From Flavobacteriaceae bacterium (GTDB taxonomy: Bacteria; Bacteroidota; Bacteroidia; Flavobacteriales; Flavobacteriaceae), in assembly GCA_030835825.1 (NCBI GenBank), contig JAURRA010000013.1, forward strand, positions 1-42,394: 42,394 nt of DNA, in the 5' to 3' direction. The translations under genes were made by a program, and so were the position numbers. The notes beneath the pieces are model-generated. The model was not told the origin of the DNA, searched no databases, and saw only the letters and a list, made by a program, of their open reading frames with translations. This document shows, piece by piece, positions 1 through 42,394 of this stretch. Numbering within the stretch: position 1 is the stretch's first letter; the number at the start of each line of letters is the position of its first letter.

Positions 1-570
1 AACTGCTGAATCAGTAGGCGCTGTTGCAAAGCTAAATGTACCTCCAGTATTTCCCGTTATTGTAGCTGTCGCTCCGTCACAGGTTGGAGTCAAGGCAAAG
101 GTGGCAAATTCTTCCTCAAATACCGTTACATCAACGGTGGTTATCGTGGGACAGACTCCTACAGTTTCATAGGACACCGAATATGTCACATTGCTGCTGG
201 CGTTTGTAACTTCACCAGTTGTAGAGTCTATGAGTGCATCATCACCAGGAGGAATTGCAAAAGAAAAAACGCCACCAGAGGCACCAGTGATTACAGCTGT
301 AGCTCCGACACAATTTGGCGTGAGTTCAAAACTACTATCTATAGGATTTAGTGTGGTCACATTTTGAATGGAAGTTGTAGGGCAGGTTCCTGCGGTAGTG
401 TAAGCAACCTCATAGGTAGTTCCATTTGAACCATTACTTATTTCACCAGTGCTTGAATCGATCACTGCGCCATCTGATGGCGCAGTAGCGAAAGAAAATT
501 GTCCGCCCGCAACTCCAGTAATCAAAGCTGAAGCGCCAGTACAATCTGGGGTAAGGGTAAAACTAGAATC
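1..570 (-). repeat. Three tandem 77-residue (231-bp) protein repeats
   Basis: Within the large secreted protein, a conserved cysteine followed by x-GA-x-A-x-ITG recurs with codons at 541-543, 310-312 and 79-81, so the period is exactly 231 bp twice. Each unit reads roughly F-x-LTP-x-C, then G-G-x-FSFA, then IDS-x-TGE, then a TCP or VCP motif. The copies have diverged at DNA level, so this is an old protein repeat and not a recent slippage product. More copies may lie past the left edge. Confidence 0.85.
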
Positions 571-2748
571 ATCTGCTTCCAACAAAATGAGGTCAAAAAC
601 AGCTGTATTCGAGACAATATAACAACCCGCACCTCCAACATCGTCTATCCTAACATATATTGAAGCGGGGCCACTGAGATATGGGCTGGTCAGAGCATCT
701 GTTCCGGCGTCTGCATCGGATTGGTTCGCATAATAGGTAACCACAAAATCCGCTGCATTTTGACCATTTAAAATATCGTCCGTCTGACTATCTAAATCGA
801 ATAGTTCCTCACCATCATTAGCTTGATCGTCGCATAACGTCATTGAATCAACTGCGTATATAAGAGGTTGTGCGATAGTTTGAAGAAAGAAACTTGTAGT
901 CTCAAAACAATCGGTAGTTTGGTACTCGATCCTGACAAAAATCTCATCATCATCTGCGCCTACATAGTTGGTAAGATCACCCAAAATGGGATTAGTTTCT
1001 GACTCGGCATCATTTAAGGAATTATAATACGTAATTACATAATCGGATGAGGCCGGGTTTCCGGCAAGAATCACCGTATCATTTGACAATAAATCAAAGG
1101 AATAAGGTGCTCCAGTATTAGTTTCGCAGGTGTATAAATCTGACGGGGTATTAAAAATGATTTCTGGATACACATCCACACAAATCACCTCTTCATATTC
1201 ACATCCAAAATCGTCAACAACACGATAGGTATAGCAATGGGTACCTTCGGAATTGGGCTGCACCACAATATCAGTTCCTGATTCGGAAATGATGGTTGGA
1301 TCTGTATCCCATGACTGAGAAACTATTTCAGGTGTAAAAGAATATTCTGGCGGCTGCAAGTTTGGGTCAAACTCCAACCACCACTCAAAAATATAACCAT
1401 TATCTACAGCTAAATTATCGACAATTTCAATTGTCCAAACGCCATTTAAAGGGCTTCCCAAGAGATTGGAAAAAGATTGATAAGGCAAGTAAGTTCCCGG
1501 TGCCCATGAGTCGCTAGCAGGCGAACCATTTGTTACGGTTGGAGCGTTGGCCAGCAATACGCTGGCACTCATAGAAAAGCAATAGGTTTCTCCAGTACCT
1601 GGGGTTGTGCCGTTATCGTCATTAGCACCTCCAAAATAGGTTCCAGCACCAGCTTGCTCAAACAATTGCGCTACTTGACCATTAGGACTAATGATAAAAA
1701 TGTCTAGATCTCCAGAGTAGGAATGTTCGATAGTGACACACACATTCATCAGCTGATTAATATCTGTTATTGTGACACCTGAGTCAAAACACTCTACGAG
1801 AATATCTGTAGTATATGACACACCACTGCCATCAGGGAGAAAAGTCGTTCCACTAACTGGAGGCGCACAATCATTGATGTATTCAATGGGGCTTACAACA
1901 GCCGAAATAGTAGCCTGTTCACCAAAACAAATTTCAGAGCTCGAAGGGGCTGAACCTGTAAAATCAAATCCAGTATCGACCTGGATGACTTGTTCAATTC
2001 TGTTGCTATTTGTACAACCATCTGGATTGCCTGATGTGTTGGTATCATAAACAATCAAATTAGCAATGTAAACGCCAGGCTGGTCGTAGGAAAAAGTAGC
2101 CGACGTTCCTGAAATAACATTTCCGTCGCCCAAATCCCACTCGTAAGTTGCTCCGGTGCTGTCTTGAGAAAATGTTGCGCTACCAGACAAAGAAATTTCT
2201 TCGCCAGGGCAGACCTTAATATAGCCATCCGAATTTGGACTTGGCGAAGCACTATCTAAAACAGTATTGATAGTTTGACATGGCAGAAAACAAGAAATAT
2301 CCGCTTCCCAACCCGTTGTAGACGCAGTATCATTGCTCACCCATTCAAAGGTCAAACAACCAGACAAGTTATCAGCGGTTGCACTGACAAAACTGGGGGA
2401 ATTTGCGGCGGATCCCGAGAATGAGCCGAAAGCAGGAGCAGAAATATCTGACCCATTGTAGATGGTCAAAACATCCAAATTTGCCTGCGTATTCCAAACC
2501 GTAAAATTAACTTGTGTCAATTGGCCTGCTTCTTCGGGACAAATAGTATAGACAAAATTTTCGTCAGGTCCATATGCATTGGCGCCACCGCCAGGACCTC
2601 CAGAATCATAGAAATTGCCCGAACAGGTCGTTATGGTTCCAGTTGAGATATTGAACGACTGCCCATAGACCAAACCTTGGGAGGATAGAATTGCTAGAGC
2701 TATTAAGCTGATCTGAAAAAACTGACTCTTAATTTTTTGTAAACGCAT
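1..2748 (-). CDS. Large secreted multidomain protein (CUB, PKD, P-like domains), 3' end missing
   Basis: An open frame runs without a stop from an ATG at 2748 to the left edge, exactly 916 codons, so the C-terminus is outside the window. Residues 1-30 form a signal peptide ending in VYGQ. Residues about 31-155 resemble a CUB domain, with C-x-G-x-F-Y-D-S-G-G near the start and a YNG motif. Residues about 160-255 form a PKD domain (YEWDLGDG). Residues about 300-460 resemble a proprotein-convertase P domain (IEHSYSGDLDIFIISPNG). Two tandem units of about 95 residues follow, each with a [IV]TYY motif, and then three repeats of exactly 77 residues. This architecture is typical of Bacteroidota surface or adhesin proteins exported by the type IX system. 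The sorting domain that would prove this lies beyond the edge. Function beyond secretion is unknown. Confidence 0.85.
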   Translation of the reverse strand, partial: MRLQKIKSQFFQISLIALAILSSQGLVYGQSFNISTGTITTCSGNFYDSGGPGGGANAYGPDENFVYTICPEEAGQLTQVNFTVWNTQANLDVLTIYNGSDISAPAFGSFSGSAANSPSFVSATADNLSGCLTFEWVSNDTASTTGWEADISCFLPCQTINTVLDSASPSPNSDGYIKVCPGEEISLSGSATFSQDSTGATYEWDLGDGNVISGTSATFSYDQPGVYIANLIVYDTNTSGNPDGCTNSNRIEQVIQVDTGFDFTGSAPSSSEICFGEQATISAVVSPIEYINDCAPPVSGTTFLPDGSGVSYTTDILVECFDSGVTITDINQLMNVCVTIEHSYSGDLDIFIISPNGQVAQLFEQAGAGTYFGGANDDNGTTPGTGETYCFSMSASVLLANAPTVTNGSPASDSWAPGTYLPYQSFSNLLGSPLNGVWTIEIVDNLAVDNGYIFEWWLEFDPNLQPPEYSFTPEIVSQSWDTDPTIISESGTDIVVQPNSEGTHCYTYRVVDDFGCEYEEVICVDVYPEIIFNTPSDLYTCETNTGAPYSFDLLSNDTVILAGNPASSDYVITYYNSLNDAESETNPILGDLTNYVGADDDEIFVRIEYQTTDCFETTSFFLQTIAQPLIYAVDSMTLCDDQANDGEELFDLDSQTDDILNGQNAADFVVTYYANQSDADAGTDALTSPYLSGPASIYVRIDDVGGAGCYIVSNTAVFDLILLEADDSSFTLTPDCTGASALITGVAGGQFSFATAPSDGAVIDSSTGEISNGSNGTTYEVAYTTAGTCPTTSIQNVTTLNPIDSSFELTPNCVGATAVITGASGGVFSFAIPPGDDALIDSTTGEVTNASSNVTYSVSYETVGVCPTITTVDVTVFEEEFATFALTPTCDGATATITGNTGGTFSFATAPTDSAV

Positions 2749-3187
2749 GCTGGGGAATAATTTGTAGCAGCAGGTCAGTATTTTCTATGCGGTAGATTTG
2801 TTGGATGGGGCTAAACCATTGAAATTGATATATCAAAGGATTAAAATTGGACTTGTCAAATGTCGCGGGTCTTTGAATGTTTTGGTTATAGGTTGTAAAT
2901 AAATCAAGATCCGATAAGGATGGTATTTGGGAAAGATCTTTTTTTGAAGAGGCAACAATTTTTATCCGTGATCTTAACAAAAATTTCATGTTTCGAAGTT
3001 GTGTCGGATTATTTAAAACCATCTGATCAAAACTATCGCCAAAAACTTCCAATAATTGCTCTTGCTCCAATACAGTCAATGGAGATGACACCTCTTGAGG
3101 AAAAACAATTGTTCCTAAGGACTTTTGGGAAAACAAATTCCCAGAAAAAAACAGCAAGATGAGGACGAAATTGATTTTATTAATCAT
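2729..3187 (-). CDS. Small secreted protein of unknown function
   Basis: This gene encodes 152 residues from the ATG at 3187. An upstream ATG at 3250 adds 21 residues that spoil the signal peptide, so I reject it. Residues 1-20 (MINKINFVLILLFFSGNLFSQ) are a clear signal peptide. The mature part is hydrophilic with scattered aromatics, and I recognise no domain. Its 3' end overlaps the start of the large secreted protein by 20 bases (2729-2748) in another frame, which suggests coupled translation and a shared transcript. A possible role as partner or accessory of the large surface protein is inference from position only. Confidence 0.65.
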   Translation of the reverse strand: MINKINFVLILLFFSGNLFSQKSLGTIVFPQEVSSPLTVLEQEQLLEVFGDSFDQMVLNNPTQLRNMKFLLRSRIKIVASSKKDLSQIPSLSDLDLFTTYNQNIQRPATFDKSNFNPLIYQFQWFSPIQQIYRIENTDLLLQIIPQHAFTKN

Positions 3188-3332
3188 AATTGCAAGTTTG
3201 ATGGAAAAGTATGGAATTTTTTGACAAAAACATATATAAAACCGACTCAAAAGTCAAAAATAGGGTAGAAAATATAATCTGAAAAAATAAACGAAATAAC
3301 CTTAAATAGAAAATTATCCCCTTTCAAATTGT

Positions 3333-3340
3333 TATCTTTG
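3333..3340 (+). promoter_or_regulatory. -7 box (TATCTTTG) upstream of folE
   Basis: A perfect match to the Bacteroidota -7 consensus TAnnTTTG lies 32 nt before the folE ATG. No TTG is seen 18-21 nt further upstream, so only half of the promoter is supported. Confidence 0.45.
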
Positions 3341-3372
3341 TAACGTTTAAAAACCAAGAGATTAAAAAACAA

Positions 3373-4038
3373 ATGACTAATTCCCACGATATTACTTCTG
3401 ATGATGATCACTCAAACTATTCTGCAAAAAATCCAATAAAAGAGGGAGCCTTTGATATCACTCCTGAAGAAAAAATTGCAAAAATAGAAGCTAATATGGC
3501 TGAAATATTAGATGTATTAGGAATGGATCTAACAGATGACAGTCTAAAAGGCACACCGAAAAGAGTAGCCAAAATGTTTGTGAATGAATTATTCGGAGGA
3601 CTTTTACCAGCAAACAAACCCAAAGCATCGACTTTTGATAATGCCTATCGCTATGGGGAAATGTTAGTAGAGAAAAACATCACTGTTTATTCCACCTGCG
3701 AGCACCATTTACTTCCCATCATTGGCAAAGCCCATATCGCCTATATTTCAAACGGGACAGTGGTTGGTCTTTCTAAGATGAATCGGATAGTAGATTATTT
3801 TGCCCGGAGACCACAAGTTCAAGAGCGTTTGACCATGCAAATCGTGCACGAAATGCAAAAAGTCCTTAACACAGAGGATGTAGCTTGTGTCATCGACGCC
3901 AAGCATTTGTGTGTAAACTCAAGGGGCATTAGAGACATTGAGAGCAGCACTGTAACCAGCGAATATGGCGGCCGATTTAAAGAAGCCTCAGTTAAAGCTA
4001 ATTTTTTATCTTACATTCAATTGGATACAGATTTTTAA
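3373..4038 (+). CDS. folE: GTP cyclohydrolase I
   Basis: The protein is cytosolic and converts GTP to 7,8-dihydroneopterin triphosphate, the first step of folate synthesis and also of the queuosine precursor route. It has 221 residues, the usual family length. The zinc ligands of the E. coli enzyme are present as C109 and H112 in STCEHHLLP and C180 in DAKHLCVNSRGI. The first 30 residues are polar and variable, as is common. It is followed after 6 bases by cysS, probably in one transcript with yidD and lgt. queE, a later enzyme of the same 7-deazaguanine route, is encoded at 14006. The identification is secure. Confidence 0.97.
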   Translation: MTNSHDITSDDDHSNYSAKNPIKEGAFDITPEEKIAKIEANMAEILDVLGMDLTDDSLKGTPKRVAKMFVNELFGGLLPANKPKASTFDNAYRYGEMLVEKNITVYSTCEHHLLPIIGKAHIAYISNGTVVGLSKMNRIVDYFARRPQVQERLTMQIVHEMQKVLNTEDVACVIDAKHLCVNSRGIRDIESSTVTSEYGGRFKEASVKANFLSYIQLDTDF

Positions 4039-4044
4039 GAACCC

Positions 4045-5526
4045 ATGAAACGGTACAATCAGCACCATTTAAAAATTTACAATTCACTTTCAGGCAAAAA
4101 GGAGGAATTCGAACCTTTGTCTGAAGGTCAAATAGGGTTGTATGTATGTGGTCCAACCGTTTACAATAAAGTCCATTTAGGCAATCTTCGAACTTTTCTA
4201 TCTTTCGACATTGTTACACGATATCTGAGGCACTTAGAGTATAGTGTCCGCTATGTGCGCAACATAACAGATGTCGGTCATTTGGAACAAGATGCTGATA
4301 GTGGAGAAGATCGCATTTCTAAAAAAGCACGACTTGAATCTGTTGAGCCCATGCAAATTGTTCAGCGATACACTGTTGATTTTCATCAGATGCTTAATTT
4401 ATTGAACTGCTTGCCGCCCGATATCGAGCCAAGTGCAACAGGGCATATCATTGAGCAAATAGAAACGGTTAAGCAAATCATAGATAAGGGCTTAGCTTAT
4501 GAGGTTAATGGATCGGTCTATTTCGATGTATTGAAGTATAACGAAACCAACAATTACGGCATTCTTAGCGGTCGTAATTTAGAGGATTTGATACACAACT
4601 CCCGTCGTTTGGACGGTCAACAGGATAAGAAAAACCCTCAAGACTTTGCTTTGTGGAAAAAAGCTGAACCCGAACACATCATGCGATGGCCTTCACCGTG
4701 GGGAGACGGATTCCCAGGATGGCATGTAGAATGCACGACCATGAGCACAAAATACTTGGGAGCTCAGTTTGATATCCACGGTGGTGGTATGGATTTGAAA
4801 TTCCCCCATCATGAGTGTGAAATTGCTCAAAGTGAAGCTTGTGGACAGCATGAACCCGTCAAGTATTGGCTACATGCCAACATGCTTACTCTCAATGGAC
4901 AAAAGATGGCTAAATCGACAGGTAACAACATTCTTCCAGAAGAGGTGTTTTCTGGATCGAACCCTATTTTAACAAAAGCCTATACCCCTTCAGTCGTGCG
5001 TTTTTTTATGCTACAAGCTCATTACAGATCTGTCCTCGACTTTAGTGATGACGCGCTATTAGCCTCTGAGAAAGGCTTCTTGAAATTAATGACCGCCTTC
5101 GCCTTGCTAAAACAACTCCCAACATCATTGAAATCCACAGGGTTTGACCTAATGGATTGGACCACTCGAGGTTATCAAGCCCTGAATGATGATTTCAATA
5201 CCCCGATTCTAATTGCCGAATTGTTTAGCGCTGTGAAATATATTCATCAAGTTAATGAAGGGATAGAAAGTATTTCTCAGACAGACAAAACCGATCTTGA
5301 AAGTCAAATGAGTTTTTTCATTCTAGACATTTTAGGACTCGAGCCAAATACCGTTGAATTAAAAAACAATCCCTTAAAAAAAGTGGTACAAATCCTCATA
5401 GCCTTAAGAAATGAGGCAAGGTTAAATAAGGACTTTGCGCTTTCAGATAAAATTAGAGACCAACTATTGGAGGCTGGAGTTCAATTGAAAGACGGAAAAG
5501 ACGGTACCGATTTTACTGTGGTTTAA
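4045..5526 (+). CDS. cysS: Cysteinyl-tRNA synthetase
   Basis: This 493-residue class I aminoacyl-tRNA synthetase charges tRNA-Cys in the cytosol. It has the zinc-binding cysteine C35 in [10 protein letters not shown], the HIGH-type signature HLGN at 44-47, the WH-x-ECT segment around residue 230 and the KMAKS loop near residue 288. An insertion rich in charged residues around 190-215 is not unusual. It lies 6 bases after folE and 1 base before yidD, so the cluster is probably one operon. Nothing looks broken. Confidence 0.97.
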
Positions 5527-5527
5527 G

Positions 5528-5758
5528 ATGCAACGTATTCTAATAGCACCCTTTGTTTTTCTGGTAAGGTTTTATCAGGTTGTTATTTCCCCCCTCACTC
5601 CTGCTGCTTGCCGCTATCAACCAACCTGCTCACATTACACCTTAGAATCACTCCGCATTCATGGACTTTTTCGGGGAGGTTGGTTGTCACTCAAAAGGAT
5701 AACCCGCTGCCATCCATGGGGCGGATCGGGGTACGATCCAGTCCCAGAGAAAAAATAG
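5528..5758 (+). CDS. yidD: Membrane protein insertion efficiency factor YidD
   Basis: A 76-residue membrane-associated protein of the YidD (DUF37) family, which assists insertion of inner-membrane proteins with YidC. The family signature is complete: RFYQ near the start, ISP, then C-R-Y-x-P-T-C-S-x-Y, then the GG-W and R-C-x-P-W-G-x-x-G-x-DPVP tail. Its start is 1 base after the cysS stop, which indicates translational coupling. Length and all conserved cysteines match the family. Confidence 0.95.
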
Positions 5759-5834
5759 TGAGCCTATTTCAAATTTGAAATCGCTCAATTGTTTTGGACA
5801 GTTTCCATATATTTACACATATAAACTACAACTT

Positions 5835-6656
5835 ATGTTACTTCAAATCGTTTGGGACCCCGCTTCTGAGGGTATTAATCTATTCGGCAATTTTACAATT
5901 TATTACTACAGTCTTATGTGGCTCGCCGCCTTTACTGTAGGTTACTATTTAATGAAGCGAATCTTTGTGAACGAGAAACTATCGCAAGAACATTTAGATG
6001 CTCTTTTAATTTACTCCGTCGTTGGACTGCTACTAGGTGCCAGATTGGGTCATGTGATTTTTTATCAATCCGAACTTTTTAGGGATGATTTTCTCAGTAT
6101 TTTTTTGCCATTCCGATTTAATCCCACTTTCGAATTTACGGGGTTTAGAGGGCTAGCAAGTCATGGAGCAGCCATTGGAATGATCATTTCCATGTACCTC
6201 TACAATAAAAAAATATTAACGAAATCCGTATTGTGGATACTCGACAGAATCGTCGTCCCTGTTGCAATTGGTGCTGTTTGTGTGCGATTAGGTAATTTTT
6301 TCAATTCGGAGATGGTGGGTTATCCAACCGATAGTCCTTTCGGGATTGTTTTCAAAAAACTCGGGGAGGACTTCGCCAGACACCCAGGCCAATTATATGA
6401 AGCTTTCGGCTATGTCTTTGTATTTATCATCTTATTTTTTACCTATTGGAAAACCTCTAAAAGCAGGCAACAAGGATTTATGCTTGGGCTATTTTTCACA
6501 GCCTTATGGAGTGTGCGATTTGTAGTCGAATATTTCAAAGAAGCCCAAGTGGAAGAACGTGCTGAATGGCTATTTAATACTGGACAGTTACTCAGTATCC
6601 CTTTTATTCTGGCGGGCATCTATCTCATGGTTAGAAGTCGAAAACACATACTTTAA
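5835..6656 (+). CDS. lgt: Prolipoprotein diacylglyceryl transferase
   Basis: An inner-membrane enzyme that transfers diacylglycerol from phosphatidylglycerol to the lipobox cysteine of prolipoproteins. I choose the ATG at 5835 (MLLQIVWDP, 273 residues). The frame is open back to 5775, but those 20 residues are polar and precede the conserved start. Signatures seen are FRGLASHGAAIG, the R-x-GN-x-x-NSE motif RLGNFFNSEMVG, and RHPGQLYEA. About seven membrane segments are visible. GldJ in this window is one of its likely substrates. Confidence 0.95.
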   Translation: MLLQIVWDPASEGINLFGNFTIYYYSLMWLAAFTVGYYLMKRIFVNEKLSQEHLDALLIYSVVGLLLGARLGHVIFYQSELFRDDFLSIFLPFRFNPTFEFTGFRGLASHGAAIGMIISMYLYNKKILTKSVLWILDRIVVPVAIGAVCVRLGNFFNSEMVGYPTDSPFGIVFKKLGEDFARHPGQLYEAFGYVFVFIILFFTYWKTSKSRQQGFMLGLFFTALWSVRFVVEYFKEAQVEERAEWLFNTGQLLSIPFILAGIYLMVRSRKHIL

Positions 6657-6676
6657 TAGAGTTAAAAAGTCTTGTT

Positions 6677-6717
6677 AAAAAAAATGCCCACTTCATGAAG
6701 TGGGCATTTTTTTATAT
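6677..6717. terminator. Bidirectional terminator between lgt and secDF
   Basis: A perfect 24-base palindrome (6684-6707, half-site ATGCCCACTTCA) is flanked by A7 on the left and T7 on the right. It sits in the 73-base gap between the convergent genes lgt and secDF and can stop transcription from both sides. Confidence 0.93.
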
Positions 6718-6729
6718 TTTGTTGGGTCA

Positions 6730-9690
6730 TTACTTTCCTCTTCCCAAGGTGTCGCGCATGATTGGCGTAGCTATAAAAATTGAGGAATAGGTTCCAACCA
6801 AAACCCCTACAATAAGCGCAAATAACAAACCTCTAAGAGAATCTGCGCCGAAAGCGAACATGGCCAATAAAACCACTAAGGTTGTTAATGAAGTGTTTAA
6901 TGTTCTACTTAGGGTACTGCTCAATGCTGCATCAACAGTTCTATCAAAATTCCAAGTTGTATGCTCATTCAAAAATTCACGAATACGGTCGAAAACAACA
7001 ACTGTATCGTTCAATGAATATCCAATAACTGTAAGAATAGCCGCGATAAAAGCTTGATCTATTTCCATACTAAAAGGCATAAAAGGATAAGTAATAGAAA
7101 AAATACCTAAAACAATGAGTACATCATGGAACACTGCGGCAACGGCTCCAAGCGAGAATTGCCACTTTTTAAACCTTAACAAGATGTAGAGGAATACTAC
7201 CAATAAGGATCCTAATATGGCCCAAACAGACGATTTTTTAATATCATCGGCAATTGTTGGACTAACTTTCCCTGAATATACCTTACCAACATTATTGGTT
7301 GGGTCAAGAAATTCTTCCGATGTAAATCCGTCTGGCAAAAACGGCACAAGCGCGTCAAACAACATGGATTGAACTTGAGCATCGGCCTCGGCCGAATTTT
7401 CATCAACCAAATACTTTGTGGAGATTTTTAGCTGATTTGCACTACCGATAGTTTTGACTTCCGCACTGCCAAAAACAGCGTTTAGGGCAGTATTGACCTC
7501 TTGAGGATTAACGTCCTGAGCGAATCTCACTTGGTAAGTTCTACCACCGACAAAATCAATTCCCTGATCCAATCCTGTAGTAAACAAAGAAAACAATCCT
7601 GCTACAATAATAGATCCTGAAACAGCATACATGATGAAGCGTTTCTTCAAAAATTTGATGTCGATATTTTGAAACAACCCTTTGGTCAAAAATGTTGAAA
7701 AGGCTAAAGTCTTATTCTTGTTACTGTCGCGATCAATTAAAAATCTAGTGATAAAAATAGCCGTGAACAAGGAGGTGACTATACCAATCAATAGGGTAGT
7801 CGCAAAACCTTTAATCGGACCTGTTCCGAAGATATACAATATCAGTGCGGTAAGTCCAGTTGTAATATTCGCATCCAAAATGGAAGATAATGCGTTACCA
7901 TAGCCATCACTCACGGACTGCTTCTGACCCTTTCCTTTGGCAAGTTCCTCTCTGACACGTTCGTAAATTAAAACATTAGCATCTACAGCAATACCAACGG
8001 TTAAGACTATACCAGCAATACCTGGCAGGGTCAATACAGCGCCTAGTCCTGCAAGGAAACCAAAGATCAAAATGATATTAAGTAAAAGGGCTGCATTTGA
8101 ATAAACACCCGCCATTCCATAGTATAAAATCATCCACAAAAGGACCAATACCAATGCTATCAGAAAGGATAACCTTCCAGAGGTCACAGCCTCCAGACCA
8201 AGAGAAGGCCCCACCTCTTCAGCTTGAACAATATCAGCAGATGCTGGTAATTTACCAGCTCTTAAAACATTGGCTAAATCTACAGCCTCGTTGATTGTAA
8301 ACTGACCTGAAATTTCAGAATTACCACCTGAAATAGGCCCAGTTGTTACACCAGGTGCAGAATAGACAATTTCGTCTAAAACAATGGCAATTTGACCACG
8401 CTCATTAAAAGCTTTGCCTGTCATTTCTTCCCATATTTTAGCCCCTTTTGTATTCATTTGCATGGATACAGAAGGCTTTCCAGTATTAGAATATGATTGA
8501 CGTGCATCTGTAATTACGGCGCCACTCAGTTCAGGGACACCCTCTCTATTACCTCGAATCGCATATAGCTCAATCAATTCACTATCTGGTGATTCTTTAC
8601 CCCATAAAAACTTGACGTAACGCTGTTCTGGTGATAATAATGATCTCAAATCTGGACGAGACAAATAATCTGTGACTGTTTGCTTATCTTTTATATCAAA
8701 TATGGCGATCACTGGCCCACCTTGATAGCCTTGACCCTTAATTAGGTCGAACATAGGGTTAATATCAGCCACTGCCGTAGAATCAGTCGTCACTTCTCCT
8801 AATGCGGCTTCCAACTGACTTTCAAAATTTTCTTCCGTGCCCTCTTCATCAGCAGACTCAGCGGCAACAGTATTTAATTCATTTTTTAAAACTTCATTGA
8901 CTTGAACTAGGAAAGGCATAAATGCTTGACCTTGATAGGTTTCCCAAAATTCTAGCTGGGCTGTACTTTGAAGTAACTTTTTAACACGCTCTACATCTTT
9001 TGCTCCCGGTAATTCTACCAAGATACGACCCGACTTCCCTAGACGTTGGATATTAGGTTGTGTTACGCCAAATTTATCAATACGCTTGCGAATGACTTCG
9101 AATGCAGATACAATTGATTCGTCAATTTTTGTCTCTAAAATTGGACGTACCTGATCATCTGTCATATCGAAAGTAATCTCTTCACTCAGTGTGCGATTGG
9201 CGAAAATGTCTGGATCAGCAAGCTTGGTGTCTCCCTTGATCGCATCAAATGCCACAAAGAAATCTTCTAAATAGGTGTTTTGACTATTTTTCTGAATGAC
9301 CTCAGCATCACTCAAGGCTTTATTAAAAATTGGATTAGAGGAATTGTTTGCGAGTCCCTTTAAAATGTCTTTCACCGAAATTTGAAGAATGACATTGACC
9401 CCTCCTTTTAAGTCTAAACCCAAATTCATGGCTTTATCTTTAACCTCATTGTAGGTGTAACTTGTAATTCCAAGGTTAAAAACCTCTTGAGTTGCAATAG
9501 AATCGAGATAGCGCTGAACCTCCAATTTGCGTAGCGCATCATAGGCAGGCTCGGTGTCAGGAATCTTCTGGACTGCAACTGCTTGCGCCTGATCTTCAAC
9601 CTGGTTGGCTTTGAATGTGAACGAAACTTGATACACACTTACCAATCCGAATAGCAGTGCAAATAATTTAATGATACCCTTATTTTGCAT
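6730..9690 (-). CDS. secDF: Fused protein translocase SecDF
   Basis: A 986-residue inner-membrane protein that uses the proton-motive force to pull exported proteins through SecYEG. SecD and SecF are one polypeptide, as is usual in Bacteroidota. The SecD half carries the first membrane segment, the LGLDLKGGVNVIL motif (residues about 90-102), the large periplasmic domain and five membrane segments with the AVDANVLIYERVREE motif. The SecF half starts around residue 680, with GLDQGIDFVGG, and ends with a second six-helix bundle that includes SLNDTVVVFDRIRE. An acidic insert (residues about 270-300) lies in the periplasmic part. It has its own promoter. Confidence 0.97.
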   Translation of the reverse strand: MQNKGIIKLFALLFGLVSVYQVSFTFKANQVEDQAQAVAVQKIPDTEPAYDALRKLEVQRYLDSIATQEVFNLGITSYTYNEVKDKAMNLGLDLKGGVNVILQISVKDILKGLANNSSNPIFNKALSDAEVIQKNSQNTYLEDFFVAFDAIKGDTKLADPDIFANRTLSEEITFDMTDDQVRPILETKIDESIVSAFEVIRKRIDKFGVTQPNIQRLGKSGRILVELPGAKDVERVKKLLQSTAQLEFWETYQGQAFMPFLVQVNEVLKNELNTVAAESADEEGTEENFESQLEAALGEVTTDSTAVADINPMFDLIKGQGYQGGPVIAIFDIKDKQTVTDYLSRPDLRSLLSPEQRYVKFLWGKESPDSELIELYAIRGNREGVPELSGAVITDARQSYSNTGKPSVSMQMNTKGAKIWEEMTGKAFNERGQIAIVLDEIVYSAPGVTTGPISGGNSEISGQFTINEAVDLANVLRAGKLPASADIVQAEEVGPSLGLEAVTSGRLSFLIALVLVLLWMILYYGMAGVYSNAALLLNIILIFGFLAGLGAVLTLPGIAGIVLTVGIAVDANVLIYERVREELAKGKGQKQSVSDGYGNALSSILDANITTGLTALILYIFGTGPIKGFATTLLIGIVTSLFTAIFITRFLIDRDSNKNKTLAFSTFLTKGLFQNIDIKFLKKRFIMYAVSGSIIVAGLFSLFTTGLDQGIDFVGGRTYQVRFAQDVNPQEVNTALNAVFGSAEVKTIGSANQLKISTKYLVDENSAEADAQVQSMLFDALVPFLPDGFTSEEFLDPTNNVGKVYSGKVSPTIADDIKKSSVWAILGSLLVVFLYILLRFKKWQFSLGAVAAVFHDVLIVLGIFSITYPFMPFSMEIDQAFIAAILTVIGYSLNDTVVVFDRIREFLNEHTTWNFDRTVDAALSSTLSRTLNTSLTTLVVLLAMFAFGADSLRGLLFALIVGVLVGTYSSIFIATPIMRDTLGRGK

Positions 9691-9724
9691 TATAAATAAT
9701 TTTGGTTCTGGTCAATAAAACGCG

Positions 9725-9755
9725 CAAATATAGGTTATTGGGCTTGAATCGACAA
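9725..9755 (-). promoter_or_regulatory. Promoter of secDF (TTG-N20-TATATTTG)
   Basis: On the minus strand a TTG (9753-9755) precedes a perfect TAnnTTTG box (9725-9732) by 20 nt. The box ends 34 nt before the secDF ATG. Both elements match the known Flavobacterium/Bacteroides promoter. Confidence 0.75.
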
Positions 9756-9809
9756 GCTACCACACCTATTAATACATCATTCACAGGAGTTAAATTTTGT
9801 GAGGGAAAT

Positions 9810-10739
9810 TTACGATACGCTCAATAGGTCATTTGTCTTACGCACTCCTTCAGCGCTCAATTTCATATGAGCTTGCTCCGCTTCCGATAATTCTATTTCT
9901 ACAATAGATTCAATTCCATTTTTTCCTAATATTACCGGCACTCCAATACAGAGGTCGGTCAATCCATATTCTCCGTTTAGTAGCGATGAACAAGGCATCA
10001 TTTTTTTCTGATCGCAAACAATAGCTTGCACCAGGGAACTAACGGCTGCTCCTGGAGCATACCAGGCAGATGTGCCCAACAATGCCGTAAGGGTAGCTCC
10101 ACCGACCTTTGTGTCTTCTTTGACCTGACCTAGTCGTTCTTGGGAGAGAAATTCGGAGACTTTAATGCTATTTCTCGTGGCGTGATCAACCAATGGAACC
10201 ATCCCCGTATCAGAATGCCCTCCTATTACCATGCCATCGACATCGCTGATTGGTGCGCCCAAAGCTTCAGCCAATCTATATTTAAATCGAGCAGAGTCCA
10301 AAGCTCCACCCATGCCAATCACTCTGTTGGATGGAAGTCCAGTTGTTTTGTGAACCAAATAGGTCATGGTATCCATAGGATTACTCACCACAACAATAAT
10401 AGTTTCTGGAGAATGTTTAAGTAAATTAGTAGCCACGTCTTTCACTATACCAGCATTGATACCAATCAATTCCTCTCGAGTCATTCCCGGTTTTCTTGGA
10501 ATCCCAGAAGTGATCACACAAACAGAGCTGCCGGCTGTCCTTGAGTAATCGTTAGTGGTTCCAACGATTCTCGTGTCAAAACCATTTAGGGATGCTGTCT
10601 GCATCAAATCCATTGCCTTTCCTTCGGCAAATCCTTCTTTAATATCCAAAAGAACTACTTCGGATGCAAAGTTTTTTAAGGCAATATACTCGGCGCAGCT
10701 CGCGCCTACCGCTCCTGCTCCCACAATACTAATTTTCAT
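9810..10739 (-). CDS. mdh: Malate dehydrogenase (LDH-like type)
   Basis: NAD-dependent interconversion of malate and oxaloacetate in the TCA cycle, cytosolic. The protein has 309 residues, the normal length for the lactate-dehydrogenase-like MDH group. It shows the Rossmann motif GAGAVG (7-12), the NAD-selecting D32, the substrate-binding R82 and R88 in PRKPGMTR (an Arg at position 82 favours malate over lactate), N120, and the catalytic pair D148 and H175 with R151. The order gyrB, (barrel protein), mdh, secDF is, from memory, common in flavobacteria. Confidence 0.96.
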   Translation of the reverse strand: MKISIVGAGAVGASCAEYIALKNFASEVVLLDIKEGFAEGKAMDLMQTASLNGFDTRIVGTTNDYSRTAGSSVCVITSGIPRKPGMTREELIGINAGIVKDVATNLLKHSPETIIVVVSNPMDTMTYLVHKTTGLPSNRVIGMGGALDSARFKYRLAEALGAPISDVDGMVIGGHSDTGMVPLVDHATRNSIKVSEFLSQERLGQVKEDTKVGGATLTALLGTSAWYAPGAAVSSLVQAIVCDQKKMMPCSSLLNGEYGLTDLCIGVPVILGKNGIESIVEIELSEAEQAHMKLSAEGVRKTNDLLSVS

Positions 10740-10773
10740 AAGTTGTTAAATTTTTGGTTCGAATTTGATGGGT

Positions 10774-10803
10774 TAAATTTATGAATTAAAAACGCTCTGT
10801 CAA
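10774..10803 (-). promoter_or_regulatory. Promoter of mdh (TTG-N19-TAAATTTA)
   Basis: On the minus strand a TTG (10801-10803) lies 19 nt before TAAATTTA (10774-10781), one base off the consensus TAnnTTTG. The box ends 34 nt before the mdh ATG, the same distance as at secDF. Confidence 0.6.
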
Positions 10804-10812
10804 GGTTTAATC

Positions 10813-11862
10813 TTATCTAAAACTGAATGCGACTCCGGCGGTCAAGGTATTGTATTTTTGAAAGGTATAATCCGCGAAAATTTTGAAAAACAGTAAATTC
10901 AATCGGGCACCAAAAGTCGATCTTGGACCTGTCTGTGAAAATTCTAAAGCTAATGGATTACTAATTTGTTCTTGGACAGTGTTTATCACCATACCATTAT
11001 TATCAGTGATATTGTAATTGAGTGTATAATCACCCTTTAAATTTAACTTAGTATTGCTCATGTTATAGCCAACAGAGCCGTAAAGCGATAAAAAAGCAAA
11101 ATCTATGGAACCTATGGCCTGAACAGTCATAGCAGTTAGCTTAAAGGCAGCTTCTCCATTTGATACCTGAACATCAGATCCAGGCTCAGATGCAAACAGG
11201 TACCGACTGTTTAAACTGGTAAAACCTCCGAAAATAGAAATATGTAAGGGCAAAACTGCGCTTCCAGGCACTATAAGTTTGGTAAGTTCGTATTGTAATC
11301 CAACACCAAACATATCTACCGATGTATTCTTTTCGTAGGTTTGTTTAGGGAGAAATCTAAATTTCAAATCGGCCTTCACAATTGGAAGCCCAAGTCCAAA
11401 TTGAATCATAGGCAAAGGAACACCATTTAGCGGAAGGTCTCCAGCTACACCACCAGGCAAATCGAAGCTACTTATTTTATATTCGCTGGAACCGTAAGGA
11501 ATACTCACGTCAATAGTGGTAGCTGTTCCAGCTTCACCTAAAACGGTTTCTAACTGCGTCTCGCCATTTTGAGTGCTTAAATAATTGTAATCGGAAGCAT
11601 TGAATGTGAAATACTTACCAGAATCAGGCACCAGAGAAACATTGGCTGACAGGGAGATATCAAAGCCAAATGTTTTGTGAATTTTAGCACTGCTATACCA
11701 ACCAGAATTCATGTCACTCATCATGCCCTGTAAAGCAGGATTCAAATAGTTTTGAGTGAGTAAATTAGAATCTGAAGAAGCCAATATTAGGCTTCCCAAA
11801 TTTTGAGCATTTAAGGTGCTAGACCAAAGAACTACTGAAAGTAAGAAAAGGTACTTTTTCAT
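10813..11862 (-). CDS. Outer-membrane barrel-like protein, DUF6588-type
   Basis: The gene encodes 349 residues from the ATG at 11862. The frame continues upstream to 12003, but only the 11862 start gives a proper signal peptide (MKKYLFLLSVVLWSSTLNAQ), and the longer form would overlap gyrB. The mature protein has many alternating hydrophobic/polar strands, glycine-rich turns, and an aromatic C-terminus (TAGVAFSFR), all typical of an outer-membrane beta barrel. The N-terminal block around TQNYLNPALQGMM and the position beside gyrB and mdh fit the Bacteroidota family annotated as DUF6588. That name is from memory. The substrate is unknown. It starts 34 bases after gyrB and is probably cotranscribed with it. 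Confidence 0.75.
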   Translation of the reverse strand: MKKYLFLLSVVLWSSTLNAQNLGSLILASSDSNLLTQNYLNPALQGMMSDMNSGWYSSAKIHKTFGFDISLSANVSLVPDSGKYFTFNASDYNYLSTQNGETQLETVLGEAGTATTIDVSIPYGSSEYKISSFDLPGGVAGDLPLNGVPLPMIQFGLGLPIVKADLKFRFLPKQTYEKNTSVDMFGVGLQYELTKLIVPGSAVLPLHISIFGGFTSLNSRYLFASEPGSDVQVSNGEAAFKLTAMTVQAIGSIDFAFLSLYGSVGYNMSNTKLNLKGDYTLNYNITDNNGMVINTVQEQISNPLALEFSQTGPRSTFGARLNLLFFKIFADYTFQKYNTLTAGVAFSFR

Positions 11863-11896
11863 TTTTGAAAGGGGTTTCTTCCTCAAAAATAAAAAA

Positions 11897-13843
<1,947 letters not shown>

Positions 13844-13913
13844 TTAATCTTAGTGATAAGTAGTTATTATATGACAAAAATGACGCTTAGAGGGCATCAT
13901 TTTTTTGTTTCAT

Positions 13914-13921
13914 CAAATATA
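13914..13921 (-). promoter_or_regulatory. -7 box (TATATTTG) upstream of gyrB
   Basis: A perfect TAnnTTTG match on the minus strand, 76 nt before the gyrB ATG. No TTG is found at the usual distance upstream. The spacer from 13838 to 14005 holds nothing else I can name. Confidence 0.4.
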
Positions 13922-14005
13922 ACAAACTTAGGCCAGCTCTAGAAGAATGGATGATTTAACTGAGTAGAAGTTATCAACAATTTAGTGTAAAAAGTCGAAA
14001 AAATA

Positions 14006-14635
14006 TTAAGGTATATTTAAATATTTGTGAGTTTGAAGAGAAACAGTCCATTGTGGGTGTTTCATAACGTAGTCGACAATTAGTGCCATTGCCATATCCC
14101 TGCGACTCCATTCTGGCTGTAAGTACAATTTGCATTGCTTTGAAACCTTCAAGGCATGCTGCTCCGCAAACTCCAAATCACTTTTGTTGTAAATAATTAC
14201 TTTCAGCTCATCTGCTTTTTGATACACCTCTGTTAAAGGGGCCTTGTTTTTTTTTGGAGAAAGACAAATCCAATCCCAGGCTCCTGTTAATGGATACGCC
14301 CCTGATGTTTCTAAATGGACTTGGGCGTTTTTGGCATGAAATTGATCAGTGAGAGGCTTCATAGGCCACATCAGCGGCTCTCCTCCAGTCACGACAACAG
14401 TCTTGGAGTGTTGCATGGCCATTGTAACCATACTTTCAATTGCGGTAGGCGGATGGAGAGCCGCATTCCAACTCTCTTTTACATCGCACCAGTGACAACC
14501 AACATCGCAACCTCCAATTCGAACAAAATAAGCTGCCGTTCCTTTGTGATAGCCCTCTCCTTGAATGGTGTAAAAGGCTTCCATTAAGGGCAGCATCAAA
14601 CCCTCGCGCGTTTTTTCTTCATTTGTCAAATTCAT
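14006..14635 (-). CDS. queE: 7-carboxy-7-deazaguanine synthase
   Basis: A radical-SAM enzyme that makes 7-carboxy-7-deazaguanine on the way to queuosine in tRNA. The cluster cysteines are C43, C47 and C50 in GGCDVGCHWCDVK, preceded by the family signature FYTIQGEGYHKG and followed by TGGEPLMWP. Total length is 209 residues from the ATG at 14635. In-frame ATGs at 14596 and 14584 (MLPLMEAFY and MEAFY) are real alternatives, because the promoter box sits only 4 nt before the first ATG. It stands alone between gyrB and a divergent hydrolase. folE, earlier in the route, is in the same window. Confidence 0.94.
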   Translation of the reverse strand: MNLTNEEKTREGLMLPLMEAFYTIQGEGYHKGTAAYFVRIGGCDVGCHWCDVKESWNAALHPPTAIESMVTMAMQHSKTVVVTGGEPLMWPMKPLTDQFHAKNAQVHLETSGAYPLTGAWDWICLSPKKNKAPLTEVYQKADELKVIIYNKSDLEFAEQHALKVSKQCKLYLQPEWSRRDMAMALIVDYVMKHPQWTVSLQTHKYLNIP

Positions 14636-14639
14636 AACG

Positions 14640-14647
14640 CAAATATA
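14640..14647 (-). promoter_or_regulatory. -7 box (TATATTTG) directly before queE
   Basis: A perfect TAnnTTTG box ends 4 nt before the annotated queE ATG. If it is used, the transcript is leaderless or translation starts at the inner ATG (14596), which gives a leader length like those of neighbouring genes. Confidence 0.5.
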
Positions 14648-14746
14648 ACGGTCTTAACATTGAAAATGGGACTATTTCAAAAATCAAGACGATAAAAAAA
14701 ACCTCGCTTCTCTAAAGAAATCTTAGCTTTGCCATCGATATCCGCT

Positions 14747-15589
14747 ATGCCACAAATAAAATCAACGACCTTGCTCATCTCAATCATTGGTAAACTTCTG
14801 AATTTACTAGCTTTTTTCAATCCCTCAAAAACGGCCAAAGTTGCTATAAATATTTTTGCTAAGCCCAGAAAAGGCAGGCTTTCCCCCGGTGAAAGTTCTT
14901 TTTTGTCTTCGGCCCAACAACTGACCTTAGATTATCGAGGGACACGCATTATGACTTACTATTGGCCTGGCGACAAAGGCTGTGTATTACTCGCTCACGG
15001 CTGGGAGAGCAACTCTATCAGGTGGGAAAAGACGGTTGCCAGTTTAAAAGAAAAAAATATTGCTGCAGTTGCTTTGGACGCTCCGGCTCATGGTGCTTCG
15101 GGAGGAAAATATTTTCAAGCCGTTCTTTATGGTCAGTTTATTAGCGTAGTTGCAGCTCACTTTGGCGCTACAGCCATGATAGGTCATTCTGTTGGCGGAA
15201 TGGCCTGCGCATTTTCAATGGGCAATAGCGAACTGTCACATTTGAAAAAACTGATCCTGCTGGGAGCCCCCAACCATTTCACTGGAGTATTAGAACGATA
15301 CTGCGATATGTTGGGGTACAGCAATAGACTTCGACATGCAATAGATCGAGAAGTAATCCGTCGATTTGGAGCTGCACCTAAAACATTTTCCACCGAAAAT
15401 TATCTGAAAGGTACCGGTATTGACACTCTGATTGTGCACGACATCAATGATCGGATCATCCCTTATTCAGATGCACAATCGATTGTCAGCCATTGTCAAG
15501 AGGGTCAGCTGATATCTACTGACGGTTATGGTCACGGTCTTAAACACCCAGAAGTAGTTTCGGAGATTGTGAGCTATATTTGCAACTGA
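14747..15589 (+). CDS. Alpha/beta hydrolase
   Basis: A 280-residue serine hydrolase from the ATG at 14747. A TTG at 14729 in the same frame is an unlikely start because the box TAGCTTTG (14724-14731) overlaps it. Visible: an N-terminal hydrophobic stretch (residues about 5-25) that may anchor it to the membrane, the oxyanion segment LLAHGWESNS, the nucleophile elbow GHSVGG with S148, the acid in DINDRIIPY, and the catalytic histidine in DGYGHGLKHPE. The substrate cannot be told from sequence. Its stop is 1 base before rluF, so the two are cotranscribed, but no functional link is known. Confidence 0.85.
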   Translation: MPQIKSTTLLISIIGKLLNLLAFFNPSKTAKVAINIFAKPRKGRLSPGESSFLSSAQQLTLDYRGTRIMTYYWPGDKGCVLLAHGWESNSIRWEKTVASLKEKNIAAVALDAPAHGASGGKYFQAVLYGQFISVVAAHFGATAMIGHSVGGMACAFSMGNSELSHLKKLILLGAPNHFTGVLERYCDMLGYSNRLRHAIDREVIRRFGAAPKTFSTENYLKGTGIDTLIVHDINDRIIPYSDAQSIVSHCQEGQLISTDGYGHGLKHPEVVSEIVSYICN

Positions 15590-15590
15590 T

Positions 15591-16328
15591 ATGGAAAAAA
15601 GTAGTGCTATTCGAGTAAACAAGTTTCTAAGTGAAGCTGGATTTTGTTCCCGCCGTAAGGCAGACGACCTGATTGACGCTGGACAAGTTCTAATCAATGG
15701 CCACCCCATTGAAAAAGGCACACGAGTATCAGAAGGTGATCGGGTTACTGTAAACGGAAAGGTTGTCGAAAAATCAAGTGAGCAATTCGAATACTTGGCG
15801 TTTAACAAGCCTGTCGGGATTGTTTGTACAACAGATACCAAACGCGAAAAAGACAATATCATTGATTTCCTTAATTACCCCAAACGGATTTTTCCCATTG
15901 GAAGATTAGATAAAATGAGCGAGGGATTGATATTGCTTACTAATGACGGTGATATTGTCAACAAAATTTTAAGATCGAGTAATAACCACGAAAAAGAGTA
16001 TTTGGTAAGTGTTGACCAGAGCATTTCTCAGACCTTCATTGACAGGATGTCGAAAGGTGTTCCGATTTTAGACACGGTGACAAAACCGTGCAAAGTTACT
16101 AGGGTCAGTCAAGACAGCTTCAAAATAGTTCTGACTCAGGGGCTCAATCGTCAGATTCGTCGTATGTGTGAGTATTTCAATTATGAGGTTATCAGCTTGA
16201 AGAGAATGAGAATCATGAATATTGAGTTGGATCTTCCGACCGGAGAATTAAGACCACTCAGACCTGATGAAATTCAACAGCTCAAAGCGGCTTTGAGCGA
16301 TTCGCAAAAAACAGCCACCCAACGCTAA
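15591..16328 (+). CDS. rluF: 23S rRNA pseudouridine synthase, RluF type
   Basis: A 245-residue rRNA-modifying enzyme of the RsuA/RluB/E/F family. Residues about 5-60 form an S4 RNA-binding domain (VNKFLSEAGFCSRRKADDLI). The catalytic aspartate is D107 in IGRLDKMSEGL, the same number as in E. coli RluF. The family motif LTQGLNRQIRRMCEYF follows, and the protein ends shortly after the catalytic domain, also like RluF. Specificity for position 2604 is inferred from similarity. The stop overlaps the folD stop by 4 bases on the opposite strand. Confidence 0.9.
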   Translation: MEKSSAIRVNKFLSEAGFCSRRKADDLIDAGQVLINGHPIEKGTRVSEGDRVTVNGKVVEKSSEQFEYLAFNKPVGIVCTTDTKREKDNIIDFLNYPKRIFPIGRLDKMSEGLILLTNDGDIVNKILRSSNNHEKEYLVSVDQSISQTFIDRMSKGVPILDTVTKPCKVTRVSQDSFKIVLTQGLNRQIRRMCEYFNYEVISLKRMRIMNIELDLPTGELRPLRPDEIQQLKAALSDSQKTATQR

Positions 16329-17203
16329 TTTTGTCGCCGCTTACAAGCAAGTAGGGTGTTTTTCAACAACATAGCAATAGTCATAGGCCCCACACCTCCA
16401 GGCACAGGTGTAATATAACTGCTTTTTGGTGCAACCTCGTTGAAGTCAACATCACCTACAATTTGATAACCTTTTGGACTGTCGGCATTTGGAACTCGAG
16501 TTATACCCACGTCAATAATTACTGCGCCTGCCTTGACCATATCTGCTTTCAGGAAATGGGGTATACCTAAGGCCATAATAACAATATCAGCCTGTTGTGT
16601 CAATTCGGCCAGATTTGCGGTATGAGAGTGTGCCAAAGTTACGGTGGCATTACCAGGATTGCCTTTTCTGCTAAGTAAAATGCTCATGGGGCGACCTACT
16701 ATATGAGAACGACCAACTACCACAACGTGCTTACCCTTGGTTTTAACTTGATAGCGTTCTAGAATTTCCATAATTCCAAAAGGTGTTGCTGGAATAAAGG
16801 TGTCCATTTCTAAAGCCATTTTGCCAAAATTGTAAGGATGAAAACCATCAACATCCTTTTCAGGATCAATAGCCATCAATATTTTATTTTCGTCAATATG
16901 CTTGGGTAGAGGTAACTGAACGATATAGCCGTCGATTGAGTCATTCGTGTTAAGCGCATGGACTTGATCGAGCAATTCTTCCTCTGAAATAGTATCCGGA
17001 AATTTTAGCAAAGTTGATTCGAAGCCCACCTGTTCACAAGACCTTACTTTACTGCCAACGTAAGTCAAACTGGCGCCATCCTCCCCTACCAAAATAGCAG
17101 CTAAGTGAGGCACCTTACTTCCCGCTACCTTCATCCGATCTACCTCTTGAGCTATTTCTAATTTTAAATCATTACTGGTTTTCTTACCGTCGAGTACTAT
17201 CAT
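16325..17203 (-). CDS. folD: Methylenetetrahydrofolate dehydrogenase/cyclohydrolase
   Basis: A bifunctional cytosolic enzyme that converts 5,10-methylene-THF to 10-formyl-THF, supplying one-carbon units and NADPH. It has 292 residues, typical length. The catalytic motif is TYVGSK with K52. The QLPLPKH segment, the nucleotide-binding VVVGRSHIVGRP and the C-terminal signature PVPGGVGPMTIAML are all present. It is convergent with rluF with overlapping stop codons and no terminator hairpin between them. A 77-base gap separates it from blh upstream. Confidence 0.97.
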   Translation of the reverse strand: MIVLDGKKTSNDLKLEIAQEVDRMKVAGSKVPHLAAILVGEDGASLTYVGSKVRSCEQVGFESTLLKFPDTISEEELLDQVHALNTNDSIDGYIVQLPLPKHIDENKILMAIDPEKDVDGFHPYNFGKMALEMDTFIPATPFGIMEILERYQVKTKGKHVVVVGRSHIVGRPMSILLSRKGNPGNATVTLAHSHTANLAELTQQADIVIMALGIPHFLKADMVKAGAVIIDVGITRVPNADSPKGYQIVGDVDFNEVAPKSSYITPVPGGVGPMTIAMLLKNTLLACKRRQN

Positions 17204-17280
17204 GAACTGGGTTTTTACCTTGCTAAGGTAATCATTAACACACCAGACTTTGAGAAGCTATGGAAAAGGATTTCCCCAAT

Positions 17281-18162
17281 TTATTGTTTATAAATATTAG
17301 AAATTACCAAAACGTGCGGAAAGGTAATGGCCGCCAAAAATGAAAAGAAAATGGTAATAAACACACTGTCATCATCTCTAAAGACAAAATACATCAATGC
17401 TAGCCCAAGTAGCGCTACCAACCAATTGAACAGCGACTCACGCAAATATTTTAAGATTGAAAAGGTACTAATCTCACCATGAAGGAAATTGATTTGATCT
17501 TTCAATGAAGGGATGGCGTGCCAAAGGACAAAGTAGGCCGCAAATCCCCAAATCAATGATGCCGCCTTGAACAACAAAAAGAACAAGAGCAGATAAAACA
17601 ATTCTTCAATCAATCGGCGTTTGATATAATCTTTATCTAGCAAATAACTGCCCAGAATTAAACTCAGTATTCCAAAAAATACTAAACCGTTTGAAAAGAT
17701 GTTCTCGGGTAAAGTATAATGGGTAATATCTAGAATGACAGCAGAAGTATCTGAAAAATTGCAGAAAAACAAAAGCAGTAAAACGGTAAACCCATAGCAA
17801 AAGTAGAATGCACCAACCGCCCAGAGGTTTCCTTGTATTTTTGTAGCCCAATGTTGCTCTCCAAAATGATAGGCACTGAAAAGCACGAACGACGTCAAAG
17901 CCAAAAAGGGCAATTGGTAAAACAGGACGGCCGCCATCAGAATAACCATTAAATAAACCCCTAAAACAGCCCAAAGCTTTGGTTTTCTTTTGGCTAACGC
18001 CTTCCGGATAAGAAATAAATCATTAGAGCCATGAAGTATTCCAACGCTGAGGATAAGTATGTAGCCAAAAACATCGGCGAGCGCAGGAGAAAAATTGATC
18101 GCAACCCACATAAAAACAAATGTTGTAATCAGGCTAAAACTGCGGGATTTTGAATTTTCCAT
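17281..18162 (-). CDS. blh: Beta-carotene 15,15'-dioxygenase, Brp/Blh family
   Basis: A membrane iron enzyme that splits beta-carotene into two retinals, the chromophore of the adjacent rhodopsin. I choose the ATG at 18162 (293 residues). The frame extends 5 codons further to a TTG at 18177, which I reject. The iron-binding histidine set of the family is visible: H44 in GILHGSNDL, H99 and H104 in AYHFGEQHW, H215 in VLWHAIPS, and H283 in FPHVLVI. Eight or so hydrophobic helices are present. It is divergent from the proteorhodopsin with 102 bases between the two ATGs, an arrangement reported in other marine flavobacteria. No carotenoid synthesis genes are in the window. Confidence 0.95.
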   Translation of the reverse strand: MENSKSRSFSLITTFVFMWVAINFSPALADVFGYILILSVGILHGSNDLFLIRKALAKRKPKLWAVLGVYLMVILMAAVLFYQLPFLALTSFVLFSAYHFGEQHWATKIQGNLWAVGAFYFCYGFTVLLLLFFCNFSDTSAVILDITHYTLPENIFSNGLVFFGILSLILGSYLLDKDYIKRRLIEELFYLLLFFLLFKAASLIWGFAAYFVLWHAIPSLKDQINFLHGEISTFSILKYLRESLFNWLVALLGLALMYFVFRDDDSVFITIFFSFLAAITFPHVLVISNIYKQ

Positions 18163-18264
18163 GTAAGATTTTATCAATTGAATAAAATTATTTTCAATAA
18201 AATATCAAATTCTTTATATAATTGCATAAATTTACTCAAACAAAAATCATTAAAAACAATTATT
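18163..18264. promoter_or_regulatory. Shared divergent control region of blh and proteorhodopsin
   Basis: These 102 bases contain only 14 G or C, about 86% A+T. TAAATTTA at 18227-18234 reads the same on both strands and resembles the -7 box, but no TTG at 18-21 nt supports it clearly in either direction (22 nt for blh). I see no obvious operator. The leader before the rhodopsin ATG is A-rich and lacks a Shine-Dalgarno sequence, as is common for flavobacterial genes. Confidence 0.5.
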
Positions 18265-19008
18265 ATGGGATTTTTATCAAATTCAATTTTGTTGGCCGGA
18301 AGCATGCAAAAGCTTGGCGCAACTGATTATGTAGACTTTACATTCTTTGTAGGATGTATGGCAATGATGGCAGCTTCTGCTTTCTTCTTCCTATCCATGA
18401 GTAGCTTTGACAAAAAGTGGAGAACTTCGATCTTAGTATCTGGTTTGATTACTTTTATTGCTGCTGTCCACTACTGGTACATGAGAGATTATTTTGGAGC
18501 ATTCGACGAGTCTCCAACATTCTTTCGTTATGTGGATTGGGTGCTAACAGTGCCGTTGATGTGCGTTGAATTCTACTTAATTCTTAAAGTTGCCGGCGCT
18601 ACCAAGTCATTGATGTGGCGCTTAATTGTATTATCAGTAGTAATGCTAGTAACAGGATATTGGGGCGAAGCTGTTGCTCCAGAAAGTGCAGCTTTATGGG
18701 GATTCATCTCAGGAGCAGCCTATTTTGTTATAGTATATGACATCTGGTTAGGTAAGGCCAAGCAATTGGCAGTAGCTGCTGGTGGTCATGTTCTACAGGC
18801 TCACAAAATCCTTTGTTGGTTCGTTCTAGTTGGATGGGCTATTTATCCATTGGGCTATATGGCTGGTACTGGCGATGGTCAGTGGTATGCTTTTGTAGGT
18901 GACCTAGGTTTAAACATGGACATCATTTACAACATTGGTGACGCTATCAATAAAATTGGTTTCGGTTTAGTAGTTTACTCTTTAGCAGTAAGTTCGTCTA
19001 AAGCTTAA
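18265..19008 (+). CDS. Proteorhodopsin, green-tuned light-driven proton pump
   Basis: A seven-helix inner-membrane retinal protein, 247 residues from the ATG at 18265. The open frame reaches a TTG at 18178, but the extra 29 residues are polar and lie in the promoter region. The key residues align with proteobacterial proteorhodopsin. H69 equals H75, D91 is the proton acceptor (D97), T95 equals T101, E102 is the donor (E108), and K230 in INKIGFG binds retinal (K231). D-T-E is the proton-pump motif, not the N-D-Q sodium motif. The tuning site (position 105) is M99, a methionine, which indicates green absorption as in other flavobacterial pumps. It is monocistronic, with a strong terminator after it. 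Confidence 0.97.
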   Translation: MGFLSNSILLAGSMQKLGATDYVDFTFFVGCMAMMAASAFFFLSMSSFDKKWRTSILVSGLITFIAAVHYWYMRDYFGAFDESPTFFRYVDWVLTVPLMCVEFYLILKVAGATKSLMWRLIVLSVVMLVTGYWGEAVAPESAALWGFISGAAYFVIVYDIWLGKAKQLAVAAGGHVLQAHKILCWFVLVGWAIYPLGYMAGTGDGQWYAFVGDLGLNMDIIYNIGDAINKIGFGLVVYSLAVSSSKA

Positions 19009-19025
19009 TACATTCATTTTCAATA

Positions 19026-19056
19026 AAAGGCTGCACTTCGGTGCAGCTTTTTTTTT
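19026..19056. terminator. Terminator between proteorhodopsin and argS
   Basis: The 7-bp stem GCTGCAC/GTGCAGC (19030-19047) closes a TTCG tetraloop and is followed by nine T on the plus strand. Four A precede it, so it may also serve argS on the minus strand, more weakly. Confidence 0.92.
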
Positions 19057-19065
19057 ACCTCATGG

Positions 19066-20844
19066 TTACATGCGCTCGGGGGCCTCTATACCCAAAAGAC
19101 CTAATGCTCTTTTAATAACCAAACCCGTAGCTTGAGACAATTCGACCAAAAAGGCTGTTTGGTCAGAATTCTCATTACCAAAAATAGCCACATTCTGATA
19201 TAGAGCATTAAACGATTTAACCAAATCATAGAGGTAATTAGCCAAAAGTGCCGGACTGTAGGCATCCGCAGCTTGCTGTATGATGTTGGGAAACTTCATC
19301 AAATCCCTGATCAATATCCTCTCTCTGATTTCAAGATTGACATTTTCAAGTTGATAGGTTTTGTGCTCAGGGGATTTTCTTACAATGGCGCAAATCCTAG
19401 CGTATGTATATTGAATGAACGGTCCAGTATTTCCTTGAAAGTCAATTGATTCTTCAGGATCAAATAAGATACGTTTCTTAGGATCAACCTTCAATATATA
19501 ATATTTTAAAGCTCCCAATCCTATTTGATGATAAACCGTTTCTTTTTCAGTTTCCTTATAACCATCCAGTTTACCCAATTCCTGTGCAATTGATTTCGCG
19601 GTGCGGGTCATTTCATCAATTAAATCATCCGCATCTACAACAGTACCCTCCCGACTCTTCATTTTTCCACTTGGCAAATCAACCATCCCATAACTCAAAT
19701 GGTGTAGGTTCTTTGCCCATTCAAAACCTAATTTTTTAAGAATCAAAAAAAGTACCTTGAAATGGTAATCTTGTTCGTTACCCACCGTATAAACCATACC
19801 GCCAGCATCTGGATAATCTTTGATCCGTTGTATGGCTGTTCCAATATCTTGGGTCATATAAACAGCAGTGCCATCGGATCTGAGTACAATTTTTTCGTCC
19901 AGTCCATCAGAGGCTAAATCACACCAAACTGAGCCATCTTCTTTTTTGACAAAAACACCTGAATTGAGTCCTTCCTCAATAAAGGTTTTACCAAGCAGGT
20001 AAGTTTCAGACTCATAATAGTAACTGTCGAAATCTACACCCAAACGCTTATAAGTCATTTCGAATCCATCGTATACCCACTGATTCATGGTACTCCATAA
20101 ATCTACAATTTCCGGATCACCAGACTCCCAGCGCAGCAGCATTTTTTGCGCTTCCAATAAGATAGGCGCATTTTTTTTGGCTTCTTCTTCGGAATGGCCT
20201 TGAGTCACCAGTTCCGTCACTTCATGCTTATATTCTTGATCAAAACGGACGTAATAATTACCAACAAGTTTATCACCTTTCAAACCGGTTGATTGTGGCG
20301 TTTCTCCCTGAGCAAACCTTTGCCAGGCCAACATGCTTTTACAAATATGAATTCCGCGATCGTTGATGATTTGAGTTTTATAAACCTGCTTTCCTGACGC
20401 CTTAAGAATTTCAGCAACACTATAGCCCAATAAGTTATTCCGTATATGACCCAAGTGCAAAGGTTTGTTGGTATTTGGAGAAGAGTATTCTACGATAACT
20501 GCCTTGTCACCAACATTGGCAGTCTTGATGCCATAGGCTTGATCTTCAAAAATTTCTTGAGCAGAGGCTATAAAATAGCTGTCTTCAAAGATCAAATTCA
20601 GGAATCCAGAAACGACATTAAACCCGTTCACTTCTGGTTGATTAGATTCGAGCCATTGGCCTAATTTCTCCCCTATTGAAACAGGATTAGCCTTTATAAA
20701 TTTCAAAACAGGGAAAATAACAACTGTCAAATCTCCTTCAAAATCCTTTCGTGTTTCTTGTAGCTCAAACTGATCAATGTCGACTTGAAATAATTCGAAA
20801 CATGCCTTTTGGAGTTGATTTTGAATGATTTGATGGAAATCCAT
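19066..20844 (-). CDS. argS: Arginyl-tRNA synthetase
   Basis: A 592-residue class I synthetase that charges tRNA-Arg. It has the N-terminal arginyl domain (residues 1-90), the signature SSPNTNKPLHLGHIRNN around residues 120-137 with HLGH as the HIGH motif, and KMKSREG near residue 395 in place of KMSKS, a deviation known in ArgRS. The C-terminal DALR anticodon-binding domain (YTYARICAI onward) ends at LGIEAPERM, the usual end. It has its own -7 box and lies last in a run of same-strand genes from pdhA. The adjacent ctlX-like gene also handles arginine-type substrates. Confidence 0.97.
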   Translation of the reverse strand: MDFHQIIQNQLQKACFELFQVDIDQFELQETRKDFEGDLTVVIFPVLKFIKANPVSIGEKLGQWLESNQPEVNGFNVVSGFLNLIFEDSYFIASAQEIFEDQAYGIKTANVGDKAVIVEYSSPNTNKPLHLGHIRNNLLGYSVAEILKASGKQVYKTQIINDRGIHICKSMLAWQRFAQGETPQSTGLKGDKLVGNYYVRFDQEYKHEVTELVTQGHSEEEAKKNAPILLEAQKMLLRWESGDPEIVDLWSTMNQWVYDGFEMTYKRLGVDFDSYYYESETYLLGKTFIEEGLNSGVFVKKEDGSVWCDLASDGLDEKIVLRSDGTAVYMTQDIGTAIQRIKDYPDAGGMVYTVGNEQDYHFKVLFLILKKLGFEWAKNLHHLSYGMVDLPSGKMKSREGTVVDADDLIDEMTRTAKSIAQELGKLDGYKETEKETVYHQIGLGALKYYILKVDPKKRILFDPEESIDFQGNTGPFIQYTYARICAIVRKSPEHKTYQLENVNLEIRERILIRDLMKFPNIIQQAADAYSPALLANYLYDLVKSFNALYQNVAIFGNENSDQTAFLVELSQATGLVIKRALGLLGIEAPERM

Positions 20845-20866
20845 ATGCCATTAGATTGTATTAGCG

Positions 20867-20874
20867 CAAATATA
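20867..20874 (-). promoter_or_regulatory. -7 box (TATATTTG) upstream of argS
   Basis: A perfect TAnnTTTG box ends 22 nt before the argS ATG, within the 59-base gap to the upstream ctlX-like gene. No TTG is seen at the expected distance. Confidence 0.5.
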
Positions 20875-20903
20875 CTTTATTTCAAAGGATACGATAACAG
20901 ATA

Positions 20904-21842
20904 CTACTTGGAAGTAGGGAGAAACACTTCGGCCATCATACACCTTGCACTACCACCGCCACAAGACTCAATGGTGGGCAGTGACACAACAATTAGAGGA
21001 TCTAACGACTTTAGTGTTTGGAGTTGATCTGGACGCAATGCATCATGCGCCTGTTGACTCATAACCAACTGTGTTTTTCCATATTGAGACTGGACTTGAA
21101 GCATATTACCTGCGAAAGAGTGCATTTGCTCCTCACTCAAAGCAATAATTTTTTTACCATCAAATTTCAAAGTCTTTTCCAGGGTTCGTCTGTCTTTTTT
21201 ATCATCAACAGCGTCTAAACAAACCACAGCATAACGATCGGCGACGCACATCAAAACGTTCGTGTGGTATATAGGTTTTCGGCTGCCTCCAACGGTTTGA
21301 TAGGCCTCAAAAATAACAGGCGTATATTCAAAGTCTTCGCAGAATTCGATAAATAACTCCTCATCGGCCCGAGGTGAAAGCGCACAATAGGCCTTTCGAT
21401 TCACCCGATCTAAAACAATACTTCCGGTGCCTTCAAGAAAAACCCCTTCCAATTCAGCTCCTGTGTAATCAATGAAATTATTAATCTTAAACCCAGCTGC
21501 TTCAACCAACTCTAAAACCGATTCTTGCCTTTCCAAACGTCGGTTCTCTGCCATCATCGGATAGAGCGCAACCGTAGCGTCTTCATGAAAAGACAGCCAA
21601 TTATTCGGAAAAATAGAGTCGGGTGTGTCTTGTTTTCCAGTGTCTTGATAAACGATAACATTTACCCCCTGCTTTTTAAGAACATCAACAAAAGTGTCAA
21701 ATTCTTTTTGAGCCACCAGAGTCAATTCAACTGAACTTTTTTCATCAGTATTTTTCTGAAAATAATTACTAGTTGCCGTTTGCTCGTTTGCCCGAAAGCC
21801 ATACGGGCGAATCATAAGAATGGTATTAGTAGATTGACTCAT
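20904..21842 (-). CDS. ctlX: Amidinotransferase/arginine deiminase-fold hydrolase, CtlX-like
   Basis: A 312-residue enzyme of the pentein (guanidine-modifying) fold, which hydrolyses or transfers guanidino or ureido groups of arginine-like compounds. Family motifs: IRPYGFRANEQTA at the N-terminus, DSIFPNNW, LEGTGSIVLDR, the catalytic histidine in YHTNVLM, and the C-terminal catalytic cysteine segment SCGGGSARCM. The pattern fits the group named citrulline-utilisation hydrolase CtlX, common in Bacteroidota. The exact substrate is not shown by sequence. It lies between an SDR gene and argS on the same strand. Confidence 0.8.
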   Translation of the reverse strand: MSQSTNTILMIRPYGFRANEQTATSNYFQKNTDEKSSVELTLVAQKEFDTFVDVLKKQGVNVIVYQDTGKQDTPDSIFPNNWLSFHEDATVALYPMMAENRRLERQESVLELVEAAGFKINNFIDYTGAELEGVFLEGTGSIVLDRVNRKAYCALSPRADEELFIEFCEDFEYTPVIFEAYQTVGGSRKPIYHTNVLMCVADRYAVVCLDAVDDKKDRRTLEKTLKFDGKKIIALSEEQMHSFAGNMLQVQSQYGKTQLVMSQQAHDALRPDQLQTLKSLDPLIVVSLPTIESCGGGSARCMMAEVFLPTSK

Positions 21843-21888
21843 TTTTTTAAGAAAAATGTTAAAGTGTTACTATTCGAACAGGCATTTA

Positions 21889-22572
21889 CTAGGGTGTAGA
21901 TTTCGATACCGGAATCAACTTTCCATTGAAAAGCTCTTGGCCAGTAAGTGCAAAGTCTGCGATATAGGATGCCATTTCAGCGGCTGTTACCGGCGCTTGA
22001 TATCCTGGGAATGCGGTTTCCAACATTTCAGTTTGCACTGCGCCTAACGCCAGGGCATTGAATGACGGACCAGACGTTTTAAACTCCTCAGCCAAAAGTT
22101 CTACTAGGGTAATTACCGCACCTTTGCTTGAACTGTAGGCCGCTAGACCAGGGAATTTTGAACTCCCTTGAACACCCCCCATTGAACTCAATACGACGAC
22201 ATGTCCACTGCTATTCATAAACGGTATAACCGCTTGAGTCAAAGTGGCTACGCCAAATACATTTGTTTGGTATACGGTCAAAAAGTCTTCTGAGGTTGTT
22301 TTTAAGAAGGGTTTGTTACAAATAGCTCCAGCATTGTGAATTAATACATCCACTTTTTCCCAGTTTGTCTTAACATAGTTCCTGACCTGTTTCAGGTCAT
22401 CTTGTCGAGCTAAATCGAATGCTAATACATGAACATTCGGGAGATTCAATACGTCTAAAGAAGATGTTTGCCTAGAAAGAGCCAAAACTTGATGCCCAGC
22501 GTCAGAAAGATTCTTGGCTAATTCAAATCCAATACCCCGACTAGTGCCTGTAATGATAATATTTTTTGCCAT
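21889..22572 (-). CDS. Short-chain dehydrogenase/reductase
   Basis: A 227-residue NAD(P)-dependent oxidoreductase of the classical SDR family. The cofactor motif TGTSRGIG is at residues 8-15, NAG in IHNAGAICN near residue 80, the catalytic serine in VVLSSMGG, and the Y-x-x-x-K pair in AAYSSSKGA around residue 150. An arginine after TGTS suggests NADPH preference. The substrate is unknown. It starts 14 bases after pdhC and is followed at 46 bases by the ctlX-like gene, so it is probably cotranscribed with pdhA-pdhC, with no evident pathway link. Confidence 0.87.
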   Translation of the reverse strand: MAKNIIITGTSRGIGFELAKNLSDAGHQVLALSRQTSSLDVLNLPNVHVLAFDLARQDDLKQVRNYVKTNWEKVDVLIHNAGAICNKPFLKTTSEDFLTVYQTNVFGVATLTQAVIPFMNSSGHVVVLSSMGGVQGSSKFPGLAAYSSSKGAVITLVELLAEEFKTSGPSFNALALGAVQTEMLETAFPGYQAPVTAAEMASYIADFALTGQELFNGKLIPVSKSTP

Positions 22573-22586
22573 GATGACAGCTATTG

Positions 22587-24179
22587 TTAGGCCAGCATGG
22601 TGACTGGATTTTCAACATAACCTCTCAAGGTTTGCAAAAACTTTGCACCTGTTGCGCCGTCAACCACTCGGTGATCGCAAGCCATAGTCAGCTTCATGAC
22701 GTGTCCCGGTACTACTGCCCCATTTTTAACTACGGGCTTTTGAACAATTGCGCCTACCGACAGTATAGCAACATTCGGCTGATTGATTATCGAGGTAAAA
22801 CTTTCTATCCCGAACATACCAAGGTTGGATACAGTAAAGGTACTTCCTTCAATTTCTTGTTGGCTAAGTTTTTTCTGCTGAGCTCTTTGAGCATAATCCT
22901 TCACCGCAACATTAATCTGCTGCATAGATTGCTCATTTGCAAAACGCAGAACAGGCACAATAAGTCCGTCTTCTACTGCAACAGCTACTCCTACATGCAC
23001 ATGGTGGTTTTGTTGTATTTTATCTTCAAACCATTGTCCGTTAACTTGAGGACATTGCTTGAGCGATAGGGCTACAGCCTTAATAACCATATCGTTAAAC
23101 GAAATTTTAGTGTTTGGCAGGGTATTAAATTGGGTTCTAAAAGCGACCGCATTATTCATATCAAACTCCACATTCAGATAATAATGAGGGGCTGAGAACT
23201 TAGATTGTGAAAGCCGCTTGGCTATGGCCTTTCGCATTGGACTATTGGTTGTACTTTCAGACTGCTCTGTTCCTGCTGGAACAAATGGCACATTGGACTG
23301 AACACCAACACCCGATGGCACAAAATTCTCAATATCTCTTTTAATAATACGCCCATGCTCACCACTACCACGGATCTGAGACAGATGAATACCTTTGTCT
23401 TCAGCCATTTTTTTAGCAAGAGGAGAAACAAAAATGCGGTCAGAGGAGTTGACAGTAGGACTTGCTACTTGAGGGACTTCTACTTCTTTTACAACTGGCG
23501 CGGAAGCCTTTTCAATAGTTACCTTCGTATCCTCAACTGGTTTTGCGCTAGCAGTACCATGAGTGAAATTTTTTGCCAAGCCCGAAATATCTGTTCCCTT
23601 CGGACCAATAATGGCCAACAAGGCGTCAACTTTGGCTGATTCACCTTCTTGAATACCAATATGCAAAAGCGTTCCCTCATTGAAAGATTCGAATTCCATC
23701 GTGGCCTTATCAGTCTCAATTTCCGCCAAAATATCTCCTTCGTTCACTGAGTCGCCAGGCTTTTTCAACCAGGTTGCTACAGTACCTTCCTCCATTGTAT
23801 CGCTTAATCGAGGCATAGTGACCACCACTACACCATCGGGAATATCAGCCGATTTAGAAGCATCAGTAACCTCAACCACCTCTTCAATTTTTTCAGCAGC
23901 TACTTTAGGGCCTTGACTGAGCAAAGCAGAAATGTCTTCACCCTCTTTTCCAATTATAGCCAATAATGAATCCACTTTAGCGGCCTCACCCTCTTGAATA
24001 CCGATATGCAGCAAAGTGCCTTCATGAAAGGATTCAAACTCCATGGTAGCCTTATCAGTCTCGATTTCGGCCAAAATGTCTCCCTCACTAACAGCATCAC
24101 CTACTTTTTTCAGCCAAGTTGCTACTGTTCCCTCTTCCATGGTGTCGCTCAAACGCGGCATTGTTATGATTTCTGCCAT
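22587..24179 (-). CDS. pdhC: Pyruvate dehydrogenase E2 (dihydrolipoamide acetyltransferase)
   Basis: The core of the pyruvate dehydrogenase complex, which moves the acetyl group from E1 to CoA. It has 530 residues. Two lipoyl domains lie at residues 1-85 and 116-200, each with ETDKATMEFES, with lipoylated K43 and K158. They are linked by a segment rich in Glu and Val. A peripheral-subunit-binding domain (VSPLAKKMAEDKGI onward, about residues 250-290) and the acetyltransferase domain follow, with the catalytic DHRVVDGATGAKFL near the end. It lies 3 bases after pdhA. Unlike the complete operon of some bacteria, no E1-beta gene is present. Confidence 0.96.
   Translation of the reverse strand: MAEIITMPRLSDTMEEGTVATWLKKVGDAVSEGDILAEIETDKATMEFESFHEGTLLHIGIQEGEAAKVDSLLAIIGKEGEDISALLSQGPKVAAEKIEEVVEVTDASKSADIPDGVVVVTMPRLSDTMEEGTVATWLKKPGDSVNEGDILAEIETDKATMEFESFNEGTLLHIGIQEGESAKVDALLAIIGPKGTDISGLAKNFTHGTASAKPVEDTKVTIEKASAPVVKEVEVPQVASPTVNSSDRIFVSPLAKKMAEDKGIHLSQIRGSGEHGRIIKRDIENFVPSGVGVQSNVPFVPAGTEQSESTTNSPMRKAIAKRLSQSKFSAPHYYLNVEFDMNNAVAFRTQFNTLPNTKISFNDMVIKAVALSLKQCPQVNGQWFEDKIQQNHHVHVGVAVAVEDGLIVPVLRFANEQSMQQINVAVKDYAQRAQQKKLSQQEIEGSTFTVSNLGMFGIESFTSIINQPNVAILSVGAIVQKPVVKNGAVVPGHVMKLTMACDHRVVDGATGAKFLQTLRGYVENPVTMLA
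23642..24164 (-). repeat. Duplicated lipoyl domain inside pdhC
   Basis: Residues 6-77 and 121-192 of E2 (offset 115 residues, 345 bp) are identical at about 66 of 72 positions by eye. Their codons differ at many third positions (for example CCG/CCT for Pro8, TTG/TTA for Leu10, GAC/GAT for Asp12), so the duplication is old and the protein sequence is held by selection. Confidence 0.85.
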
Positions 24180-24182
24180 AAT

Positions 24183-25181
24183 TTATAGTTTATGGGGGAT
24201 GAATGGATAGTCCACTTGATCGTAAACAATATCGTACATAAGTGATTTATCTGGATAGGCCGAATTTTCAGCAAAGGCTTCACATTCGGCGACCAAGGCT
24301 TTTACTCTTGAATCGATTTCATCTAATTCTTTTTGTGTAGCGTAATTCTTTTCTAAAATCAAATTTTTAACCTGAGTAATAGGGTCAATTTTTTTATAGG
24401 TTTCCACCTCGTCTTTTGTACGGTAATGCTGAGCATCACTCATAGAATGTCCTCGATAGCGGTAGGTTTTCATTTCCAAGAAAGTTGGCCCGCCACCAGA
24501 GCGCGCTCTTTCAATAGCTTCGTCCATAGCTTTTGCCACAGTCACAGGATTCATTGCATCGACAGGAGCGCAAGGCATTTCATACCCAAGTCCGAGTTTC
24601 CAAATTTCTGTGTGATTAGCTGTACGTTCCACGGATGTCCCCATGGCATATCCGTTATTCTCGCAAATAAAAACAACAGGCAAGTTCCACAACATCGCCA
24701 GGTTGAAAGTTTCGTGCATTGATCCTTGACGCGCTGCGCCATCGCCAAAACAACAAACGGTTACTGCTCCTGTATTGTGATATTTATCACCAAAGGCCAT
24801 ACCGGCACCTAAGGGTATCTGACCACCCACAATGCCGTGCCCACCATAAAAACGGTGTTCTTTAGAAAAAATATGCATGGAACCACCTAAACCCATGGAA
24901 GTGCCTGTAACTTTTCCGTAAAGTTCTGCCATCACACGTCTTGGATCTGCACCCATACCAATTGGTTGAACGTGATTCCTATAGGCCGTAATCATTCTAT
25001 CCTTAGTCAAATTCATGGCGTGTAATGCCCCAGCTAAGATTGCTTCTTGACCGTTGTAAAGGTGAAGAAAACCTCTGACTTTTTGTTGGATATAAACCGC
25101 TGCCAACTTGTCCTCGAATTTTCTCCACAATTGCATGTCTTCATACCATTGGAGGTAAGTTTTTTTGGTGATTTTTTGCAT
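24183..25181 (-). CDS. pdhA: Pyruvate dehydrogenase E1 component, alpha subunit
   Basis: A 332-residue thiamine-diphosphate subunit that, with E1-beta, decarboxylates pyruvate and acetylates the lipoyl arm of E2. The ThDP motif begins with GDGAARQGS and ends with ENN about 30 residues later. The MHIFSKEH and YRYRGHSMSDAQHYRT segments of the active-site loops are intact. It is directly upstream of pdhC. E1-beta (pdhB) is not in the window and must be encoded elsewhere, which from memory is the rule in flavobacteria. Confidence 0.96.
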   Translation of the reverse strand: MQKITKKTYLQWYEDMQLWRKFEDKLAAVYIQQKVRGFLHLYNGQEAILAGALHAMNLTKDRMITAYRNHVQPIGMGADPRRVMAELYGKVTGTSMGLGGSMHIFSKEHRFYGGHGIVGGQIPLGAGMAFGDKYHNTGAVTVCCFGDGAARQGSMHETFNLAMLWNLPVVFICENNGYAMGTSVERTANHTEIWKLGLGYEMPCAPVDAMNPVTVAKAMDEAIERARSGGGPTFLEMKTYRYRGHSMSDAQHYRTKDEVETYKKIDPITQVKNLILEKNYATQKELDEIDSRVKALVAECEAFAENSAYPDKSLMYDIVYDQVDYPFIPHKL

Positions 25182-25203
25182 CTTTTTTGTCTAAACCGAA
25201 GCA

Positions 25204-25232
25204 CAAAAATACGTCTTAGAACCGTATTACAA
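25204..25232 (-). promoter_or_regulatory. Promoter of pdhA-pdhC (TTG-N18-TATTTTTG)
   Basis: On the minus strand a TTG (25230-25232) lies 18 nt before the perfect box TATTTTTG (25204-25211), which ends 22 nt before the pdhA ATG. Probably it drives pdhA, pdhC and the following genes. Confidence 0.65.
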
Positions 25233-25306
25233 AACACAAGTTTCTAAAATTGACAAAAATCATTAGTCAATCGGCTTGAAGGGCCTATTATTAATGGATA
25301 AATGAA

Positions 25307-26584
25307 TTAATATTCTGAGTAAGAATCGCGTCCAAAATTAAAAGTCAAAGAGAAACGCAAGGTGCTTTCAAGAGGACTTTGAACTTTGGAAGCAGAAAAA
25401 AGATAAGACAAGTCGACATCCATCACATTGTATTTAAATCCCGCACCAAAGGTAAAAAACTGGCGTGCGCCCTTGTTTTCGCTTTCGTGGAAATATCCAG
25501 CGCGTATAGCGAAAGAGTCTTGATAACGATATTCTGCTCCCAAGGCATATGTGACTTCCTGCATTTCTTCTTTAAGGCCGCCGGGGGCATCATTAAAAGA
25601 TTGAAAGATACCGGAAACAAATCCGACGTTTGGATCTTGACCTTCCAAAATAATACCTGAGTTAACTGGTGAACCTGGATAACCTATTAAAGTATCGACA
25701 TCCTCATCATATTGTCCATTACCATCGATATCATCGTATTGATATTCATTAGCATATTTGGGCGGTGTAGGGACCAATAATTTAGTTACCTCAGCGGTTA
25801 CAGACAAGGTGTTATAGGGATCAAAAACAAAATCGAAGCCTCCTCCTAATCTTAGGGTTGAGGGCAAGAAATTCTCAGAATTCTGACTGTTGTCATACTT
25901 GATTTTAGGTCCAATATTCTGAAGTGCAAAGCCAGCGCGCCATCTTCCATTGAAACTGTCATAGGCATTTTCTTCACTTTGGTAAAAACCAGACAATCCA
26001 ACAGCAAATGAGCTTGCAGCAGAAGCATCGGTATCAACAGACTGGATTTTTAAATCTGATCTTAAGTATCCCAAATTGACCCCCATCGAAAACTGATCTG
26101 CTAATCTCAAAGAGTAGGACAGGTCGAATGCCAACTCATTGGGACTTTCAATGAGTAAATTGTCAAAATCGCCCGCTGCAGCCTGCTGTTCTGTGATGAT
26201 TTCAATTTCGCCCAGACTAAAATATTTAAAACTTGCTGCAAATGCACTGCGCTCGTTTAATCGGTTGAAATAAGTGATATTGCCTAAAAAAATATCATTC
26301 ACTAATTTGCTTAAGTATGGCGTATAATTAACTGCCAACCCTGACTTTGAGGTGTTAAATGCATATTTTGAAGGATTCCATTGTTGTGAATAGGCGTCCG
26401 AGGATGTAGCCACGCCCATATCTCCCATGCCTGCAGCGCGAGCGTCTCCAGCGATGAGTAAAAACGGAACTCCCGTTGTGATTACTCTAGTGTCTTGAGT
26501 GGGTATTACCGTGGTGGTTTGCGCAAAGCCTGTAAATACAGCGAATAAAAAAACACAAAAACTATGGATGAATACATTTTTCAC
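25307..26584 (-). CDS. porV: Type IX secretion outer-membrane protein PorV
   Basis: A 425-residue FadL-like beta barrel that shuttles type IX cargo from the translocon to the PorU sortase. I choose the GTG at 26584, because it gives a clean signal peptide (MKNVFIHSFCVFLFAVFTGFAQ). The ATG at 26656 would add 24 residues and overlap porU, and a promoter box lies between the two. Signature segments: PFLLIAGDARAAGMGDMGVATSSDAYSQ cut into the first strand region, QWNPSKYAF, and a C-terminal barrel end near LRFSLTFNFG. A loop with DIDGNGQYDEDVDTLIG resembles a calcium site. porU lies immediately upstream on the same strand. Confidence 0.93.
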   Translation of the reverse strand: MKNVFIHSFCVFLFAVFTGFAQTTTVIPTQDTRVITTGVPFLLIAGDARAAGMGDMGVATSSDAYSQQWNPSKYAFNTSKSGLAVNYTPYLSKLVNDIFLGNITYFNRLNERSAFAASFKYFSLGEIEIITEQQAAAGDFDNLLIESPNELAFDLSYSLRLADQFSMGVNLGYLRSDLKIQSVDTDASAASSFAVGLSGFYQSEENAYDSFNGRWRAGFALQNIGPKIKYDNSQNSENFLPSTLRLGGGFDFVFDPYNTLSVTAEVTKLLVPTPPKYANEYQYDDIDGNGQYDEDVDTLIGYPGSPVNSGIILEGQDPNVGFVSGIFQSFNDAPGGLKEEMQEVTYALGAEYRYQDSFAIRAGYFHESENKGARQFFTFGAGFKYNVMDVDLSYLFSASKVQSPLESTLRFSLTFNFGRDSYSEY

Positions 26585-26617
26585 AGGGTGTCGAATTAGT
26601 TGTTCTTTGATTAACGT

Positions 26618-26625
26618 CAAATATA
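26618..26625 (-). promoter_or_regulatory. -7 box (TATATTTG) before porV
   Basis: A perfect TAnnTTTG box sits in the 49-base gap between porU and the GTG start of porV, 33 nt before that start. No TTG is found upstream at the usual distance. It would give porV a transcript separate from porU. Confidence 0.5.
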
Positions 26626-26633
26626 TAGGAATA

Positions 26634-29600
26634 TTACAGTTTAACGATTTTTTCAAATTTTGAGGCCGTTGATCCTGTCAGTGCGGATCGTACTGATAAT
26701 TTGTAAATATAGACTCCTTTCCCAATATAATCCCCAAAATCATCGGCGCCATCCCAGGATAAGTCTCGAGACAGGGCGCTTGTAATTTTTCCATCGCCAC
26801 TCGATCGGCCATATAGGGTTTTAACTAATTTTCCTGAAACCGAAAAAATCTGGACCATAATATCTAACGGCTCCGAACTGTTGTGATTGAACCAAAACTC
26901 GGTATAATTGATAAACGGATTAGGGTAGTTCAAAACGTGATCAATGACTAATCCGTCGTTTTCGTTGTACACTACAAATTGGATTTCTGCTTCAGAGGAA
27001 TTATTGTATACATCCCATGCCTTGACCTTCAAACTGTGTTCTCCAGGCTCAAGATCTCTGAAAGGATAATTCAATTTCCCGTTTTGATAGTCATCCTGAT
27101 TGGCAACATAATAATCGTTTAGATTAAATGCATTAGCCTCATCACCGTCAAGAATGGCTAAAATGTCATGACCTACTCCACCAATCGTGTTGATACCGCT
27201 TAGGTCAGATAAGTTCACCAGAAGAGTGGGGTTTTCATTGGTTATACCTCCAGAAATAAAACTCTCATCGTTCATAAAAATATTAATCGTTGGTCCCTCA
27301 TTATCCTGACCAGCGTTAGGATTAATTCCTCCTATTTTCACTGATAAATCATAACCTGTGTGATCATTCAGTTGTTGTTGTTCCTTGGCATAAAAACTGA
27401 CTTTGCCTGTTCCTTCAGCAATTTGTATATCCCTAGGAACTATAAAAGAGAAATCAAAAATCCCATTAGTAACCGTCGCTTGACCATTAAAAACTGTGGC
27501 ACCTAAAGTCTCGTAATCAAGAAGCAATAAATTCCCCTGCGCATCTGTAGTGCCATCATTACCAAGTGTCGATCTTTCGATATTTTTATCAAAAACAACC
27601 GCCGTTAATAGTCCATTGAAATCAGACATCAAGTTGCCGTTGAGATCCAAAATCTCACCTTTGAGGGTAGCTTGATCTAAAGCCCGTAAGAGTTCTGTGT
27701 TGCCAGAGATTGGTGTTCCATTAATATGAGTCAATGCTATTTCGGGTTTTGGAAGTGCCAATTTCATAGCGGGATCTCCTATGAAAAAGACCAATCGCCT
27801 TTGACTTACACCACTCAAACTCGGACTAGTTTTAGTTAGTCTCAAAGCCTCAGCCATTGAGGTATTTTCGGGTGCACCATTTATTCCAAAGAGATAGTCT
27901 TGTAATTTAACGTTGAACAAAACCCCTACATTTAGAAAAATTCGCCTTGTTGTTGTCAGCATTCCTACAGCACCACCATTGGGGTTCCAATACAAGTATT
28001 CACCGGCTGTTGGTCGATTGGGGTTATCAAATTTTGTGTATTCACAAGTAACTGTAACAAAGCAATTGAGTTTACATTCATTTTTGAGCTCTCGTGCATT
28101 AAGTATATCAAAAATGCGCTCACCTGCTAAGCCGTCCTCACCACCATGACCAAAATAATTAACAACCAGAGCGCCCAACTCAATAGCATCGAATATCGCC
28201 TTATTAACATCAGGATAGCGTTCTCCGCCAGAGGAGGATTCTTGCACAAAGGCGTCGGAGTGTATTTTAGTAACATTAATTTGTGGCTTTTGAGAAGCAA
28301 CCATATCTCCGATAACATTGGTAGTGTTTTCTAAGTCAAATTCGGAGGATGCGTCAACATCGTCCGAAATTACAACCATCCTATTCCGCCAGGTACCATA
28401 GGCTAAATCGGCGTAGTACGAAGTTATTTTATCGACAAGGACTTTTGCTCTTTGTGGGGTATCCGCTAAAATTCTACCCATAGCAATATCCAACTGGTCT
28501 GAATTTGACATTGTACCCTCTCCCCAATCCATCATACCGTAAAAATCATCAGACACGAAAGAACTGACTACGTTGAAGCTATTGTACGAATACCATGACG
28601 GCACAACGTTTGTGTTGTTGTTAATACGGTCTTTATAGTCATAGCTACCGTCTCCAAACAAACAAACATATTTCAATCTCTTGTCAGGATCAATTGGCCG
28701 ATCATAAACATACTTTAAAAAATTTCTGATGGCTGCAATATCTGGGTTGCCCGTATTGAATTCATTGTAAATGTCCTTGAGCAAAACGACTTTGACTTGT
28801 AAACCAGAGTTCAAACGGTGGATATCGGCCAACCGTTCGGCCTGAAAGCGCATATCTTCTCTCGTCAATATGAGATATTCCACATCAGAGGGTTGATTGG
28901 CATCATTTCGAAAAATGGTACCCTTGAGATTCTGAAAGCTTAGGTTAGAGTTTGATAAAATTTGAGGCGTTAGAAAGTCTTGAGGATTAAGAGTAACAAA
29001 CTGCTGATTCTCCTGTGCAGTGGTTTTAAATATTATGCTACTGGAAGCATCGCTGTTATCGATTGATTTGATATTAGCGATATCCGTAACCTCCCACAAA
29101 GATTGAATGTCGGCACAGTTATTTAGACTAAGTGATACGACTTGATTGTACTGCGAGCTACTTTTAGTATTAAAAAAAAGAGTAGATTCTGCGTAGGTTA
29201 GAGCGCGTTTAGCCGCAATACTAATATAGTCTAGGTATCCGGTTGAGGAAGGGTTTCCGCTATTGTTATAACTGAGGCCGACAGTAACCCCAGAAGTTGG
29301 AAGGGCTGCTAGAACATCCAAAGTTGCCCCATTCGCAAGATTACTTGACTGGCTGCTATTACCTGAAAAAAGTAGCTGACCGATGGTATTATTATTAAGT
29401 GTGATGGACATGCTGGTATTGACTTCGGCTGTCGCGGCAGCCAATACCTTGATTTCGGCCATTTCCCCAGAAATCAAATTGGGAAAATCGAAATAAAATT
29501 CTTGTTGAGCGTTGAAATCAAATAGTTCGCCAAACCAACGCCTTCCGATATTGGCTAAATTGTATTGGTCCACTTCGTGAAATTGATAGTCCACGAAAGA

Positions 29601-30479
29601 CGAAAGGCTTTCAACTGGATTTTCGAATGGTTCTACATAAGGGCTCACTCTCAAACCATTACTGCCACCTACTTGAACATAATAAATGGTTTGATCTGTG
29701 TAAGCGTTAATATGTGTTCGACTTTCTTCATTATATGAAGACGATCGGCCATAGAAAAGAACATAATCTTCAGAGTTAAAAACACCGTCCTCTTCGCCTA
29801 TGACCTGTATAGCATTTTCTATTGGATCGAGAGGAGTGTCGGGAAGAAGTTCTAAAGGCAACATGTCACCTCCTAAGCCATAAATTTTAATGGTTTTTGG
29901 ATCTAATCCCGCTACTTGGACTCCTAAAGACTGAAAAAAATCGCGATTCAATCGATATATTCCACTTTCAGTTATGGCAAATTTAAACCAGCTACCTTGA
30001 GACAAAATGGAGTTAAACCATGTCAAAGATCTTTGGCCACTTGCTTGAGGCGATATTTGATATGAAATGCTAAAAGATAGCACTTTTTGATAGCCAGCTT
30101 CAGTTTTGATGATTGGAGAAATTTCCAGCATTAGCCCTCTCTGCCCTCGTGCATTGGTGTTTGTTAGATTATACTCGAGTGCTTCTGGGATAGCGGCTTC
30201 GGCTAAATCGAAAAGTTCTTTTTTGTTTAAGGGGGTCGTTTTGAGGTTTGATATTTTAGCTGAATTGGGCAGTAACAAAGCCCGCTCTGGCCACTGAGCA
30301 ACAAATTTCAAGCGATCACCGTCAAAATCGAAATGAGCATCTTCAAAACTGGGAATTCTCAGTTGGGCAATTCCATTGGAAATGGACTTAGGAGCATTCC
30401 ACAAAATTGTAAAATCACGCTTCTGAGCAGAGACAGTTCCAAAAAAACAAACAGCTAGAAAAAAAATAATCAATCGCAT
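26634..30479 (-). CDS. porU: Type IX secretion sortase PorU
   Basis: A 1281-residue cell-surface cysteine protease of family C25 (gingipain-like) that removes the C-terminal sorting domain from type IX cargo and attaches the cargo to the surface. I choose the ATG at 30479, which yields the signal peptide MRLIIFFLAVCFFGTVSAQ. A TTG at 30494 is rejected. The catalytic pair is H778 in NYFGHGGEDG and C812 in VTVTCEYTKFDNP, 34 apart as in gingipains. The C-terminus (from about residue 1185, LNYPNPF to KIVKL) is a FlgD/CTD-like Ig domain. porV follows 49 bases downstream and gldJ is divergent. Confidence 0.95.
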   Translation of the reverse strand: MRLIIFFLAVCFFGTVSAQKRDFTILWNAPKSISNGIAQLRIPSFEDAHFDFDGDRLKFVAQWPERALLLPNSAKISNLKTTPLNKKELFDLAEAAIPEALEYNLTNTNARGQRGLMLEISPIIKTEAGYQKVLSFSISYQISPQASGQRSLTWFNSILSQGSWFKFAITESGIYRLNRDFFQSLGVQVAGLDPKTIKIYGLGGDMLPLELLPDTPLDPIENAIQVIGEEDGVFNSEDYVLFYGRSSSYNEESRTHINAYTDQTIYYVQVGGSNGLRVSPYVEPFENPVESLSSFVDYQFHEVDQYNLANIGRRWFGELFDFNAQQEFYFDFPNLISGEMAEIKVLAAATAEVNTSMSITLNNNTIGQLLFSGNSSQSSNLANGATLDVLAALPTSGVTVGLSYNNSGNPSSTGYLDYISIAAKRALTYAESTLFFNTKSSSQYNQVVSLSLNNCADIQSLWEVTDIANIKSIDNSDASSSIIFKTTAQENQQFVTLNPQDFLTPQILSNSNLSFQNLKGTIFRNDANQPSDVEYLILTREDMRFQAERLADIHRLNSGLQVKVVLLKDIYNEFNTGNPDIAAIRNFLKYVYDRPIDPDKRLKYVCLFGDGSYDYKDRINNNTNVVPSWYSYNSFNVVSSFVSDDFYGMMDWGEGTMSNSDQLDIAMGRILADTPQRAKVLVDKITSYYADLAYGTWRNRMVVISDDVDASSEFDLENTTNVIGDMVASQKPQINVTKIHSDAFVQESSSGGERYPDVNKAIFDAIELGALVVNYFGHGGEDGLAGERIFDILNARELKNECKLNCFVTVTCEYTKFDNPNRPTAGEYLYWNPNGGAVGMLTTTRRIFLNVGVLFNVKLQDYLFGINGAPENTSMAEALRLTKTSPSLSGVSQRRLVFFIGDPAMKLALPKPEIALTHINGTPISGNTELLRALDQATLKGEILDLNGNLMSDFNGLLTAVVFDKNIERSTLGNDGTTDAQGNLLLLDYETLGATVFNGQATVTNGIFDFSFIVPRDIQIAEGTGKVSFYAKEQQQLNDHTGYDLSVKIGGINPNAGQDNEGPTINIFMNDESFISGGITNENPTLLVNLSDLSGINTIGGVGHDILAILDGDEANAFNLNDYYVANQDDYQNGKLNYPFRDLEPGEHSLKVKAWDVYNNSSEAEIQFVVYNENDGLVIDHVLNYPNPFINYTEFWFNHNSSEPLDIMVQIFSVSGKLVKTLYGRSSGDGKITSALSRDLSWDGADDFGDYIGKGVYIYKLSVRSALTGSTASKFEKIVKL

Positions 30480-30571
30480 AATCAGACAACGCAAATACGG
30501 AGCGAATTAGTATAGTGGCAAGATATGTAATAAATGGGTTTTAACCACGTTAGTATAAGCGTGAAACAAAG

Positions 30572-30603
30572 AAAACATCATTTTGGTTTTAAATGATTGT
30601 TTT
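30572..30603. repeat. Imperfect inverted repeat between porU and gldJ
   Basis: AAAACATCATTT (30572-30583) pairs with AAATGATTGTTTT (30591-30603) over 12 bp with one bulged base and a 7-nt loop. It lies in the 172-base divergent spacer, 48 bases before the gldJ ATG. It may be a regulator site or a leader hairpin of gldJ. The rest of the spacer shows no clear promoter. Confidence 0.6.
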
Positions 30604-30640
30604 GTTTATCAATATTATTAAATTGCAATTCTTTTAATTG

Positions 30641-30646
30641 AGGAGC
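30641..30646 (+). promoter_or_regulatory. Shine-Dalgarno-like AGGAGC before gldJ
   Basis: AGGAG lies 6-7 bases before the ATG at 30652. This stands out because most genes in the window, like most Bacteroidota genes, have only A-rich leaders. Confidence 0.45.
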
Positions 30647-30651
30647 ATATC

Positions 30652-32313
30652 ATGCGCATGAAAAAATACATTTCGATAAAAAACCTTTTGATGCTGCTAG
30701 TTGCGGTCACAATAGTTAGTTGTAAAAACTCATCTGGTTCAAGCAATATTTCCAGAGCCACAGGATATAAAATCAACGATAAATTAGGCGGATTTCAATA
30801 TAATACCAAATTCAAAGGTCAAGAAGCCAGTCCTGGGATGGTGTTTATCGAGGGTGGAACATTTACTAAAGGCCGTGTTCAAGATGACCCGATGCACGAC
30901 TGGAATAACTCGCCAAATCAACAGCATGTACAGTCTTTCTACATGGATGAAAATGAAGTAACCAACCTAATGTATTTAGAGTATCTGGATTGGTTGAAAC
31001 GCATATTCCCGCCAAGCGAAGCGAATTATAAAAACATTTATCAAGGTGCCGTTCCTGATACCTTAGTGTGGCGCAGTCAGCTCGGATTTAACGAAGAGAT
31101 GGTAGAAAATTATCTGAGACACCCTGCCTATGCGCAATACCCTGTTGTGGGTGTTAGTTGGATTCAAGCCACTGAATTTGCGAATTGGAGAACTGATCGC
31201 GTGAACGAATCCAACTTGGAAAGGGCTGGCTATTTAAAGAAAGACGCTAAAATTACCGATGTTAATAGCGGTCAGACTTTCAGCACACAAACTTATCTCA
31301 ATGCACCCACTCAAACCTACGGGGGCAATACGGATATCATGCAAGGCAAACGCAACACCAAAGATAGCACAGGTATTTACGCCTCACGAGAAACTGGTGT
31401 TCTTAGTCCATCGTATAGACTTCCCACCGAAACCGAATGGGAATTTGGAGCTTTGGGCATGTCTGAGTTAAGAGACTATAACGTGTACCGCGGAAGAAAA
31501 AAATACCCGTGGGATGGACAATATACCAGAACAGGGAATCGTCAAAGAAGAGGCGATCAATTGGCCAACTTCAAGCAGAGTAAAGGTGATTACGGCGGTA
31601 TTGCAGGATGGTCTGATGACGGTGCCGATATCACAGCTCCTGTCAGATCTTATGAGCCAAACGACTATGGACTTTATGACATGGCCGGTAATGTTGCCGA
31701 ATGGGTAGCTGATGTTTATCGCCCGATCGTTGATGATGAGTTTAGTGATTTCAATTATTATAGAGGCAACGAATTCATGAAAAATGCGATCAATGAGGAC
31801 GGTACTGTGAAGGTCGTTACCGAAGCTGAAGTCAAATATGATACATTGTCAAACGGAAAATTAGTAGCTCGTGTGCTTCCTGGGGAAATCGCTCAGGTTC
31901 CTGTAGACGAGAACGAAACTTATTTGAGAACTCAATTCAGTCAAAGTGATAATCGCAACTTCCGAGACGGAGATAGCAGATCCTTAAGATTTGCGGACGA
32001 TTATGATCCAAACGATCCAAATCAAGTTGACAAAGGTTCGACCAATCAAATGTATGATTCGCCGCAGCACAGAGCTCAGATTGTCAACGACACACTGCAG
32101 CGCAATTGGGATGATTCTGATACACGGAACTCATTAGTCAATGATAAGGTTAGGGTTTTCAAAGGTGGTTCGTGGAGAGATCGGGCTTATTGGTTAGATC
32201 CTGCACAAAGACGGTTTTTCCCTGAAGAAATGGCGTCAGATTATATTGGATTCCGTTGTGCTATGTCGAGAGTTGGGCCAAAATCTGACTCTAAACGTAA
32301 ACGAAGAAATTAA
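30652..32313 (+). CDS. gldJ: Gliding motility/type IX secretion lipoprotein GldJ
   Basis: A 553-residue lipoprotein required for gliding and type IX secretion in flavobacteria. The lipoprotein signal ends at C24 (VTIVSCKNSS). An ATG at 30658 is an equally possible start. From residue about 60 it carries a formylglycine-generating-enzyme/sulfatase-modifying fold: PGMVFIEGGTFTKG, ENEVTNLMYLEYLDW, PVVGVSWIQATEFANWR, YRLPTETEWEFGA, GLYDMAGNVAEWVADVY and FKGGSWRDRAYWLDP near the end. In this family the fold is thought to act structurally, not as an enzyme. It is divergent from porU, a grouping known in flavobacteria, and followed by a terminator. Confidence 0.94.
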   Translation: MRMKKYISIKNLLMLLVAVTIVSCKNSSGSSNISRATGYKINDKLGGFQYNTKFKGQEASPGMVFIEGGTFTKGRVQDDPMHDWNNSPNQQHVQSFYMDENEVTNLMYLEYLDWLKRIFPPSEANYKNIYQGAVPDTLVWRSQLGFNEEMVENYLRHPAYAQYPVVGVSWIQATEFANWRTDRVNESNLERAGYLKKDAKITDVNSGQTFSTQTYLNAPTQTYGGNTDIMQGKRNTKDSTGIYASRETGVLSPSYRLPTETEWEFGALGMSELRDYNVYRGRKKYPWDGQYTRTGNRQRRGDQLANFKQSKGDYGGIAGWSDDGADITAPVRSYEPNDYGLYDMAGNVAEWVADVYRPIVDDEFSDFNYYRGNEFMKNAINEDGTVKVVTEAEVKYDTLSNGKLVARVLPGEIAQVPVDENETYLRTQFSQSDNRNFRDGDSRSLRFADDYDPNDPNQVDKGSTNQMYDSPQHRAQIVNDTLQRNWDDSDTRNSLVNDKVRVFKGGSWRDRAYWLDPAQRRFFPEEMASDYIGFRCAMSRVGPKSDSKRKRRN

Positions 32314-32335
32314 TCCAAATAAGCTTTACATATTT

Positions 32336-32363
32336 AAAGTCTCAACTCTGTTGGGACTTTTTT
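32336..32363 (+). terminator. Terminator after gldJ
   Basis: An 11-bp stem (one G-T pair) pairs AAAGTCTCAAC with GTTGGGACTTT around a TCT loop and runs into six T. It lies between gldJ and murF, so murF needs its own promoter or depends on readthrough. Its ATG is only 15 bases beyond. Confidence 0.88.
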
Positions 32364-32377
32364 ATTACTTTTAAAAG

Positions 32378-33649
32378 ATGGATATTCAAACGCTTCACGC
32401 CTTATTCCTTTCACATTCTACTGTTATCACAGACAGTCGTAAAGTATCGGCAGGCGGTATTTTCTTTGCTCTTAAAGGTGATAATTTCAATGGCAATCAA
32501 TTTGCCGTCGCAGCAATTGAACAAGGAGCCTCCTATGCTATTGTGGATGAGGTTATTGATCACCCAAAATGTATTCAGGTGGAAGACGTCCTTCAAACCC
32601 TGCAGGACTTGGCTCATTTTCATAGGGTTTATTTAGGTCTTCCAATTATAGCAATTACTGGTAGTAATGGCAAAACCACAACCAAAGAATTAGCTCATGC
32701 CGTGTTGGGTCAAAAATTTAAAACGGTTGCAACACGCGGTAATCTCAACAATCATATAGGCGTACCATTAACTCTTTTGAGCATGGACTCATCGACAGAA
32801 ATGGGTATTGTGGAGATGGGGGCCAATCATTTAGGAGAGATCACTGCCTTGGCTGCCATAGCTGCTCCAGACTACGGTTATATCACAAATTTTGGCAAAG
32901 CACATCTTGAAGGTTTTGGAAGTATCGCAGGAGTGATCAAAGGGAAGTCTGAACTATACGATTACCTCAAAACAAATGAAAAAATTATATTTCAAAATGT
33001 TAATGATCCTCTACAGCATGAAATATTAGAAGCGTATCCTCATACCTATACTTTTGGTAAATCGGGAACGGTGGACTGTTCGATTTTTCCGCATGAGCGA
33101 CAAATGGTCTGTGTAGAATACGACCACACCCAAATTCAAAGTCAATTGATTGGAGCCTATAATTTTAATAATATCGCGGCAGCCATTGCCATCGGATCAT
33201 ATTTTGGAGTAGCTACGCCTGAAATAGTCACGGCCATTGAGACCTATATTCCTCAAAACAACAGATCACAAATAATTCAATCAGGAACCAATACTATCAT
33301 TTTGGACGCCTACAATGCCAATCCTACTAGTATGCTAGCAGCCTTGGATAATTTATCACAGACAGATAGGAAAAATAAGGTAGTCATCCTTGGAGATATG
33401 CTAGAATTAGGAACTTCGAGCGCTAAAGAACATCAAGATATAGCCCATCGGGTTGAATCGATGGATCTTATTTCAGCCTATTTAGTTGGTCCAAAATTTT
33501 CCCAAACAGCAACTGAAGGGGCTATTCGCTTTAATTCTATTGAAGAACTTAGAGTTCAACTCGAAACAAAACCATTGGATGAAGCCTACGTGCTAATCAA
33601 AGGATCGAGAGGCATGGCCTTGGAACAGTTACTTTCTTCAATTGTCTAG
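32378..33649 (+). CDS. murF: UDP-MurNAc-tripeptide--D-Ala-D-Ala ligase
   Basis: A cytosolic ATP-dependent ligase that adds D-Ala-D-Ala to the muramyl tripeptide in peptidoglycan synthesis. It has 423 residues. The N-terminal UDP-binding segment has ITDSRKVSAGGIFFALKG. The ATP loop is ITGSNGKTTTKE, and the central EMGANHLGEI and LDAYNANPTSM motifs of Mur ligases are intact. It follows gldJ as in other flavobacteria (from memory), but a strong terminator separates the two. Confidence 0.96.
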   Translation: MDIQTLHALFLSHSTVITDSRKVSAGGIFFALKGDNFNGNQFAVAAIEQGASYAIVDEVIDHPKCIQVEDVLQTLQDLAHFHRVYLGLPIIAITGSNGKTTTKELAHAVLGQKFKTVATRGNLNNHIGVPLTLLSMDSSTEMGIVEMGANHLGEITALAAIAAPDYGYITNFGKAHLEGFGSIAGVIKGKSELYDYLKTNEKIIFQNVNDPLQHEILEAYPHTYTFGKSGTVDCSIFPHERQMVCVEYDHTQIQSQLIGAYNFNNIAAAIAIGSYFGVATPEIVTAIETYIPQNNRSQIIQSGTNTIILDAYNANPTSMLAALDNLSQTDRKNKVVILGDMLELGTSSAKEHQDIAHRVESMDLISAYLVGPKFSQTATEGAIRFNSIEELRVQLETKPLDEAYVLIKGSRGMALEQLLSSIV

Positions 33650-33675
33650 TTAATAACACAAGATTTATAAAATCG

Positions 33676-33703
33676 AAAAAGCCTCAAAAGATGAGGCTTT
33701 AGT
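33676..33703 (-). terminator. Terminator after tRNA-Val(GAC)
   Basis: On the minus strand the stem AAAGCCTCA/TGAGGCTTT with a short loop runs into five T. On the plus strand the T run is weaker, so service to murF is possible but less certain. Confidence 0.82.
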
Positions 33704-33712
33704 TATTTTCGT

Positions 33713-33786
33713 GGGTCATACTGGATTCGAACCAGTGACTTCTACCCTGTCAAGGTAACACTCTGAACCAACTGAGTTAATGACCC
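33713..33786 (-). tRNA. tRNA-Val (anticodon GAC)
   Basis: 74 nt. The acceptor stem GGGTCAT/ATGACCC is perfect. The anticodon stem TTACC/GGTAG closes the loop TTGACAG, so the anticodon is GAC, which reads GUC and GUU. The T arm contains GGTTCGAATCC. CCA is not encoded. Confidence 0.95.
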
Positions 33787-33810
33787 AATAAAAGTCAAAT
33801 GACTTCAACT

Positions 33811-33833
33811 AAAAAAACCGCTAAAAGCGGTTC
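33811..33833 (-). terminator. Terminator between the two tRNA-Val genes
   Basis: On the minus strand, AACCGC/GCGGTT with a loop of TTTTA type is followed by seven T, directly after tRNA-Val(TAC). A second small inverted repeat (AAGTCA/TGACTT, 33792-33805) lies just before tRNA-Val(GAC). Confidence 0.8.
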
Positions 33834-33840
33834 TTTAAGT

Positions 33841-33914
33841 GGGCGCTGAGGGATTCGAACCCCCGACCCCTTGGGTGTAAACCAAGTGCTCTGAACCAAC
33901 TGAGCTAAGCGCCC
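33841..33914 (-). tRNA. tRNA-Val (anticodon TAC)
   Basis: 74 nt. The acceptor stem GGGCGCT/AGCGCCC is perfect. The anticodon stem CTTGG/CCAAG closes TTTACAC, so the anticodon is TAC (GUA, GUG and others by wobble). The T arm has GGTTCGAATCC. CCA is not encoded. Confidence 0.96.
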
Positions 33915-33930
33915 CTCAAGGGTTGGACGG

Positions 33931-33960
33931 CAAATATAAACTCAAATATTGGAGTAGCAA
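33931..33960 (-). promoter_or_regulatory. Promoter of tRNA-Val(TAC) (TTG-N19-TATATTTG)
   Basis: This is the best promoter in the window. TTG (33958-33960) lies exactly 19 nt before the perfect TATATTTG (33931-33938), which ends 16 nt before the tRNA. It lies in the 54-base gap downstream of folC. Confidence 0.8.
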
Positions 33961-33968
33961 ATATTATT

Positions 33969-35186
33969 CTAAATAATTTCTGCTACCACAAAATTACTTC
34001 CGCAAATTACAATCAAATCATCAGTGTTTGCAGCGCTTTGTGCAGCCTGGAGCGCAGAGCTTACAGCGCCATAGGACTGCGATTCAAAGCCCTTTGAACT
34101 CAATACGCTACTTAAAACATCTGATGTTAAGGCTCTTTCGCCATTCGCTTGACAGCAATAATAGTGCGCACCTTTTGGTAAAAGAGGCAGAATACTATCC
34201 AAATCCTTGTCCTTCATGACCCCAAAAACCAAATGCAATTGCCCAAAAACAAGCGTTTGAATGTGCTGCACTAACACACGGATACCATCTACATTATGAG
34301 CCACATCACAAAACACATCTGGGCGATGAGACAATTTTTGCCATCGGCCGAGCAATTGGGTATTGGCTACAACATGACCAAAGCCTTGCTCCATGGCCTG
34401 CTCAGGGATAGTCCAACCCTGACGCTTCAGTTCGAGTATCGCTGCAGTAGCAGTCCTCAGATTAAACAATTGATACATTCCTTTTAAATCGCACTCATAG
34501 GTTGGGACTACAAGGTCAGGGACTGCAATAATTTCAGCGCCAATTTTGTCTGCTTCGGCATCAAAGACAGCTATTGTTTCGGAGCAATATTCACCTATTA
34601 CTACCGGAACATGAGGTTTAATAATTCCGGCTTTTTCCAATGCAATTTCTGGCAGAGTAGTTCCCAAAAAACCCATATGATCGCGTCCGATATTCGTAAT
34701 TACCGATAATATTGGATTTATAATATTCGTGGCATCGAGCCGTCCACCTAGTCCAACTTCAATAATGGCGATATCTACATTATGCTTGGCGAAAGTCGTA
34801 AACGCCATAGCTACAGTCATTTCAAAAAAAGACAGTCGTTCCTCATTCAAATAGCAGATATGGCTATTGACAAAATCTACAACCTCCAATTCCTCCACTG
34901 GTATCCCATTAATTTTAATACGCTCCCTAAAATCCTTCAAATGAGGAGAAGTATAAAGACCCACTTTAAAACCAGCAGATTGCAAAACAGAACTGATCAT
35001 ATGACTTGTAGATCCTTTGCCGTTAGTACCTGCCACATGAATACACGGAAAGTTATTCTGAGGATGACCCAGGTAATCACAAAAATGAAAAATGTTATCA
35101 AGGTTTTTAAAAAGTGCTCTGGGGCCTTGTTGTTGAAAATTGGGCAACTGAGCAAAAAGCCAGTCTGTTGTCTGTTGATAGGTCAT
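33969..35186 (-). CDS. folC: Folylpolyglutamate synthase/dihydrofolate synthase
   Basis: A cytosolic Mur-ligase-fold enzyme that adds glutamate to dihydropteroate and folates. It has 405 residues. The ATP loop is HVAGTNGKGSTSHM (around residues 50-63), with the YTSPHLKDFRERI motif after it, then EVGLGGRLDATN and DVAHNVDG with the conserved His-Asn. Its ATG follows the tonB-like stop with no spacing (TAAATG), which indicates strict coupling at the end of a six-gene run. folE and folD of the same vitamin pathway are elsewhere in the window. Confidence 0.95.
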   Translation of the reverse strand: MTYQQTTDWLFAQLPNFQQQGPRALFKNLDNIFHFCDYLGHPQNNFPCIHVAGTNGKGSTSHMISSVLQSAGFKVGLYTSPHLKDFRERIKINGIPVEELEVVDFVNSHICYLNEERLSFFEMTVAMAFTTFAKHNVDIAIIEVGLGGRLDATNIINPILSVITNIGRDHMGFLGTTLPEIALEKAGIIKPHVPVVIGEYCSETIAVFDAEADKIGAEIIAVPDLVVPTYECDLKGMYQLFNLRTATAAILELKRQGWTIPEQAMEQGFGHVVANTQLLGRWQKLSHRPDVFCDVAHNVDGIRVLVQHIQTLVFGQLHLVFGVMKDKDLDSILPLLPKGAHYYCCQANGERALTSDVLSSVLSSKGFESQSYGAVSSALQAAQSAANTDDLIVICGSNFVVAEII

Positions 35187-36017
35187 TTATTGTTTCAGAC
35201 TGAAATTAACAATCACAAATCCAATTTGAACTAGCGGAGCTTTGTTATCGACAGACCAACGGTATGTCATCGCAGTTTTTTCGGCAGCCTCATAAAGACA
35301 AATATCACCATTTGTACCCTTTTTGCCAGCTACGGCCTTGATGACCTGCCCGGCTCTATTGACTTGAATTTCCACAACCACTGTGCCTTCCTCATCACAT
35401 TCCGGTTTAACCTTTGAATTACTTGGTTTGCCTCGACCACTAAGTCCATAGCCCATGCCCCCTTGACCTAAGCCATTGATTCCAAAATAGGCTGGAGCGT
35501 AAGGATCCCCATTGGACTTGCCTTGCTTTGAGTTTCCCTCAGAGATACCACTACCTGACTGGTCTTTACTCGGGTCCTTTATACTACCCAGAAGCTCATC
35601 AAGTTTTGCTTTTTTAGCATTTTGTTCAGATAAAATTTGGGCCCTCTGATCAGCTGATTTTCTAGCTTGATCATCGGCTAGTCTTTCAGATTCGGAAAGA
35701 TCTTGATTCTCATTCTTAATCACAACCGCTTCAAATTGATCTTGAACGATTACCTTCTCAGGTTTAGTCAATTCGGAAGTCATTGAATTGGCAGTCGTAC
35801 TTTCTTGAAGTGGAGTAAAATTATCAGGAATAACATTCGCCTGCTGAATTTTTCCTAAACCAGTATCAGCTGTTCCTAAAGTGACTGTAAGTCCGTATTC
35901 TAGGGGTGGGTCTAAATAGGGCAGTCCCAGAAAATAGAGTAGCAAGAGCAACAATGCCATTATAGCCGCGGTCAATCGGGCCGATTTTTTTTCGTGTTTT
36001 GTTTTAAAAAAAGGCAT
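35187..36017 (-). CDS. TonB-like energy transducer
   Basis: 276 residues. A single membrane anchor is at residues about 15-35 (ALLLLLLYFLGLP). A charged, probably coiled periplasmic stretch follows (about 80-145, rich in Lys, Asp, Gln and Ser). A Gly/Ser linker comes next, and the C-terminal domain has EEGTVVVEIQVNRAGQV and ends in VIVNFSLKQ, as in the TonB C-terminal fold. Together with ExbB and ExbD just upstream it would pass proton-motive energy to outer-membrane receptors or to an envelope process. The proline-rich spacer of classical TonB is missing, so a TolA-like role is possible. Confidence 0.8.
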   Translation of the reverse strand: MPFFKTKHEKKSARLTAAIMALLLLLLYFLGLPYLDPPLEYGLTVTLGTADTGLGKIQQANVIPDNFTPLQESTTANSMTSELTKPEKVIVQDQFEAVVIKNENQDLSESERLADDQARKSADQRAQILSEQNAKKAKLDELLGSIKDPSKDQSGSGISEGNSKQGKSNGDPYAPAYFGINGLGQGGMGYGLSGRGKPSNSKVKPECDEEGTVVVEIQVNRAGQVIKAVAGKKGTNGDICLYEAAEKTAMTYRWSVDNKAPLVQIGFVIVNFSLKQ

Positions 36018-36021
36018 TTAC

Positions 36022-36414
36022 TTATGGTTTTACTGCCAAAATAACTTTGAGTTTGTTTCTGTTTGCAATATCCATGACAAAGGCCACCTTACTAATTGGC
36101 ACGGACTCTTCGGCCCTAAGGGTAATGGTAGGCTGCCCATCTTCTGTTGACAAAACCTCTAGGAGTTTTAATTCTAAATTTCTTTCAAGGATGGTATTGT
36201 TATCAATATAAAAGGTCAGATCTTTTGAAATGGTTACTGCGACGGACTTTTTATTGGTGGTTTTGCCTGTAGCACTGGGCAACAGAACATCAATAGCGTT
36301 AGTTGTAACTAAAGTAGAGGCTAGCATAAAAAAGATCAATAAGAGAAACACAATATCCGTCATGGACGACATGTTAAATTCTGGTTTTACCTTATTTCTA
36401 CCTTCAATTTTCAT
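36022..36414 (-). CDS. exbD: Biopolymer transport protein ExbD
   Basis: 130 residues. One N-terminal membrane helix (about 17-38, SSMTDIVFLLLIFFML) carries D20, which matches the proton-carrying aspartate of ExbD/TolR. The rest is the periplasmic domain. It stands 9 bases after exbB and 4 bases before the tonB-like gene, so the three form one unit. ExbD and TolR cannot be told apart firmly by sequence. Confidence 0.92.
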   Translation of the reverse strand: MKIEGRNKVKPEFNMSSMTDIVFLLLIFFMLASTLVTTNAIDVLLPSATGKTTNKKSVAVTISKDLTFYIDNNTILERNLELKLLEVLSTEDGQPTITLRAEESVPISKVAFVMDIANRNKLKVILAVKP

Positions 36415-36423
36415 GACCCTTGG

Positions 36424-37125
36424 TTAAGCTGGTTCGTTCAGTAAATCGAGAAATTCCACAGAATTGGCTTCCATTTGATGGATAACTTTTGTTGTTCTAA
36501 CTACCAGATGATTGTGAGCCATGTATCCAACTATACCTACCATGAGTCCAGCTACTGTCGTAGTCATGGCCGTGTACAATCCATCAGCGAGGAGTTTGAT
36601 GTCTATTTGTCCGCCGGAATTGGCAATTTCAAAAATAGAGAGTATCATCCCAATAACCGTTCCGAGGAATCCAATCATCGGAGCAACCCCAGAAATAGTC
36701 GCTAAGGTTGCCACATTCTTTTCTAGTTTATAGACCTCCAACCGTCCAGCATTTTCTATTGCCGTATTGATATCCTCTAATGGCCGTCCAATCCGGGAAA
36801 TTCCTGTACTGATGAGACGTGAAACTGGGGAGTCCACTTGAGCACATCTCAGCGTAGCCGCTTCTATCTTTCCTGAAGCTACAAATTCTCTTATTTGGCC
36901 CATAAAGGCAGGAACAACTCTCGAGGCAGCTTTGATCGCAAATAGGCGCTCAAAATAAATATAAACAGCAAATGCAAGCATCACGACTAAGGTGCCAATA
37001 ATCAACTGGCCAGCCAATCCACCGCTGAGAATAAGTTCGAAAATTGAAAGTGATTTTTCCACCGAATCAGTAGTGACATCCTGTTCGACACCCTTGGGTT
37101 GTAAAGAAAATAGTAAAATGTTCAT
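36424..37125 (-). CDS. exbB: MotA/TolQ/ExbB proton channel protein
   Basis: 233 residues with three membrane segments: about 35-58 (LIIGTLVVMLAFAVYIYFER), about 145-170 (VAPMIGFLGTVIGMILSIF) and about 185-205 (TTTVAGLMVGIVGYM). The glycine-rich GFLGTV-x-GM and the threonine-rich third helix are family hallmarks of the proton path. It forms the inner-membrane motor with ExbD. It begins 54 bases after nhaD on the same strand, and I see no terminator between them. Confidence 0.93.
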   Translation of the reverse strand: MNILLFSLQPKGVEQDVTTDSVEKSLSIFELILSGGLAGQLIIGTLVVMLAFAVYIYFERLFAIKAASRVVPAFMGQIREFVASGKIEAATLRCAQVDSPVSRLISTGISRIGRPLEDINTAIENAGRLEVYKLEKNVATLATISGVAPMIGFLGTVIGMILSIFEIANSGGQIDIKLLADGLYTAMTTTVAGLMVGIVGYMAHNHLVVRTTKVIHQMEANSVEFLDLLNEPA

Positions 37126-37179
37126 TCGATTATGTCTTTATTCTAGTGTAACGCAATTTATGTCTATCAAGTATGTCAA

Positions 37180-38571
37180 TTAAAAGATGCTTCGTGTCAA
37201 AAAGAAAACAAAAACCCCTGAAAGGAAGCCCAATAGAGCCAGCCAAGATATTTTTTTCAAATACCAAAAGAAATTAATTTTTTCCATACCCATTGCTACC
37301 ACGCCAGCAGCTGAACCAATAACTAACATACTGCCACCAGTTCCAGCAGCGTAGGCTACAAAATGCCATAATGGATTATCGATGGGCTCAGAGAACATAC
37401 CTAAACTGGCTGCTACTAAGGGTACATTGTCAATAACTGCAGAGCTAACACCCAACAATATAACCACCAAATCCGAGACAGGAGTACCCAATAACTCTGT
37501 TCCTAACATGGGCATTGAGTCTTGCAAATGAATTGCAAATTCAAAAAGAATACCCAAAGATTCTAAGGCTGCTACTGCCATTAGGATGCCCAAGAAAAAA
37601 AGAATACTTGGCAATTCAATTTTTGACAAAGAATAGTGCACAGGACCATGAGTATGCCCATCATCCTGATCATTATGATGTAAACCAGATAAGCTAAATC
37701 TGCTCGAGCTGTACATTTCGGCAAAAGCGGCCACTATTCCCAGTGAAAGCATCATGCCGACATATGGTGGTAAATGTGTAACTGTTTTAAATATCGGAAC
37801 AAAAACAATGGCCCCTAAACCCAAATAAAGCATTTTAGAAGCATGAGGGTTGGCCGTTTTAGCAGAAATTTCTAAAGGAGCAAAATGGCCTTTGAATTCC
37901 GGCATGAAAGAAGCAATTATGGCTGGAACGGCCAAACAAACGACGGAGGGCAAAAACAAATATTCTATGAGAGAAACTACCGAAACCTTATTCCCAATCC
38001 ACAGCATGGTTGTAGTTACATCGCCAATTGGAGACCAAGCACCCCCTGCATTAGCTGCAATGACAATCATTCCGACATACATTAATCTTGATTCGCGATC
38101 TGAAATCAATTTCTGTAAAATTGAAATCAACACTATGGTAGCCGTTAAATTATCTATAATTGCTGAGAGAAAAAAAGCCAGTCCAGAAAATAACCACAAT
38201 ATTTTTCGCTTGCTTCGCGAGCGTACAAACCTATTGATCGCAGAAAAACCGTCAAAATAGTCGATGATCTCCACAATAGTCATGGCACCAATTAGAAACA
38301 CTAGTATTTCAGCTGTTTTCCCTAAGTGATGAACCAGTGAGCCCTCCAAAATATGATTTTTTTCCTCTCCCGATAAAAAGGAAAATCCTTCTATCATACC
38401 ATGTAAACCAGAATCAAACCATGTATCTAAATCCCCAATACCCATGGCGATCAAGGCCCACATAATGGCCATCATAATCAAGGCTGGTATAAGTTTGTCT
38501 ATCTTGAGACTATGCTCGAGCGTAATAGCGAGATATCCGAGAGTAAAGACTGAAATAATTATTGCTTCCAT
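37180..38571 (-). CDS. nhaD: Na+/H+ antiporter, NhaD family
   Basis: A 463-residue inner-membrane protein with about 11-13 hydrophobic segments of the ion-transporter superfamily. Motifs seen: FLIGAMTIVEIID, AIIDNLTATIVLISI, NAGGAWSPIGDVTTTMLW and, near the end, SAVIDNVPLVAASLGMF with AYAAGTGGSMLVIGSAAGV, the paired Asp-Asn motifs of the NhaD group. A histidine- and aspartate-rich loop (HHNDQDDGHTHG, about 295-307) faces one side of the membrane and could sense pH or bind a metal. It would expel Na+ at the cost of protons, fitting a marine life with a proton-pumping rhodopsin. Start is 4 bases after the dehydrogenase. Confidence 0.93.
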   Translation of the reverse strand: MEAIIISVFTLGYLAITLEHSLKIDKLIPALIMMAIMWALIAMGIGDLDTWFDSGLHGMIEGFSFLSGEEKNHILEGSLVHHLGKTAEILVFLIGAMTIVEIIDYFDGFSAINRFVRSRSKRKILWLFSGLAFFLSAIIDNLTATIVLISILQKLISDRESRLMYVGMIVIAANAGGAWSPIGDVTTTMLWIGNKVSVVSLIEYLFLPSVVCLAVPAIIASFMPEFKGHFAPLEISAKTANPHASKMLYLGLGAIVFVPIFKTVTHLPPYVGMMLSLGIVAAFAEMYSSSRFSLSGLHHNDQDDGHTHGPVHYSLSKIELPSILFFLGILMAVAALESLGILFEFAIHLQDSMPMLGTELLGTPVSDLVVILLGVSSAVIDNVPLVAASLGMFSEPIDNPLWHFVAYAAGTGGSMLVIGSAAGVVAMGMEKINFFWYLKKISWLALLGFLSGVFVFFLTRSIF

Positions 38572-38575
38572 AAGA

Positions 38576-39802
38576 TTAAATAAGCTGATTTAAGGCAATT
38601 TCAAAGGCTGTTGCACTAATCCTCGTATGTTTGTTATTTATAGTCATTACTTGTTGTAACGCCCTCAATATGGTATCCGAAGTGTCGTTAAAAATAGCTT
38701 CATCAGTCATGGCAACACGTCCTTGCATGAAATAGGCGAATACCCTAGCCATTCCGCAATTTGAAATAAAATCAGGAATTAATGCCAATTGGGAATCTGC
38801 ATGGGCCATGATGGGACCAAAGAAAATCTCCTGGTCTGCGAAAGGGACGTTAGCGCCGCATGATATTACTTCCAAACCTGTGCCTACCATTTCATCCAGT
38901 TGTGCTTTAGTAATCAGTCTTGATGCGGCACAAGGAGCGAAAATTTCTGCTTTTGTAGACCAAATTTTTTTATTCATTTCATCAAATGGAAGCATATGCT
39001 GGGCATAGAGCGTATTCCCCTTTTTTTCAAGGAATAATTTTTCTACTTCCGAATGCTCAAAACCTGTTGGGTTCAGCACGCCGCCTTCACGATCGATAAT
39101 CCCAACAATTTTGGCTCCCATTTTTGAAAGATAATAACAAGCCGCAGAGCCAACATTTCCAAAGCCTTGAATTATGGCTCTTTTACCCTTAACGTTCTGG
39201 CCTTTCAGAGCATAAAAATGTTGCACAGATACTGCAACACCAAAACCAGTTATCATATCGGCGATGGTCAATTTTTTCGAAATATCTGGCGTAAAGTGTG
39301 GGTTCTCAATGACCTTTATAACCCCATGCCGCAGCTGTCCTATTCTATTGATTTTTTCAGCCTCATTGGGTTGAAAATGACCCGAAAAAACACCCTCTTG
39401 TGGATGCCACACACCACTTTCTTCCGTAATTGGAATGACTTCATGAATTTCATCTACATTCAAATCTCCACCAGTACCGTAATAGCTTTTAAGAAGGGGA
39501 CTAACGGCTTTGTACCACCGCTCCAACACGCCTTTTTTTCTGGGATCTTTTGGGTCAAAATTGATCCCTGATTTCGCTCCACCAATTGGCGGACCGGATA
39601 CCGTAAATTTAACTTCCATAGTTTTGGCCAACGAAAGCACTTCGTCTTCATTGAGACCTACTCTCATGCGCGTGCCTCCTCCTGCCGCACCGCCTCTGAG
39701 AGAATTTATAACCACCCACCCTTCTGCTTCTGTCTCGGGGTCATTCCAGTGAAAAACTATTTCAGGTGGTTTCGATTCAAATTTTTGCAGTAATTCTCTC
39801 AT
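38576..39802 (-). CDS. Glu/Leu/Phe/Val dehydrogenase
   Basis: A 408-residue NAD(P)-dependent amino-acid dehydrogenase. The catalytic lysine lies in SGPPIGGAKSGINFDP, with the nearby substrate-binding GGAAGGGTRMR. The Rossmann motif is IIQGFGNVGSAA (about 195-206), followed by DREGG. An Asp in GTGGDLNVDE matches the family catalytic aspartate. Whether glutamate or a branched amino acid is the substrate cannot be decided by eye. It is first in the run leading to nhaD, exbB, exbD, tonB and folC. Confidence 0.88.
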   Translation of the reverse strand: MRELLQKFESKPPEIVFHWNDPETEAEGWVVINSLRGGAAGGGTRMRVGLNEDEVLSLAKTMEVKFTVSGPPIGGAKSGINFDPKDPRKKGVLERWYKAVSPLLKSYYGTGGDLNVDEIHEVIPITEESGVWHPQEGVFSGHFQPNEAEKINRIGQLRHGVIKVIENPHFTPDISKKLTIADMITGFGVAVSVQHFYALKGQNVKGKRAIIQGFGNVGSAACYYLSKMGAKIVGIIDREGGVLNPTGFEHSEVEKLFLEKKGNTLYAQHMLPFDEMNKKIWSTKAEIFAPCAASRLITKAQLDEMVGTGLEVISCGANVPFADQEIFFGPIMAHADSQLALIPDFISNCGMARVFAYFMQGRVAMTDEAIFNDTSDTILRALQQVMTINNKHTRISATAFEIALNQLI

Positions 39803-39824
39803 AAATCAGGGTCTTGAAACAACA

Positions 39825-39832
39825 CAAATATA
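39825..39832 (-). promoter_or_regulatory. -7 box (TATATTTG) of the dehydrogenase-nhaD-exb-folC run
   Basis: A perfect TAnnTTTG box ends 22 nt before the dehydrogenase ATG, the same distance as at argS and pdhA. No TTG is seen at 18-21 nt. Confidence 0.5.
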
Positions 39833-39860
39833 GCGAATTAAGACTGTCTAATAGCATAAT

Positions 39861-40928
39861 TCAAGGCTTGAAAAAAATATTTCCCGAGCAATGATTTTCA
39901 CTTGCTCCAGTAACACTTTTCAAACAGTTAACCTCATTCCTCAATCGGAGTACTCCGAGAAAAGCAAATACAATGGCTTCTTTAAAATCAATGATTTGAA
40001 GATCAGGAATAAACAGTTCATTATCGGTGAATTTTGAAATCGATTCTACCAAGAAAGTATTTTTTGCTCCCCCACCTGAAACCAAAATTTTCTTATTTTT
40101 TTTACCAAATGCGTTGCCAATTTGATAGGCAATATGATTGATATATGTCGCCAATTTGTCTACTGACGACAAAGAGCTCGATTTTAATAATGGCCAAACA
40201 GATGCTTCGACCCATTCCATACCTAAAGACTTTGGATAATTTTGATTGTAGAAATCCAGTTGATTTAATCTTAAGAGTAACTCAGAATCACATCGTCCAC
40301 TGCGGGCTTTGAGTCCGTCAAGATCAAAGTTTAAATTTAAGGTCTGAGCCAATCTGTTCAAAACCACATTCACAGCGCAAATGTCATAGGCCAAACGGGA
40401 ACCAAGATCCGAAAAAGAAATATTAGCAAACCCACCAAGATTAAGGCAATAGTCAAAATCGCCAAACAACAATTCATCTCCAATAGGAACTAGCGGAGCC
40501 CCTTGACCTCCCAAAGCGATATCTGCAACCCTAAAATCTACTATCCAATTCAAATTCGTTTTTGCTGCAACCAAGGATAAATTGCCTATTTGCTTGGTGA
40601 ATTGCCTTTGGGGTTCATGCCAAATGGTATGACCATGGCTGCTAACGGCATCTAAACGGGTGATCTGATGTTTTTCTATAAAACTGAGAACTTGATCCGA
40701 CAGATAGGAACTGTACAGAAGATCTAATTGGTGGACTTTTTCATTAGACCAATGAAAAGCCTCCCTTAACTGAACCTCAAGCTCCTTCGGATAAGCAATG
40801 GTCTCCGCATGATGTATATCAAGAGACCAGTTCCCATTGTGCCATTCAAAGCTAAGATTACAGATATCAAGACCATCGAGAGAAGTACCCGACATCAGGC
40901 CAATCATATGATAGCTGGTTTTGATCAT
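39861..40928 (-). CDS. anmK: Anhydro-N-acetylmuramic acid kinase
   Basis: A 355-residue cytosolic sugar kinase that turns 1,6-anhydro-MurNAc from recycled cell wall into MurNAc-6-phosphate. Signatures: IGLMSGTSLDGLDI at the N-terminus, SSHGHTIWHEP, FRVADIALGGQGAPLVPIGD, NLGGFANIS, and the C-terminal VSGGGAKNTFL. Length is slightly short of the E. coli protein, as in other Bacteroidota. It is divergent from the acyl-CoA dehydrogenase with 91 bases between. Confidence 0.94.
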   Translation of the reverse strand: MIKTSYHMIGLMSGTSLDGLDICNLSFEWHNGNWSLDIHHAETIAYPKELEVQLREAFHWSNEKVHQLDLLYSSYLSDQVLSFIEKHQITRLDAVSSHGHTIWHEPQRQFTKQIGNLSLVAAKTNLNWIVDFRVADIALGGQGAPLVPIGDELLFGDFDYCLNLGGFANISFSDLGSRLAYDICAVNVVLNRLAQTLNLNFDLDGLKARSGRCDSELLLRLNQLDFYNQNYPKSLGMEWVEASVWPLLKSSSLSSVDKLATYINHIAYQIGNAFGKKNKKILVSGGGAKNTFLVESISKFTDNELFIPDLQIIDFKEAIVFAFLGVLRLRNEVNCLKSVTGASENHCSGNIFFKP

Positions 40929-40951
40929 TAGAGTAAATTTAAGCTATAATA

Positions 40952-40981
40952 TTGAGATTTATTCAGCTTAACGTATATTTA
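40952..40981 (+). promoter_or_regulatory. Promoter of the acyl-CoA dehydrogenase (TTG-N19-TATATTTA)
   Basis: TTG (40952-40954) lies 19 nt before TATATTTA (40974-40981), one base off the consensus. The box ends 38 nt before the ATG at 41020. Confidence 0.62.
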
Positions 40982-41019
40982 CAACAATATAATTACACAC
41001 TGTTTAAACACCCTATACT

Positions 41020-42162
41020 ATGGACTTTTCGTTATCAGAAGAACATCTCATGATTCAATCAGCGGCAAGAGATTTTGCTACAACAGAATTACTGCCTGGA
41101 GTCATAGAACGCGATGAGACTCAGACCTTTCCTGCTTCGCAAATAAAAATGATGGGGGATCTTGGTTTTATGGGCATGATGGTGGATCCCAAATATGGCG
41201 GCAGCGGTATGGACGCTATGTCCTATGTTTTGGCAATGGAAGAAATTTCAAAAATTGACGCATCGGCGTCTGTCTGCATGTCAGTCAATAATTCTTTGGT
41301 CTGCTGGGGTATTGAAACATATGGCACTGAGGCGCAAAAAGAAAAATATTTAAAAAGACTTGCTAGTGGAGAAATCATTGGCGCTTTTTGCCTCAGTGAA
41401 CCAGAAGCGGGCAGTGATGCTACTTCTCAAAAAACTACCGCCCTAGATCACGGTGATTACTATGTATTGAACGGTACTAAAAACTGGATTACCAATGGCA
41501 ATTCGGCCTCTGTTTATATTGTTATTGCTCAAACAGACATCGACAAGAAACATAGGGGCATTAACGCCTTAATTGTAGAAAAAGGACAGGATGGTTTTAT
41601 CATCGGGCCAAAGGAAAATAAACTTGGTATTCGAGGAAGTGACACACATTCATTGATCTTTAATGATGTTAAAGTTCCCAAGTCCAATCGAATTGGAGAA
41701 GATGGTTTTGGGTTTAAATTTGCCATGAAAACCTTGTCTGGTGGCCGCATTGGTATCGCTGCTCAAGCCTTGGGTATCGCATCTGGGGCCTACGAATTGG
41801 CCCTGAAATACTCAAAAGAACGCAAAGCCTTTGGGACTGAAATTTGCAATCATCAGGCTATAGCCTTTAAGCTTGCCGATATGGCAACAACAATTGAAGC
41901 TGCTCGTTTTTTATGTTTGAAAGCTGCATGGGACAAAGACAATGGTCACAATTATGACTTATCAAGCGCTAAGGCAAAACTGTACGCCTCGCAAGTTGCC
42001 ATGGACACAACCATTGAGGCGGTACAAATTTTTGGAGGAAACGGCTTTGTAAAAGACTATCACGTTGAGCGATTGATGCGAGACGCCAAGATTACTCAGA
42101 TATACGAAGGCACTTCAGAAATACAAAAAATCGTCATTTCTCGAGCCGTTATCAATCAATAA
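41020..42162 (+). CDS. Acyl-CoA dehydrogenase (short-chain/butyryl type)
   Basis: A 380-residue FAD enzyme that makes the first double bond in fatty-acid beta-oxidation or branched amino-acid breakdown. The FAD-binding segment is AFCLSEPEAGSDA, followed by KNWITNG. The flavin loop QIFGGNGFVKDYHVERLMRDAK and the catalytic glutamate E363 in QIYEGTSEIQK place it with the short-chain (SCAD) group, whose base is at this position. No electron-transfer flavoprotein genes are present nearby. It is monocistronic, and its stop lies 6 bases from a gene remnant on the opposite strand. Confidence 0.94.
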   Translation: MDFSLSEEHLMIQSAARDFATTELLPGVIERDETQTFPASQIKMMGDLGFMGMMVDPKYGGSGMDAMSYVLAMEEISKIDASASVCMSVNNSLVCWGIETYGTEAQKEKYLKRLASGEIIGAFCLSEPEAGSDATSQKTTALDHGDYYVLNGTKNWITNGNSASVYIVIAQTDIDKKHRGINALIVEKGQDGFIIGPKENKLGIRGSDTHSLIFNDVKVPKSNRIGEDGFGFKFAMKTLSGGRIGIAAQALGIASGAYELALKYSKERKAFGTEICNHQAIAFKLADMATTIEAARFLCLKAAWDKDNGHNYDLSSAKAKLYASQVAMDTTIEAVQIFGGNGFVKDYHVERLMRDAKITQIYEGTSEIQKIVISRAVINQ

Positions 42163-42168
42163 ATGCGA

Positions 42169-42252
42169 TTAATCCATATCGAATCTCAAACCTAAGGATA
42201 TGTTTCTTTGCTCCGTAGTTTGATTTTTAAACAATGGACTCAAGTCGAATTT
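42169..42252 (-). pseudogene. Tail of a probable outer-membrane barrel protein
   Basis: A 27-codon frame ends at 42169 with a C-terminus reading NISLGLRFDMD, whose alternating hydrophobic/aromatic pattern is that of the last strand of a barrel protein. It has no start and no upstream body: the DNA further upstream codes for a sigma-factor N-terminus in another frame. It may be the leftover 3' end of a gene removed by deletion. The short length makes the call uncertain. Confidence 0.35.
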
Positions 42253-42355
42253 TAGGTGCAAACATCTTATACAATTGCTCTTGAGCTCTCTTGTCCTTTT
42301 TTCGGACAAGTTCAATCAAACGATCATAACGCAGATTCAGATTGATGATTTTCAA
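42227..42355 (-). pseudogene. N-terminal fragment of an ECF RNA polymerase sigma factor
   Basis: From a TTG at 42355, 42 codons read MKIINLNL, then DRLIELVRKKDKRAQEQLYK and MFAPKI, the usual start of flavobacterial ECF sigma-70 factors (region 2.1). After APKI the similarity ends and a stop follows at 42227. A full family member has about 170-190 residues, so more than three quarters is missing. The frame has no ATG at its start, since an in-frame stop lies a few codons upstream of the TTG. The break point coincides with the start of the barrel-like tail. The remaining bases to the right edge show nothing. Confidence 0.5.
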
Positions 42356-42394
42356 AATTCTAGTGTTTTACTCTATTTGTATAGACGCTCAAAG

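What the first reader, a model, noticed from the sequence alone, without database searches (positions are those of the whole stretch)
17281..19056. Proteorhodopsin and blh form a compact, divergent light module with a green-tuned pump
Proteorhodopsin has the D91-T95-E102 pump triad, retinal lysine K230 and methionine at the spectral tuning site (M99, equal to position 105). The divergent blh keeps all the histidines expected for iron. The two ATGs share a 102-base spacer of about 86% A+T, so one regulator could serve both. Glycines in helix E (G146, G150) leave open whether a carotenoid antenna can dock as in xanthorhodopsin. I could not align this with certainty.
Basis: partly seen in the sequence, partly recalled or inferred. 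Interest (0 to 1): 0.6.

Follow-up and report, generated by a model that had tools for sequence, protein, structure and literature searches.

The report
Proteorhodopsin gene pair, decayed light switch
This is an ordinary light-driven proton pump gene back to back with the gene that makes its retinal pigment; in most relatives the DNA between them carries a switch shared with carotenoid genes and probably run by a vitamin-B12 light sensor, and in this organism that switch is worn down.

Summary
The window holds a flavobacterial proteorhodopsin (PR, 18265-19008 +) and a divergent blh (17281-18162 -) across a 102-bp, 86% A+T spacer.

The pair is standard for its family. The D/T/E/K residues, Met at position 105 and the fenestration Gly occur in 106 of 106 distinct PRs compared. 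The closest solved structure, NM-R1 (77% identical), is zeaxanthin-bound, and the genome has crtI-crtB-crtZ-crtYcd. A bound hydroxy-carotenoid is likely.

The new part is the spacer. In 70 of 90 spacers from outside the window's genus it carries a dyad, TGTTTAA-N16-TTAAACA, over the PR -7 box. The same dyad precedes crtI in 29 of 60 carH-crt loci. Family genomes with a CarH-like B12-photoreceptor orthologue have the dyad in 59 of 61 cases; those with none or a fragment, in 2 of 21. I infer that PR-blh belongs to a CarH/LitR-type light regulon.

The window's genus is an exception: no exact dyad in its four genomes, a decayed operator at 18213-18242, and carH intact here but a fragment or not found in sisters. 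CarH binding is not shown; a TetR_C_23 regulator is the main rival.

The parts
18265..19008 (+). proteorhodopsin gene, 247 aa
   Evidence: PF01036 126.2 bits; D91, T95, M99, E102, G146, K230
17281..18162 (-). blh, Brp/Blh-family beta-carotene 15,15'-dioxygenase, 293 aa
   Evidence: PF15461 133.5 bits and TIGR03753 163.5 bits, both over cut-off; four invariant His
18163..18264 (.). 102-bp spacer between the two start codons, 86.3% A+T, site of the divergent promoters
18213..18242 (+). decayed copy of the family dyad operator TGTTTAA-N16-TTAAACA
   Evidence: 4 mismatches, ending 22 nt before the PR ATG, in the same register as in relatives
18227..18234 (+). PR -7 box, TAAATTTA (consensus TAnnTTTG)
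   Evidence: offset 14 of the dyad, as in 48 of 70 relatives with a dyad
18236..18244 (-). remaining half-site TTTGTTTGA
19025..19052 (+). terminator-like hairpin behind PR
   Evidence: 12 pairs, then a T run; 5 such sites found in this stretch against 1.5 in shuffles

Best explanation
A canonical flavobacterial phototrophy module. Blh cleaves beta-carotene to retinal; the opsin binds retinal at K230 and pumps protons with green light, probably with a zeaxanthin-type carotenoid lying against the Gly146 window. In Flavobacteriaceae generally the short spacer is a divergent promoter region covered by a dyad operator (TGTTTAA-N16-TTAAACA) that also covers crtI and other, partly light-protection, genes. 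The best candidate for the binding protein is the CarH-like MerR/B12 photoreceptor encoded at the head of the crt operon: in the dark it would bind with adenosylcobalamin and block the -7 box; light would release it, so that pump, retinal enzyme and carotenoids switch on together. In the window's genus this control has decayed: one half-site remains at the PR promoter, no exact dyad is left in the genome, and carH is intact in this species but a fragment or not found in sister species. PR and blh here are therefore probably expressed with little or no CarH control. Shown by computation: gene identities, residues, the dyad, its sharing, its co-occurrence with carH, its degradation here. Inferred: CarH binding, light dependence, carotenoid binding, expression.
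For: Gene and residue identity. Nearest solved structure is zeaxanthin-bound NM-R1; crt operon with crtZ. Dyad in 70 of 90 non-genus spacers, shuffle mean 0.5, maximum 3, with the PR -7 box at offset 14 in 48 of 70, shuffled mean 1.8, maximum 6. Same dyad between carH and crtI in 29 of 60 loci, -7 box at offset 15 in 28 of the 29. Dyad in 59 of 61 family genomes with the CarH orthologue, 2 of 21 with none or a fragment. CarH-like protein with MerR and B12-binding domains, Wx9EH and ExHxxG, PDB match to T. thermophilus CarH. Photolyase and FolE among dyad neighbours, as among LitR-controlled genes in Pseudomonas (PMC9758184 passages). Genus: 0 exact dyads in 4 of 4 genomes, 4-5 mismatches at PR.
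Against: No binding or expression data. G000 and G023 have CarH but no exact dyad; G082 (81% complete) has 6 dyads and G006 has 1 without a CarH hit. Within PR spacers alone the link to CarH is weak: dyad in 49 of 59 CarH+ against 4 of 9 CarH-, p 0.02, not corrected for relatedness. 20 of 90 spacers lack the dyad; five Polaribacter loci have CarH but no spacer dyad. TetR_C_23 genes carry the dyad at 10 of 74 sites, and 33 of 74 sites lie beside genes outside my reference set. The inverted N16 spacing is neither the 11-bp direct repeats of CarH (PMC8156234) nor the N12 of Pseudomonas LitR (PMC9758184). For the carotenoid: Kin4B8 Tyr209, which affects energy transfer, is Gly203 here.
Confidence: 0.68

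Rival explanations
1. The dyad is the operator of a TetR_C_23 regulator that controls its own gene, PR-blh, crtI and the rest; CarH only co-occurs with it.
For: 10 of 74 dyads, in 10 of 20 genomes, lie just before a TetR_C_23 gene, most of them about 30 nt away, and an inverted dyad suits a TetR dimer. It could explain G000 and G023 (CarH, no dyad) and G082 (dyads, no CarH hit, but a TetR_C_23 gene with a dyad, L420).
Against: Dyads at crtI or carH are as frequent, in 12 of 20 genomes. The dyad follows the CarH orthologue in 59 of 61 against 2 of 21. The promoter geometry of PR and crtI (-7 box at offset 14 or 15) is seen in 1 of 10 TetR_C_23 dyads. The half-site resembles published CarH and LitR half-sites. 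TetR_C_23 distribution over genomes was not tested.
Confidence: 0.18
2. The repeated TGTTTAA elements are only A+T-rich promoter sequence, not an operator.
For: The spacers are about 85% A+T and TTTG of the half-site overlaps the -7 consensus at carH promoters.
Against: Fixed geometry: 96 N16 pairs against 0.8 expected by shuffling, and TAnnTTTG followed by TTTAA in 3 of 156 background boxes against 40 of 60 carH promoters. 223 exact dyads against 9 for the reversed pattern in 90 family genomes. 9-mer density 10.7 per kb in spacers against 0.13 in other intergenic DNA of the same loci.
Confidence: 0.04
3. In the window's genus the operator is reduced, not lost: one half-site at the PR promoter is enough for CarH control, as single strong half-sites at carH promoters might be.
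For: TTTGTTTGA remains at 18236-18244 and the -7 box keeps its register. G000 has intact carH and TACTTTTGTTTAA before it.
Against: In most carH promoters examined a weaker right half-site is still visible at N16 (at most 2 mismatches in 48 of 59). All four genus members have lost the left half-site at PR (dyad test), and carH is a fragment or not found in the other three (G002 is 55% complete, G001 86%).
Confidence: 0.25

Closest known systems
NM-R1, zeaxanthin-bound proton-pumping rhodopsin (PDB 9jou; source organism Nonlabens marinus is recalled)
   Same: 77% identical, same fold (Z 31.8, rmsd 1.6 over 230 residues), same Gly at the fenestration and same Met at position 105
   Different: The window protein's own carotenoid binding is untested
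KR1, proteorhodopsin of Dokdonia eikasta (PMC12308411, passages)
   Same: Flavobacterial PR reported there to bind lutein and zeaxanthin; Tyr, Met and Thr of its TM6 site are Y198, M199 and T202 here
   Different: KR1 has Asp at the Kin4B8-209 position, this protein has Gly203
Xanthorhodopsin and Kin4B8
   Same: Carotenoid-window Gly (XR G156, Kin4B8 G153) and the conserved Tyr (XR Y207)
   Different: About 28% identical and another subfamily; the window protein is a proteorhodopsin
Bacteroidota proteorhodopsins surveyed in PMC13043013 (passages)
   Same: That paper reports the Gly in all its Bacteroidota PRs of one subtree; here 106 of 106
   Different: Regulation is not treated in the passages read
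CarH of Thermus thermophilus and Myxococcus (PMC8156234, passages)
   Same: MerR plus B12 domain, both signature motifs, repressor gene beside crt genes, half-site compatible with nAnnTnnACAn
   Different: Published operators are 11-bp direct repeats; here an inverted N16 dyad, and the targets include proteorhodopsin and blh
LitR (PplR1/PmlR2) light regulon of Pseudomonas (PMC9758184, passages)
   Same: Photolyase and FolE among the controlled genes; half-site T(G/A)TACA shares 5 of 6 bases with TAAACA
   Different: N12 spacing and the opposite half-site orientation; no rhodopsin among the genes named in the passages read

Membership tests
Proteorhodopsin, green flavobacterial type | Asp-Thr-Glu pump residues, retinal Lys, Met or Leu at position 105 | tested here: met
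   D91, T95, E102, K230, M99; the meaning of Met105 is recalled
Proteorhodopsin, green flavobacterial type | Light-driven proton pumping and absorption near 520-530 nm | not testable with these tools
   needs expression and spectroscopy
Brp/Blh dioxygenase | TIGR03753 over cut-off and conserved His | tested here: met
   163.5 bits against 95.25; His44, 99, 215, 283 invariant in 104 of 104
Carotenoid-binding rhodopsins | Gly at the fenestration (XR156) | tested here: met
   G146
Carotenoid-binding rhodopsins | Conserved Tyr (XR207) and polar residue at Kin4B8 208 | tested here: met
   Y198, T202
Carotenoid-binding rhodopsins | Polar residue at Kin4B8 209 (Tyr, Asp or Glu in the three hydroxy-carotenoid binders of the paper's table) | tested here: not met
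   G203; NM-R1, zeaxanthin-bound, has Pro there, so the feature is not required for binding
Carotenoid-binding rhodopsins | Measured carotenoid binding | not testable with these tools
   needs purified protein
CarH photoreceptors (protein before crtI in this genome) | MerR HTH, B12-binding domain, Wx9EH and ExHxxG | tested here: met
   PF13411 and PF02607; both motifs in the sequence
CarH photoreceptors (protein before crtI in this genome) | NCBIfam TransRegCarH equivalog cut-off (400 bits) | tested here: not met
   74.4 bits; hence 'CarH-like'
CarH photoreceptors (protein before crtI in this genome) | Adenosylcobalamin binding and light-dependent release from DNA | not testable with these tools
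   biochemistry needed
CarH/LitR operators (family dyad) | Half-site compatible with nAnnTnnACAn | tested here: met
   TTAAACA supplies T and ACA in register (consensus read against PMC8156234); four fixed bases, so a modest test
CarH/LitR operators (family dyad) | 11-bp direct repeats | tested here: not met
   dominant spacing is an inverted N16 dyad
Flavobacterial dyad operator (window spacer) | TGTTTAA-N16-TTAAACA with at most one mismatch per half | tested here: not met
   best match 4 mismatches; no exact copy in G000

The most novel reading that the evidence does not exclude
In Flavobacteriaceae the proteorhodopsin-blh pair is directly repressed in the dark by a B12-based photoreceptor (CarH-like) through a dyad operator shared with carotenoid synthesis, photolyase and FolE genes; the window's genus is caught shedding this control, with the operator gone from PR in all four species and the regulator gene broken or missing in the sisters.
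Probability: 0.6. Interest if true: 0.75.

Novelty: new variant of a known kind. Interest (0 to 1): 0.6.

Why it matters
How flavobacteria would switch on proteorhodopsin together with its retinal and carotenoid supply has no named mechanism in the papers I saw. A conserved operator shared by PR-blh and crtI, with a candidate photoreceptor beside crtI, makes the question testable in culturable strains. A genus that has lost the operator but kept the pump would be a natural contrast between regulated and unregulated phototrophy.

Tried and rejected
Sigma-70-type promoters in a 2-kb stretch: 9 found against 5.9 in shuffles, uninformative. My first motif idea, TAAACA-N5-TGTTTA, is enriched (11 of 93 spacers with at least 11 of 12 matches against 0.2 in dinucleotide shuffles), but the dominant geometry turned out to be TGTTTAA-N16-TTAAACA. 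TTTGTTTRA is not enriched across the own genome (125 against 148 for the reversed pattern). PF04116 did not pick up crtZ in G000; its one hit there lies on another contig. crtZ was found by reading the crt operon; it has no Pfam or NCBIfam hit at 0.001, but matches 107 plasmid records, 95 of them Pantoea, at 37.5-44.9% identity in the 12 listed, and in the one opened the gene, annotated only as sterol desaturase family protein, lies beside crtB, a phytoene desaturase gene and crtY.

Selections and dropped rows: duplicates L082, L083, L084, L087, L040 were left out, and the window itself and of the density count; the window, its genus and duplicates were left out of the 90; L009 (carH piece at a contig end) out. 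The 60 carH loci are the 30 best-scoring of each of two searches, so not random. One search covered 50 of the 78 non-genus loci. One search used 28 genomes that I chose. The 74 classified dyads are all those of 20 genomes whose places were printed in the capped list; G113 was printed but not fetched. One search used mononucleotide shuffles. The dyad was found on PR spacers and then tested on other DNA (crtI gaps, genome counts). Three of 60 carH homologues (L230, L232, L293) lack a strict W-x9-EH.

Full report
What is there. The window lies on contig 5 of a 1.62-Mb, 95% complete genome. It carries one proteorhodopsin, 18265-19008 on the plus strand, and blh, 17281-18162 on the minus strand, separated by 102 bp of 86% A+T. 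Most named relatives are labelled as Flavobacteriaceae genera; the closest PRs, 98% and 96% identical, are in MAGs casp40-mb.291 ('Bacteroidetes bacterium') and O_MB241 ('uncultured Flavobacteriaceae bacterium'). A terminator-like hairpin follows PR.

The pump. Among 106 distinct PRs (the window's included), aligned with five solved rhodopsins, Asp, Thr, Met(105), Glu, Lys and Gly146 are present in 106 of 106. Gly146 aligns with XR Gly156, Kin4B8 Gly153 and a Gly in GR; green PR has Phe. PMC12308411 (passages and section 2.3) calls that Gly the primary criterion for a carotenoid site, says that KR1, a flavobacterial PR, binds lutein and zeaxanthin, and shows that the polar residue 208 of Kin4B8 matters; here it is Thr202 (Thr in 96 of 106), with Tyr198 (105 of 106) at the conserved Tyr. 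Kin4B8 Tyr209, which affects energy transfer there, is Gly203 here. An AlphaFold2 model (mean pLDDT 82) matches first 9jou, 'zeaxanthin-bound light-driven proton pumping rhodopsin, NM-R1': 77% identity, Z 31.8, rmsd 1.6 over 230 residues. [quoted passage not shown] that paper is not held. Carotenoid docking is therefore likely and not new; whether the carotenoid acts as an antenna or otherwise is open.

Pigment supply. On contig 8 the genome has, in one run, carH-like, crtI, crtB, crtZ and a CarR-type lycopene cyclase (L202 10520-11416, 9054-10514, 8167-9006, 7704-8153, 7004-7699, all minus). The crtZ assignment rests on protein matches to Pantoea plasmid genes, one of them seen beside crtB, a phytoene desaturase gene and crtY; homologues are in 112 of 149 related genomes.

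Ordinary arrangement. blh is divergent from PR in 98 of 110 loci. PR matches occur in 34 of 149 relatives and Blh matches over the family cut-off in 32 of 149.

A shared operator. The 9-mer TTTGTTTAA occurs 102 times in 9,559 bp of 93 spacers (10.7 per kb) against 14 times in 105,498 bp of other, crudely masked intergenic DNA of the same loci. Its main arrangement is TGTTTAA-N16-TTAAACA: 70 of 90 spacers from outside the window's genus at no more than one mismatch per half, against 0.5 on average and 3 at most in 100 mononucleotide shuffles. The PR -7 box sits at offset 14 of the dyad in 48 of 70 (shuffled mean 1.8, maximum 6).

Tests on other DNA. (i) The carH-crtI gap carries the dyad in 29 of 60 loci, the -7 box at offset 15 in 28 of the 29, one base from its place at PR. 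(ii) Exact dyads occur 2-8 times per genome in 25 of 25 other PR genomes searched (the reversed pattern once each in 4 of the 25) and 0 times in the three genus members in that call. (iii) Among 90 genomes of the family, 59 of 61 with a CarH orthologue of at least 200 bits have a dyad (mean 3.4), 3 of 8 with a weaker homologue, and 2 of 21 with none or a fragment (Fisher p 2e-14; in genomes of at least 2.2 Mb 54 of 55 against 2 of 12, p 3e-9). Relatedness is not corrected for, but apart from the window's genus each genome is from a different genus. In all, 223 dyads against 9 for the reversed pattern. (iv) Of the 74 dyads of 20 genomes, 1 lies inside an ORF of more than 150 aa; neighbours are fasciclin-domain genes 14, crtI 11, TetR_C_23 10, Porph_ging 4, PR-blh 1, carH 1, outside my reference set 33. 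Dyads touch crtI or carH in 12 of the 20 genomes and TetR_C_23 in 10. Twenty regions from five further genomes add photolyase (2), FolE (4), PR (1) and an SDR/TetR_C_23 pair; several neighbours there, such as penicillin amidase, a glucose/sorbosone dehydrogenase and PanB, fit no theme. (v) carH promoters have TAnnTTTG in 53 of 60, followed by TTTAA in 40 of 60, against 3 of 156 background boxes. The left half-site is mostly at -23 (44 of 59) and the best right half-site is at N16 (at most 2 mismatches in 48 of 59), overlapping the start codon, so coding sequence may contribute.

The likely regulator. The protein before crtI has MerR and B12-binding domains, matches T. thermophilus CarH in the PDB, and has W-x9-EH and ExHxxG, the pair said in PMC8156234 (passages) to define CarH homologues; 57 of 60 homologues have both. 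It is far below NCBIfam's CarH equivalog cut-off (74.4 against 400 bits), so I call it CarH-like. The published CarH half-site nAnnTnnACAn is compatible with TTAAACA, and the Pseudomonas LitR consensus T(G/A)TACA-N12-TGTA(C/T)A shares 5 of 6 bases per half; photolyase and FolE are among the LitR-dependent genes there (PMC9758184 passages). Spacing and orientation differ from both. A cobalamin adenosyltransferase is found in G000, G001 and G003 (84 of 99 genomes).

The window is the exception. None of the four genus genomes has an exact dyad (G002 is 55% complete). The best match in the window's spacer is 18213-18242, with 4 mismatches, the -7 box still at offset 14, ending 22 nt before the PR ATG: a decayed operator in register; the three sisters have 5 mismatches. 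carH is intact in G000; in G003 only residues 1-82 match, and nothing is found in G001 (86% complete) or G002. The stretch before crtI keeps TACTTTTGTTTAA in G000 and G003 but reads TACTTTTGGTGCC in G001. A FolE homologue lies in the window (3373-4038) with no near-dyad in the window at 2 mismatches or fewer.

What speaks against. G000, G023, G082 and G006 break the CarH-dyad rule. Within PR spacers the link to CarH is weak (49 of 59 against 4 of 9, p 0.02). Five Polaribacter loci have CarH but no spacer dyad; one of those genomes, G151, has 5 dyads elsewhere. TetR_C_23 genes are themselves dyad neighbours, so a TetR operator remains a real rival, and its distribution was not tested.

Literature. 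Papers holding both CarH and proteorhodopsin: 7, none on PR regulation by title and abstract start; LitR with rhodopsin: 5, likewise. Wider searches (listings, partly capped) showed none by title. PMC3587595 (passages) notes the RpoD promoter consensus before PR in Dokdonia MED134; MerR does not occur in it. PMC7064467 (passages) reports light-induced crt genes in a Chryseobacterium and guesses at a LitR-like regulator. Subscription papers are mostly missing from this library, so this does not prove novelty.

Verdict. The gene pair is a new member of a well-known kind. The dyad operator that ties PR-blh to a CarH/LitR-like light regulon in the family, and its decay here, is the part worth following.

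Noticed in passing
17281-19008; L083, L084, L085: Within the genus PR is 96-98% identical but Blh only 72-75%: the pump is held far more strictly than its retinal enzyme.
   Followed up: no
3373-4038: FolE (GTP cyclohydrolase I) homologue in the same window; folE is a dyad neighbour in four other genomes but has no near-dyad here.
   Followed up: partly
L203 6369-7027; L204 10617-11167: In sister genomes G003 and G001 the place of carH before crtI holds a degraded remnant (G003) or no recognisable carH (G001), with tRNA-like sequence upstream.
   Followed up: partly
L011, L038, L058 PR-blh spacers: Some Polaribacter spacers hold another palindrome, about AATGTTTTANNTAAAACATT, read by eye and one search prints; not tested.
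   Followed up: no
L382, L392, L402, L408, L434, L443: A small protein family of unknown function (up to 142 aa; no Pfam hit for the one tested) recurs beside the dyad in six genomes.
   Followed up: no
L390:2000-2029 and the gene 17 nt downstream: In G037 a dyad precedes a fatty-acid-desaturase-family gene that looks like a crtW-type ketolase (the crtW reading is by eye).
   Followed up: no
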